48,168 bases of DNA from a bacterium (GTDB lineage: Bacteria > Omnitrophota > Gorgyraeia > Zapsychrales > Zapsychraceae): NCBI GenBank assembly GCA_030429765.1, contig JAUIER010000024.1, positions 1-48,168 of the forward strand. Direction: 5' to 3'. The notes beneath the pieces are model-generated. The model did no database searches, had not been told where the DNA came from, and was given only the letters and a program-made list of their open reading frames with translations. The translations under genes were made by a program, and so were the position numbers. Shown piece after piece: positions 1-48,168 of this stretch (positions are counted from its first letter, which is position 1; each line of letters starts with the position of its first letter).

Positions 1-286
1 AGTCGCCGATGGCGATGGCCGCGCCCGTGTGTTCCTTCAGGTATGGGGCAGCGGTGAGGTGATCCGCGTGCAGGTGGGTCTCGAGGATGAGTTCCGCCTG
101 CAAGCCGGCGCTGCGCACGTAGTCGAGCATGGCGTCGGCACTGTGGGTCGCGGTGCGTCCCGAGGCCGGGTCGAAGTCCAGCACCGAGTCGATCAGCGCG
201 GCCTTTCCCGAGCCGGGATCGCTCGCCACGTAGGAAACGGTATTGGTGACGTCGTCGAAAAAGGCCTTCACGTCTGGCGTCGTCAT
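1..286 (-). CDS. MBL-fold metallo-hydrolase, persulfide-dioxygenase (ETHE1/Blh)-like, cut by window edge
   Basis: The minus strand reads openly from an ATG at 284-286 to the window edge (95 codons), so only the N-terminal third is present. The start is supported by GGAGG/AGGAG on the minus strand just upstream (about 290-302). The product has the N-terminal sequence typical of ETHE1/Blh-like sulfur dioxygenases, including DSVLDFDPASGRT, and then the metal-binding THLHADH motif near residues 70-76. These enzymes oxidise glutathione persulfide with a mononuclear iron. The DNA is visibly GC-richer than everything to its right, with G/C-rich third positions, so it may not belong to the same genome. 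The family call rests on recognition of the motif and the flanking sequence; the C-terminal two thirds cannot be checked. Confidence 0.8.
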   Translation of the reverse strand, partial: MTTPDVKAFFDDVTNTVSYVASDPGSGKAALIDSVLDFDPASGRTATHSADAMLDYVRSAGLQAELILETHLHADHLTAAPYLKEHTGAAIAIGD

Positions 287-307
287 CTCGCTCCTGACCT
301 CCCCGGC

Positions 308-451
308 ATTGACGGTGATGGTTTCCGGTATTTGGAAGACGGTGAGACCGTCGAGTTTGAGTTTGACCGGACGGACAAGGGATTAAAGGCCAGCCGAGTT
401 ACGCGTTTAGGCGCGATCACGGCGGATCATCAACAAGAGGAGTCATTATGA
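308..451 (+). pseudogene. 3' remnant of a cold-shock (CspA-type) protein gene
   Basis: From about 308 to the stop at 449-451 this frame encodes IDGDGFRYLEDGETVEFEF followed by KGLKASRV. This matches the C-terminal half of a cold-shock domain (pattern I-x-GDGFR-x-L-x-G-x-x-V-x-F and KG-x-x-A-x-x-V). The N-terminal half, with the KWFN and KGFGFI RNA-binding strands and VFVH, is missing. The upstream in-frame sequence, which is the antisense of the metallo-beta-lactamase gene, does not resemble it. The stop overlaps the ATG of the FKBP gene at 448 (ATGA), so in the intact genome a csp gene may be translationally coupled to that gene. The truncation coincides with a composition change at about 287-308. 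Confidence 0.6.
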
Positions 452-951
452 AAAAGGCTGTTTGGCTAAGCTGGTTGTTCCTAAATCTGGTATTGATCGT
501 GCACGCCCGGCCGGTCATGGGAGAATCTATGAAAATTGACGATGGCAAAGTGGTGAAGTTTGATTACACGCTGAAGATAGATGGACAGGCAGTCGAGACA
601 TCTATCGGCAAGGCTCCGCTGGAATATACGCATGGTGAAGGAACTATCATCCCCGGATTGTCGTCGAGAATTAAAGGTTTGGCCGTCGGCGATGAAAAGA
701 CGGTTTTAGTCCCCGCCAAAGAGGCTTATGGGGAGATTGATGACAAGGCGTACCGGGAAGTATCGCGCACCACCTTGCCCGAAGGATTTGAGCCGCAGCC
801 CGGGATGGTTATCGAATTGCAGGCTCCTGATGGCAATACTGTCCCCGCGGTTGTCTGGGAAGTCAAAGATGAGACGATTGTCTTGAATTTCAATCATCCC
901 TTGGCGGGAAAGACACTGGAGTTCGATATCAAGATCGTTGACATCAAATAA
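448..951 (+). CDS. Secreted SlyD-like FKBP-type peptidyl-prolyl isomerase
   Basis: This 167-residue protein catalyses or assists proline cis-trans isomerisation and has the SlyD-type architecture. An N-terminal hydrophobic stretch (residues about 4-24) looks like a signal peptide, so it should act in the periplasm, unlike cytoplasmic SlyD. The FKBP core begins near residue 34 (VVKFDYTLKIDG), an insert-in-flap chaperone domain covers about 91-140, and the core resumes with the SlyD hallmark NHPLAG at 149-154. The His-rich metal-binding tail of E. coli SlyD is absent. The start is supported by AGAGGAG at 436-442. It follows the cold-shock remnant with an ATGA overlap. The fold call is firm; the client proteins cannot be inferred. 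Confidence 0.85.
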   Translation: MKKAVWLSWLFLNLVLIVHARPVMGESMKIDDGKVVKFDYTLKIDGQAVETSIGKAPLEYTHGEGTIIPGLSSRIKGLAVGDEKTVLVPAKEAYGEIDDKAYREVSRTTLPEGFEPQPGMVIELQAPDGNTVPAVVWEVKDETIVLNFNHPLAGKTLEFDIKIVDIK

Positions 952-975
952 TTGCGGAGCTTTACCTGAGTTTAA

Positions 976-1680
976 TCAGACCTGGCCGTTCAAATAGGCC
1001 TTTCGCCGGACCTCAGGAAACTTTTCAATGGCGTATCGGAGCATGGTCCGCGGCATAGATTTGTAATACTTCTTCAGAAATTTTTCTTCCGTCGGCTGAT
1101 CAATCTTGCCGATTTCCCGCAACATCCATCCCACCACTTTATGAATCAGATCGTGATCATCAAGGCGTAGAATTTCCGCAATTTTAAGTGCATCGTCAAA
1201 GTCTTCTCTTTTAATAAAATAGTAGGTACTCATCATGGCGATGCGTCGATCCCAAAGCTGCGGAGAGCGGGCCAGTTCAAATAGTAAATCCCGGTTTCTT
1301 GAATATAGATGTGCCCCAATAATTTTGTGGCAGGTTGTATCCACGAGGTCCCAGTTATTGACCCGATTTTTGTGTTTGACGTAAAAGTCAAAAGTGTGTT
1401 GCCGCGCGATATCGTCACCGCGCTGATATTGCAGGACGAGAATAAACAGGCCCAGCATCCGTTCTTCGTGAATGGGCGAGTTCAAAAGTATTTTGATCGA
1501 ACTTCGTGTTAGGTTTTGATGCGTCTTGGAAATCGTTCGCAGGGCAGGGACCGTGACGTCGATGAATTGATCACCGTGACCATATTCACCCGGCCCCGTC
1601 TTGAAAAATTTTTGATAAAAAACGGCCTTTTCATTGTTGCTGACTGTTTTGAGTTCTCGACGGATAGCGGTCAGTGACAT
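976..1680 (-). CDS. AlkD-like DNA alkylation repair protein
   Basis: This 234-residue protein is an all-helical HEAT-like repeat DNA glycosylase of the AlkD/AlkC superfamily, which removes positively charged alkylated bases without flipping them. NNWDLVD (W110, D114), RR at 145-146 and GWMLREIG (W185) occupy the places of Trp109, Asp113, Arg148 and Trp187, the catalytic cleft of Bacillus cereus AlkD. A longer reading from 1734 is possible, but the ATG at 1678-1680 is preferred. It overlaps the stop of the upstream ZIP gene by one base (TAATG), which suggests coupled translation, and MSLTAIRREL is a typical family N-terminus. The protein is cytoplasmic. Pairing with a metal transporter has no obvious functional logic. 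Confidence 0.8.
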   Translation of the reverse strand: MSLTAIRRELKTVSNNEKAVFYQKFFKTGPGEYGHGDQFIDVTVPALRTISKTHQNLTRSSIKILLNSPIHEERMLGLFILVLQYQRGDDIARQHTFDFYVKHKNRVNNWDLVDTTCHKIIGAHLYSRNRDLLFELARSPQLWDRRIAMMSTYYFIKREDFDDALKIAEILRLDDHDLIHKVVGWMLREIGKIDQPTEEKFLKKYYKSMPRTMLRYAIEKFPEVRRKAYLNGQV

Positions 1681-2462
1681 TAGATTCCGGCGGGGATGAG
1701 GTCCAGAAGAGTGGTGAGCAATAGCATCACACATAGGCCGATCATCACGCCCCAGGCCGTGAGGCTTCGCCCGCCTTCTTCCAGCGCGTCAGGGATCAGT
1801 TCCGATACGGTTAGATAAATCATGGCGCCGCCGGCAAAGCCCAGGCCGATCGGCAGTAGGGGTTCAAACAGCCAGGCCAGTAGAAAGGCGGGAACGGCCA
1901 TCACCGGCTGCGGCACGCTGGTTAGAATGGATACCCACGCGCATTTTCGAGTGGAGACGCCTTCAGCTTTAAGCGGCAGCGAGATGGCGATGCCTTCGGG
2001 AATATTGTGGACTGTGATGGCGATGGCCATGATCAGGCCGAATTGCATGTTGCCCGTGGCGAACGCGACGCCAATGGCGATACCTTCGGGAATTGAATGC
2101 ACGAACATGGCAATAAAAATCAGCAATCCCCGGCGGGAAAAACCATGCTGAACATAGTGTTCATGAAAGTTGGATTCGGTAAAATTACGTTCAGTCCAGC
2201 GGAAGAACGCCGCGCCCAGCATCAGCCCCAGAATGACAATGTAGGGGGCAACAGGCATATCATTTTGCAGGGCGATACCTTCCTGGGCCAGCGAGAAAAC
2301 CGAGGCCGAAATCATCATTCCGGCAGCCGCCGCCGACGAAAAGCCCCGCAGGGCCTTGGAATCATTTTTGACAAAGTGAACCGGAATCGCGCCGAGTCCG
2401 GTGGCCAGCGCGCTGATAATGCCGGTGACGAGAGTCCAAAATATCAGAGGAAATTGGTCCAT
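1680..2462 (-). CDS. ZIP family divalent metal transporter
   Basis: This is an inner-membrane carrier of about 260 residues with eight predicted membrane segments, probably importing zinc or another divalent metal. It carries the two ZIP binding-site signatures, HSIPEG at about 122-127 (TM4) and HNIPEG at about 152-157 (TM5), which form the binuclear metal site. Translation could begin 21 codons earlier (2525), but that extension is polar and unlike the family. MDQFPLIFWTLVTGI, which leads straight into TM1, is the better start, although no strong ribosome-binding site is visible there. It is the first gene of a two-gene minus-strand unit with the AlkD-like gene (TAATG overlap). The exact metal cannot be inferred. 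Confidence 0.85.
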   Translation of the reverse strand: MDQFPLIFWTLVTGIISALATGLGAIPVHFVKNDSKALRGFSSAAAAGMMISASVFSLAQEGIALQNDMPVAPYIVILGLMLGAAFFRWTERNFTESNFHEHYVQHGFSRRGLLIFIAMFVHSIPEGIAIGVAFATGNMQFGLIMAIAITVHNIPEGIAISLPLKAEGVSTRKCAWVSILTSVPQPVMAVPAFLLAWLFEPLLPIGLGFAGGAMIYLTVSELIPDALEEGGRSLTAWGVMIGLCVMLLLTTLLDLIPAGI

Positions 2463-2574
2463 TCGGGATCGATGAAGGTTTGTCTGAAAACAACACAATG
2501 ATATCACACGATCCTGGCTTTCCAAAGATCAATGTTGCGGAATTACTTTCACGGAAAGTCAGATCCGGCAGCTA

Positions 2575-2603
2575 TTGACAGAGACGACGATATGCTCTAA
2601 TCT
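2575..2603 (+). promoter_or_regulatory. sigma-70-type promoter of metH
   Basis: There is a consensus -35 hexamer TTGACA at 2575-2580, a 17-base spacer, and a -10 hexamer TAATCT at 2598-2603. The expected start point, about seven bases after the -10, falls at about 2609-2611, on or beside the metH ATG. That implies a leaderless or almost leaderless mRNA. The boxes are seen directly; the start point is inferred. Confidence 0.6.
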
Positions 2604-2610
2604 TATGGCT

Positions 2611-5600
2611 ATGAAAAAATCCTACATAAATCATCCCGTTCACAAATTGCTGCAGGAGCGTATCCTTATTCTGGATGGCGCGATGGGAACGATGATCCAG
2701 CGTTACAAGCTAGATGAGGCTGGATACCGCGGCGAGCGATTTGCCGACTATCCGGTTGACTTGGTCAACAACAGCGATGTGCTGTCATTGACGCAGCCGC
2801 AAATTATTGAAGAGATTCACCGAAAATATCTTGATGCCGGCAGCGACATCATTGAAACCAATACATTCAGTGCGAATGCGATCAGTATGGCCGATTACGA
2901 TATGCAGGATCTGGTTTACGAAATGAACGTGGAGTCGAGCCGCATTGCCCGCCGCGCGGCGGATGATTTTTCCAAACAGACACCTGATAAACCCCGATTT
3001 GTGGCCGGATCTCTGGGGCCGACCACCCGAACCGCGTCTATGTCGGCGGATGTTAATGATCCCGGACATCGAAGCGTCACATTTGATGATCTCGTCGCTG
3101 CCTATTACGAACAGGTCCGCGGTCTGATCGACGGCGGTGTCGATCTTCTGCTGGTTGAGACAATTTTTGATACCCTAAATGCCAAGGCCGCGCTGTACGC
3201 GATTGATCAGTATTTTGACGATAATGATTGTTACCTGCCGATTATGATCTCAGGAACGATCACCGATGAAAGTGGACGTACGCTTTCCGGGCAAACACCT
3301 GAGGCATTCTGGACATCAGTCAAACATTCCAACCCGATATCTATCGGACTCAACTGCGCCTTGGGTGCGGATAAAATGCGTCCATATGTCGAAGAACTCA
3401 GCCAATTGGCGACCTGTTACGTGAGCGCTTATCCCAACGCCGGTCTGCCGAATCCGTTGGCCGAAAGCGGGTTTGATCAAACACCCGAGATCATGACACC
3501 GATGGTCAAGGAATTTGCCGACAGCGGGTTTATCAATATCCTGGGCGGATGCTGCGGAACCACACCGGAATTTATCAAGTCTTTTGCCGAGGCGGTTGAA
3601 GGCGTCAAACCGCGCGCGCCGCAACCGGATACGCATCAGTCATCTTACAGCGGACTCGAAGTTCTCAATATCACAGATCTGACCAACTTTATCAATATCG
3701 GCGAGCGAACGAATGTGACGGGGTCAGCCCGGTTTGCCAAGCTCATCCTCGCTGATGACTATGATGAGGCCTTGTCGGTGGCACGTCAGCAAGTTGAAAA
3801 CGGCGCCCAAGTGATTGATATCAACATGGATGAGGCGATGCTTGATTCCGAGGCGGCCATGGTGAAGTTTTTGAATTTGGTGGCGTCGGAACCCGATATT
3901 GCGCGCGTGCCGATTATGGTTGATTCATCCAAGTGGTCGGTCATTGAGGCCGGTCTCAAATGTATTCAGGGGAAAGCGATTGTCAACTCGATCAGTCTTA
4001 AAGAGGGGAAAGAGATCTTTAAGGAGCAGGCGCGGAAAGTCCGTCGGTACGGTGCTGCAACGGTTGTCATGGCGTTTGATGAAAAAGGACAGGCAGATAC
4101 CGCCGCGCGAAAGATTGAGATCTGCACGCGGGCCTATAATATCCTGACCAAAGAGGTGGGATTTCCGCCGGAAGATATCATCTTTGATCCCAACATCTTT
4201 GCCGTCGCCACGGGGATCGAAGAGCACAACAATTATGCCGTTGATTTTATCGAGGCCACACGGGTGATCAAACAAACACTGCCGCATTGTAAGGTCAGCG
4301 GCGGGGTTAGTAATGTTTCGTTTTCATTCCGCGGCAACAACCTGGTCCGCGAAGCGATTCATTCGTCGTTTCTATATCACGCGATTAAGGCGGGGATGGA
4401 TATGGGGATTGTCAACGCCGGGATGATTACGGTGTACGACGAGATTCCCAGGGATTTGCTGGAACGTATCGAGGATGTTCTGCTTAATCGCAAAGACGAT
4501 GCCACGGATCAACTTGTGACCATGGCCGAAACGGTCAAGGGGTCGGGCAAAAAGCAGGAAAAGGACTTGAGCTGGCGTGAGACCTCTGTGGAAAAACGCC
4601 TGGAGTACTCACTGGTCAAAGGGATTGTCGACTATATAGAAGAAGACACCGAAGAAGCCCGTCAAAAATTGGAGAAACCCCTGCATGTAATTGAGGGGCC
4701 GCTGATGGATGGTATGAATGTCGTCGGAGATTTGTTCGGCGCGGGAAAGATGTTCTTACCGCAGGTGGTTAAGAGCGCGCGTGTGATGAAAAAGTCAGTC
4801 GCGTATCTGGATCCCTTTCTGCAGGCGGAGAAGTCCGAAGGGGCGGCCAAATCGGCTGGAAAGGTGTTGCTCGCCACGGTCAAAGGTGATGTTCACGACA
4901 TCGGCAAAAATATTGTCGGGGTCGTGCTGGCCTGTAACAACTTTGAGATTGTGGACTTAGGCGTGATGGTTTCATGTGCGAAGATTCTGGAGGAGGCCAA
5001 AAAGCACGAGGCTGATATGATCGGTTTGAGCGGATTGATCACGCCGTCGCTGGATGAAATGGTTCATGTGGCCAAGGAAATGGAGCGGGAAGGGTTCAAC
5101 TGTCCGTTACTGATCGGCGGTGCCACAACATCGGCGAGTCACACAGCGGTCAAGATCTCCGAGAATTATCCCAAGGGATTTACCATCCATGTCAAGGATG
5201 CCTCGCGCTCGGTGGGAGTTTGCACCAGTCTTATGGATCCCAAATTGAAATCGGATCTTGTTGCCAAGACCCATTCGGAATATGATCGTCTTCGTGCCGA
5301 GTTTTCGGCGAAGCATGGAACTCGTAAATTGCTGACGATTGAGCAGGCCCGAGAGCGCGCTTTTTCATCAGATTGGGATAAGGTATCAATTACCAAGCCC
5401 GCATTTCTGGGGACAAAAGTCTTTAGAGATTACGACTACAACGCCATTCGTGAGATGATCGACTGGAAGCCGTTTTTCCCGACATGGGAGCTAAAAGGTA
5501 AGTATCCGCAGATTCTTACCGATGCGAAATTGGGTGAGGAGGCGACCAAATTATTCGATGACGCCAATAAAATGCTTGATCAGATCATTGAAAACCAGTG

Positions 5601-6303
5601 GCTGACCGCCAACGCTGTGGTCGGACTGTATCCGGCAAACAGTGTCGGGGACGATATCGAAGTATATGCCGACGACAATCGCGACAAGGTCCTGACCGTG
5701 TTCCATGCGTTACGTCAGCAGGCCGAACGCAAAGATGAGCGCGCGCATTTGGCGCTTGCTGATTACATTGCCCCGAAGTCTTCGGGCATCAAGGATTACA
5801 TCGGCGCTTTTGCCCTGACAGCAGGGCTTAACATTGATGCCAAGGTCAAACAGTTCGAGGACGAACATGACGATTACCAGAGCATTATGCTCAAAGCCGT
5901 GGCGGACCGCCTGGCCGAGGCCTTTGCCGAGCTGATTCATTTACGTGTTCGCAAAGAATTTTGGGGATACGCCGCGGATGAGGATCTCTCGCTGGATGAA
6001 CTGATTGCCGAAAAATATCGGGGGATCCGGCCGGCGCCGGGGTATCCGTCGCAGCCGGACCACACCGAGAAGCCGCCGTTATTTGATCTGTTAAATGTCA
6101 GTGATAATACGGGTGTTGAGTTATCCGAAAATTATGCTATGATACCAGCCTCATCGGTGAGCGGTCTGTATTTTGCTCATCCGGATGCCAAATATTTTAC
6201 ACTGGATCTGATCGGTAAAGATCAGGTCGAAGACTATGCCCGTCGCAAGCGGATGGACCTGCCTGTCATGGAAAAATGGTTGGGCCCCAGCCTGGGCTAC
6301 TAA
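2611..6303 (+). CDS. metH: Cobalamin-dependent methionine synthase
   Basis: This full-length MetH of about 1230 residues transfers the methyl group of 5-methyltetrahydrofolate to homocysteine through cobalamin. Its domains are, in order: homocysteine-binding barrel (about 1-325), with zinc ligands Cys249 and Cys314-Cys315 (GGCCGT); pterin-binding barrel (about 340-620); helical cap (about 635-735); B12-binding domain (about 745-885), with DVHDIGK giving Asp760 and the cobalt-ligand His762; and the AdoMet-binding reactivation domain to the C-terminus, with [12 protein letters not shown]. The ATG at 2611 is chosen because the upstream TTG (2575) lies in the -35 box and no Shine-Dalgarno sequence precedes either ATG (2605 or 2611). 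nuoF follows after 30 bases. A second, MetH-half protein lies at 19682. Confidence 0.97.
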
Positions 6304-6308
6304 CATTT

Positions 6309-6324
6309 TCGATAGACCTATCGA
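6309..6324. promoter_or_regulatory. Palindrome in front of the nuoF ribosome-binding site
   Basis: TCGATAGACCTATCGA is an inverted repeat with 7-base arms and a 2-base centre. It sits between the metH stop and nuoF and runs into the nuoF Shine-Dalgarno sequence (GAGGAG, 6323-6328). It could be an operator, or as RNA a short hairpin next to the ribosome-binding site. There is no T-run, so it is not an intrinsic terminator. Confidence 0.35.
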
Positions 6325-6333
6325 GGAGATAAA

Positions 6334-7671
6334 ATGTCGTCATTAGAAACCCGTGTGTTACTTCCGCAAGATCTAAAACCCATCAACTCTATGGCCGAAT
6401 ACAAGGCTCAGGGAGGTCTGGAAGGTCTCAAAAAGGCCCGATCGATGTCCAATGAGGAGTTGATCGAGTTTGTGACCAGTTCAGGATTACGCGGTCGAGG
6501 CGGGGCGGGATTTCCTACCGGGATCAAGTGGGATACCGTTTATATGGAGGAAGCCGACAACAAATACGTGGTCTGTAACTTCGCGGAAGGTGAGCCGGGG
6601 ACGTACAAGGATCGATATTTGATCAGCAAGAATCCCTATTTGATGTTCGAGGGGATGTTGATCGCTTCGCATGCGGTCAACGCCAAGCAAGCTATCGTTG
6701 GGACCAAAAAGAAATTTAAGGATGTTATCGCGCGGATCGTTCCGGTATTGGAAGAGTTTGAAAAAGAAGGTGTGGTTGAGCCCGGCTTTATGAAGATTGT
6801 GCTGGGGCCGGACGAGTATCTGTTCGGCGAAGAAAAGGCCTTGCTTGAAGTGATTGATGGACGCGATCCGATGCCGCGGCTTTTCCCGCCGTATATGGTC
6901 GGCGTCGGTTACACCCCTACGCAGAACAATCCGACCGTGGTCAATAATGCCGAGTCCATGAGTCAGCTGCCGTTGATTCTGCGAAACGGGGTTGAATGGT
7001 TTCGCTCGAACGGGTCGGAGGATACGCCGGGCACGATGATCATGTCATTGACCGGGGATGTCAAAAAACCGGGCATGTACGAAATATCATTGGGTATGCC
7101 GGTTCGTGATCTGATTTATGAACTCGGCGGTGGGCCGCGCGGTGATAAACCGATCAAAGCAGTATTCTCGGGTGTCGCGAACCGGGTGATGACGCCGGAT
7201 CAATTCGATTTGCCGCTGGAATTTGGGACATTGCGTAAAAATGGTGTTGGCCTGGGATCAGGCGGTTTCATGGTCTATGACGAAAGCCGCTGGATCGTTG
7301 ACCTGGCCTGGATGTTTTCGCATTTTCTAGCGCAGTCATCCTGCGGCCAGTGTATTCCTTGTAATATGGGCACACGGGTCATCACCGAGCACCTGCTGAA
7401 GATACGCGACGGCATTGCCGATCAGGAGGACCTGGATGCGATTATCGCGGAATGCGGCCGCTGCACCAATCAGACGCGGTGTTTTCTGCCCGTTCAGGAG
7501 TCGGTATTGGTTCCCAGCTGTATCGAGAAGTTCACCGATGAATTCCAGCTGAATTTTGACCCATCCGGATTTGACCGGGAGATTATTATCCCAAAAATCC
7601 AGGGATTTGACGACACGGTTGGTCAATTCACCTTTGAAACCTCGCCTAAAGAGTTTCTCCAGCCCAAATAA
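6334..7671 (+). CDS. nuoF: NADH-binding NuoF-type subunit (NADH:quinone oxidoreductase / diaphorase)
   Basis: This 445-residue flavoprotein resembles the 51-kDa subunit of complex I, which takes hydride from NADH onto FMN and passes electrons to an Fe-S cluster. The N-terminal nucleotide/FMN motif GRGGAGFPTG is at 54-63. An SLBB-like segment lies mid-protein. The N3-type 4Fe-4S ligands are Cys337, Cys340, Cys343 and Cys383, with the usual 40-residue gap. A strong ribosome-binding site (GAGGAG) precedes the ATG. The length is normal, without the extra ferredoxin domains of hydrogenase HydB/HoxF subunits. No nuoE, nuoG or hydrogenase gene is nearby, so the subunit is an orphan here and its complex cannot be determined. 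It may be cotranscribed with metH. Confidence 0.92.
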   Translation: MSSLETRVLLPQDLKPINSMAEYKAQGGLEGLKKARSMSNEELIEFVTSSGLRGRGGAGFPTGIKWDTVYMEEADNKYVVCNFAEGEPGTYKDRYLISKNPYLMFEGMLIASHAVNAKQAIVGTKKKFKDVIARIVPVLEEFEKEGVVEPGFMKIVLGPDEYLFGEEKALLEVIDGRDPMPRLFPPYMVGVGYTPTQNNPTVVNNAESMSQLPLILRNGVEWFRSNGSEDTPGTMIMSLTGDVKKPGMYEISLGMPVRDLIYELGGGPRGDKPIKAVFSGVANRVMTPDQFDLPLEFGTLRKNGVGLGSGGFMVYDESRWIVDLAWMFSHFLAQSSCGQCIPCNMGTRVITEHLLKIRDGIADQEDLDAIIAECGRCTNQTRCFLPVQESVLVPSCIEKFTDEFQLNFDPSGFDREIIIPKIQGFDDTVGQFTFETSPKEFLQPK

Positions 7672-7758
7672 GATCCGCCAAATATCTCAAAATTCTCGAA
7701 TATTCCCGTTGAGGCCGCTGTTATATAGATGCAGATGGACGAAGGGACCGGTTTATCC

Positions 7759-8298
7759 ATGATAAATACTCAAAGTCAGGCAGACACAAAGAAAGAATTT
7801 GAAGAACTGTTGCTTAGCTGTACGGATTCTATGTACAATTTGGCTTATCGGCTGACGCAGAATCGAGATGACGCCTTTGATCTGGTGCAGGACGCCACGT
7901 TGCGGGCGTTCCGATTTTTTCATCAGTTCAAACGCGGTACCAATTTCAAGGGATGGATCTTGACGATTGTAAGAAATCATTTCATTAATCAGTACCGTAA
8001 AAAGAAGCGCGAGCCGGGTAAGGTCAATTATGATGATGTGGAAAGTTTTGTCGGCGCGCCGCAGACCAATGGAATGGTCGAAGAAATCTTCGGCGAGTCA
8101 CTGCAGACATCGATCGATCAGCTCCCCGAGGAAATGCGCACGGCCATCACCCTGTTCTATGTCGATGGATTTGCGTACAAAGAGATCGCTCAGATTATGG
8201 GCTGCCCGATCGGCACCGTGATGTCACGGCTGTACATGGCCAAGCAGATTTTAAAACGAAAACTCAAAGTGATTATGGAGAACGAGGGCCAAATCTAA
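7759..8298 (+). CDS. ECF-type RNA polymerase sigma factor
   Basis: This 179-residue extracytoplasmic-function sigma-70 factor has region 2 (YNLAYRLTQNRDDAFDLVQDATLRAF, then KGWILTIVRNHFINQYRK) and region 4 (LPEEMRTAITLFYVDGFAYKEIAQIMG, with the helix-turn-helix ending in GTVMSRLYMAKQILK). There is no region 1.1 or 3. I prefer the ATG at 7759, preceded by GAAGGGA, over the ATG at 7729, because the extra ten residues do not resemble family N-termini. The gene ends one base before a membrane anti-sigma gene, the usual arrangement. Its regulon cannot be read from the sequence, but the envelope genes that follow (9614-15537) are natural candidates. Confidence 0.92.
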   Translation: MINTQSQADTKKEFEELLLSCTDSMYNLAYRLTQNRDDAFDLVQDATLRAFRFFHQFKRGTNFKGWILTIVRNHFINQYRKKKREPGKVNYDDVESFVGAPQTNGMVEEIFGESLQTSIDQLPEEMRTAITLFYVDGFAYKEIAQIMGCPIGTVMSRLYMAKQILKRKLKVIMENEGQI

Positions 8299-8299
8299 C

Positions 8300-9076
8300 A
8301 TGGACGAACATAATTTCAAACAGCAGCTAATCAAATACATCGATGGGGAGTTGTCGTCACAGGAAGTCGCGGCATTTGAACGTTTTATTGAGGAGAATCC
8401 TCTTGCCCGAGTTGAGCTTGAAAACGAACAGAATTTTGACCGATTGCTCCGGCAGCATCTCCTGCCAGTCGAGGCCCCTTATGAGCTCAAAGAGCAGCTG
8501 ATTCAGCAGTTAGACAAGCCAAGCGTTTCTAGGCGGTTTCTGAGTCTGTTTAAATGGAAGCCTGTGTGGCAGGGAGGATTCGCTCTCACGACGATATGTC
8601 TGATCGTCACGTTATTTTTAATGCAGGCTCGACCGTTTCCCATATTTGCCGAAGCGGTAGGGGCGCATGTCGATTATCTGCATGGAAACTACACCCAGGA
8701 GATTGTAACCGATGATATCGATACCGCTCTGGCCTGGTTTGAGGGGCGTCTTGATTTTGCTGTCGCGCGTCCAACGATTTGTCCGTACAACGCGAAGCTC
8801 GTTGGAGCGCGTATGATCCAGATCAACGGGGAAAAAGCGGCCTTCTTTATGTACGAAGTTCATGGACGCAGCGTCTCGGCTTTTGTCCTGAATATGGAGA
8901 ATGAACGGATGGCGCGGATCGCGGATACTATCATCAAAGAAAACGAAATGTCCAGTGTATACGCCAAAAACCTCAGGGGTTATGAAAACATTTTGTGTTA
9001 CCACAAAAATGTCAAAACCGGGTGTTTGTTTGTGACGGACATGTCCCAGGAAGAATTTCTAACCTTTCTTAGGTAG
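8300..9076 (+). CDS. Membrane-bound anti-sigma factor without zinc ligands
   Basis: This 258-residue protein begins one base after the sigma-factor stop. The N-terminal about 70 residues (KYIDGELSSQEVAAFERFIEENPLARVELE) follow the helical pattern of zinc-type anti-sigma domains, but the usual His-x3-Cys-x2-Cys ligands are replaced by non-ligand residues. One membrane segment at about 91-110 is followed by a periplasmic domain of about 145 residues containing scattered cysteines. The expected role is to hold the ECF factor at the membrane until an envelope signal arrives. The C-terminal part (FAVARPTICPYNAKLVGARMI and onward) is the type of sensor domain found in uncharacterised anti-sigma proteins. 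Regulated proteolysis is possible but unproven. Confidence 0.8.
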   Translation: MDEHNFKQQLIKYIDGELSSQEVAAFERFIEENPLARVELENEQNFDRLLRQHLLPVEAPYELKEQLIQQLDKPSVSRRFLSLFKWKPVWQGGFALTTICLIVTLFLMQARPFPIFAEAVGAHVDYLHGNYTQEIVTDDIDTALAWFEGRLDFAVARPTICPYNAKLVGARMIQINGEKAAFFMYEVHGRSVSAFVLNMENERMARIADTIIKENEMSSVYAKNLRGYENILCYHKNVKTGCLFVTDMSQEEFLTFLR

Positions 9077-9613
9077 ATACTCTAATTTCGACAATCAATC
9101 TTCTTCGGAGATCGGATGGATCCACACGGATGGTTAACCTGCCTAAACTGTCCAGATTGGTCTCAGTTAACACAGCGAACTTTTGCGGCAAATTTGTTAT
9201 CCAATAATGAATTATGTCCGAAGAGGGATGCTCGGATTCAGCCGGTCTCCTATATACTATCCTCCTCATGACGGATCGAGGTTCTATTTTCTGTAGATCT
9301 TCGATCTTTTTTATAATCCACCTAAATCAGAGGCGCAGCCATTTTCTTGGCATTATCAATCATAAACCTTTAAAAATATTATATTTATAACATTTTGTGT
9401 GATTTCTTCGATCTGATAGTGATCAGCCAATATCGAATCATACATGGATGAAAATGATCATATTGGTCCTCAAAAATCGTGGACTTCACGACCCCATTTC
9501 TCGGATGATCGGCCCGGCAGACTGGTAAAGATAAAGATGGAAAAATATTCCTATATGTAGTAGCATACTGGTTTGCATGGGGCGGCAGGACAACAACATG
9601 CAGGAAAAGTTTG
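9077..9613. other. 537-base intergenic region without a supported gene
   Basis: This AT-richer gap separates the sigma/anti-sigma pair from the ccdA-led genes. It holds no convincing coding sequence; the short minus-strand readings have no family resemblance or ribosome-binding site. Visible elements are a weak hairpin AGATC-ttc-GATCT with a T-run at 9295-9312 and a GGAA-aaata-TTCC repeat at 9539-9551. The promoter for 9614 should lie here, possibly an ECF-type promoter, but I cannot assign boxes with confidence. Confidence 0.5.
9295..9312 (+). terminator. Weak candidate terminator after the anti-sigma gene
   Basis: A 5-base-pair stem AGATC/GATCT with a 3-base loop is followed by five T residues. 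The stem is short and AT-rich and lies over 200 bases after the anti-sigma stop, so it would be inefficient at best. Confidence 0.25.
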
Positions 9614-10285
9614 ATGGAAATTACAGGAAATCCACTGGAAATTTTTTTAGTGTTCTGGAGCGGTGTGCTGGTTAGTTTTACACCGTGTGTGTATCCGATA
9701 TTACCCATCACGGCAAGTTTTATTGCCGGGGCGAACACGCGTGGAACCCGGACAATGGGGTTCACCATTTCATTGTTTTACGTATTTGGAGTGGCCCTGA
9801 CCTACAGTGCCTTGGCCGTATTTGCGGCACTAACGGGTAAATTGTTCGGATCGTTCCAGAATAATCCCTATGTGTTTCTGATCGTCGCCAATGTCCTGAT
9901 CTTTTTTGCCCTGGTGATGCTCGACGTGATTACGCTTCCCACGATTAGTATGGGGAAGCAGCAACACAAAAAGCCCAGGAACGTTTGGGCGGTTATACTT
10001 TTTGGAGCTGCGTCGGGACTGATTATCGGGCCATGTTTGTCTCCGGTACTCGGAGCGCTCCTGGCCTTTGTGGCCGGCAAGCAAAACGTGGTGTATGGAG
10101 TGATGTTGATGTTCATTTTTGCCTATGGCATGGGGACGTCGCTGATCTTGGTCGGTACGTTTAGTGGTTTACTTGGAAACTTACCCAAGTCGGGAATGTG
10201 GATGGTCCGCATCAAGCAGTTATGCGGCCTGGTTCTGATAATTGCGGCACAGTATTATCTGGTGAAAGCCGGAGGTTTATTTTAA
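9614..10285 (+). CDS. ccdA: CcdA/DsbD-type membrane thiol-disulfide transporter
   Basis: This 223-residue protein with six predicted membrane helices moves reducing equivalents from cytoplasmic thioredoxin to periplasmic thiol proteins. The redox-active cysteines are conserved in TPCVYP (Cys25) and GPCLSP (Cys141). The reading frame also has TTG at 9611, but the ATG at 9614 is placed correctly behind AGGAAAAG (9602-9609). Its stop overlaps the start of the adjacent thioredoxin-like gene (TAATG), so the pair probably works together: CcdA supplies electrons and the TlpA-like protein delivers them. No cytochrome c gene is nearby, so a role in cytochrome c maturation is possible but not shown. 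Confidence 0.9.
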   Translation: MEITGNPLEIFLVFWSGVLVSFTPCVYPILPITASFIAGANTRGTRTMGFTISLFYVFGVALTYSALAVFAALTGKLFGSFQNNPYVFLIVANVLIFFALVMLDVITLPTISMGKQQHKKPRNVWAVILFGAASGLIIGPCLSPVLGALLAFVAGKQNVVYGVMLMFIFAYGMGTSLILVGTFSGLLGNLPKSGMWMVRIKQLCGLVLIIAAQYYLVKAGGLF

Positions 10286-10791
10286 TGGTACGATTGTGGT
10301 CAATTTTATGTCTGACGGTTTTTATAGGGGGGATGCATCCTGTTGTGGAGTCATCTGCCCAATATTTTATGATGCAGAGTGAATTAGTGGGGGAATTAAC
10401 CCCGGATTTCACCTTAAATACAATCAATAGGGATAACATTAATTTCAGTGATTTTCGCGATGGCCAAAAAGCCATCGTATTTTTTTGGGCAACGTGGTGT
10501 CCGCACTGCCATGCGGAGCTAGTTTCCCTTAAAAATCAGCGCGAAACGCTCGAAAAACGCGGGATCAAGGTTGTATTGGTGAACTTGGGTGAATCCAGGA
10601 AACAGGTGGCTAAATTCGTCTCGAAAAAACAGATTGAATTGGAGGTTTTTTTAGATGAAGAAGGTGTGCTGGAGGACGCCTATCAAATTATCGGTCTGCC
10701 TACTTTTTATTTTATCAACGAAGAAGGTGTCATAACGGCCAGTCGTCATCGTTTACCCGAGGATGTCGATACTCTGCTAACCAGGAATTAA
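10285..10791 (+). CDS. TlpA/ResA-like periplasmic thioredoxin
   Basis: This 168-residue protein carries a signal peptide or N-terminal anchor (residues about 1-26) and a thioredoxin fold with the active site WCPHC at 71-75, preceded by the AhpC/TSA-like segment TPDFTLNTINRDNINFSDFRDG. The cis-proline loop is visible as GLPTFYFIN. It is a periplasmic reductase expected to receive electrons from the CcdA-like protein, with which it shares a TAATG junction. GGAGG lies about ten bases upstream of the ATG; a longer in-frame reading from 10198 would overlap ccdA and is rejected. The substrate is unknown. Confidence 0.9.
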   Translation: MVRLWSILCLTVFIGGMHPVVESSAQYFMMQSELVGELTPDFTLNTINRDNINFSDFRDGQKAIVFFWATWCPHCHAELVSLKNQRETLEKRGIKVVLVNLGESRKQVAKFVSKKQIELEVFLDEEGVLEDAYQIIGLPTFYFINEEGVITASRHRLPEDVDTLLTRN

Positions 10792-10827
10792 AATGTACCG
10801 AATACACGCAAGAAAGGATGATTCACA

Positions 10828-11829
10828 ATGAAAAAAACCACGCTGACAATGCTAACCGCCATTTTCTTACTAGGAGTGGTTTCAGGGGCATCGGCCGAAG
10901 ATGATATGCTTCGCCGGATGATGGAGTTACGGGCAAAAATGAATGCTATGCCAGACACGGCCGAAGAGGTCAAGGAGGTTGAGGAAGTCGCCGAGCCGGA
11001 GGCTAACGCTACACCCGAGCCGGTCGAAGATACGATCAAGTATTACGACGAGACAGCCGAGCCGGAAACGTATTCCACCGAGATTTTAGATGTGAAGGAG
11101 ATCGAGTCTGATTTGGAAGTCGATATGACGGATGGGCCGATTGAATCGGAAGATTTCACGCCGGACAGCTCCGTGAAGGAAGATATGGAGGAGGTTGTCG
11201 ACGAAATCGAAATGCAGATATCCGAAGAAATGGAAGACATCGAAGCTCAGGTTGAGGAAGAGCTTGAAGATATGGCCGATACCGAAACAGACATGGATAT
11301 TGATGAAGATGTGGCCATAGACGATGAAGATGAAGTTTTTACTGAATCCTCGGATTTAGAAGTGATGCTGATCGATCCGAATGCGGATGAAAGCGCGGAT
11401 TACGAGTATGAATTCGATTACAGTAGTGATATCGAAACGGAATCCGACACACTACTTGAAGAAATATCGGCCCCTGTGGAAGACGTCGATGATATGGATT
11501 CATATGACACCTCTACGGACACGGATTACGAAGCGATGGAAGAGCAAATAACAGAAGATGTCGACGCGATTGAATCTGAAATGGACGACGCTGTCAATGA
11601 CTTGGATGACGTTTCCAAGAATGTCACCGATGAATTGGGAAGTTTCGTGGATGATATGGAGTTGCCGGCGAAAAGTCCAGCCAAGGTCGAGGATTTCGAA
11701 ACGTCGCTTAAAAAGAAAAGTGATACGATGTCATCCGAACTTGAAGAAATCGAACGCGATATTGAAGATATCAGTATCGGGCTGGAAGAAATTGTCGGTC
11801 AGAAAATCGGCGGTTACAAGGGGAACTAA
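10828..11829 (+). CDS. Secreted, extremely acidic protein of unknown function
   Basis: I do not recognise this 333-residue protein. It has a clear signal peptide (residues 1-23, cut after ASA). The mature part is dominated by Asp and Glu: I count 115 acidic residues in the full protein against 19 Lys/Arg, with no cysteine. A Met-rich segment follows the signal peptide (MLRRMMELRAKMNAMPD). The acidic residues come in short alternating hydrophobic/acidic runs, and the last 45 residues (ETSLKKKSDTMSSELEEIERDIEDI) could form a coiled coil. The start has AAGGA at a normal distance. It lies 36 bases after the TlpA-like gene and before a YceI gene whose own N-terminus has a similar acidic, Met-rich stretch. 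Cation binding or a surface-layer role are possibilities only. Confidence 0.8.
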   Translation: MKKTTLTMLTAIFLLGVVSGASAEDDMLRRMMELRAKMNAMPDTAEEVKEVEEVAEPEANATPEPVEDTIKYYDETAEPETYSTEILDVKEIESDLEVDMTDGPIESEDFTPDSSVKEDMEEVVDEIEMQISEEMEDIEAQVEEELEDMADTETDMDIDEDVAIDDEDEVFTESSDLEVMLIDPNADESADYEYEFDYSSDIETESDTLLEEISAPVEDVDDMDSYDTSTDTDYEAMEEQITEDVDAIESEMDDAVNDLDDVSKNVTDELGSFVDDMELPAKSPAKVEDFETSLKKKSDTMSSELEEIERDIEDISIGLEEIVGQKIGGYKGN

Positions 11830-11918
11830 AACAAAATGGCTGATCCGCACAGACGATACCTAACGGTATTGTGATCGGGGGATCCTAGTGATCGGCCTAT
11901 CCCAAAAAGGAGATGGAA

Positions 11919-12695
11919 ATGAAAGTGGTAAAGTGGTTTGTTCTCTTGGTTGTATTATTCTGTTCCATGACATTATCTGTCAGCGCGCAGGACAAAGGTA
12001 GCATGAGTGGTGAATTGCTGGATGAGATGGCCCTTTCTGAGGAGGAAATGGAAAGCGGTATGAAGGCGTTGAAGAATAAGATGGATGTGATGGGCGACGA
12101 GGTTGAGGAAACCGTCGACGACGTCATGGACATGTTGAAGGATGGCGATGATTCGGCGGAAATGGCGGAGGCGACACCTTACAGCATTGATGTCGGGCAT
12201 TCGACCCTGGGATTCGCGGTTAAGCATTTGGGAGTTGGTACCACGCGCGGCAGCTTTGGTGTATATGACGGAACAATCTATTTTGATCCCGATAATTACG
12301 ACAGTTTTACGGCTGAGGTTACTATTGACGCGGCGAGTATCGATACGAAACTCAAGAAACGGGACGATCATTTGCGAGCGGCCGATTTCTTTGATGTCGA
12401 GAATTATCCTGAAATCACATTTGAAAGCACTCGTCTGGAGAAACGCGGTGAAGGCGCGGTGATCATCGGTGATTTGACGATGAAGGGCGTTACCAAACAA
12501 TTGACCATCCCGGTACAGATTTCCGGCCCGGTCAAGAGTCCTTTCGGGCAGACAGTCATCGCGTTGGCAGCCCGCATCACCATTAACCGGCAGGATTACG
12601 GCATTTCATGGAGCAAGACGCTGGATAACGGCGGATTGGTCGTCGATGACAATGTTGATCTGATTATCGAGCTGGAAGCACAGAATAACGGATAA
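11919..12695 (+). CDS. YceI-family lipid-binding protein with an acidic N-terminal extension
   Basis: This 258-residue secreted protein has a signal peptide (about 1-22), an acidic Met-rich linker of about 60 residues (about 23-85), and a complete YceI lipocalin-like domain (about 86-258). The domain begins TPYSIDVGHSTLGFAVKHLGVG and includes FDVENYPEITFEST and GDLTMKGVTKQLTIPV. YceI proteins bind polyisoprenoid chains in the periplasm. The ATG at 11919 is chosen over that at 11913 because AAGGAG ends at 11912, giving normal spacing only for 11919. The linker resembles the neighbouring acidic protein in composition (repeated M-x-x-EE), which suggests the two act together or share a lineage. 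A strong terminator follows. Confidence 0.88.
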   Translation: MKVVKWFVLLVVLFCSMTLSVSAQDKGSMSGELLDEMALSEEEMESGMKALKNKMDVMGDEVEETVDDVMDMLKDGDDSAEMAEATPYSIDVGHSTLGFAVKHLGVGTTRGSFGVYDGTIYFDPDNYDSFTAEVTIDAASIDTKLKKRDDHLRAADFFDVENYPEITFESTRLEKRGEGAVIIGDLTMKGVTKQLTIPVQISGPVKSPFGQTVIALAARITINRQDYGISWSKTLDNGGLVVDDNVDLIIELEAQNNG

Positions 12696-12708
12696 AATTA
12701 AGATTATA

Positions 12709-12763
12709 GAAGCCCCGGGTTTGGAATTTCGATATAATAAATTTCAGTCCGGGGTTTCTTTTT
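12709..12763 (+). terminator. Intrinsic terminator after the YceI gene
   Basis: A GC-rich outer stem (GAAGCCCCGG pairing with CCGGGGTTTC) encloses an AT-rich inner hairpin region and is followed by TTTTT at 12759-12763. This should end the ccdA-tlpA-acidic protein-YceI transcript. Confidence 0.85.
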
Positions 12764-12818
12764 GTCTCCATTAAGATAATCGCCGGTTAGTCGAGCAACG
12801 GCAATAATCGTTTAGTAT

Positions 12819-14021
12819 ATGGACCATCATTTTATTGTAGAAATCACAATATTACTCCTAATTGCCTGCGCGGTATCCATTGTGGCCGAATGGCTGAAAA
12901 AGCCGTACACCATCGCGCTGGTGCTGGTCGGGTTGGCCGTGGCTGTGTTCAAAATCACGCCGCATATTTCAATCACCCACGAAACCATATTTACAATTAT
13001 TCTCCCGCCGCTGTTGTTCTATGGAGCGCTTCACATGGACCTGGAGCATTTAAAGCAGAATTGGAAGTCAATTGTGCTACTAGCTTTTCCCGGTGTGGTG
13101 GCGACAACCCTGCTCATCGGCTTTATGTGTCATAAACTCTTGGGACTTCCCATGATCTACGCGATGTTGTTCGGTGCTTTGATCTCGCCGACCGATCCTA
13201 TTTCGGTTTTATCGATCCTGAAACGGGTCGGGGCGCCCAAACGGCTTCAGACCATCCTGGAAGGGGAGAGTCTTTTTAATGACGGGACCGGCGTGGTTGT
13301 GTTTTCCATCATTCTGGCGATGGCGACGGATCATTCACATTTTGAACTTTCTCACGCACTGACTAAATTTCTAATTGTTACTGGTGGCGGTACGTTAGTC
13401 GGTCTGGTTGTGGGGATATTGGTGTACAAGATACTCAAACGGATTGACGATCATCTGCTGGAAGTGGCGATCACGATAGTGATGACCTTTGGAACGCCGC
13501 TGCTGGCCGAGCATTTTCATTTTTCAGGGATTATCGCTATTGTGGTGGCCGGTTTGGTCATGGGGAATTATGGACGGGTGTATTCGATGTCGGCGAAAAC
13601 CCGCGAGACGCTGGAAACTTTTTGGGAAGTCATTGAGTTTGTGATCAACTCGCTGCTGTTTTTGATCATCGGCATAGAGCTTCAACTGATTCCGCTTGAA
13701 ACGATTAAGTCAATGATAGTCCCGATTTTACTCTCCATCATGGTTGTGATTTTCGCCCGCTCGGTGGTCGTGTATCCCGCGGTGTGGATCCGGAATCGGA
13801 TGGGAGAGGGGCAGATTCCCTGGAAATGGAAGCATGTTCTGTTTTGGGGCGGATTGAAGGGCAGTATTTCGATTGCCCTGGTGGTGGGACTACCCGATAC
13901 CATGCCTTATCGTCAGACATTTCTGGTTTTGGCGTTCTGTATTGTTCTGTTCACCCTTGTTGTGCAGGGGCTGACGATTCAACCTTTAGTCAGAGGATTG
14001 AAATTAGATGAAGAGCGATAG
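12819..14021 (+). CDS. CPA1-family cation:proton antiporter (NhaP-like)
   Basis: This is a 400-residue inner-membrane protein with about twelve helices. It has the CPA1 signature SPTDP at about residues 125-129 and GESLFNDG, where the Asn-Asp pair is the transport site of Na+(K+)/H+ antiporters. The C-terminal cytosolic tail is very short, so there is no RCK or CorC-type regulatory domain. No good Shine-Dalgarno sequence precedes the ATG, so the start is less certain than the family call. The next gene, a YceI-like protein, overlaps its end by 14 bases, so the two are translated together. It likely serves pH or sodium homeostasis; the ion is not deducible. Confidence 0.88.
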   Translation: MDHHFIVEITILLLIACAVSIVAEWLKKPYTIALVLVGLAVAVFKITPHISITHETIFTIILPPLLFYGALHMDLEHLKQNWKSIVLLAFPGVVATTLLIGFMCHKLLGLPMIYAMLFGALISPTDPISVLSILKRVGAPKRLQTILEGESLFNDGTGVVVFSIILAMATDHSHFELSHALTKFLIVTGGGTLVGLVVGILVYKILKRIDDHLLEVAITIVMTFGTPLLAEHFHFSGIIAIVVAGLVMGNYGRVYSMSAKTRETLETFWEVIEFVINSLLFLIIGIELQLIPLETIKSMIVPILLSIMVVIFARSVVVYPAVWIRNRMGEGQIPWKWKHVLFWGGLKGSISIALVVGLPDTMPYRQTFLVLAFCIVLFTLVVQGLTIQPLVRGLKLDEER

Positions 14022-14604
14022 ATTTAAATACATTTTGTTGATGATGGTGATGATTTTGCTTGGCGTGGGGTCTGCCGCTGACGCTCGCAGGTCCAATTAC
14101 TATTTTAATGGAGACAACTCCCGGCTCAAGGGATCAATCAAATACACGCTGATCGGGACCTATCGGGCCGGTTTTGAGGAGTTTGAGGGAACAGTTCGCT
14201 ATGACCGCCGCAATATTGAAAACAGCGCGGTGGATCTGCGAATCAGCACGGCCAGCATCAAGTCTAAATATCCGACACTCGACCGAATCGTCCGCTCGTC
14301 CCGGCTCCTGGATTCGGCCCGTTACCCGTACATTTCCTTTGAAAGCACGTCCATCAAGGAGACCCGTCAGGGATACTATGTTGAAGGGCGCGTCACGTTG
14401 ACGGATATTACGAAAGATTTTGGATTTTATTTCGACCTTTACGGTCCCTTCCGGGAAGGCGGGGAAGAATATCTGGAAGCGCGGGGGCGCTGGGTGATCA
14501 ATCGCAAGGATTTTGAAATCATCTGGAACCGCTGGCTGGACCATGGCGGGGTGATTGTGGGGAACCATATCACCGTGGATTGGGAAATCAGGGCCTATCG
14601 ATAA
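14008..14604 (+). CDS. Second YceI-like periplasmic protein
   Basis: This 198-residue protein has a signal peptide (about 1-26, ending ADA) and a divergent YceI domain: GSIKYTLIGTYRAGFEEFEGTVRYD, then LDSARYPYISFESTSIK and a GRWVINRKDFEIIWN segment matching the family's 'ITINRQDYGISW' strand. It overlaps the antiporter gene by 14 bases, which fixes it in the same transcript. It lacks the acidic extension of the first YceI protein at 11919 and is more diverged. It probably binds an isoprenoid lipid in the periplasm. Why it is coupled to an antiporter is unclear. Confidence 0.8.
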   Translation: MKSDRFKYILLMMVMILLGVGSAADARRSNYYFNGDNSRLKGSIKYTLIGTYRAGFEEFEGTVRYDRRNIENSAVDLRISTASIKSKYPTLDRIVRSSRLLDSARYPYISFESTSIKETRQGYYVEGRVTLTDITKDFGFYFDLYGPFREGGEEYLEARGRWVINRKDFEIIWNRWLDHGGVIVGNHITVDWEIRAYR

Positions 14605-14619
14605 AAGTTGTCTGGATGG

Positions 14620-14647
14620 TTGCTTATCGGTCCGAATCGCCTATAAT
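14620..14647 (+). promoter_or_regulatory. sigma-70-type promoter of the barrel-like gene
   Basis: TTGCTT at 14620-14625, a 16-base spacer, and a perfect TATAAT at 14642-14647 lie 38 bases before the ATG at 14686. A good ribosome-binding site (AAGGAG) follows. Confidence 0.7.
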
Positions 14648-14685
14648 GGAAGGCATAATACGTTAATTTTCAACAAGGAGAAAGT

Positions 14686-15537
14686 ATGAAAAGGTTAATG
14701 GTTTCGCTGCTTTTTTTAACCCTTTTATGTGTTGGCGGGCAGGCAGACGCGCAAGGTACTGGTGAGTTTGAATTCGGAATGGAATTTGCGAATTTTGAAT
14801 ACGAAGAGCCCAATTTCATGGAAGAGGAAGGTTTCTTTTGGGGCTTTTTTGGGAACTATACGCACCGGGTGATGGAAAACAACCGTGTTGAATCCTGGGG
14901 CGATATTTTCGGGTCCGGGAACGCCTTCAATGTGTTTGAGCTGGACGCGCGGGTGATGTTTGGTGAGGTCGACTATACCTCTAATGGCACGGGTTCACTG
15001 GATGGCATCGACGATTGGCTGTTTGAGATTCGCGGGGTAGCCGGTTACGACATTCCGGTCTTTGAGAATTCGCGTATTACACCTTTCTTCGGATTTGCCT
15101 ATCGATATCTGAACGATGATTCAGGTGGTTTGCGAACAACAACCGGAGCCGCCGGTTATGAGCGCGAGGCCAATTATTTCTACATGCCGTTTGGTGTGGA
15201 ATGGTTCACTCCGCTGGGTTCAGGTTGGTCGGTGACGGCGACTGCGGAGTTTGACTTGTTTATCGACGGCGAACAGAAGAGTCATTTGGGTGACGCGGTT
15301 TCAGGACTCAACACCGTTAAGAATGATCAGGATGACGGTAAGGGATGGCGCGGTTCTATCAAGATTGCCAAGGAGACCGAACGGTTTGATTTTTTTGTTG
15401 AGCCTTATGTTCGCTATTGGGATATTGAGGATTCAGAGATATCACCGATCACGTATTCAGGGGTATTGGTTGGATTTGGTCTTGAACCGAAAAATGACTC
15501 GTTGGAATCCGGCGCGCGCGTAGGAATTAATTTCTAA
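14686..15537 (+). CDS. Secreted beta-barrel-like protein, probably outer membrane
   Basis: This 283-residue protein has a signal peptide (about 1-22, ending ADAQ). The mature part consists of alternating aromatic/polar strands separated by glycine- and Asp-rich turns (for example NSRITPFFGFAYRYLN, FDFFVEPYVRYWDI and YSGVLVGFGLEP). It ends in Phe (ARVGINF), the C-terminal signature recognised by the Bam machinery. I do not recognise a named family; it resembles small outer-membrane barrels annotated only as hypothetical. It has its own promoter (14620-14647) and a near-perfect terminator downstream that overlaps the next reading frame. A structural or porin-like role is an inference. Confidence 0.75.
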   Translation: MKRLMVSLLFLTLLCVGGQADAQGTGEFEFGMEFANFEYEEPNFMEEEGFFWGFFGNYTHRVMENNRVESWGDIFGSGNAFNVFELDARVMFGEVDYTSNGTGSLDGIDDWLFEIRGVAGYDIPVFENSRITPFFGFAYRYLNDDSGGLRTTTGAAGYEREANYFYMPFGVEWFTPLGSGWSVTATAEFDLFIDGEQKSHLGDAVSGLNTVKNDQDDGKGWRGSIKIAKETERFDFFVEPYVRYWDIEDSEISPITYSGVLVGFGLEPKNDSLESGARVGINF

Positions 15538-15540
15538 GTC

Positions 15541-16686
15541 GTGTCAAAAGCGGTAACTATTTATGCACTAGGCTTTGTTGTTTTAAGCCTAGTGCATTTT
15601 TTTTCGCAACGTCCGCTATGGCTCGACGAGGATTATGTCTATCAGAATATCGTAAACCTCAAATATGCCGAGTTGTTCGGTCCGCTTCGGCCGGTGCAGT
15701 CCTTTCCCCGTGTTTATTTGGCGGTGATCAAATGGTTGGGATCGTTTTTTGATCAGCATGTGCTGGCCCTTCGTTTGTTGCCTCTGATATGTATGACCGG
15801 TGCGTTGTTTGTCTGGAGAAAGCTGTATGCGGGCAGTTCCAAGGCGGAAGGGCAGTCGCAGTTTCCGCTCTTGATGTTCACCTGGTTATGCAGTTACTGG
15901 ATGGTTTATTATGCGGCGGAGCTCAAGCCGTATTCGATGGATGTCCTGGCGGTTGGATTGTACACGCTCTTTTTTGCGTATCAGTCGCGGTTTGATCATC
16001 GATCGGCCACATCCGGTTTATGGGCCGGTGCGATTTTGTTGCCGTGTTTGTTGTTTTTCAGTTACGCCGCGATCTTTGTATTCTGGATCGCGGTTTACAA
16101 TTTTTTACGACTGGCCCAGGTGAATCGGGGAATGCGGTTAATCACCGTCGTCAGCGGGGCGATTTCCTTGGGCTGTTTTGCCGTATTTTATTTCACTGAC
16201 ATCCGCCATTCGATCACGACCGAAGGGGTCAATTACTGGCAGAGTTATTTTCTATGCACGGATTCGGTCGGATGCTTTTTTGAGACATTGGGAGAAGGGA
16301 TCAAACGGTATTCCGTATACTGGTGGGGTGCGCAAAAGGCGTTTCGACGGGCCGGCGTTATATTTATTCCGCTGTTTCTCTACGGTTTGTATCGTTACGG
16401 CTGGACGCATTTACGGAAGGACCAATTCAGGATTATGACGGTAGACGCGTTGAGTGTGATCTTAATGCTCGAGTTTGTCGTGCTGGGACTGGCGCAGAAA
16501 TATCCGTTTACCGGCGAGCGGATCACGTTGTTTTTTGCGCCATTTGTCTTTTATATCCTGATCAAGGCCCTGTATTCGGCGCGTCGTCTGAAATATCTTG
16601 GCAACGTGCTGTTCTTTTATTATATTGGATACTGCTGCGTGAGCCTGGCCGTGTCGGCGTGGACCTATGTCAGGCTGTACAGTTAA
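15541..16686 (+). CDS. GT-C-type multispanning glycosyltransferase-like membrane protein
   Basis: This 381-residue protein has about nine to ten membrane helices. Directly after the first helix comes PLWLDEDY (25-32), the acidic first-loop motif of GT-C transferases such as ArnT and protein mannosyltransferases, which use polyprenyl-phosphate sugars. The reading frame starts at a GTG three bases after the previous stop, with only a weak upstream AGGAA. A very strong terminator (15563-15604) lies inside codons 8-22 and encodes TM1. No other good start keeps TM1, so I keep GTG at 15541 and flag the conflict. Acceptor and donor are unknown. A polymerase- or flippase-related membrane protein is the alternative reading. 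Confidence 0.65.
   Translation: MSKAVTIYALGFVVLSLVHFFSQRPLWLDEDYVYQNIVNLKYAELFGPLRPVQSFPRVYLAVIKWLGSFFDQHVLALRLLPLICMTGALFVWRKLYAGSSKAEGQSQFPLLMFTWLCSYWMVYYAAELKPYSMDVLAVGLYTLFFAYQSRFDHRSATSGLWAGAILLPCLLFFSYAAIFVFWIAVYNFLRLAQVNRGMRLITVVSGAISLGCFAVFYFTDIRHSITTEGVNYWQSYFLCTDSVGCFFETLGEGIKRYSVYWWGAQKAFRRAGVIFIPLFLYGLYRYGWTHLRKDQFRIMTVDALSVILMLEFVVLGLAQKYPFTGERITLFFAPFVFYILIKALYSARRLKYLGNVLFFYYIGYCCVSLAVSAWTYVRLYS
15563..15604 (+). terminator. Strong intrinsic terminator inside the 5' end of the GT-C reading frame
   Basis: A perfect 13-base-pair stem (ATGCACTAGGCTT pairing with AAGCCTAGTGCAT) with a 9-base loop is followed by eight T residues at 15597-15604. It lies 26 bases after the stop of the barrel-like gene, which it should terminate, yet it is also within the next reading frame. 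Confidence 0.9.
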
Positions 16687-16734
16687 GCGGATGACTCACT
16701 TAATATTGATAATTCAACGAAATGGAATCTGAGC

Positions 16735-18705
16735 ATGAAAAGTCTTTGGAAAAATACAGAAGTTAAAAAGATTCAGTCAGATGATCTGGCTTTAAGAGTT
16801 TATACATCAAGGTTGTTGGGACGTGAACCGTCGCTGGTGTTGCACGGCGGAGGGAATACGTCGGTGAAGTCTCAGGTCCGTACAATGCTCGGCGATGTTG
16901 AGGATGTCCTGTATGTGAAGGGCAGCGGCTGGGATTTGGCCACGATTGAAAAACCGGGATTCGCGCCGGTCCGAATGGAGGCGTTACTGAAGATGGCCCG
17001 GCTCGATAAGCTCGACGATGAAAGCATGGTCCGGCTGCAGCGGGCGGCGATGATCGATCCGTACGCGCCGAACCCGTCGGTGGAGGCCATCCTGCATGCG
17101 ATCATCCCATTCAAGTTTGTTGACCACACCCATGCGGACGCAGTGGTCACGATTACGAATACGCCCAGCGGCCGTCAGAAGATCCGTCAGATTTACGCCG
17201 ACGATATCATCATTGTCCCATACGTCATGCCCGGGTTTATCCTCGCGCGGGAGATCTACCGGCAGACCAAGGATCTTGATTGGACGCGGGTAAAGGGGAT
17301 GATCCTGATGAATCATGGCGTTTTCACATTTGCCGACGATGCGAAACGCAGCTACGAAAATATGATCCGGATCGTTTCTCAGGCCGAGCGATATCTCAAG
17401 GACAATATTCCCAATGTGAAACATAAAAAGCAGCGCGGGCAATTGGATCTAAGGAAGTTAGCAATGATCCGGCGGACGGTAAGTCAGGTCTGGGGCCAGC
17501 CGGTGATCACCGAGGTCGATGGTTCAGCCGATCAGGTGGATTTTGCCGGCCGAAAAGACATCGGACGGATATCGCAACAGGGACCGCTGACACCGGATCA
17601 CATTATCCGGACCAAGCGTGTGCCGGTTATCCTAGAGCAGGATCCGTCCAAGAGTGTGATCAAATTTCAGCGCGCGTATGAGGCGTACTTTAAAAAATAT
17701 GCCGATAAAAGTCTGACCTGTCTGGATCCGGCCCCGCGCTGGGGAGTATGGCCCGGCGTTGGAACGCTGGCGTTTGGTCGTAACGTCAAGGAAACCCGGA
17801 TCATCTCGGATATCAAACGGCATACCACGCGGGCAATTGTAAATGCCGAAAGCCTGGGCGGATGGCGGGCGCTGCCGATGAAGGATCTATTTGATATGGA
17901 ATACTGGGTGCTCGAGCAGGCCAAGCTCAAGAAGTCCGGATCGGCTCCATCGTTGCAGGGACGGATTGCGTTGGTGACCGGCGCGGCGAGCGGGATCGGA
18001 CGCGCGTGTGTCGAGAAGCTCGTCGAGCAAGGCGCTGTGGTCGCTGCCTTGGATATCGACTCCAATGTCCAAAGGATTTTTGATTCGCCGAGTATTATGC
18101 CAATGAAAGTGGATATGACCAAACCCCGTCAAATCTTGTCAGCCGTTGAGACGACGGTCAGCCGATTTGGTGGAATTGACATTGTCGTCAGCAATGCCGG
18201 AATCTTTCCCGCCAGTCAGCCGATTGATCAGCTGGATGATAAAACCTGGGATCGCAGCTTGGCGATTAATCTGAATGCCCATAAAGATCTAATGAAGATT
18301 GCAGTTCCGTATCTGGAAGAGGGAATCGATCCGTCGATTATTTTGATCGCATCCAAGAATGTGCCGGCTCCAGGGCCCGGGGCCTCGGCCTATTCCGTGG
18401 CCAAGGCGGGGCTGACCCAGTTGGGACGGGTGGCCGCGTTGGAAATGGCCCCTAAAGGTATCCGTGTGAATATGCTTCATCCAAATGCCGTGTTCGATAC
18501 AGCCATCTGGACGGATGAGGTCCTGCAGAAACGGGCCCGGCATTATCGCATGACTGTCGATGAGTATAAGACCAGCAATCTGTTGGGGGTCGAGATTACA
18601 TCACAGCATGTCGCGGATATGGTGGTTACGATGGCCGGTCCGGTATTTTCACGAACGACGGGTGAACAAATCGCCATCGATGGCGGTAATGATCGGGTGA
18701 TATAA
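16735..18705 (+). CDS. Bifunctional class II aldolase / short-chain dehydrogenase
   Basis: This 656-residue fusion joins an N-terminal class II (zinc) aldolase of the RhaD/FucA/adducin type to a C-terminal short-chain dehydrogenase. In the aldolase part, HGGGNTSVK (37-45), HTH (131-133) and NHGVF (His194) supply substrate and metal contacts. In the dehydrogenase part (from about 406), TGAASGIG is at 415-422, NAG at 487-489, catalytic Ser540, and YSVAK with Tyr553 and Lys557. Such fusions (YuxG type) cleave a ketose-1-phosphate such as rhamnulose-1-phosphate to lactaldehyde and DHAP, then oxidise the lactaldehyde. No rhamnose isomerase or kinase is nearby, so the substrate is uncertain. It converges on metF with only six bases between. 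Confidence 0.9.
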   Translation: MKSLWKNTEVKKIQSDDLALRVYTSRLLGREPSLVLHGGGNTSVKSQVRTMLGDVEDVLYVKGSGWDLATIEKPGFAPVRMEALLKMARLDKLDDESMVRLQRAAMIDPYAPNPSVEAILHAIIPFKFVDHTHADAVVTITNTPSGRQKIRQIYADDIIIVPYVMPGFILAREIYRQTKDLDWTRVKGMILMNHGVFTFADDAKRSYENMIRIVSQAERYLKDNIPNVKHKKQRGQLDLRKLAMIRRTVSQVWGQPVITEVDGSADQVDFAGRKDIGRISQQGPLTPDHIIRTKRVPVILEQDPSKSVIKFQRAYEAYFKKYADKSLTCLDPAPRWGVWPGVGTLAFGRNVKETRIISDIKRHTTRAIVNAESLGGWRALPMKDLFDMEYWVLEQAKLKKSGSAPSLQGRIALVTGAASGIGRACVEKLVEQGAVVAALDIDSNVQRIFDSPSIMPMKVDMTKPRQILSAVETTVSRFGGIDIVVSNAGIFPASQPIDQLDDKTWDRSLAINLNAHKDLMKIAVPYLEEGIDPSIILIASKNVPAPGPGASAYSVAKAGLTQLGRVAALEMAPKGIRVNMLHPNAVFDTAIWTDEVLQKRARHYRMTVDEYKTSNLLGVEITSQHVADMVVTMAGPVFSRTTGEQIAIDGGNDRVI

Positions 18706-18711
18706 TAAAGC

Positions 18712-19584
18712 TTAACGCCGAACAGCGTCGAGGATTTGAGCGGTGGGCTGAACTTTGTTCAGGGTATAAAAGTGAAGGCCTGGCGCGCCGCCGTCAAGCA
18801 GCTCCCGGCATTGCTTGATACAAAAATCAATACCAGCCTTTAGCGTGGCTTCCTTGTCTTCGGCCAGCGGTTCAAATATCGTCTTGACCTCATTACTGAT
18901 AGATGCCCCGCATAGCGCGGTAAAACGGCACAATGCTTTGTAGTCTGTGATCGGAATCATCCCCGGAACCACACGGATATTGAGGCCGCGGTCGCGCAGT
19001 CGTTGTACATAATCAAAATAGTCCTGGTTATTAAAGAAGAGTTGGGTGATGACAAAGTCCGCACCGGCATCGATCTTCATCTTGAGAAAATCAGCGTCCC
19101 GGTCCCGGTCAGGGCAGAGGATATGACCTTCCGGAAATCCCGCCACGGCTACCCCAAAATCATCCTGAAATTCCTCGCGGATAAATCCGGCCAGCTCACT
19201 TGAATATTTGAAATTTTCCGCGCCGGGTGTCCAGTCCGGATTATCGGCCGGCGGATCGCCTCGTAACGCCAGGATATTCCGAATACCACGCCCGTGGACG
19301 TCTCTAAGAATGGCACGGATATCTTCGCGCGTGTTCATCACACAGGTCAAATGAGCCATGGCCACGGTTTGATGCTGTTTTTGGATGTGTTCGACAATAT
19401 CGAAGGTCTTGTCGCGGCTGCCGCCACCGGCTCCATAGGTACAGGAGATAAAATCCGGTTTGAGGTCCGTCAGCGACTGGATGGTATTCATTAAATTCGC
19501 ATGGCCCTTTTCCGTCTTGGGCGGAAAAAGTTCAAACGAATAGGTGCGTTCTTTGCGCTCAAAAATGTCTCGTATTCTTTCCAT
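18712..19584 (-). CDS. metF: 5,10-methylenetetrahydrofolate reductase
   Basis: This 290-residue FAD-binding TIM barrel reduces 5,10-methylenetetrahydrofolate to 5-methyltetrahydrofolate, the methyl donor used by MetH. Recognisable segments are SFELFPPKTEKG near the start, CTYGAGGGSRDKT, AHLTCVMNT, NILALRGDPP and ADFVITQLFFNN. The ATG at 19584 is chosen over the TTG at 19590. A minus-strand promoter lies upstream. The gene diverges from a MetH-half paralogue at 19682, placing folate-methyl formation and a B12-binding protein under one shared control region. The length is typical of bacterial MetF without the eukaryotic regulatory domain. Confidence 0.95.
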   Translation of the reverse strand: MERIRDIFERKERTYSFELFPPKTEKGHANLMNTIQSLTDLKPDFISCTYGAGGGSRDKTFDIVEHIQKQHQTVAMAHLTCVMNTREDIRAILRDVHGRGIRNILALRGDPPADNPDWTPGAENFKYSSELAGFIREEFQDDFGVAVAGFPEGHILCPDRDRDADFLKMKIDAGADFVITQLFFNNQDYFDYVQRLRDRGLNIRVVPGMIPITDYKALCRFTALCGASISNEVKTIFEPLAEDKEATLKAGIDFCIKQCRELLDGGAPGLHFYTLNKVQPTAQILDAVRR

Positions 19585-19596
19585 AGCCAATGAGTG

Positions 19597-19624
19597 TTGA
19601 TTTTGATAAGATATGGCCTAATAA
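19597..19624 (+). promoter_or_regulatory. Candidate promoter of the half-MetH gene
   Basis: On the plus strand TTGATT (19597-19602), a 16-base spacer and TAATAA (19619-19624) point towards the gene at 19682. The match is moderate. It lies next to, and opposite, the metF promoter. Confidence 0.35.
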
Positions 19625-19633
19625 TCAATACCT

Positions 19634-19661
19634 ATCATAGAATAAGAATCAGATATATCAA
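19634..19661 (-). promoter_or_regulatory. Candidate metF promoter
   Basis: On the minus strand TTGATA (19661-19656), a 16-base spacer and TATGAT (19639-19634) give a start near 19627, about 43 bases before the metF ATG. It overlaps a candidate promoter in the other direction. Confidence 0.5.
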
Positions 19662-19681
19662 GCAAAATCCCCGCCAACCGG

Positions 19682-21214
19682 ATGGACTTTGATTTAATTA
19701 TGACAGAGGCAACCAATTTTATACTCTCAGAAAAGCTTCGTGAGACCGTACCGCATCAGGGTGAGGGGCCTGGGGTGATTTTGGCCATGCCGGCCGGTGA
19801 GGTCCATGATATCGGTAAGACCGTGATTGCCGCGCTGTTTGATGCCAATCAGGTCCGTGTCGTTGACCTGGGAACGGTCGGGTCGGTGGAGGAAATAGTT
19901 GAAGCGGTCAGATCGGAGCGGCCGGATTTGATCGGGATCAGCTGTATGTTGACCTCGTCATTAGATCAACTGCAGCAGCTGGCGACCGGGCTCGAAGAAA
20001 ACGGCATGAAGATACCATTGTTGTTGGGAGGTCCCGGGATTACACCGGCGATGGTGGCGCGCTATATCGCGCCGCGTTATCCATCCGGGGCAACATTATA
20101 CGTTAAGGATGCGCAGGCGTGCCAGCGCATTTGCGATGCCCTTGGAGACTCAACCCAATTTAGCGAAATGATCGAGGCAATGGAATCGCAACATCAGAAT
20201 TTGCGCGATGCCTTTGCCCAGCAACTTCAACACAAAACATTGCTACCTATTGAGCAGGCCCGAAACCGGCGGCTGCAGATCAACTGGGAAGAATTTTCAT
20301 CACCGCGGCCCAAGGCGTTTGGCGTTCAGGTCCTTGATAATCTAGAGCTCGGTGAAATTGTCGAGTGGATCGACTGGACAACAATATTTTTGGCCTTCGG
20401 TATGAAGGGCAAATATCCGAATATTCTGAAAGACGCGCGCTTCGGCGGTGAGGCCCAAGCGGTCCTTGATGACGCTCGGGCGTTACTGCAGCGTATTCTC
20501 GATGAGAATTTACTGCAAGCCCGGGCAGTGATTGGTTTTTTTCGCGCCAACAGCGACGGGGATGACATTCGCATTATTGGGACGGACGGTCAAGAGCAAG
20601 TCCTGCATTGTCTGCGTCAGCAGGCCCTGCACTTGGATGATAAGCCGTATATTTCGTTGTCCGACTTTATCGCACCCGAAAACAGCGGGCTGACGGATAC
20701 CATCGGCGCGTTTGCCTTGTCATGCGGTTTTGGTCTCGATCAATTGGAGCAGGAATATCGGACCCAAAATGATTACTATCACCGTATTCTTGCCAAATCT
20801 CTGGCGGATTGTCTGGCAGAGGGGCTGGCGGAGGCGTTGCATCAAAAGGTCCGTACAGAGTACTGGGGATATGTGCCTCAAGAAGATTTGACATTGGAAC
20901 AAATATTTCGCTGTGAGTTTCAGGGGATTCGGCCGGCGCCCGGATATCCCGCGTGTCCGGAACACAGTGAAAAGGAATTACTGTTTCGATTGTTAGATGT
21001 AAAGAAACATATTAAAATGGATTTGACCCAAAGTTATGCGATGTGGCCGGCGGCATCGGTCTGCGGATTCTATTTCGCACACCCCCAGGCCAAGTACTAT
21101 TGGTTGGGCAGTATCGGCCGGGATCAGGTCGAGGACTATGCCCGACGGGCTAATCGCTCTGTTCAATGGGTTGAACAACAGCTGCAAATGAACTTGAATT
21201 ATATCAATAAGTGA
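19682..21214 (+). CDS. Half MetH: B12-binding plus AdoMet activation domains only
   Basis: This 510-residue protein corresponds to the C-terminal half of MetH. A B12-binding Rossmann-like domain (about 28-155) has EVHDIGK, with His42 as the likely cobalt ligand; the usual preceding Asp of DxHxxG is Glu40. It is followed by a complete activation domain (about 200-505) with [25 protein letters not shown] and ASVCGFYFAHP. The homocysteine, folate and cap domains are absent and no trace of them lies upstream, where metF diverges. The frame is intact and conserved, so it does not look like a decaying fragment. A full MetH lies at 2611. Possible roles are reactivation, B12 storage or a different methyl transfer; none is established. 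The start has no strong ribosome-binding site; an ATG at 19700 is an alternative. Confidence 0.88.
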   Translation: MDFDLIMTEATNFILSEKLRETVPHQGEGPGVILAMPAGEVHDIGKTVIAALFDANQVRVVDLGTVGSVEEIVEAVRSERPDLIGISCMLTSSLDQLQQLATGLEENGMKIPLLLGGPGITPAMVARYIAPRYPSGATLYVKDAQACQRICDALGDSTQFSEMIEAMESQHQNLRDAFAQQLQHKTLLPIEQARNRRLQINWEEFSSPRPKAFGVQVLDNLELGEIVEWIDWTTIFLAFGMKGKYPNILKDARFGGEAQAVLDDARALLQRILDENLLQARAVIGFFRANSDGDDIRIIGTDGQEQVLHCLRQQALHLDDKPYISLSDFIAPENSGLTDTIGAFALSCGFGLDQLEQEYRTQNDYYHRILAKSLADCLAEGLAEALHQKVRTEYWGYVPQEDLTLEQIFRCEFQGIRPAPGYPACPEHSEKELLFRLLDVKKHIKMDLTQSYAMWPAASVCGFYFAHPQAKYYWLGSIGRDQVEDYARRANRSVQWVEQQLQMNLNYINK

Positions 21215-21222
21215 GGTCATAA

Positions 21223-22299
21223 ATGGATATTGCCATTATTACGGGAGCCGGCGGACTCATCGGGTCCGAAGCGGTTACCTTTTTCGCGGATAAAGGGTTT
21301 AAGGTTGTCGGGATCGATAACGACATGCGCAGTTATTTCTTTGGCAAAGAGGCATCAACGGAATGGAACAATAATCGTTTGAAGTCGGAGGTGGCCGAAT
21401 ACGTCCACAAAAATATCGATATCCGCGATTTACAGGAATTGGAAAAAGTTTTTAAGGAGTATTCGACGGATATCAAAGTGATCATTCACACGGCGGCCCA
21501 ACCGTCGCATGACTGGGCAGCCAAAGAACCGTTTACGGATTTTAGTGTCAATGCCAATGGAACATTGAATCTCCTCGAGCTGACCCGCCGTCATTGTCCC
21601 CAGGCCGTGTTTGAGTTTTGCAGTACGAATAAGGTTTACGGTGATACACCCAATCGGCTTCCGCTCGTCGAGCTCGAAGAGCGTTGGGAGATCGAAGAAG
21701 GGCATCCATTTTATGTCGGCATCGATGAAAGTATGAGTATTGATCACTGCAAGCATTCACTGTTCGGCGCGTCCAAGGCAGCGGCCGACATTCTGGTTCA
21801 GGAGTATGGTCGATATTTCGATATGAAAACCGTCTGCTTTCGCGGCGGATGTCTGACCGGGCCCAACCATTCCGGCGCTCAGCTGCATGGATTTCTAGCC
21901 TACCTGATGAAGTGTTGCGCGACCGGAGACAAGTACACGGTCTTCGGGTATAAGGGTAAACAGGTCCGCGACAATATCCATAGTTACGATTTCATTAATG
22001 CGTTTTGGCATGTGTATGAAAATCCCCGGGTCGCCGAGGTCTATAACATGGGCGGCGGGCGTGACAACAGTTGTTCGGTGCTGGAGGCCATCAAGATTTG
22101 TCAGGAAATGACCGGGAACACGATGAATTTTGAGGTCAGCGACGACAACCGGATTGGAGATCACATTTGGTATATCAGTCATCTGGGCAAATTCCAGGAG
22201 CATTACCCTGGATGGAGCCAAAAATACTCGCTGCGCGAAACCATGCAGCAGATTCATGATAACAATATTGAGAAATGGTCTAACCTCAAGCAAGTCTAA
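21223..22299 (+). CDS. NAD-dependent epimerase, CDP-tyvelose 2-epimerase-like SDR
   Basis: This 358-residue extended short-chain dehydrogenase has the NAD-binding GAGGLIGS (about 8-15). Further segments, [16 protein letters not shown] and [13 protein letters not shown] with the catalytic Tyr replaced by Phe in the usual YxxxK position, and [13 protein letters not shown], follow CDP-paratose 2-epimerase (RfbE) closely. That enzyme converts CDP-paratose to CDP-tyvelose by oxidation at C2. It begins nine bases after the half-MetH gene, with GAGG in front, so the two share a transcript. No other CDP-3,6-dideoxyhexose genes are in the window, so another nucleotide sugar is equally possible. Confidence 0.8.
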
Positions 22300-22372
22300 G
22301 TGTCCGTGCCGGTCCATACCGAATGTGTCGGTGATTTTGAGGTGTTGATTGGCCTCGGATCTCTTAAATAGC

Positions 22373-22400
22373 TTGACAAAGCAGGACCGTTGAGTATAGT
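22373..22400 (+). promoter_or_regulatory. sigma-70-type promoter of the DUF6580 gene
   Basis: A perfect TTGACA at 22373-22378, a 16-base spacer and TATAGT at 22395-22400 lie 23 bases before the ATG at 22424, which also has a strong GGAGGAA ribosome-binding site. Confidence 0.75.
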
Positions 22401-22423
22401 AAATTCAAACGGAGGAATTTTTT

Positions 22424-22924
22424 ATGCTAGCAGTTTTACTGATTCTACTGGGAATCTCCAGCCGATTTATCTTACACATCCCTAATTTTACACCCATTCT
22501 GGCGATTGCTTTGTTTGCCGGATTTTATCTTTCCCGACGGAATGCGGTATTAGTTCCGTTGCTGATGATGATCATATGTGATGCCATTATCGGATTCCAT
22601 GCCATGGTGCCATTCACATGGGGAACGATTCTATTGGTCTCGCTCATCGGATCGGGACTTAAAGACAACAAAAGTCTGGCGACCGTCGGAGTATCTTCCA
22701 TTGGAGCGGCCGTCCTTTTTTATATCATCACCAATTTTGGGGTATGGTTGTTTTATCCGACCTATCCCAAGACACTGGCCGGATTAGGGCAGTGTTATGT
22801 CGCGGCGATTCCTTTTTTTAGAGGAACATTGTCCAGCACGTTGATCTATTCGGCGGTGCTGTTCGGGTCTTATGAATTTCTAGCCTCTCGATTACGCAAC
22901 ACTAGACTAGCCAACGCTCTTTAG
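22424..22924 (+). CDS. DUF6580-family membrane protein, ECF S-component-like
   Basis: This 166-residue protein has five or six membrane helices. It matches the DUF6580 family through PNFTPILAIALFAGFYLSRR near the start and ITNFGVWLF, YPKTLAGLGQCYVAAIPFF and VLFGSYEFLASR at the end. The family is annotated only as a putative transport protein and resembles the substrate-binding S components of energy-coupling-factor transporters. It has its own promoter and ends just before the cobalamin riboswitch that controls btuB. That suggests a link to vitamin B12 or a precursor, but the substrate is not known and no ECF energising module is in the window. Confidence 0.8.
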   Translation: MLAVLLILLGISSRFILHIPNFTPILAIALFAGFYLSRRNAVLVPLLMMIICDAIIGFHAMVPFTWGTILLVSLIGSGLKDNKSLATVGVSSIGAAVLFYIITNFGVWLFYPTYPKTLAGLGQCYVAAIPFFRGTLSSTLIYSAVLFGSYEFLASRLRNTRLANAL

Positions 22925-22930
22925 AATAAC

Positions 22931-23040
22931 AATGATCTGTTTGAACGGGAAATACGGTGTGAATCCGTAGCAGTCCCGCTGCTGTAATTCAGTTCATCGT
23001 CGATGAGCTGATAAGTCAGAATGCCGTCCAGACAGTTTTA
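22931..23040 (+). ncRNA. Cobalamin (AdoCbl) riboswitch
   Basis: The core matches the cobalamin riboswitch: GAACGGGAAATACGGTG, AATCCGTAGCAGTCCCGC, CTGTAA, then AAGTCAGAATGCCGTCC. The last is a variant of the usual AAGCCAGGA-ACC-GCC. CTGT at 22937-22940 can pair with ACAG at 23032-23035 to close the structure. It precedes a terminator and btuB, as expected for B12-repressed uptake genes. Confidence 0.92.
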
Positions 23041-23092
23041 ACAGACACTGCGTGAGACAGTCGATGTTAACATAGATATGGAAGAAGTTTAC

Positions 23093-23125
23093 GGGTGCAT
23101 TCCTTGCGGGATGCACCCTTTTTTT
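23093..23125 (+). terminator. Riboswitch-controlled intrinsic terminator
   Basis: An 11-base-pair stem (GGGTGCATTCC pairing with GGGATGCACCC, with one G-T pair) and a 4-base loop are followed by seven T residues at 23119-23125, 73 bases before the btuB start. With the upstream aptamer it should stop transcription when cobalamin is abundant. Confidence 0.9.
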
Positions 23126-23198
23126 GTGCTTAATTTCCAAAAAACTTCAAAACTAATTTCATACTGTGTATGAAGATCTTTACAGAAAGTGAGAATGA

Positions 23199-25205
23199 AT
23201 GAATCGAAAAATGAAATTAACTGTATGGATGGCGATGTTGACATTTCTACATGTTTCAGCCGCACAGGCGTATTTCACGGCAACTAATCAAAAGGTGGTG
23301 GTGACGGCCAATCGTCACGAAAAGCCCGGCCGTGAAATTGCCGGAAATGTGTCGGTCATCACCAAGGAACAGATCGAGGCCTCCAACGCGCAGACCGTTC
23401 CCGATATTCTCGAGCAGGTCGAAGGGGTGTTTATCTACAACACCAGCACCTCAAAAACCAGCAATGTGGACATCCGTGGATTTGGTGATACGGCCGGACG
23501 TAATGTTTTGGTTCTGGTCGATGGACGGCGGATCAATACGGCCGATTCCGGAACAGCCGACTTGGTCCAGGTACCGATCGGAGCCATTGACCGTATCGAA
23601 ATCATACGGGGAGCGGCCAGCGTTTTGTATGGTGACAACGCTGTAGGGGGTGTCATCAACATCATCACCAAGAAAGGGCAAGGGGAGCTTTCCGGACGGG
23701 TTGGTTATTTTGGGGGAAGTTATGGTTCGACCGGGGGAGACATCGAAGTCTCGGGAAGCGAAAAGGGACTGTCCTATTATCTTACAGCCAAGTATTTTGA
23801 AAAAGGCGGATACCGGACGAACGCGGATGAGTTCTATAAAAATTACAGCGGACGTCTGGATTATGACGTGAACGACAATATCTCGGTGGGATTGCAATAT
23901 GGATTTCACGAAGATCGATATGATTTGCCCGGGGGATTGAACGCGACTGAGCTGCAAAATCTGGGACGCAGGGGATCGGCGGATTCCGGAGATGTGGCTG
24001 ACACGGAAGATCAGTACGCCAGGCTCACCTTGGACATCGATCCGATTCCCGGGGACACGGAGTACGGCTATTTTCAAATTGACTACACCTGGCGAGAGCG
24101 CGAACTATTTGATCGGCTGAATGCCTTTAATTTTGTGACGAATCGATCCACGGATACCGAAGGCGCATCGATCAAGTATATATTTGACCGTGAAGTGTAT
24201 GATCGAAATATTGATTTTGTCTTCGGGGCCGAAAAGTATCGGCACGCGACCGCCATCGTCGGTAGCGGAACAAATACGGATGATCTGATTATCTCCAAGG
24301 ATGAGTACGGTTTCTTTGGAAATATGGAAGTGGAAATGCTGAGCAACCTTTTCTTTGTCGGAGGCGCGCGCTATCACAAGGCGGAGTTTACATTTGATCA
24401 GCGCAGCGGTACGCCAAACTTTGAGAAACAGAAGCCCGATGAAACCGTATCATCGGCCGGATTGAAATATGAGTATGCCCCGGGCAGCAATGTGTTTTTC
24501 AATTTTCAGCAGACCTTCCGCTTCCTGACGCCCAATGAATGGTATAGCTCATTCAGTGGTCTAAACACCAACCTCCGTCAACAGCGGGGAGAACAATACG
24601 AACTGGGTATCAAGCATAATGTCAATGACCGGGCCATCGTCAGCATTACTCCTTACATCATGGAGACGGAGGATGAAATATTCTTTGATCCATCGGTCGG
24701 ATTTTTTGGTTCCAATAGCAACTATGACAAGATTCGACGGGTGGGTGTGGAGTTTGGAAGTCGATTTGATTTGAAAGGGTTGATGAATGACATTGAATTC
24801 ATCGACAAGTTTGAATATTTTGCCAACTATACGTTTCAGAATCCGGAATTTACCGATGGAGCCAATGACGGAAAGAAGGTTCCGTTTGTTCCTCAACATC
24901 AGGTCAATACCGGGATTGTCATGACATTCAAAAAGCATTTCAATCTGACCCTCGTCGGACGCTACGTGGGGAGCCGGTATGCTATCAACGATACGGACAA
25001 TAGTTTGCCGCCGGCCAAGTCCTACTTTGTGACGGATCTAAAGCTGTCTTATGTTCGCAAGTATTTCGAAATGTTCTTGTCGATCAATAACATCTTTGAT
25101 AAACGTTATAGTACGTACGAAGCCACTAACAGCTCTAAAACGGTAAGAGACATTTTTCCCGCGGCGGGGCGCAATTATTTAGGTGGCGTATCATTCAAGT
25201 TTTAG
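23199..25205 (+). CDS. btuB: TonB-dependent cobalamin receptor
   Basis: This 668-residue outer-membrane receptor has a signal peptide (about 1-24), a TonB-box-like KVVVTANRHE, a plug domain (about 40-160, with VDIRGFGDTAGRNVLVLVDGRR and SVLYGDNAVGGVINIIT), and a 22-strand barrel ending in the Bam signature Phe (GGVSFKF). It carries corrinoids across the outer membrane using TonB energy. The cobalamin riboswitch in its leader makes the B12 assignment much stronger than homology alone would. It heads an operon with the three genes that follow. The extracellular lipoprotein BtuG found in Bacteroidota is absent, as are btuC and btuD in this window. Confidence 0.93.
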   Translation: MNRKMKLTVWMAMLTFLHVSAAQAYFTATNQKVVVTANRHEKPGREIAGNVSVITKEQIEASNAQTVPDILEQVEGVFIYNTSTSKTSNVDIRGFGDTAGRNVLVLVDGRRINTADSGTADLVQVPIGAIDRIEIIRGAASVLYGDNAVGGVINIITKKGQGELSGRVGYFGGSYGSTGGDIEVSGSEKGLSYYLTAKYFEKGGYRTNADEFYKNYSGRLDYDVNDNISVGLQYGFHEDRYDLPGGLNATELQNLGRRGSADSGDVADTEDQYARLTLDIDPIPGDTEYGYFQIDYTWRERELFDRLNAFNFVTNRSTDTEGASIKYIFDREVYDRNIDFVFGAEKYRHATAIVGSGTNTDDLIISKDEYGFFGNMEVEMLSNLFFVGGARYHKAEFTFDQRSGTPNFEKQKPDETVSSAGLKYEYAPGSNVFFNFQQTFRFLTPNEWYSSFSGLNTNLRQQRGEQYELGIKHNVNDRAIVSITPYIMETEDEIFFDPSVGFFGSNSNYDKIRRVGVEFGSRFDLKGLMNDIEFIDKFEYFANYTFQNPEFTDGANDGKKVPFVPQHQVNTGIVMTFKKHFNLTLVGRYVGSRYAINDTDNSLPPAKSYFVTDLKLSYVRKYFEMFLSINNIFDKRYSTYEATNSSKTVRDIFPAAGRNYLGGVSFKF

Positions 25206-25220
25206 CGGGAGGGAATTGTT

Positions 25221-25376
25221 GTGAGTCCAGTTCTTGAGCCGGGTATTGATTATTACATTAACGAGGAAGGAAAATACGTCTTCACGCGGGAATATCATCT
25301 AAAGCGGGGGCATTGCTGTGAGAGCGGCTGTCAGCATTGTCCGTATGGGTTTGATAAAACCGAGTCTCAAGTATGA
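25221..25376 (+). CDS. DUF5522 small cysteine-rich protein
   Basis: This 51-residue protein starts at GTG, with GGGAGGG at 25207-25213 as ribosome-binding site. It reads DYYINEEGKYVFTREYHLKR followed by GHCCESGCQHCPYGF, the hallmark of the DUF5522 family (usually YHLxRGxCCGSGCRHCPYG). The cluster of five cysteines suggests a metal or Fe-S site, but no function is known. Its stop overlaps the next ATG (ATGA at 25373-25376), so it is translated with the PP-loop gene and belongs to the riboswitch-controlled operon. It is easily missed because of its length and GTG start. Confidence 0.85.
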   Translation: MSPVLEPGIDYYINEEGKYVFTREYHLKRGHCCESGCQHCPYGFDKTESQV

Positions 25377-26089
25377 TTCCCGCGCTCTTTAACTGGAGTG
25401 GCGGTAAAGATTCTTCGTTGGCCCTTTATCGAATTCTGACCGAGAAGAAATATCAGGTCACGACGCTGTTGACGACGGTCAGTCAGGAGCATCAGCGCAT
25501 TTCCATGCACGGGGTCCGTGTGGATCTTCTCAAAAAACAAGCCCAGGCCATTGGACTTCCGTTGGAGATCATGGAATTTCCGGACATGCCGTCGATGGAG
25601 GTGTATAACCGGTTGATGTCCGAGACGTTGACCCGTCTAAGAAAAGGCGGTGTCGATCATTCGATCTTTGGTGACATCTTCCTGGAGGATCTTCGTCAGT
25701 ACCGGGATGAGCAATTGGCGAAGATCGGTATGACAGGTGTCTATCCCTTATGGAAGCAGGACACAACCCGCCTGGTTCACGAGTTTATTGACGCGGGGTT
25801 TAAGGCGATTGTATGTTGCGTGAACGACAAGCATCTGGATGAGACGTTTGTCGGCCGGATCATCGACCGTTCATTTGTTCGTGATTTGCCCGCCAATGTG
25901 GATCCCTGCGGAGAAGGCGGCGAATTTCATTCGTTTGTGTATGACGGGCCGATTTTCCAGATGCCGGTTGATGTTCATCCCGGTGAAAAAGTGCACCGCA
26001 CCTACACGGCCAAATGCAATCACACCTATGACGATGACCAGGAAGTTCAGCCCGTGGACAATGGATTCTGGTATATTGATTTGATATGA
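25373..26089 (+). CDS. Dph6-like PP-loop ATPase (diphthine-ammonia ligase family)
   Basis: This 238-residue protein has the PP-loop SGGKDS at residues 9-14, which binds ATP for adenylation. It continues with family segments FGDIFLEDLRQYR, PLWKQDT and NVDPCGEGGEFHSFV. Eukaryotic and archaeal relatives amidate diphthine on elongation factor 2; bacteria have no diphthamide, so bacterial members must do something else. Here it is flanked by ATGA overlaps on both sides, between DUF5522 and a BtuF-like gene, in a cobalamin-regulated operon. That context suggests a corrinoid-related amidation or ligation, or corrinoid salvage. This is inference only. Confidence 0.88.
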   Translation: MIPALFNWSGGKDSSLALYRILTEKKYQVTTLLTTVSQEHQRISMHGVRVDLLKKQAQAIGLPLEIMEFPDMPSMEVYNRLMSETLTRLRKGGVDHSIFGDIFLEDLRQYRDEQLAKIGMTGVYPLWKQDTTRLVHEFIDAGFKAIVCCVNDKHLDETFVGRIIDRSFVRDLPANVDPCGEGGEFHSFVYDGPIFQMPVDVHPGEKVHRTYTAKCNHTYDDDQEVQPVDNGFWYIDLI

Positions 26090-27006
26090 AAATTGTTTCA
26101 TTACTAGCGAGCTGTACGGAAATTGTGTGCGCCCTGGGTCAGGAATCCAGCCTGGTCGGCCGATCCCATGAATGTGATTATCCCGCCAGCGTCGAGAAGC
26201 TGCCGGCCTGCAGCGAGCCGAAGATCGATGTTGCTGCGCGCGGCGGTGAGATTGATCGGCAGGTCAAGGCGGTTGTCGCGGAGTCCTTATCAGTTTATCG
26301 GGTTGACGCGGATCGACTAAAGACCTTAAAGCCGGACGTGATCTGTACGCAGGATCAATGCGAAGTCTGCGCGGTGAGTTTGAAGGATGTTAAGCAGGCT
26401 GTGTGTGACTGGACTGGTCTGGCGCCCAAGATTGTTTCGTTAAAGCCGGAGCGCCTGAAAGACGTATGGGACAATATTCGAGAAGTCGCTGAGGCATTGA
26501 ATGTTCCGGAACGAGGAGAGCAGTTGGTCGACAGTTATCTGGAGCGAATCGATGCAATTGTTTCAAAAATTTCCCAGGACATCACACCCAAGCGGGTCGC
26601 TTGTATAGAATGGTTTGATCCGGTGATGGTGGCCGGCAACTGGGTGCCGGAACTGGTGGAAAGTCTTGGCGCCGTCAACATCGGAGCGGAGGCTGGAAAG
26701 CACTCTCCGTGGATCAAATTAGAAGATATCGCCGCTCATGATCCCGATGTCATTGTCACCATGCCGTGCGGATGGGGGATTGAACGAAGCCGGCAGGAGA
26801 TCGGTGACTTGACCGGGCACCACGTCTGGTCTGAATTGCGGGCGGTTCGTGAGGGGCGGGTCTTTATCACCGATGGCAATCAGTATTTCAACCGGCCCGG
26901 TCCGCGGCTGGTCGAATCCCTGGAAATCCTGGCCGAAATTTTGTATCCGAGTGACTTTGATTTTGGTCATCGGTCAACGGCTTGGGAGCCGTGGAAAATA
27001 CCTTGA
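26086..27006 (+). CDS. BtuF-like cobalamin-binding protein without signal peptide
   Basis: This 306-residue protein has the class III periplasmic-binding fold of BtuF: MKIVSLLASCTEIVCALG at the N-terminus, LKPDVICTQDQCEVCAVS, a long linking helix, and a C-terminal lobe with WIKLEDIAAHDPDVIVTMPCGWG. The N-terminal residues form the first beta strand, so there is no signal peptide or lipobox, and it should be cytoplasmic unless the true start is elsewhere. Its ATG overlaps the PP-loop stop (ATGA), which argues against a longer start. It is the last gene of the btuB operon. No BtuC or BtuD is present, so it may bind corrinoid inside the cell rather than feed an ABC importer. Confidence 0.85.
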   Translation: MKIVSLLASCTEIVCALGQESSLVGRSHECDYPASVEKLPACSEPKIDVAARGGEIDRQVKAVVAESLSVYRVDADRLKTLKPDVICTQDQCEVCAVSLKDVKQAVCDWTGLAPKIVSLKPERLKDVWDNIREVAEALNVPERGEQLVDSYLERIDAIVSKISQDITPKRVACIEWFDPVMVAGNWVPELVESLGAVNIGAEAGKHSPWIKLEDIAAHDPDVIVTMPCGWGIERSRQEIGDLTGHHVWSELRAVREGRVFITDGNQYFNRPGPRLVESLEILAEILYPSDFDFGHRSTAWEPWKIP

Positions 27007-27113
27007 TATCCGCACAAACGTCACGTCTATCATATTGTTCAAAAATTGTACAATTCTGCATTTCTGTCTTCCAAAAAATAGCGTAAATTACTGATAATAA
27101 TAGTTTTACAAGT

Positions 27114-27128
27114 GCCTAATAATTAGGC
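27114..27128. promoter_or_regulatory. Palindrome upstream of the operon promoter
   Basis: GCCTAATAATTAGGC is a perfect palindrome with 7-base arms around one base, ending 20 bases before the -35 box. The position suits an activator or repressor site. As RNA it lacks a T-run, so it is not an intrinsic terminator for the btuB operon. Confidence 0.45.
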
Positions 27129-27148
27129 GTATATATAATTATTATTGC

Positions 27149-27176
27149 TTGACTTGGATACCTGCCAATTTATAAT
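27149..27176 (+). promoter_or_regulatory. Strong sigma-70-type promoter of the polysaccharide operon
   Basis: TTGACT at 27149-27154, a 16-base spacer and a perfect TATAAT at 27171-27176 predict a start near 27183, leaving a 5' leader of about 130 bases before the TTG start of the regulator gene. Confidence 0.75.
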
Positions 27177-27182
27177 ACAGAT

Positions 27183-27197
27183 GTTCATTAATTGAAC
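27183..27197. promoter_or_regulatory. Operator-like inverted repeat at the predicted transcription start
   Basis: GTTCA-ttaat-TGAAC has perfect 5-base arms and lies exactly at the expected start site of the promoter at 27149. This is where a repressor such as the adjacent MarR-type protein could bind. Confidence 0.4.
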
Positions 27198-27316
27198 GAA
27201 AGATTTTGGACCCCGAACACGGGATTTGAATTAAATTTCACATTCGCGGGGATCCGAAAAATATCCTTCAAATTTCACGAATATTTAAACCCTAAATTTC
27301 TAATTCTGAGGCCGTT

Positions 27317-27856
27317 TTGGACGAGAGAGAATTTGAACTTGTAAATATTCTCGGAAGAGAGCTGGGTTCCAACCAGCGCGATCTTTCCCGGCAGATGGAT
27401 CTGTCTCTGGGCATGGTCAATATGCTCATTCGGCGGCTGATCTCCAAAGGGTACATCCGAATCGAGCAGCTCAACAAACGCAATGTCCAGTACATTCTTA
27501 CCCCCCGCGGCATTTCTGAAAAAATGCGGCAATCCATTAAATACACACTCAATACGATTAATTCTATTGGTCTGATCAAGGACAATGTGAAAGACCTTCT
27601 GACGAAATTGCATGATGAAGGCCGGCGTAACTTTTATGTCTACTGTGAAAATGATCTGACCTTAATTGTGGACCGCGCGTTTCATGAATTAAAGCTTCCG
27701 GATAGTCAGGTGCATATCTTGAAATCATTGCCGGCCAATGACGTGGACGGGATACTGCTGACGGGATACGAACACGTCGAATTGAACGGTTTTAATCCGA
27801 AAAATCATATGGACCTGTTAAGCGAGATTGCTCGCACAGATGTGGCGAAATTATAG
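27317..27856 (+). CDS. MarR-type winged-helix regulator, EPS-associated
   Basis: This 179-residue protein has an N-terminal winged helix-turn-helix (SNQRDLSRQMDLSLGMVNMLIRRLISKGYIRIEQ, about 17-50, with a wing RNVQYILTPRG). It is followed by helices and a C-terminal domain of about 80 residues that resembles small-molecule or partner-binding domains of EPS-associated MarR regulators. It begins with TTG, supported by GAGG five bases upstream and by conservation of the MDEREFELVN start. It is the first gene of the polysaccharide operon and abuts the next gene with no gap. It probably senses an operon product and binds the palindromes around the promoter; that is inferred from position. Confidence 0.8.
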   Translation: MDEREFELVNILGRELGSNQRDLSRQMDLSLGMVNMLIRRLISKGYIRIEQLNKRNVQYILTPRGISEKMRQSIKYTLNTINSIGLIKDNVKDLLTKLHDEGRRNFYVYCENDLTLIVDRAFHELKLPDSQVHILKSLPANDVDGILLTGYEHVELNGFNPKNHMDLLSEIARTDVAKL

Positions 27857-28555
27857 ATGATGACTGTAATCCTACAAGCAAGAATGAGCAGCCGACGATT
27901 GCCGGGCAAAGTGTTGACGCCGGTCAACGGGCAGCCGATGATTCAATATACAATCGACCGTCTGTGGCAGGCGCCCGAGGTTAAGGATATTATCGTCGCG
28001 ACCTCGATGGAGACAACTGATGATCCGATTGTTGAGTTTTGTGAAACGGCGGGCGTTAAGGTTGAGCGGGGTTCGCTGAACAATGTCACCGAACGTTTCG
28101 CCGGGATAGTCCGTAAATATAATCTCGAAACGTTTGTTCGAATTTGTGCCGATAGTCCAATGATCGATCCACGATTGGTGAACCAGGGTATTGAGATCTA
28201 TCAAGGCGGGACCTATGATCTGGTGACCAATGTTATGAAACGGTCATTTCCCAAGGGGCAGAGTTTTGAGGTGGTCCGTTCAGCGACTTTTTTGAAGTTT
28301 GTGGAAGATGATCTGAAAGCGGAAGAGATGGAACATGTCACACGACGTTTTTATAATCACCCTGACCAATATCAAATCTTTAACGTGTTGTCACCCTGGC
28401 CGTCGGCCGAAGCGATACAACTGTCCGTCGACACGGCCGAGGATTTTGAGGTGTTTAGCCGGATGATGCAGGTGGATCCCGGACTGATGGAGCGCGGATG
28501 GCGGGATTTAATCAGGATCCAAATGGAAATGCAGGACCATGAGTTTGCAAACTAA
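27857..28555 (+). CDS. SpsF-type cytidylyltransferase
   Basis: This 232-residue nucleotidyltransferase has the GT-A-like fold of CMP-sugar and CDP-sugar synthetases. The N-terminal VILQARMSSRRLPGKVL motif binds the nucleotide, and ICADSPMIDPRLV carries the acidic metal-binding residues. SpsF of spore-coat polysaccharide clusters is the closest named relative. It begins right after the regulator's stop and overlaps the following oxidoreductase by 17 bases. With the aminotransferase, GNAT and NeuB-type genes downstream it forms an sps/pse-like set that would make and activate a nonulosonic acid. The exact sugar is unknown. Confidence 0.85.
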   Translation: MMTVILQARMSSRRLPGKVLTPVNGQPMIQYTIDRLWQAPEVKDIIVATSMETTDDPIVEFCETAGVKVERGSLNNVTERFAGIVRKYNLETFVRICADSPMIDPRLVNQGIEIYQGGTYDLVTNVMKRSFPKGQSFEVVRSATFLKFVEDDLKAEEMEHVTRRFYNHPDQYQIFNVLSPWPSAEAIQLSVDTAEDFEVFSRMMQVDPGLMERGWRDLIRIQMEMQDHEFAN

Positions 28556-29552
28556 ACAATTGAGGATTGGAATTATCGGGTTAGGTGTGGGCGAGGCGCA
28601 TATCGCCGGCTATCACGCGCATCCCGACTGCCGTGTGGTCGCCCTGTGCGACCAGGACGCCGAAAAATGCCGCCGATTAGAATCGGTTTATCCAGATATG
28701 ACCCTGTCGCAACAGGATTCTGACATTTTGACCGATCCGGAGATTGATATCGTCTCGATCGCTTCTTATGACGATGATCATTATCAGCAGATTGTCACAG
28801 CTCTCGAGCATGACAAACACATCTTTGTGGAGAAGCCGTTATGTCTGAAACGCGAACACGCCGCCCATATTCGCGAATTGCTTAATCAAAAGCCACAGCT
28901 CAAGATCTCGTCGAATTTGATATTGCGGAAGTGTCCGCGTTTTATTGAATTACGCAACAAAATCCAACACCGGGAGTTTGGTGAGCTGTTCTCTATTGAA
29001 GGCGATTACAATTACGGACGTTTGCACAAAGTGACGGAGGGATGGCGCGGTAAGCTGGATTTTTATTCAATTGTATTAGGTGGAGGTGTTCATATTATTG
29101 ACCTGATGCAATGGCTCACCGAAGACGACATAGTTGAGGTCTTTGCCTACGGGAATCAGATTGCATCACGCGGCAGCCAATTCCGTTTTAATGATTTAGT
29201 CACGTGTGTGTTCAAGTTTAAGAGTGGGATGGTCGGCAAGATGTCGGTGAATTTCGGATGTGTCCAGCCGCATCATCACAATTTGAATATTTACGGCACC
29301 AAAGCCACCTTTACCAACCAAATGCAGGGGGGGTATTTATACACATCGCGGGACGCCAGCGTTGAGCCCCGGCTCATGGAACAACCGTATCCCGGCGTTC
29401 ATAAAGGTGATTTGATCCGGGAGTTTGTTCAGGCGGTCATTGACGACCGTGAACCTGCTGTCAGCCGGGAAGAGATTTTTAGGGCCATATCCGTTTGCTT
29501 CGCGATCGATGAGTCAATTCATCGCGGGCCGACGAAAGTGGATTACATCTAG
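28539..29552 (+). CDS. Gfo/Idh/MocA-family sugar oxidoreductase
   Basis: This 337-residue NAD(P)-dependent dehydrogenase has an N-terminal Rossmann domain (IGIIGLGVGEAHIAGYH) and the family motif EKPLCL, where the Lys is catalytic. A C-terminal alpha/beta domain follows, with GGGVHIIDLMQWL containing the substrate-binding His. Such enzymes oxidise a hydroxyl on a nucleotide or amino sugar, often before transamination. It overlaps the SpsF-type gene and is followed 21 bases later by a DegT aminotransferase, a common order for oxidation then amination. The substrate is inferred only as a sugar. Confidence 0.88.
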   Translation: MSLQTKQLRIGIIGLGVGEAHIAGYHAHPDCRVVALCDQDAEKCRRLESVYPDMTLSQQDSDILTDPEIDIVSIASYDDDHYQQIVTALEHDKHIFVEKPLCLKREHAAHIRELLNQKPQLKISSNLILRKCPRFIELRNKIQHREFGELFSIEGDYNYGRLHKVTEGWRGKLDFYSIVLGGGVHIIDLMQWLTEDDIVEVFAYGNQIASRGSQFRFNDLVTCVFKFKSGMVGKMSVNFGCVQPHHHNLNIYGTKATFTNQMQGGYLYTSRDASVEPRLMEQPYPGVHKGDLIREFVQAVIDDREPAVSREEIFRAISVCFAIDESIHRGPTKVDYI

Positions 29553-29573
29553 ACCAAGGAAAGGGAAGCCGGT

Positions 29574-30734
29574 ATGAGTGAGTTAGTTGCAAAAAGAAAT
29601 ATCCCGTTTGGACGGCCGATCATCGGCGACGAGGAAAAACAGGCGGTGATGGACGTATTAAGTGGACACATGTTTGTGCATGGGCCGCAGTCGCATCAAT
29701 TTGAGGAAGATTTTGCGGCGTTTACCAACGCGCCGGCCGCGACGTCGGTGGCGTCGTGTACGGCGGGGCTGCATCTGGCTTATTTTTACAAAGGTATCGG
29801 ACCGGGAGATGAAGTGATTGTTCCGGCGCAAACCCATACCGCGACGGTGCACGCCGTTGAGTTCGTCGGAGCGACTCCGGTTTTCGTCGATGCAGAACTT
29901 GAGACCGGTAATATCGATCTCGATCAGATTGAGGCCGCGATCACAGAACGGACCCGGGCGATATCAATCGTTCATTATTTGGGGATGCCCGTCGACATGG
30001 AACGCTTGATGGCAATCGCCAATCAACACGATCTGTATGTGGTGGAAGATTGTGCCTTAGCCATCGGTACTTATTTTAAAGGAGTCCATGCCGGTTTGCA
30101 CGGAGACCTGGGTACATACTCCTTTTATCCGGTCAAGCATATGACCACCGCCGAGGGAGGTATGGTTATTTCCCGACATAAGGAATTGATCACGAAGATG
30201 GAACGGCAAAAGGCATTTGGTGTCGACGCTTTTGTCGGGCAACGCAAGGTTCCCGGTCAGTATGACGTAACCATGCTTGGGTACAACTATCGGATGAATG
30301 AACTGGAAGCGGCATTGGGCGTACAGCAGATCAAGCACATGCCGGAATTTTTACGCATTCGCCGGGCCAACTACGAGGCGTTGGAGCAAGGACTAAGAGA
30401 TATCGATGAGATTGATTTGTTTCAGTCGACGCACGGCGATTTTCAGAGTAGCTATTACTGTCTGTCAGTGGTATTGAACGATGCCCTGGCGAAGAAGCGT
30501 GTGGATATTATTCAGCGTCTCAAGGAAAAGGGCGTCGGGACAAGCATTTACTATCCCAAGCCGGTGGCGCATTTGACATATTACAAAGAGAAGTATGGCT
30601 ATACCATGGACCAGTTTCCCAACGCGGCCCGCATCAGCTATCAGTCGATCGCGCTGCCGGTCGGACCGCATTTAAATACAGAAGATATGGCGTACATCGT
30701 CGAAGAATTCAAAAATACCTTAACGGAGGTTTAA
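29574..30734 (+). CDS. DegT/DnrJ/EryC1/StrS sugar aminotransferase
   Basis: This 386-residue PLP enzyme transfers an amino group, usually from glutamate, to a keto sugar. The PLP-binding Lys188 lies in SFYPVKHMTTAEGG. VVEDCALAIG contains the Asp that contacts the pyridine nitrogen, and NYRMNELEAALGVQQ is typical of the family. The gene has a good AAGGAAAGGGA ribosome-binding site. It follows the Gfo/Idh/MocA oxidoreductase and precedes an SDR by two bases. In Bacillus sps clusters the equivalent is SpsC, and in pseudaminate pathways PseC. Its product may be acetylated by the GNAT protein two genes downstream. Confidence 0.92.
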   Translation: MSELVAKRNIPFGRPIIGDEEKQAVMDVLSGHMFVHGPQSHQFEEDFAAFTNAPAATSVASCTAGLHLAYFYKGIGPGDEVIVPAQTHTATVHAVEFVGATPVFVDAELETGNIDLDQIEAAITERTRAISIVHYLGMPVDMERLMAIANQHDLYVVEDCALAIGTYFKGVHAGLHGDLGTYSFYPVKHMTTAEGGMVISRHKELITKMERQKAFGVDAFVGQRKVPGQYDVTMLGYNYRMNELEAALGVQQIKHMPEFLRIRRANYEALEQGLRDIDEIDLFQSTHGDFQSSYYCLSVVLNDALAKKRVDIIQRLKEKGVGTSIYYPKPVAHLTYYKEKYGYTMDQFPNAARISYQSIALPVGPHLNTEDMAYIVEEFKNTLTEV

Positions 30735-30736
30735 GA

Positions 30737-31768
30737 ATGGGTAAGAAAAAAATTGCATTGATCGGCGGGGCCGGATTTATCGGACATAATCTGGCTTTGG
30801 AACTCAGTGAATTAGGACATGACGTGTCGATCATCGACGGGCTCAATGTGAATAATCTTCTGTATCTTCACTCCAGTTCGCAGGAAATTCTCAACCGCGA
30901 TATGTACGTTGATTTTGTAAATCAACGACTCGACTTATTGCGAAAAAATGATATTCCGCTCTATGTGCATGACGCGAGGGATTATCACAAACTATCGATG
31001 CAATTAGGCGAGATCAAGCCGGATGTCGTCGTTCTGTTGGCCGCGGTGGCACATGCAAACCGCTCCAATAAAGATCCTTATGCGACGTTTGATCACAGTC
31101 TTCGGACACTTGAAAATGCGCTGGATGCCAGCCGGGATATGGTCGATCATTTCATTTATTTTTCATCAAGTATGGTCTATGGTCATTTTGCATCGGGGAC
31201 TGTCACGGAAGATACGCCGTGTGATCCATTAGGCGTTTATGGATGTCTCAAATTCTCCGGAGAAAAAATGGTGAAGGCTTATCATCAGGCCTTTGATCTG
31301 TCTTACAGCATTATTCGTCCATCCGCCTTGTACGGCGAACGCTGCATCAGCCGACGCGTCGGACAAATATTCGTTGAGAATGCCATTGCGGGTAAAGAGA
31401 TTACCGTAAGCGGCGACGGATCGGACCGTCTGGACTTTACCTACATCAAGGATTTGGTTCAGGGAGTTCGGTGCATCATTGAAAGTGACAAATCACGGAA
31501 TGAAGTGTTCAACTTGACGTATGGAAAGTCGCGTTCGATCTCGGAATTGGCGGATATCATCAAGGCGAACTTCCCTGACATCAAGGTCAACTACGTTCCA
31601 AAAGATAATCTGACGCCGGACCGCGGGACACTGTCCGTTGAAAAGGCCAAGACGCTAATCGGTTACGACCCGCAGTATCCGTTGGAACGCGGGTTTGCGG
31701 ATTACATCAATTGGTACAAGTCGATGAAGGGTGAAGGGGCGAAGGCGGCCGTAGCCGGAGCCGTTTAG
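30737..31768 (+). CDS. NAD-dependent sugar epimerase/dehydratase (extended SDR)
   Basis: This 343-residue protein has GGAGFIG (9-15) for NAD binding, SSSMVYG with the catalytic Ser, YGCLKFSGE with Tyr and Lys of YxxxK, and RLDFTYIKDLVQG typical of UDP-glucose 4-epimerase and dTDP-glucose dehydratase relatives. It could supply a 4-keto or epimerised sugar to the aminotransferase encoded just before it. The ribosome-binding site GGAGG lies within the end of the upstream gene. The C-terminus is alanine-rich (GAKAAVAGAV). Whether it is an epimerase or a dehydratase cannot be settled from the sequence alone. Confidence 0.85.
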   Translation: MGKKKIALIGGAGFIGHNLALELSELGHDVSIIDGLNVNNLLYLHSSSQEILNRDMYVDFVNQRLDLLRKNDIPLYVHDARDYHKLSMQLGEIKPDVVVLLAAVAHANRSNKDPYATFDHSLRTLENALDASRDMVDHFIYFSSSMVYGHFASGTVTEDTPCDPLGVYGCLKFSGEKMVKAYHQAFDLSYSIIRPSALYGERCISRRVGQIFVENAIAGKEITVSGDGSDRLDFTYIKDLVQGVRCIIESDKSRNEVFNLTYGKSRSISELADIIKANFPDIKVNYVPKDNLTPDRGTLSVEKAKTLIGYDPQYPLERGFADYINWYKSMKGEGAKAAVAGAV

Positions 31769-31771
31769 AAT

Positions 31772-32506
31772 ATGATGAAGGTGGATGGCTTAAAGACAGA
31801 TCCGTTTATCGGAAAGTACCTGGGCAAGCCGGCATTTGGGTTGATGTCGTCCGGAGCGTTTTTAGATGACGTCGTGCATGCCGTTGAGGCATTACGGGAT
31901 CAGGACGCATTTGTTTTCTGCAAGGTCCGTCCGGATAATAGTGAATGGATTGAAGGTTTGAACCGTTGCGGGTTTAAACATATGGACACCAATGTGATCT
32001 TGGAAAAGCCCGTTAATCCCGGCGTTCAGTACGAATACAGGAATACCATTCGCGAAGCCCGGCCTGACGACGAAGAGGCGCTGGTGGATCTGGCGTTTTG
32101 CAATTTTCTGTATTCACGATTTCATCAGGATCCGGGCGTGTCGGAACATGCCGCCAATCGAATCAAGGCGGAATGGGTCCGGAATTTCTTTCTGGGATCC
32201 CGCGGCACGCATATGCTCGTGGCTGAGATCGATGGAAAGATCGTCGGGTTCCATCAGATTATTCTCAACGATCGACAGTTGGTGATCGATTTAATCGCGA
32301 CGCACTATGACAAACGCAAGATGGGTCTGGCGCGTGATCTCATCAATCATGCCGAACAATTCATCGGTCAAACGACACCGACCTATGTGGTGGGGACGCA
32401 GTTGATCAACGAACCGTCTTTAAGGCTGTATGAGAAAATGGGATTTGTCGAAGCACGACGTGATCTGGTGTTTCATTTTCACGGCAAAGGAGAATCATGC
32501 GTATAG
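31772..32506 (+). CDS. GNAT-family N-acetyltransferase
   Basis: This 244-residue protein has an N-terminal extension of about 85 residues and a GNAT acetyl-CoA-binding domain. IREARPDDEEALVDLA starts the fold, and MLVAEIDGKIVGFHQI forms the central strands. KRKMGLARDLI is the pyrophosphate-binding loop, and NEPSLRLYEKMGFVEARRDLVFH is the classical C-terminal motif. The overall plan resembles WecD/FdtC and SpsD, which acetylate the amine of a nucleotide amino sugar. It sits between the SDR and the NeuB-type synthase and overlaps the latter by 10 bases, consistent with acetylation of the amino sugar made upstream. Confidence 0.85.
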   Translation: MMKVDGLKTDPFIGKYLGKPAFGLMSSGAFLDDVVHAVEALRDQDAFVFCKVRPDNSEWIEGLNRCGFKHMDTNVILEKPVNPGVQYEYRNTIREARPDDEEALVDLAFCNFLYSRFHQDPGVSEHAANRIKAEWVRNFFLGSRGTHMLVAEIDGKIVGFHQIILNDRQLVIDLIATHYDKRKMGLARDLINHAEQFIGQTTPTYVVGTQLINEPSLRLYEKMGFVEARRDLVFHFHGKGESCV

Positions 32507-33510
32507 GTCGTTTTGATTTAACACAGGAAGTACTGCTGATCGCCGAGATCGGGAACAATCATGAAGGTGACTTTGACCGGGCATGTGATATGGTGCGGGC
32601 GGCGGCCGAGGCCGGAGCCGGAGCGGTCAAGTTTCAAACCATCGTCCCCGACCAATTAGTGTCGGTGAGTGATACCAAACGGATTGCTCAGCTCACCCGC
32701 TTTCAGTTTTCACCCGAGCAGTATCGAAAATTATCGGCGCTGGGCGAACAGAACGGCATTATTTTCATGTCGACGCCATTTGATGTCAACGCCGTGGATT
32801 TTCTGGATGCATTGGTGCCGGCCTATAAGATCGCGTCGTCCGACAATGATTTTTATCCGTTGCTCGAGGCCGTGGCCCAAAAAGGCAAGCCGGTCATCGT
32901 GTCAACGGGGCTGGCTGATCTTGATCAGATTCAACGGACCAAAGCGTTTGTCGAACATATCTGGGCAACACATGGAATCGATCAGCAACTCGCGGTCTTA
33001 CACTGTGTGACCAGTTATCCGACGGTCCCGGAAGATGCCAATTTGGCGGCCATTAGCACTTTGCAGCGCGAAGTCGGCGGTGTTGTTGGATATTCAGATC
33101 ACACATTGGGAATTGAAGCGGCCGTAGGTGCGGTGGCGCTTGGAGCGAGGATCATCGAGAAGCATTTTACCCTTGATAAGAACTTTTCAGACTTTCGGGA
33201 CCATCAATTGTCGGCGGATCCCAAAGATTTCAAGGAATTAGTTGCTCGGATCAAGGACATGCAGCTGATGCTGGGGGACGGTAATTTGGCCCCGCGCGCC
33301 TGTGAACTGGCAGTCACCGAGGCTGTGCGACGGTCCGTGGTCGCGAGCATCGATTTAACACCCGGCACGACCGTAACGTCCGACATGATCAGCTGGGTTC
33401 GGCCGGGCGGCGGATTGGCGCCGGGACAGGAAGAGCAAGTATTGGGTAAACGTATCAAGAACAAGATTTCTAAAGGTCAGAAAATCCTCGTCGAGGATCT
33501 GGAGACATAA
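32497..33510 (+). CDS. NeuB/SpsE-type nonulosonic acid synthase
   Basis: This 337-residue enzyme has a TIM barrel (about 1-265: LLIAEIGNNHEGDFDRA, AVKFQT, YKIASSDN, GYSDHTLGIEAAVGAVALGARIIEKHFTLDK) and a C-terminal SAF/antifreeze-like domain (about 280-337: RRSVVASIDLTPGTTVTSDMI). It condenses phosphoenolpyruvate with a hexosamine-derived sugar to form a nine-carbon keto acid such as sialic, legionaminic or pseudaminic acid. AAGGAG precedes the ATG. It is the biochemical anchor for calling this a nonulosonate cluster. The sequence does not show which sugar is used, and no PseG/NeuC-like hydrolase is visible in the window. Confidence 0.92.
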   Translation: MRIGRFDLTQEVLLIAEIGNNHEGDFDRACDMVRAAAEAGAGAVKFQTIVPDQLVSVSDTKRIAQLTRFQFSPEQYRKLSALGEQNGIIFMSTPFDVNAVDFLDALVPAYKIASSDNDFYPLLEAVAQKGKPVIVSTGLADLDQIQRTKAFVEHIWATHGIDQQLAVLHCVTSYPTVPEDANLAAISTLQREVGGVVGYSDHTLGIEAAVGAVALGARIIEKHFTLDKNFSDFRDHQLSADPKDFKELVARIKDMQLMLGDGNLAPRACELAVTEAVRRSVVASIDLTPGTTVTSDMISWVRPGGGLAPGQEEQVLGKRIKNKISKGQKILVEDLET

Positions 33511-33514
33511 TCGT

Positions 33515-35383
33515 ATGTGCGGTATTGCAGGATATATCGGAAAATCAAAGATCTCGGATCAAGCGGTACAGCAAACGCTGGAGCTGATGAAGAACCGCGG
33601 ACCGGACCATTCGGACTATCAGCGGATCTCACAGTCTTCGCACGAAGCGGTCTTGCTGCATTCGCGGTTATCGATTATTGATCTGGATCACCGCTCCGAT
33701 CAACCTTTCGAGATCGATGGCTGCACACTGATCTATAATGGCGAGATTTACAATTACAAAGAAGTCCGGCAAAAATTGATTGATCAGGGCGTGACGTTTA
33801 GGACGGAATCAGACACCGAGGTATTGCTGCGCAGTTATTTGATGTATGGCGCCGATTGTGTCGATGAGTTGGAAGGGATGTGGGCCTTTGCGGTGTACGA
33901 CCGGCGGAATCAGACATTGTTAATATCGCGAGACCGTTTTGCCGAGAAGCCGTTGTATTATTTGGAAACCGAGACGGGATATTATTTCGGATCAGAGGTC
34001 AAGTTGATTCAGCAGTTGTACGGTCAATCGCTCAGGATAAATTACGATCACCTCAAACGTTATCTAGTCAATGGTTACAAGTCATTGTATAAGACGGCGG
34101 AAACATTTTTTGAGGGTGTGCGTGAAGTCCCCTTCGGGAATAATCTCCTGATCAACTCCAATTTGCAATCCAGGTTCAGCCGTTACTGGGTTCCGATGGT
34201 GGCGGAGCGCCCGATGAGTATGGAGGAAGCGATTGAAGGATTTCGACATCATTTTAATGAAAGCATTCGTCTGCGGCTCCGTTCGGATGTTCCGATGGCG
34301 TTTTGTTTAAGCGGCGGCGTGGACTCTTCGGCGATTGTGTCGACGGCCGCGAAGGTGTTTAATTATGATGTCGCAACGTTCTCCATCATTGATTCGGATG
34401 AACGTTATAATGAAAGAGAAAATATTGAGGCGACGCTGGCGGATTTGGGGTGTAAGCATACGATCATTGATATCCCACGAGATAATTTTATGCCGCGATT
34501 ACGAGATCTGATCGATTACCATGACGCGCCATTGTATACCGCTTCGTATTACATTCATTCTTTTCTGTCGGAGGCCATTGCGCGTCAGGGATATAAAGTG
34601 GTTTGTTCGGGTACAGGCGCAGATGAACTGGTTACGGGTTATTATGATCACTTTAATCTGTATTTGTACGAAATGCGCCGTTCGCCGCGATTGCAGCAGT
34701 ACATCGAGGAGTGGCAGCAGAATACCGGACAATTTGTCCGTAATCCGTTTCTGAAAAATCCACGAATCTATTTTGATCAACCGGATTTACGCGATCATAT
34801 TTATTTAAACAATGAAGAGTTTGCCGGGTATCTCACCGAGGAGTTTGCCGAGCCCTTCATGGAAATTTCATATTGTGATTCACTGCTTCGCAATCGCATG
34901 ATGAATGAAATGTTTCATGAGGGAACGCGCGTGATTCTGCATGAGGATGATTTAAATTCGATGAAGTATTCCATTGAGAACCGTAGTCCGTACCTGGACC
35001 GTCGGTTATTTGAATTTGCCTACTCAATCCCGACGGAACATCTGATTCACAAGGGATTAGGAAAGTATGTGCTGCGTGAGGCATTGTCTGGCGTCTTGAA
35101 TGATAAGGTCCGGCTGGAAACCAAAAAGGTGGGATTTAACGCGTCGATCCATTCATTATTGGATTTGGACGACCCGGCCAACCGGGCGATGTTGCTGGAT
35201 GACAGTGACATATATCGGATGGTCGACCGGAACAAGATTGAAAAATTGCTGGATCAGAAACCATTGGCCAATAGTTTTAGCAAATTCCTGTTTAATTTCA
35301 TCAATGCCAAGGTATTTGTAGATTTAAACACGCGGAGCAGTTCCGCCGATGCCCATGAAAGAGTTTTTAGCGCTCATAACTAA
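33515..35383 (+). CDS. asnB: Asparagine synthetase-like glutamine amidotransferase 1
   Basis: This 622-residue protein begins MCGIAGYIG, so Cys2 can act as the Ntn nucleophile after Met removal. The glutaminase domain (about 1-200) includes YNGEIYNY and RDRFAEKPLYY. The synthetase domain has the PP-loop SGGVDSS at 266-272 and a C-terminal SPYLDRRLFEFA. It hydrolyses glutamine and uses ATP to amidate a carboxylate. In polysaccharide operons such proteins are thought to amidate sugars or uronic/nonulosonic acids rather than aspartate. The end overlaps the acyltransferase gene by 35 bases. A diverged paralogue lies at 37465, which argues against simple asparagine supply. Confidence 0.9.
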   Translation: MCGIAGYIGKSKISDQAVQQTLELMKNRGPDHSDYQRISQSSHEAVLLHSRLSIIDLDHRSDQPFEIDGCTLIYNGEIYNYKEVRQKLIDQGVTFRTESDTEVLLRSYLMYGADCVDELEGMWAFAVYDRRNQTLLISRDRFAEKPLYYLETETGYYFGSEVKLIQQLYGQSLRINYDHLKRYLVNGYKSLYKTAETFFEGVREVPFGNNLLINSNLQSRFSRYWVPMVAERPMSMEEAIEGFRHHFNESIRLRLRSDVPMAFCLSGGVDSSAIVSTAAKVFNYDVATFSIIDSDERYNERENIEATLADLGCKHTIIDIPRDNFMPRLRDLIDYHDAPLYTASYYIHSFLSEAIARQGYKVVCSGTGADELVTGYYDHFNLYLYEMRRSPRLQQYIEEWQQNTGQFVRNPFLKNPRIYFDQPDLRDHIYLNNEEFAGYLTEEFAEPFMEISYCDSLLRNRMMNEMFHEGTRVILHEDDLNSMKYSIENRSPYLDRRLFEFAYSIPTEHLIHKGLGKYVLREALSGVLNDKVRLETKKVGFNASIHSLLDLDDPANRAMLLDDSDIYRMVDRNKIEKLLDQKPLANSFSKFLFNFINAKVFVDLNTRSSSADAHERVFSAHN

Positions 35384-35984
35384 GAAGAGATATTGGTTTG
35401 TCCATAGTCTCATTATCAAGTGTGTGCTTAAAGCGTATGGCATTAAGGTGGGAAGGCGTTTCTACACGGAAGGAACGCCGAAGTTAAAGATCCGCGGGCG
35501 CGCGTCTGACATTGTCATCGGTGATGATGTTTCGATTTTCGGGATGATTGATATCCGTAATCGAGAGCAGGGCCGGATCGTGATTGAGGACGGCGTGACC
35601 ATTGACAATGATTGCCGTTTCGTCGCGGCGAATCAGGCCACGTTGAGAATCGGCGAGCGAACGTCCATCGGCGCGTACAGTATTTTTAACGCCGGTGTTG
35701 ATATTGATATCGGGTGTGACTGTATGCTGGCTGGGGCGATTGTGCTGCAATCTTCGGACCACGGAATTGCCAAGGGGCAACTGATCCGGACGCAAAAGCA
35801 CAGTTACGGTGAGATCAAGGTAGGGAATGATGTTTGGCTGGGATCAGGCGTGGTGGTCACCCAGGGAGCAGAGCTGGGCGATGGATGTGTCGTCGGCGCA
35901 AAATCATTAGTGAGAAAAGGAAAATATGAATCAGACTCAATCCTTGTCGGAGTCCCGGCGAGAACCGTCAAAAAACGAAGTTGA
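35349..35984 (+). CDS. Hexapeptide-repeat acyltransferase (WbbJ-like)
   Basis: This 211-residue protein is a left-handed beta-helix acyltransferase. Hexapeptide turns are visible as IVIGDDVSIFGMIDI, IVIEDGVTIDNDCRF, LRIGERTSIGAYSIF and IKVGNDVWLGSGVVVTQGAELGDGCVVGAKSLV, with SSDHG as the likely catalytic-His region. It transfers acetyl or another acyl group to a sugar. Its start (ATG at 35349, or 35355 with the same frame) overlaps the AsnB-like gene by 35 bases, and its end overlaps the amidotransferase gene by 59 bases. These are unusually long overlaps and imply tightly coupled translation. Confidence 0.85.
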   Translation: MPMKEFLALITKKRYWFVHSLIIKCVLKAYGIKVGRRFYTEGTPKLKIRGRASDIVIGDDVSIFGMIDIRNREQGRIVIEDGVTIDNDCRFVAANQATLRIGERTSIGAYSIFNAGVDIDIGCDCMLAGAIVLQSSDHGIAKGQLIRTQKHSYGEIKVGNDVWLGSGVVVTQGAELGDGCVVGAKSLVRKGKYESDSILVGVPARTVKKRS

Positions 35985-37104
35985 ACTACAGTATTGCCGC
36001 ACATGTATTTTGCCGAATACGCGTCCGGGTTTATCATTGGATGACGATGGTGTTTGCAACGCGTGTCGTGATCATTCGCGTAAGGTTCAGATTGATTGGG
36101 ATGCCCGACGGAAAGACCTGGAAACGATCATTGAGCAATCCCGCAGCAAGACCGGCGGCTATGATTGTATTATCCCCGTGAGCGGCGGTAAGGATAGCAC
36201 ATGGCAGGTGATCAAGTGTAAAGAGTATGGCCTAAACATCCTGGCGGTGACCTGGCGGACGCCCGGACGCACACGCATCGGTCAGCAGAATCTGGATAAT
36301 CTTATTGGATTAGGCGTTGATCATATTGACTATTCGATTGATCCGCGGGTCGAGCGGGTGTTCACCTTAAAGAGTTTTGAGAAGACCGGCAGTACCGCGG
36401 TGGCCATGCACATGGCCTTGTGCAGCATTCCATTGCGACTGGCGGTGGCGATGAATATCCCGCTGGTGGTTTGGGGAGAAAGTCCGCAAATGGAGTATGG
36501 TGCCGACGAGGATGGCGGGGATCGCAATCAACTCAACCATGACTGGTGTCGCCGGCATGGCATCCTGCAGAATACAACGCCGGAAGACTGGATTGACGAT
36601 GAGCTGACGCGTTCGGACTTGACGCCATATTTTCTGCCTGATGAGGCCGACTTTAAGTCGAAGAATATTAAGTCGATCTTTCTCGGATACTATCTGCCGT
36701 GGGATCCCGAGCAAAGTCTGAAGGTGTCATTGGCGAATGGTTTTCGTGTCAGGGAAGAAGGCCCCAAAGTTGGATACTATAATTATGCCGACATCGATTG
36801 TGATTTTATATCGGTCCATCATTATTTCAAATGGCTGAAATTCGGGTTTACCCGATTGTTTGACAATCTATCGATTGAAATTCGTAACGGAAGGCTCACG
36901 CGGGAAGAGGCGATGGATATCGCCCGAGAATATGGATCTCAGTACCCCGACGAGGATATTGAACGGTTGTGCGAGTTTCTTCAGATCAGCCGTGAACGAT
37001 TCAGCCAAACCGAGGAGCGCTACCGAAACCATGACATTTGGGAACAGGACAATGGTGTCTGGAAGATCAAAAACTTCTTTATACCGGATTGGAGATGGAC
37101 ATAA
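35926..37104 (+). CDS. N-acetyl sugar amidotransferase (WbpG/PseA-like)
   Basis: This 392-residue protein has an N-terminal zinc-finger-like Cys set (Cys24, Cys27, Cys44, Cys47: CRTC and CNAC) and a PP-loop SGGKDS at 86-91 that binds ATP. It continues with the family segments VVWGESPQMEYGADED and FLGYYLPWDPE. WbpG and PseA convert an acetamido group on a sugar to an acetamidino group, using ammonia normally delivered by dedicated HisH- and HisF-like partners. None is encoded in the window; instead the gene lies between two AsnB-like glutaminases. AAAGGA supports the start. Its stop overlaps the small following gene (TAATG). Confidence 0.92.
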   Translation: MNQTQSLSESRREPSKNEVELQYCRTCILPNTRPGLSLDDDGVCNACRDHSRKVQIDWDARRKDLETIIEQSRSKTGGYDCIIPVSGGKDSTWQVIKCKEYGLNILAVTWRTPGRTRIGQQNLDNLIGLGVDHIDYSIDPRVERVFTLKSFEKTGSTAVAMHMALCSIPLRLAVAMNIPLVVWGESPQMEYGADEDGGDRNQLNHDWCRRHGILQNTTPEDWIDDELTRSDLTPYFLPDEADFKSKNIKSIFLGYYLPWDPEQSLKVSLANGFRVREEGPKVGYYNYADIDCDFISVHHYFKWLKFGFTRLFDNLSIEIRNGRLTREEAMDIAREYGSQYPDEDIERLCEFLQISRERFSQTEERYRNHDIWEQDNGVWKIKNFFIPDWRWT

Positions 37105-37454
37105 TGCGGACGGATCTCAAAAAAGAACCACGGGTGTTTGAAGTCAAAGGCCACAAAGTTTACGACTGGGGTAAAGTTTATCTGGAAGATAGTGAAATGG
37201 TATCGTTTGTGACCAAGTCAGGCAAAGAATGTGATTTTGCGGCCAAAGAGTGGGGCTTTTATCTGGGCCCGTCGGTGAATAGCCGTCTGAAGAAGGAAGG
37301 ATTTAAAGTCGCGCTGGCGATGAACGAACAGAATCAGCTGTATGTGCACGCGGTCGAGGAGGACAAGATGGATTTATTTCTCGCGTACCTCAAAGAAAAT
37401 CAGAACAACCGGGTGTTGTGCTGGTTGGATGAGTGGTTGAAAGACGAACAATAG
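37104..37454 (+). CDS. Small unknown protein coupled to the sugar amidotransferase
   Basis: I do not recognise this 116-residue protein. It is soluble and of mixed charge, without signal peptide or membrane segment. It seems to form a single alpha/beta domain: VFEVKGHKVYDWGKVYLEDSEMVSFVTKSGKECDF, WGFYLGPSVNSRLKKEGFKVALAM and a helical, acidic C-terminus with CWLDEWLKDE. The ATG at 37104 overlaps the amidotransferase stop by one base (TAATG). Longer readings from 37038 or 37095 are less likely because they extend into the upstream coding sequence or place GGAG directly against the ATG. The tight link suggests a subunit or helper of the amidotransferase or of the AsnB-like protein that follows ten bases later. 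Confidence 0.75.
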   Translation: MRTDLKKEPRVFEVKGHKVYDWGKVYLEDSEMVSFVTKSGKECDFAAKEWGFYLGPSVNSRLKKEGFKVALAMNEQNQLYVHAVEEDKMDLFLAYLKENQNNRVLCWLDEWLKDEQ

Positions 37455-37464
37455 GGACAAGTCA

Positions 37465-39378
37465 ATGTGCGGAATCGCCGGGTTTATCGCCCGAGGACAA
37501 CAACCTGAAAAAATGATCGATCAAATGACGGACGCGTTGCAGCATCGCGGGCCGGATGATCGGGGTGTGTATACTGATGCGTTTGGATCAGGTTTTAATA
37601 TCGCCCTAGGACATCGACGGCTGACAATTATTGATTTGACCAAAAAGGGGCATCAGCCGATGCAAAGCGCCAATGGCGACATCGTGTTGAGCTATAACGG
37701 AGAGGTGTACAACTATCTGGAATTGCGCGAAGAGCTGAAAGCCGCCGGATATACATTTGATTCCGACAGCGACACTGAAGTTGTGCTCAAGGCCTATCAG
37801 CATTGGTCGACAGATTGTTTTGCCAGATTTAACGGGATGTGGGGGTTGGCCATTTATGACCGTGATCAGGAACGGGTCATCTTATCCCGCGGACGGTTTG
37901 GTCAAAAACCATTGTACTATTCGCGTGGCGAGGATTACTTTGTTTTTGCATCAGAACCCAAGGCCATATTTGCCAGCGGCCAGGTCGAACGGCAACCTAA
38001 TTATGAAAAGATTTATCGATATTTGTCGGGCAATTATCGCTACGTGGATATCGATGATCAATCATTCTTCGCTGATGTTTATCAAGTTCCCAAGGCCAGC
38101 TACATGGTGATTGATTCGAATTTAAATGTGACAACGCATAAGTATTGGAGCTTGGAGACGCAATCCATCGATGAGACATTGACGGATGACGATGCGGTCA
38201 AAACGTATCGCGAACTATTTGTAGATGCGGTACGGTTACGCCTGCGCAGTGATGTTCCCGTCGGTTGTATGCTGTCCGGTGGCCTGGATTCCACCGCGAT
38301 AACGGCCGTTGCCTACAAGGTATTAAACAATGACATCACAACGTTTTCCGGGGTGACGGGTGAAGACAAGGGGGTTTATGACGAGAGTGAGTATATCGAC
38401 GCGGTGATAGAAGCCACAGATGCCAATTATCATTATATCAAACCGGATCCGGCGGATATTGTCGAGACCGTCAAGGAGATGATGCAGTATCATGATGAAC
38501 CGATCAGTACGGTGACTTGGTACAGTCTGTATTTGATTGCACAGCAAGTCGCGCGTGAAGATATTCCGGTGATCCTCAATGGACATGGCGGCGACGAACT
38601 ACTGGGCGGCTATTGGGATCATTATCACTATCATTTTGCGGACTTGGAAGAGTCAGGCCAGACAGATCAACGGCAACGGGAAATTGAGGGTTGGCAATCC
38701 AATCATGGTCGTAATCCCGAGGAGATTCCAATGTGGCGTCAGCGGGTAACGGATTATGGGAATGAGACTGATAGCGGGATGTCGAAATTTGCCGATTACT
38801 CGTCGTGCTTTACGCCGGAATTCGCGGAAACATATCGACGCGACATCCGGGTTGTCCCGTTGTACCGGCCATTGCTGCAGAACCGGATGGAATCCGAACT
38901 GTTTTACGAAACCCTCCCGGCTTCCTTACGGCCGGAGGACCGTAACACGATGGCCTTTTCGTTGGAATCGCGCTCACCTTTTCTGGACTACCGGCTGGTT
39001 GAGTTTTGCTTTACACTCCCAAGCCATATGAAAATCCGGGGAGGTTTGGGAAAATGGATCCATCGGGAAGCCATGAAAGATATTTTGCCGGAATCGGTAC
39101 GAACGCGAATGGACAAGGCCGGATTTATCGCTCCGGCGGATGAATGGTTTCGAACAGTGAACAAAGAACAGATCCAAGCGATGATCAATGCCCCGGCCTT
39201 TGAGCAGCGAGGCATCTACAACGTGGACCGAGTCCGTGAGATTTTTGACGAGCATGTCAGGCAGGAACAAAATCATCATATGTTTTTGTGGCAATTAATC
39301 AATCTGGAAATCTGGTTTAATCAGTTTTTTGATGAACCAGTCGGTACGTACCGGCAGACAGCCGGGGCGCACCAATAA
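37465..39378 (+). CDS. asnB: Asparagine synthetase-like glutamine amidotransferase 2
   Basis: This 637-residue protein has the same layout as the one at 33515: Cys2 in MCGIAGFIARG, glutaminase motifs HRGPDDRG, LGHRRLTIIDL and YNGEVYNYLELREEL, and the PP-loop SGGLDST at 271-277. The C-terminus is helical, with SPFLDYRLVEFCF and RMDKAGFIAPADEWF. The two are diverged in sequence throughout, so this is not a recent duplication. Both keep every catalytic motif I can check. It follows the small unknown gene by ten bases, with AGGGA as ribosome-binding site. It probably supplies or transfers ammonia to a sugar carboxylate, or feeds the adjacent amidotransferase; the choice is not decided by sequence. 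Confidence 0.9.
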   Translation: MCGIAGFIARGQQPEKMIDQMTDALQHRGPDDRGVYTDAFGSGFNIALGHRRLTIIDLTKKGHQPMQSANGDIVLSYNGEVYNYLELREELKAAGYTFDSDSDTEVVLKAYQHWSTDCFARFNGMWGLAIYDRDQERVILSRGRFGQKPLYYSRGEDYFVFASEPKAIFASGQVERQPNYEKIYRYLSGNYRYVDIDDQSFFADVYQVPKASYMVIDSNLNVTTHKYWSLETQSIDETLTDDDAVKTYRELFVDAVRLRLRSDVPVGCMLSGGLDSTAITAVAYKVLNNDITTFSGVTGEDKGVYDESEYIDAVIEATDANYHYIKPDPADIVETVKEMMQYHDEPISTVTWYSLYLIAQQVAREDIPVILNGHGGDELLGGYWDHYHYHFADLEESGQTDQRQREIEGWQSNHGRNPEEIPMWRQRVTDYGNETDSGMSKFADYSSCFTPEFAETYRRDIRVVPLYRPLLQNRMESELFYETLPASLRPEDRNTMAFSLESRSPFLDYRLVEFCFTLPSHMKIRGGLGKWIHREAMKDILPESVRTRMDKAGFIAPADEWFRTVNKEQIQAMINAPAFEQRGIYNVDRVREIFDEHVRQEQNHHMFLWQLINLEIWFNQFFDEPVGTYRQTAGAHQ

Positions 39379-39401
39379 CCAAGACGATCAAGAAGGATAA
39401 G

Positions 39402-41162
39402 ATGGCCCAAGATGTACTCAAACCCCAAGTCGCGAATATTGTGTCCCGGCAGATCAAGACGCTTGTATTAGGACAAATCCCCGACGACTATTCGCCTGAT
39501 ACGCATATCGCGATCGCGCCGTTCTGTTTTCTGGATCGAGAGCATGTGTATCCCGACTGGGAAACGCTGGAATTTCAGCCGGATCCGTGGGGATCTCCGG
39601 AGGCGTTTGAAGCGGCGGGACGGGAGACGGCCGAGTATTACAAAAATTTCTTGCCGGGATATGTTAACGAACTGAACGCTATGAATGGACTTAAGTATTC
39701 GGTTCAGTTCTGGCGGATGATGGTTAATCCGTGGCTGATGAATATGATTGAGTTTGTCTGGGAGAAGCATCAGCGAATTAATGATCTGATCCAGCGCTTT
39801 GGAGATGATGAGCTTAAGGTTTCGTTGATTAAAGATACCATTGATTGGCAATTTGAGAGCTCACCGGATTTCACTGAACGAGGGATGTGCAATTATCATT
39901 TTCATGAATGGCTGTTTTCCCGATTATTGGAAAACCGGATTCCGGCACGCTGGCAGGTTACGTATCGTGATTGTTCCGCCCATCAGTCAGAGTTTATTCG
40001 ACAAGGGACGGTTCCCATCACGCCCAAATCCATATTGAAAAAGATGTACGGTAAATGGTTCTCAAATTCGTTTCAGGTTTATCGGCTCAAGCGACGTGAT
40101 GTGTGGCGGATGAAGGCATTAGTCCGCCGACGAGGAAATGGGATTAAGGGTTCAGATGATACGTTTGAATCCCCGGTGAACCGAACGTTTGATGATTGGC
40201 CGGAGGTTTTGCCGGAGATCATCCGACAGACATGCCCGAGATCCGTCCGTGAGGTATGCAAGACGATCAATGTCAATAAACGCCGGTTTGATCCCGCCCG
40301 CGTTCATCTGGTATCGTCTTCGAATTTGTGGAATGATGATTTTTCGCATAAACCGAAATTGGCCCAGGCCAAGGAACACGGGGAAAAAGTTATTGGTATT
40401 CAGCATGGGGGACACGATTACGGAACGGGGCGCGTCGACACCTTTCTGCATGAGTTGGAATATCGACAAGACCGTTTTATCACCTGGGGATGGGATCGCT
40501 GCGACAATTACGCCGGCGATTATCTGCCGCTGCCCAGTCCGATGTTGAGTCAGTGTATGGACGAGTATCAGCGCCGCACCGACAAGATTGTGATGGTGAG
40601 CATAATCGCTAACCTGCTTGATTTTCGCACGCAGTCAACTCCGCAGCCGTTGGGATGGTTGAGATATCGACGGGAAAAATGTGATTTTATTAACGGGCTG
40701 AATGATACAACCCGAATACAGCTGGCTTACCGGCCGCTGATGAATGAAACCGGGGCGTTACGGGACGCCGGGTATGTCGAGGAGAAGTTTCCGTCGCTGG
40801 AAATTATCCGCGACAATTTTCATGATGAGCTATTCGGCTGCCGTCTGTTGGTGATGGATAATCCAAGTACGACCATGAATATCGGTATGGCGGCCAATAT
40901 TCCAATGATCGCGTTCTGGAAGCCGGAAGATTTTCCATTGGCGCGCGACGCACAGCCATATTTTGATCGGCTCAGAGCGGCGGGAATTCTTTTTGATTCC
41001 GGACATGCCGCGGCCGCGAAGATCAATCAAATCTGGCCGGACATTGAAACCTGGTGGGGAAAGGCCGAGATTCAGAAGGCCCGGTCACAGTGGGTGAACC
41101 GCTTCGCGCTATGCAGTCATACCTGGAAGCGTGAATGGGTGCGGGCCTTACAGAGTTTGTGA
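39402..41162 (+). CDS. LIC12162-family putative transferase
   Basis: This 586-residue cytoplasmic protein matches the LIC12162 family, named from Leptospira and found in surface-polysaccharide loci. Features include TLVLGQIPDDYSPDTHIAIAPFCFLD near the start, the central GEKVIGIQHGGHDYG, which resembles the acceptor/donor loop of capsular and Kdo-type GT-B transferases, and a C-terminal LLVMDNPSTTMNIGMAANIPMIAFW. The last is typical of the nucleotide-binding half of GT-B folds. It probably transfers the CMP-activated sugar made by this operon onto a carrier. That function is inferred; members of the family are annotated only as putative transferases. Confidence 0.75.
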   Translation: MAQDVLKPQVANIVSRQIKTLVLGQIPDDYSPDTHIAIAPFCFLDREHVYPDWETLEFQPDPWGSPEAFEAAGRETAEYYKNFLPGYVNELNAMNGLKYSVQFWRMMVNPWLMNMIEFVWEKHQRINDLIQRFGDDELKVSLIKDTIDWQFESSPDFTERGMCNYHFHEWLFSRLLENRIPARWQVTYRDCSAHQSEFIRQGTVPITPKSILKKMYGKWFSNSFQVYRLKRRDVWRMKALVRRRGNGIKGSDDTFESPVNRTFDDWPEVLPEIIRQTCPRSVREVCKTINVNKRRFDPARVHLVSSSNLWNDDFSHKPKLAQAKEHGEKVIGIQHGGHDYGTGRVDTFLHELEYRQDRFITWGWDRCDNYAGDYLPLPSPMLSQCMDEYQRRTDKIVMVSIIANLLDFRTQSTPQPLGWLRYRREKCDFINGLNDTTRIQLAYRPLMNETGALRDAGYVEEKFPSLEIIRDNFHDELFGCRLLVMDNPSTTMNIGMAANIPMIAFWKPEDFPLARDAQPYFDRLRAAGILFDSGHAAAAKINQIWPDIETWWGKAEIQKARSQWVNRFALCSHTWKREWVRALQSL

Positions 41163-41198
41163 GATGGATATTAAAGTAGTGAAGGTGAAAAGGTAAAA

Positions 41199-43025
41199 AT
41201 GATCGGAAGTTTTCAAAAATTTAAAAAAATCGGTGAGTTTCTTACTGTCTTCAAGATTCCCAAGATCCTGCTGGTCTACAATATCGGATTGATGCTGTTG
41301 TCGGCCGTCGGACAGGCGGTGTCGATCAGCTTGTTCATTCCATTTCTGAATTCATTGCAGAACAACAATTCCGGGGAGGACAGCAGTCGGATTATCAGTT
41401 TTCTAACACATGTTTTTGCCGATTTACCGGCGGACCAGCACTACTTCTATATGCTGCTAAGCATTCTCGTGATCGTTTGCGTGGTTTATCTGCTGATGAT
41501 CGCCATCAATGTCATGATCCTGGACTTCTGTATCTACCGGATGCAGTATCAGGTGTGTCACAAGTTAATCCGCGGATTACTGAACGCCAGGTTAAAGTTT
41601 TTCTTTCAGAAAAAGTCAGGCGCGTTGATCAATAATCTGACTACGGATATCAACCGGGCGTCAACGTGTATGACCTATCTGTTGCGTATGACTTCACAAT
41701 TGCTGATTGTCGCGACTTATATCGTCACCAGCTTTATTATCGTGCCGCTTTATACGTTGGTCCTGATCGGTGTGGGCGGCGTGTTGATGGTGATCTTCAA
41801 GAAGATTTCGCCTTACCTTTACAAGATCGGGATTCATAACCGGGAGTCGGAGGTGGAGGCCAAAAATATGACGGTTGAAACATTGCAGGGAATTCGCTCG
41901 GTTATCCTGTCAAACGCGCAGGACAGTCACTTTAAGAAGTTTGGTGAAATTATCAAGGTCTATTACAATTCCGCATTCCGTTATCTGGCGGTGGTGCAGA
42001 ATGTCCCTTATTTTGTGAATGTTGTGGCTGTCTTTGTGGTGGGAACGATTCTCTTCCTTAATAAGAGTTACATTGTTGATTCGAACCCCGAGACATTTTC
42101 AAAGATTCTGTTTCTGATTGTTATTTCCGGTTTGATCTTCAAGACACTCGGGCACGCCAACGCATTGCATAATTCATATGCGTTCAACTACCCGGGAATT
42201 CCCGTGCTGCTGCAGCTGTATGACGAGATCAGAGAGTATGACGCTAAATTAACGGAGAACCGATTGTCAGTGAAGACGTTTGATCAGCATATTGCGGCGA
42301 ACAATTTGTCATTTGAATATCTGCATGAAACACCGATTCTGCGTTCGGTAAATTTTGAGATTCACAAGGATCAGAAGGTCGCCTTTGTGGGGTCCTCCGG
42401 CAGCGGCAAGTCGACGGTGATCGATGTGATCAGCGGATTTCATGACGATTACGAGGGCAGTATCCAAGTCGATGGTAAAGAGCTCAGGGATCTGAACAAG
42501 GGAGAGTGGCGGGGGTTGATCGGTTACGTCAGTCAGGAAAGTTTTTTGTTTAATGATTCGGTCCGGAATAATTTACTCTTTGGGTTCGATCAGGAAATAT
42601 CGGATGAAGAACTGATGCGGGCATGTCGATGCGCTCAATTGGAAGAGGCCATTTTAGGATTCAAGGAAGGGCTGGATACGGAGCTTGGCGAGCGCGGCAT
42701 CCGTTTGTCAGGTGGAGAGAAGCAGCGCCTGGCCATCGCCCGGATCTTTATTCATAATCCGTCGATCGTGCTGCTCGACGAGGCGACAAGTTCGCTGGAT
42801 TCAGCCGCCGAGCAGAAGGTCAAGGATGCGTTAAACGAGTTGGGTAAGGGGCGGACCGTGATAGCGGTCGCTCATCGATTGTCAACGATTGTAGATTTTG
42901 ACATGATCTATGTTCTGGAGGATGGACGTATTGTGGAAAGCGGGTCGCATACGGAGCTGCTCGCCCGTGAAGGCAAGTATTACAGTCTGTATACGATCCA
43001 GAACAAAGAAAACGCTTTTGCGTAA
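41199..43025 (+). CDS. MsbA-like ABC exporter (fused permease and ATPase)
   Basis: This 608-residue half-transporter has six membrane helices in the first about 320 residues and an ATPase domain. Walker A is GSSGSGKST at 398-406 (Lys404), the Q-loop is YVSQESFLFNDSV, the signature is LSGGEKQR, Walker B is IVLLDEATSSLDS, and the switch His is in AHRLSTI. It dimerises to export a lipid-linked or hydrophobic product across the inner membrane. Its place in the polysaccharide operon suggests it flips a lipid-linked sugar, like the exporters of other glycan loci. AAGGT precedes the start. Confidence 0.92.
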   Translation: MIGSFQKFKKIGEFLTVFKIPKILLVYNIGLMLLSAVGQAVSISLFIPFLNSLQNNNSGEDSSRIISFLTHVFADLPADQHYFYMLLSILVIVCVVYLLMIAINVMILDFCIYRMQYQVCHKLIRGLLNARLKFFFQKKSGALINNLTTDINRASTCMTYLLRMTSQLLIVATYIVTSFIIVPLYTLVLIGVGGVLMVIFKKISPYLYKIGIHNRESEVEAKNMTVETLQGIRSVILSNAQDSHFKKFGEIIKVYYNSAFRYLAVVQNVPYFVNVVAVFVVGTILFLNKSYIVDSNPETFSKILFLIVISGLIFKTLGHANALHNSYAFNYPGIPVLLQLYDEIREYDAKLTENRLSVKTFDQHIAANNLSFEYLHETPILRSVNFEIHKDQKVAFVGSSGSGKSTVIDVISGFHDDYEGSIQVDGKELRDLNKGEWRGLIGYVSQESFLFNDSVRNNLLFGFDQEISDEELMRACRCAQLEEAILGFKEGLDTELGERGIRLSGGEKQRLAIARIFIHNPSIVLLDEATSSLDSAAEQKVKDALNELGKGRTVIAVAHRLSTIVDFDMIYVLEDGRIVESGSHTELLAREGKYYSLYTIQNKENAFA

Positions 43026-43142
43026 ACACAGAATTTGATTTATAGCAGGGCCGTTTGATATTTACAGATTGCATTTCAGATTCTCAGCGACGGCACGAAT
43101 ACGATTTTATAATATTCAATTTGTACAACCCTGGAGGTACAC

Positions 43143-44972
43143 ATGCCAGTACAAACCTTAGAAGCGCCAAAACGGGATACGTCGGTTAAGCGACGATATG
43201 ACATCTCGAATTTATGGATCACTCTGCCGCAGCGGGATACGCCGGGTACATTTCCGCCGTACGGCATTATGTCGGTCATGACGTATCTGAAGAAATTCGG
43301 ATACAATAATATGGAATTGTATAACATGGATTTGGACCGGCCGACACGGCAGGAGGCCATTGACCGAATCGCGTTGTCGAACCCGGAGATATTGTTGATC
43401 AGCGCGCCGGCATCGACCTGCTATGAAAATGCCAAGTACTACGCGGCAGAAGTCCGCAAACGATTGCCGAATGTCTACATCATTCTGGGCGGGGCGTTGG
43501 CGGCCAGCGCGGAGATTATCTGTAAGATGACTGAAGTGGATATGTGTATCCTGGGTGAGGGGGAATACGCCTGTTTGGAAGTTTTTGATCAATTGGCGGA
43601 AGATTTTGGCAACAGAAATTTTCGACACATCAAAGGACTGGGTTATCTGAACAGTGCCGGTACGTTCATCAACACCGGTTATCCCGACCAGATGCCGAAA
43701 GATGAGATGTATGAGGTCGATTGGGAATTGTTGGGCGAAAAAGGTATCAAACATTGTATGCCCAATTTTTCTGAGTTCGCCAACAACTCGTATGCGTATA
43801 AATATTGGTTTCCCGAAGGACTTGAGGACGCCGATCCGAAGATTCTGAACTCTAATGTGGGAACGCTTTCGTTGTCTAAAGGATGTGTGGCCCGCTGTAC
43901 GTTCTGTCACCGCTTTATCAAGGGTATACGATTTATTCCGCCGGAAATATGTGTGGAACGGATCAAAGAGTTAAGGGACAAATATAATTGCGGCGTATTC
44001 TCATTCGGAGATGAGTGTTTCGGTGCCGATCAAAAATGGCTCAAGGAATTTTGCCGGCAAATCAAACCGTTGAATGTCCGCTGGACGGCCGCCGGGATGC
44101 GTGTGCAGAACATGTCGCCTGAGATCATCGCGATGATGAAGGACGCGGGGTGCGGCTCGATCGTTTACGGGATGGAAACCGGCAGTGACCGGATCCTGCA
44201 GATCATGGAAAAACGGGCGAGTTTACAGGACAATGTCAACGCGTTTAAGTGGACGCTCGATGCCGGCCTGTATACCATTCCTCAGTTGATCCTTGGAATG
44301 CCGGGAGAAAATCGCGAAACGATCGAAGAGTCAGCTGAGTTTATTTCACACTTTCTCACGCTCCACAAGGATCAAAATCCGATGGAACTGAGTATCAACT
44401 TTGCGCAGGCGCTGCCCGGTACGCCGCTGTATGAATACGCCCGGCACAAAGGCTTGATCGGACCGACGATGGAAGAGGAGGAGGAATATCTACTGCTCGT
44501 GTCCGACCGTAATGCCAGTGACGCCGAGACCACGCTGGACTTGACCGGTTATCCGCGTCTGATCTTATTGTCGTGGAGAGATCTGGTTCGGATTACAACC
44601 TGCCATCGGTATGTTGAAAAATTCGGTTATGATCATTACCTGAAGCATGTGCTGGGTGAAGACAAGAAACCGAGTTTCTGGAAACTTTTATTCGGTATCA
44701 AATTCAACCGGATGGTATTTGTCTATCCGAAGTTTGTGTACAAGACGCGCGGATTACTTTGGTTTTATTCGTTTGTCGATATTCTTGTCCGGCGACGGCA
44801 ACCCAAGCGGGCCTTCAGTCAGCTGTGGGAGGTTATCCGGTTTTACGCCAAAGGCGGCCCAAAGAGTATTGAGCAGATTGAAACAAAATCTTTGCGACGA
44901 ATCGTCGAGAAAGACATGGGCGGGCCGTATAAGTCTTCGCCCGAAATGGTGGAACTAAGAAAAGGCCGTTAA
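43143..44972 (+). CDS. B12-binding-domain radical SAM enzyme
   Basis: This 609-residue protein has an N-terminal cobalamin-binding Rossmann domain (about 25-165, with GTFPPYGIMSVMTYLKKFGY and IILGGALAASAEIICKM; no DxHxxG histidine, so base-off/His-off binding). A radical SAM barrel follows, with the cluster cysteines Cys248, Cys252 and Cys255 in CVARCTFC. The C-terminal about 120 residues are basic and aromatic. Members methylate unreactive carbons or rearrange substrates (BchE/class B methyltransferase group). GGAGG supports the start. A 117-base gap precedes it, so it may have its own promoter. In a sugar operon it could C-methylate or deoxygenate the sugar; this is inferred. Confidence 0.88.
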   Translation: MPVQTLEAPKRDTSVKRRYDISNLWITLPQRDTPGTFPPYGIMSVMTYLKKFGYNNMELYNMDLDRPTRQEAIDRIALSNPEILLISAPASTCYENAKYYAAEVRKRLPNVYIILGGALAASAEIICKMTEVDMCILGEGEYACLEVFDQLAEDFGNRNFRHIKGLGYLNSAGTFINTGYPDQMPKDEMYEVDWELLGEKGIKHCMPNFSEFANNSYAYKYWFPEGLEDADPKILNSNVGTLSLSKGCVARCTFCHRFIKGIRFIPPEICVERIKELRDKYNCGVFSFGDECFGADQKWLKEFCRQIKPLNVRWTAAGMRVQNMSPEIIAMMKDAGCGSIVYGMETGSDRILQIMEKRASLQDNVNAFKWTLDAGLYTIPQLILGMPGENRETIEESAEFISHFLTLHKDQNPMELSINFAQALPGTPLYEYARHKGLIGPTMEEEEEYLLLVSDRNASDAETTLDLTGYPRLILLSWRDLVRITTCHRYVEKFGYDHYLKHVLGEDKKPSFWKLLFGIKFNRMVFVYPKFVYKTRGLLWFYSFVDILVRRRQPKRAFSQLWEVIRFYAKGGPKSIEQIETKSLRRIVEKDMGGPYKSSPEMVELRKGR

Positions 44973-45046
44973 CACCTGAAGCCATCGGAATGGTTTTCGG
45001 ATCCAGACATAGTCCAAAATAAGTGAATCCATTGAATATATAAAGA

Positions 45047-45063
45047 GTACGTGACAAGCGTAC
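45047..45063. promoter_or_regulatory. Inverted repeat before the dehydrogenase gene
   Basis: GTACG-tgacaag-CGTAC has perfect 5-base arms with a 7-base spacer, 24 bases before the ATG at 45088, within a 115-base gap. It may be an operator or a small RNA hairpin. No clear promoter boxes accompany it. Confidence 0.3.
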
Positions 45064-45087
45064 ATATATAACAATCATGGGGGACAC

Positions 45088-46005
45088 ATGAGCGAGAAAA
45101 TACTGACAGCAACATCTAGCTTCGCTAAATTTGATCAACGGGCTATGGACTTGTTTCGACAGGCCGATATGGAGGTGGTCCACAATCCTCACGGACGTAA
45201 ATTAACCAAGCCTGAGTTAATCGGCTTGTTGTCCGGCATCACGGGCCTGATAGCCGGACTGGAAACCATCGACCGTGAGGTGATGCAGCAGTCGGATCTC
45301 AAGGTCATCTCGCGCTGCGGGGTCGGGATGTCTAATGTTGATCTCAAGGCGGCGGAAGACCTGGGGATCGCTGTTTTCTCGACGCCGGATGCCCCGACTG
45401 AGGCTGTGGCGGAGCTGACGCTGGCGGGCATTCTCAGTTGTCTGCGCCGGATTCCCACGATGAATCAGGATTTACATAACGGCCAATGGAGCCGGCAGAA
45501 CGGTATGCAGCTTAAAGGTAAATCGGTTTTGATAGTTGGACTTGGTCGAATCGGACAGCGTGTGGCCAAACTGCTTCAGCCGTTTGATGTCAATATCCTG
45601 ATTGCCGATCCGTACGTTGAAGACGAGGCGAATGTCACATTACGCGAAGGCCTGGAACGCGCGGACATTATCACACTTCATTTGAGCGGGGGTGAATGTC
45701 TGCTGGGTGAAAAAGAATTCGCCCTGATGAAGGAAGGTGTGGTGATTTGCAATGCCGCGCGCGGGACGCTGATCGATGAAGCGCAGTTGATCAAGGGGCT
45801 CGAATCGGGGCGTGTCAGTTCGTGCTGGATTGATACGTTTGCGGATGAACCTTACAGCGGACAGTTGCGGGATTTTTCGCAGGCTATTTTAACCCCGCAT
45901 GTGGGTTCGTTCACGCGTGAGTGCCGGGCGCAAATGGAATATGAAGCGGCCTACAATTTAGTGCAGGCCCTACGGACACATCGGGGCGGGGCCGTACACA
46001 CATAA
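45088..46005 (+). CDS. D-2-hydroxyacid dehydrogenase (phosphoglycerate dehydrogenase-like)
   Basis: This 305-residue NAD-dependent dehydrogenase has the SerA-type layout: SRCGVGMSNVDLKAAEDLGI with the substrate-binding Arg, GLGRIGQRVAKLL for NAD binding, NAARGTLIDEAQLIKGLESGRV, and LTPHVGSFTREC with the catalytic His. It lacks the C-terminal ACT regulatory domain of SerA. It reduces or oxidises a 2-keto/2-hydroxy acid. In this operon it may build a hydroxyacyl or glyceryl substituent, such as the glycerate side groups found on some polysaccharides. That is a guess from context. Confidence 0.85.
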   Translation: MSEKILTATSSFAKFDQRAMDLFRQADMEVVHNPHGRKLTKPELIGLLSGITGLIAGLETIDREVMQQSDLKVISRCGVGMSNVDLKAAEDLGIAVFSTPDAPTEAVAELTLAGILSCLRRIPTMNQDLHNGQWSRQNGMQLKGKSVLIVGLGRIGQRVAKLLQPFDVNILIADPYVEDEANVTLREGLERADIITLHLSGGECLLGEKEFALMKEGVVICNAARGTLIDEAQLIKGLESGRVSSCWIDTFADEPYSGQLRDFSQAILTPHVGSFTRECRAQMEYEAAYNLVQALRTHRGGAVHT

Positions 46006-46024
46006 AGAAATTGGAGATCGAAAC

Positions 46025-46756
46025 TTGATATCAGCATTACTCTTGGGACGTAAGGGAAGCGTCGGCTTTCCCGGTAAAAATACATATCCGCTTTTCGGTC
46101 AACCCATGGCGTTTTATCCCATGGACGCGGCCAAGAAATCCAAGCATGTCGATCGGGTCTATCTATCGACGGATGATGAGGCGCTGATGGAGATCGCGCG
46201 TCAACATGACGTTGAGGTTATCGTCCGGCCGGACTATCTGTGCACCAAAGAAGCCCTGGGCGAGGATGCGTACAAACATGGAGTGGAGGAAATCACACGG
46301 ATGCAGGGCGAGCAGGAGTTGCTCGTGCTGCTGTTCTGCAATGCGGCTACGATCAAGGCGGAGTTGATCGATGAGGGTATTGAGACTTTACGCCGACATC
46401 CTGATTTTGATTCGGCCGTCACAGTGTCCCGGTACAACATGTGGTCCCCGTTGCGGGCGCGAAGGGTTTCCGACGACGGAAGTCTTCAGCCTTTTGTTCC
46501 ATTTGAAACATTTGGCGATCCCAAGACATTGAACTGTGATCGCGATTCACAGGGAGATGTGCTGTTTGCGGATATGAGTACATCAATTGTCCGTCCGAAA
46601 TGTATCGAACAGATGGAAGACGGTTTGCTGCCGCAAAAATGGATGGGCCAAAAGATCTATCCGATTCAGAATGAAGCCGGATGTGATGTGGACTATGAAT
46701 GGCAAATGCCTCAAGTGGAATATTGGCTTAAGAAGAATGGGATTGTAAACGTATGA
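46025..46756 (+). CDS. NeuA-like CMP-sugar cytidylyltransferase
   Basis: This 243-residue protein carries the CMP-sialate synthetase signature LLGRKGSVGFPGKN at the N-terminus, then STDDEALMEIARQHDVEVIVRPDYL. It should activate a nonulosonic acid with CTP. It starts at TTG, with GGAG nine bases upstream; no ATG lies ahead of the conserved motif. The stop overlaps the FkbM gene (ATGA). It is the second cytidylyltransferase of the operon (the first at 27857 is SpsF-type), while only one NeuB-type synthase is seen, so one of the two may use a different sugar. Confidence 0.87.
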   Translation: MISALLLGRKGSVGFPGKNTYPLFGQPMAFYPMDAAKKSKHVDRVYLSTDDEALMEIARQHDVEVIVRPDYLCTKEALGEDAYKHGVEEITRMQGEQELLVLLFCNAATIKAELIDEGIETLRRHPDFDSAVTVSRYNMWSPLRARRVSDDGSLQPFVPFETFGDPKTLNCDRDSQGDVLFADMSTSIVRPKCIEQMEDGLLPQKWMGQKIYPIQNEAGCDVDYEWQMPQVEYWLKKNGIVNV

Positions 46757-47658
46757 GTTTAACACAACGACGTAAACAAAAGTTTAATCGCCGATATCTG
46801 ACCGAGGCCGGCACGAAGATCGGCTTTGTCGATGTGGGGTCCGGCGGGCCGCTCAAAGCGCCGTGGAGTCATTTCCCCGACGAGGTGATCGAGAATATCG
46901 CGATCGAACCCACGTCCGACACGAACGGGCTGCCTTTGTGTATTTCCAATCGATTAGGCGAAAGTAAATTCTATATCGCCGAAGACGAGCGCGGATCATC
47001 GCTGCATGAACCGTTAGAGCAATTTGCCAAGCGGTTTGGTCAGGACTCCATCTTAACCAAGAGAACGATTGATGTGGAGCTGACGACACTGGATCATCTT
47101 TTTGAAAAAAAGCAATCCGAGATCGATGCGCTGGACGTCAACACGGAAGGGCATGATTTTCAGGTATTGGAAGGCGCGCAATCACTTTTGGAAAACGGAT
47201 GTATCAAGCTGATCAAGGTGGAGTTTGAAGTAACACGGGTCTGGAAAGACCAGGGTTGGTTCAGTGACATTGATCAGTATTTGAGGCAAAAGGGCTTTGA
47301 GCTGGCCAACATCGAAATGGATTATGCCAAGCCGGTCCGCGTGAAGAGTATTTTTCATCACGGTGAGCCGTTGTGGGGCAAGGCCTATTACGTGCCGGCG
47401 AGCCATACCTGGGAGCAACGCTTTAGAGATCGCGCGCATGTTCTTAAAGGGGTCACATTGTACACGGCCGCCGATATACCGGGCTGGGCCGTCGATCTGA
47501 TTCAATGGGGACGGGATAGAAATTTGGTGACAGATGCCGAAGCGTTGGAAAAACAAATCAAGTGGGCGATGAAATTGGCGGTTCTCGACGAGGCCAAGAA
47601 AGAATTGGTGAGCTTTATCAAGTTGCCCGCGCGGGTTGTTAAATATTTAATCGGTTGA
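46753..47658 (+). CDS. FkbM-family methyltransferase
   Basis: This 301-residue protein has a SAM-dependent methyltransferase core of the FkbM type: IGFVDVGSGGPLKAPW for AdoMet binding, TTLDHLFEKKQSEIDALDVNTEGHDFQVLEGAQSLLENG, and LIKVEFEV. These match the family's 'D-x-EGHE-x-x-VL-x-GA' pattern. It transfers a methyl group to a hydroxyl of a sugar or polyketide. About 90 extra C-terminal residues follow the core. Translation is coupled to the upstream NeuA-like gene through ATGA. The likely target is the sugar made by this operon. Confidence 0.85.
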   Translation: MSLTQRRKQKFNRRYLTEAGTKIGFVDVGSGGPLKAPWSHFPDEVIENIAIEPTSDTNGLPLCISNRLGESKFYIAEDERGSSLHEPLEQFAKRFGQDSILTKRTIDVELTTLDHLFEKKQSEIDALDVNTEGHDFQVLEGAQSLLENGCIKLIKVEFEVTRVWKDQGWFSDIDQYLRQKGFELANIEMDYAKPVRVKSIFHHGEPLWGKAYYVPASHTWEQRFRDRAHVLKGVTLYTAADIPGWAVDLIQWGRDRNLVTDAEALEKQIKWAMKLAVLDEAKKELVSFIKLPARVVKYLIG

Positions 47659-47706
47659 CGCTGGAACTCCGTTTACGAGACGGAAAAACAAGTTTAAGGA
47701 CAGACA

Positions 47707-48168
47707 ATGAATACAATAAAATTTGCCATCATCGGATGCGGACGGATATCGTATCGGCATATTGAAGCCATACAGGCCAATCCGCACGCCCGGCTCGTCG
47801 CGCTGTGCGATTTAAATCGGGAACGGGCGGAGGAACGCAATGCCGAGGCCGGCGTTAAGATCTATCAGAATTACCATGCCATGTTGAGTAAGGAAGATAT
47901 TGATGTTGTGTGCATCATGACGCCGAGCGGTATGCATCCGGAACATGCCATTGAGATCATCGAGCAATACAAGAAGCATGTGGTGGTTGAGAAGCCCATG
48001 GCGTTGAGAATTCAGGATGGAGAACGACTGATTCAAACAGCCAAAGACAACGGTGTTCATTTGTTTGTGGTTCATCAGAACCGCTTTAATAAAGCGATCA
48101 CGAAGATCAAGACCGCTGTGACGGACAATTTAATCGGTCGGTTAGTGATGGGGACGATCCGTCTGCGC
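47707..48168 (+). CDS. Gfo/Idh/MocA-family oxidoreductase, cut by window edge
   Basis: The reading frame is open from ATG at 47707 to the window end (154 codons). AAGGA lies just upstream, and the N-terminus reads FAIIGCGRISYRHIEAIQ, the NAD(P)-binding motif. VVVEKPMAL carries the family's catalytic Lys, and FVVHQNRFNKA follows as usual. It is a second sugar dehydrogenase of the operon, related in family but not closely to the one at 28539. WlbA/WbpB-type enzymes, which oxidise C3 of UDP-GlcNAc uronic acid, are the most similar group by N-terminal pattern. That finer call needs the missing C-terminus. Confidence 0.85.
   Translation, partial: MNTIKFAIIGCGRISYRHIEAIQANPHARLVALCDLNRERAEERNAEAGVKIYQNYHAMLSKEDIDVVCIMTPSGMHPEHAIEIIEQYKKHVVVEKPMALRIQDGERLIQTAKDNGVHLFVVHQNRFNKAITKIKTAVTDNLIGRLVMGTIRLR

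Follow-up and report, generated by a model that had tools for sequence, protein, structure and literature searches.

A cap-less MetH paralogue with a remodelled B12 pocket, encoded between metF and a cobalamin-uptake locus

The window, that is, the whole stretch of 48,168 nucleotides analysed here, encodes an intact free-standing protein consisting only of the B12-binding and activation domains of MetH (half-MetH), in addition to an intact full-length MetH on the same contig (Table 1). On the best reading, half-MetH is a genus-specific functional MetH paralogue without the homocysteine, folate and cap domains; it descends from the reactivation module of MetH, and its sequence is clearly constrained, though it has changed faster than that of MetH. 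Its role is probably to charge or handle B12, not to carry out methionine synthesis itself, and the proposal that it binds cobalamin and uses AdoMet to methylate it on behalf of full MetH is given a probability of about 0.4.

Table 1. Features of the half-MetH locus and of the full-length MetH gene (positions in the window).
Feature	Coordinates	Strand	Basis or remark
Full MetH, 1242 aa	2575..6303	+	Pfam; only homocysteine methyltransferase found in genome
metF (MTHFR)	18712..19584	-	Divergent neighbour, family-conserved at locus
Divergent metF/half-MetH intergenic region, 97 bases	19585..19681	.	No Rfam element
Half-MetH, cap-less (B12-binding and activation domains, 510 aa)	19682..21214	+	Open frame, Pfam, orthologue, AlphaFold
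B12-binding domain with remodelled pocket	19775..20062	+	Residue alignment, near-invariant count
Activation (AdoMet-binding) domain	20348..21151	+	Pfam; D946, E1097, R1134xxxGY1139 and Y1189 equivalents all kept
NAD-dependent epimerase/dehydratase	21223..22299	+	8 bases past half-MetH; adjoins metF in relatives without half-MetH
DUF6580 (PF20221) membrane protein	22424..22924	+	Conserved just upstream of cobalamin riboswitch
Cobalamin riboswitch RF00174, 50.9 bits	22905..23046	+	Rfam
TonB-dependent receptor, BtuB-like, below BtuB model cut-off	23199..25205	+	Profile search
Periplasmic-binding-protein (BtuF-like)	26086..27006	+	Profile search

The half-MetH frame is open across all 510 codons, and Pfam assigns to it only a B12-binding domain (PF02310; residues 32-127, 5.3e-19, 68.7 bits) and a Met_synt_B12 domain (PF02965; residues 223-490, 5e-108), with no homocysteine, folate or cap domain detected. 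Because the cap helical bundle is also gone, the protein does not even amount to a complete C-terminal half of MetH. Full MetH, to whose C-terminal part it is 41% identical, carries S-methyl_trans, Pterin_bind and B12-binding_2 domains besides its own B12-binding and activation domains, and these two proteins hold the only activation domains in the genome (3.3 Mb, 95% complete). The first-pass annotation had described this pair of proteins, the divergent metF across 97 bases and the sugar epimerase that follows, and all of these were confirmed. The start of half-MetH could be the ATG at 19700 rather than 19682, since residues 1-12 of the structure model are of low confidence and the N-termini of the two known orthologues align poorly, while metF has a conserved ATG at 19584, as in the orthologous locus.

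By family models, half-MetH falls well short of MetH (NCBIfam scores of 516 of the 1497 and 393 of the 1011 bits required) and lacks the catalytic-triad Asp of the MetH DxHxxG motif. It has the fold, the lower-ligand His and the tail-binding Ser/Gly of the cobalamin-binding Rossmann domain (PF02310), as well as the fold and AdoMet-site residues of the MetH activation-domain superfamily (PF02965). In E. coli numbering, the first pocket loop reads G39-E40-V41-H42, so that, as first annotated, His759 is kept as His42 and Asp757 is replaced by Glu40. The second loop, S87-C88-M89-L90-T91-S92-S93, carries G805C, L806M, I807L and P809S but keeps S804, T808 and S810, and the third, G116-G117-P118-G119, carries A835P and T836G but keeps G833 and G834. 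The AdoMet-site residues D946, E1097, RxxxGY and Y1189 are likewise retained. Both half-MetH orthologues read GEVHDIGK around the ligand His, with Glu at the position where Asp stands in 46 of 46 MetH proteins compared, and no report of D757E was found in a literature search. The D-to-E change singled out in the first-pass annotation is thus present and fixed, but it is just one among about 21 coordinated changes in the B12-binding domain. Across 93 near-invariant positions, defined from 47 MetH C-terminal sequences, 60 are kept by both halves and 25 have been substituted in each of them, with the same new residue in the two species at 17; control pairs of divergent MetHs have 0-3 such shared changes. 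The changed positions are concentrated in the B12-binding domain (21/47, versus 4/45 in the activation domain; Fisher p 1e-4), and many cluster in loops 753-757, 803-809 and 835-837, which contain or adjoin the ligand His and the tail-binding residues.

The nucleotide tail of cobalamin is held in human MTR by Ser830 and Gly860, and in the His-off state of that enzyme Leu832 fills the lower axial position (PMC13376404). By alignment offset these correspond to E. coli S804, G834 and L806, so that in half-MetH both tail-holding residues are retained and the Leu is replaced by Met, adjacent to the new Cys at 805. Cobalamin binding is likely on the basis of these retained residues, while coordination of the cobalt by the new Met or Cys is speculation.

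AlphaFold modelled half-MetH with good confidence (pLDDT 88.7, pTM 0.86), as well as its orthologue in a congener (pLDDT 87.2, pTM 0.82). The half-MetH model matches the C-half of E. coli MetH in the reactivation conformation with TM 0.90-0.91, and the two orthologue models together match MetH C-halves in that conformation with TM 0.89-0.93; because AlphaFold has learned the known conformation, this match says little on whether the state is fixed. Compared with the MetH C-half (PDB 3iva, 3bul and 1k7y; human 9ssq), half-MetH shares the order of Cob and Act domains, about 40% identity, this predicted packing, the His ligand and the AdoMet motif, but it is a natural stand-alone gene with no Cap and no Hcy/Fol, and with the seven pocket substitutions listed above fixed. 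Excised MetH C-halves were reported to load cobalamin in the reactivation state (PMC10567725). Since half-MetH has no cap, the resting Cap-on state is impossible, and the protein presumably stays Act-on and works like the MetH reactivation module.

A mechanism can be proposed on this basis. Loss of the homocysteine, folate and cap domains would hold half-MetH in the reactivation (Act-on, Cap-off) geometry, where it would bind base-off cobalamin via the retained His ligand and tail-binding residues, and would also bind AdoMet. It would then most likely reductively methylate, or keep ready, newly imported or oxidised cobalamin, and might hand it to full MetH, although such delivery is a guess. 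If true, this would be a natural, selected protein made of the MetH reactivation machinery only, with its lower-ligand pocket rebuilt; it would let reductive methylation be studied apart from catalysis, and it raises the question of whether proteins for charging or delivering cobalamin exist in bacteria.

Selection on half-MetH can be judged from the only other genome of the genus examined (G001, loci L004/L039), which encodes a 507-aa orthologue with 53-54% identity at the same place, between divergent metF and the epimerase. Between the two species, synonymous sites are saturated (pS 0.83, pN 0.32) and there are no stops, whereas a neutral simulation at half that divergence accumulated about 12 stops and no run was stop-free. 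In the first-pass annotation, relaxed selection or absence from all relatives was taken to point to a recent partial duplication; instead, the gene is present and constrained beside metF in the congener, though absent from the other genera searched. Recent partial duplication or a pseudogene is ruled out by orthologue, constraint and synteny. A slowly decaying duplicate without a selected function would accommodate the confinement to one genus and the rate, which is about three times that of the MetH C-terminus (path 1.40 vs 0.47; identity over the same region 55% vs 74%), and a MetH fragment of similar extent in a MetE-containing genome (G037) does look like a relic. This explanation is nevertheless very improbable, given the saturated synonymous sites with no stops, the kept key residues and the identical new residues in two species.

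The fragment in G037 (L042:8430-9947, contig C11) is a free-standing 505-aa MetH C-terminal piece with canonical Asp and an intact frame; it lies inside the contig, near metF, DUF6580, TonB receptor and BtuF-like genes. It was rejected as a relative of half-MetH because it groups within MetH and has the canonical Asp, and as its genome has MetE and no homocysteine domain, it represents an independent truncation, showing how such halves can arise where MetE is present. Other half-size frames (such as those of G040, G377, G168, G389 and G159) are fragments or full MetHs that have been cut off, located at the end of a contig or on a short one.

The distribution of half-MetH is narrow, with two species as the only carriers in the collections searched. 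The search of the order (81 genomes in total) gave no orthologue beyond these two species, and none turned up in samples of the class and the phylum (384 genomes each) or in viral contigs; matches in a plasmid search were below 60% identity and annotated metH or unannotated among the matches listed, while a scan of named genomes gave two ordinary MetH loci only. That scan was the one look outside the phylum, so the architecture of B12-binding plus activation domains may be commoner than seen here. Family members at L049 and L061 have metF adjacent to the epimerase, DUF6580, the cobalamin riboswitch and the TonB receptor, without half-MetH between them, and L047, L048 and L053 have a similar arrangement with extra or missing genes. 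With relatives lacking the gene at the same locus, it was either gained in the genus or lost elsewhere. A tree places the half-MetHs within the family, weakly (86/50), and an in-genus duplication is not rejected by topology test (AU p 0.505).

The neighbourhood gives weight to a role in B12 handling, since half-MetH lies near riboswitch-linked TonB receptor and BtuF-like genes. It also fits a sensor or buffer that reports B12/AdoMet status to methionine or B12 metabolism via protein contacts and without catalysis; such a protein could well be divergent from metF and beside B12-uptake genes, with a remodelled lower-ligand region and conserved ligand-binding residues. Structural neighbours of half-MetH include B12-binding photoreceptor and CarH domains, as is true of any B12 fold. 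However, Pfam finds no DNA-binding or output domain in half-MetH, and retention of all the AdoMet-site residues checked suggests that chemistry is retained, making a sensor rather unlikely.

Other partners in the genome are few. Profile searches of the genome found no MetE or core-MetE (PF01717), no Hcy domain (PF02574) outside full MetH, no pterin-binding domain (PF00809) outside MetH and one 299-aa frame that looks like folP, and no RamA-type activase (PF14574). The genome relies on MetH as its only methionine synthase, and the conceivable partners of half-MetH are AdoMet, MetH and B12-radical-SAM proteins. As in the split methionine synthases (MtgC-MtgD-MtgE of Phaeobacter/Ruegeria; the two-gene MetH of Pollutibacter, L033), MetH functions are here divided among genes, but the pieces of those systems jointly make up a methionine synthase, whereas the missing Hcy, Fol and cap modules are not found in other genes here and a full MetH is already present; half-MetH is therefore not part of a split MetH. 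The cobalamin subunit of the split system has cap and B12 domains and no activation domain (PMC5764234). Half-MetH might still act as an auxiliary cobalamin module, a second methyl carrier whose partners in trans would be the Hcy/Fol half of full MetH or B12-radical-SAM enzymes, given that, in split systems, the Hcy/Fol modules of MetH are able to use cobalamin modules that are not part of the same protein (PMC5764234, PMC12478193) and that the genome has nine further B12-binding frames (about 445-620 aa), of which the one examined is a B12-radical-SAM protein. This is quite unlikely, as there is no separate Hcy or pterin methyltransferase partner and many MetH-invariant positions of the B12 domain are changed, including some that may point towards the Hcy/Fol barrels. 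Among the roles first suggested, reactivating or supplying cobalamin and sensing B12/AdoMet still stand, while a methyl carrier for another acceptor has lost ground, since searches of the genome yielded no separate methyltransferase partner.

The two domains have not diverged equally, the activation domain being 62% and the B12 domain 50% identical between orthologues. This would suit a trans-acting reactivator in which the activation domain alone matters and re-methylates MetH-bound cobalamin, the B12 domain being a docking remnant. TM0269 of T. maritima has no B12 domain and serves a MetH without an activation domain. Free-standing activation domains of this type (PDB 1j6r; noted in PMC5764234) likewise place the activation-domain function outside MetH, but the structural match to half-MetH is weak (TM 0.28-0.29), half-MetH keeps a B12 domain and so is not such a lone activation domain, and the MetH of this genome has an activation domain of its own. 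Moreover, the retained ligand His and tail residues and the 17 identical changes in both species suggest a maintained B12 domain, and a reactivator of this kind is decidedly unlikely.

For the charging reading speak the orthologue, the constraint, the kept AdoMet and tail residues, the TM matches, the B12-uptake locus and the dependence on MetH. Against it, no need for help is evident, as the activation domain of full MetH is intact; the half-MetH gene itself is not behind a riboswitch, nearby families do without the gene, and a dedicated chaperone for cobalamin loading is described as unnecessary for bacterial MetH (PMC13376404). In its most detailed form, half-MetH would be a MetH-derived B12 charging or loading protein, a cap-less Cob:Act unit locked in the reactivation state, in which the new soft residues Cys805 and Met806, together with Glu757, would allow cobalamin to be bound, methylated and released to MetH. 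Such a protein would be a convergent bacterial equivalent of the loading step involving MMADHC; this combination as a whole is doubtful. The likeness to MMADHC/MMACHC of animals lies in a proposed analogous role, preparing and loading cobalamin for methionine synthase, and the searches run gave no sequence or domain relationship to half-MetH.

Several observations concern the neighbouring genes. The DUF6580 gene shares its 3' end with part of the cobalamin riboswitch. In this genome and about nine relatives, which belong to more than one family, the gene is directly upstream of riboswitch and TonB receptor; DUF6580 is a candidate B12-uptake membrane protein. A good promoter match precedes it at 22373-22400, in a scan that was near chance overall. 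Between riboswitch and TonB receptor, a strong terminator-like hairpin (23093-23118; 11 pairs, 7 G-C, T-run) is likely the riboswitch expression platform. The BtuF-like protein begins MKIVSLLASCTEIV, with no obvious signal peptide by eye, and may be a cytosolic cobalamin-binding protein; its homologue in G037 begins alike and directly follows the MetH fragment there. The TonB receptor gene is separated from the BtuF-like one by a Diphthamide-synthase-like (Dph6) ATP pyrophosphatase (25373-26089). A bacterium should need no diphthamide; this protein perhaps carries out a B12 or nucleotide salvage step. Further downstream, the B12-binding radical SAM protein mentioned above (43143-44972) is BchE/HpnJ-like, below cut-offs.
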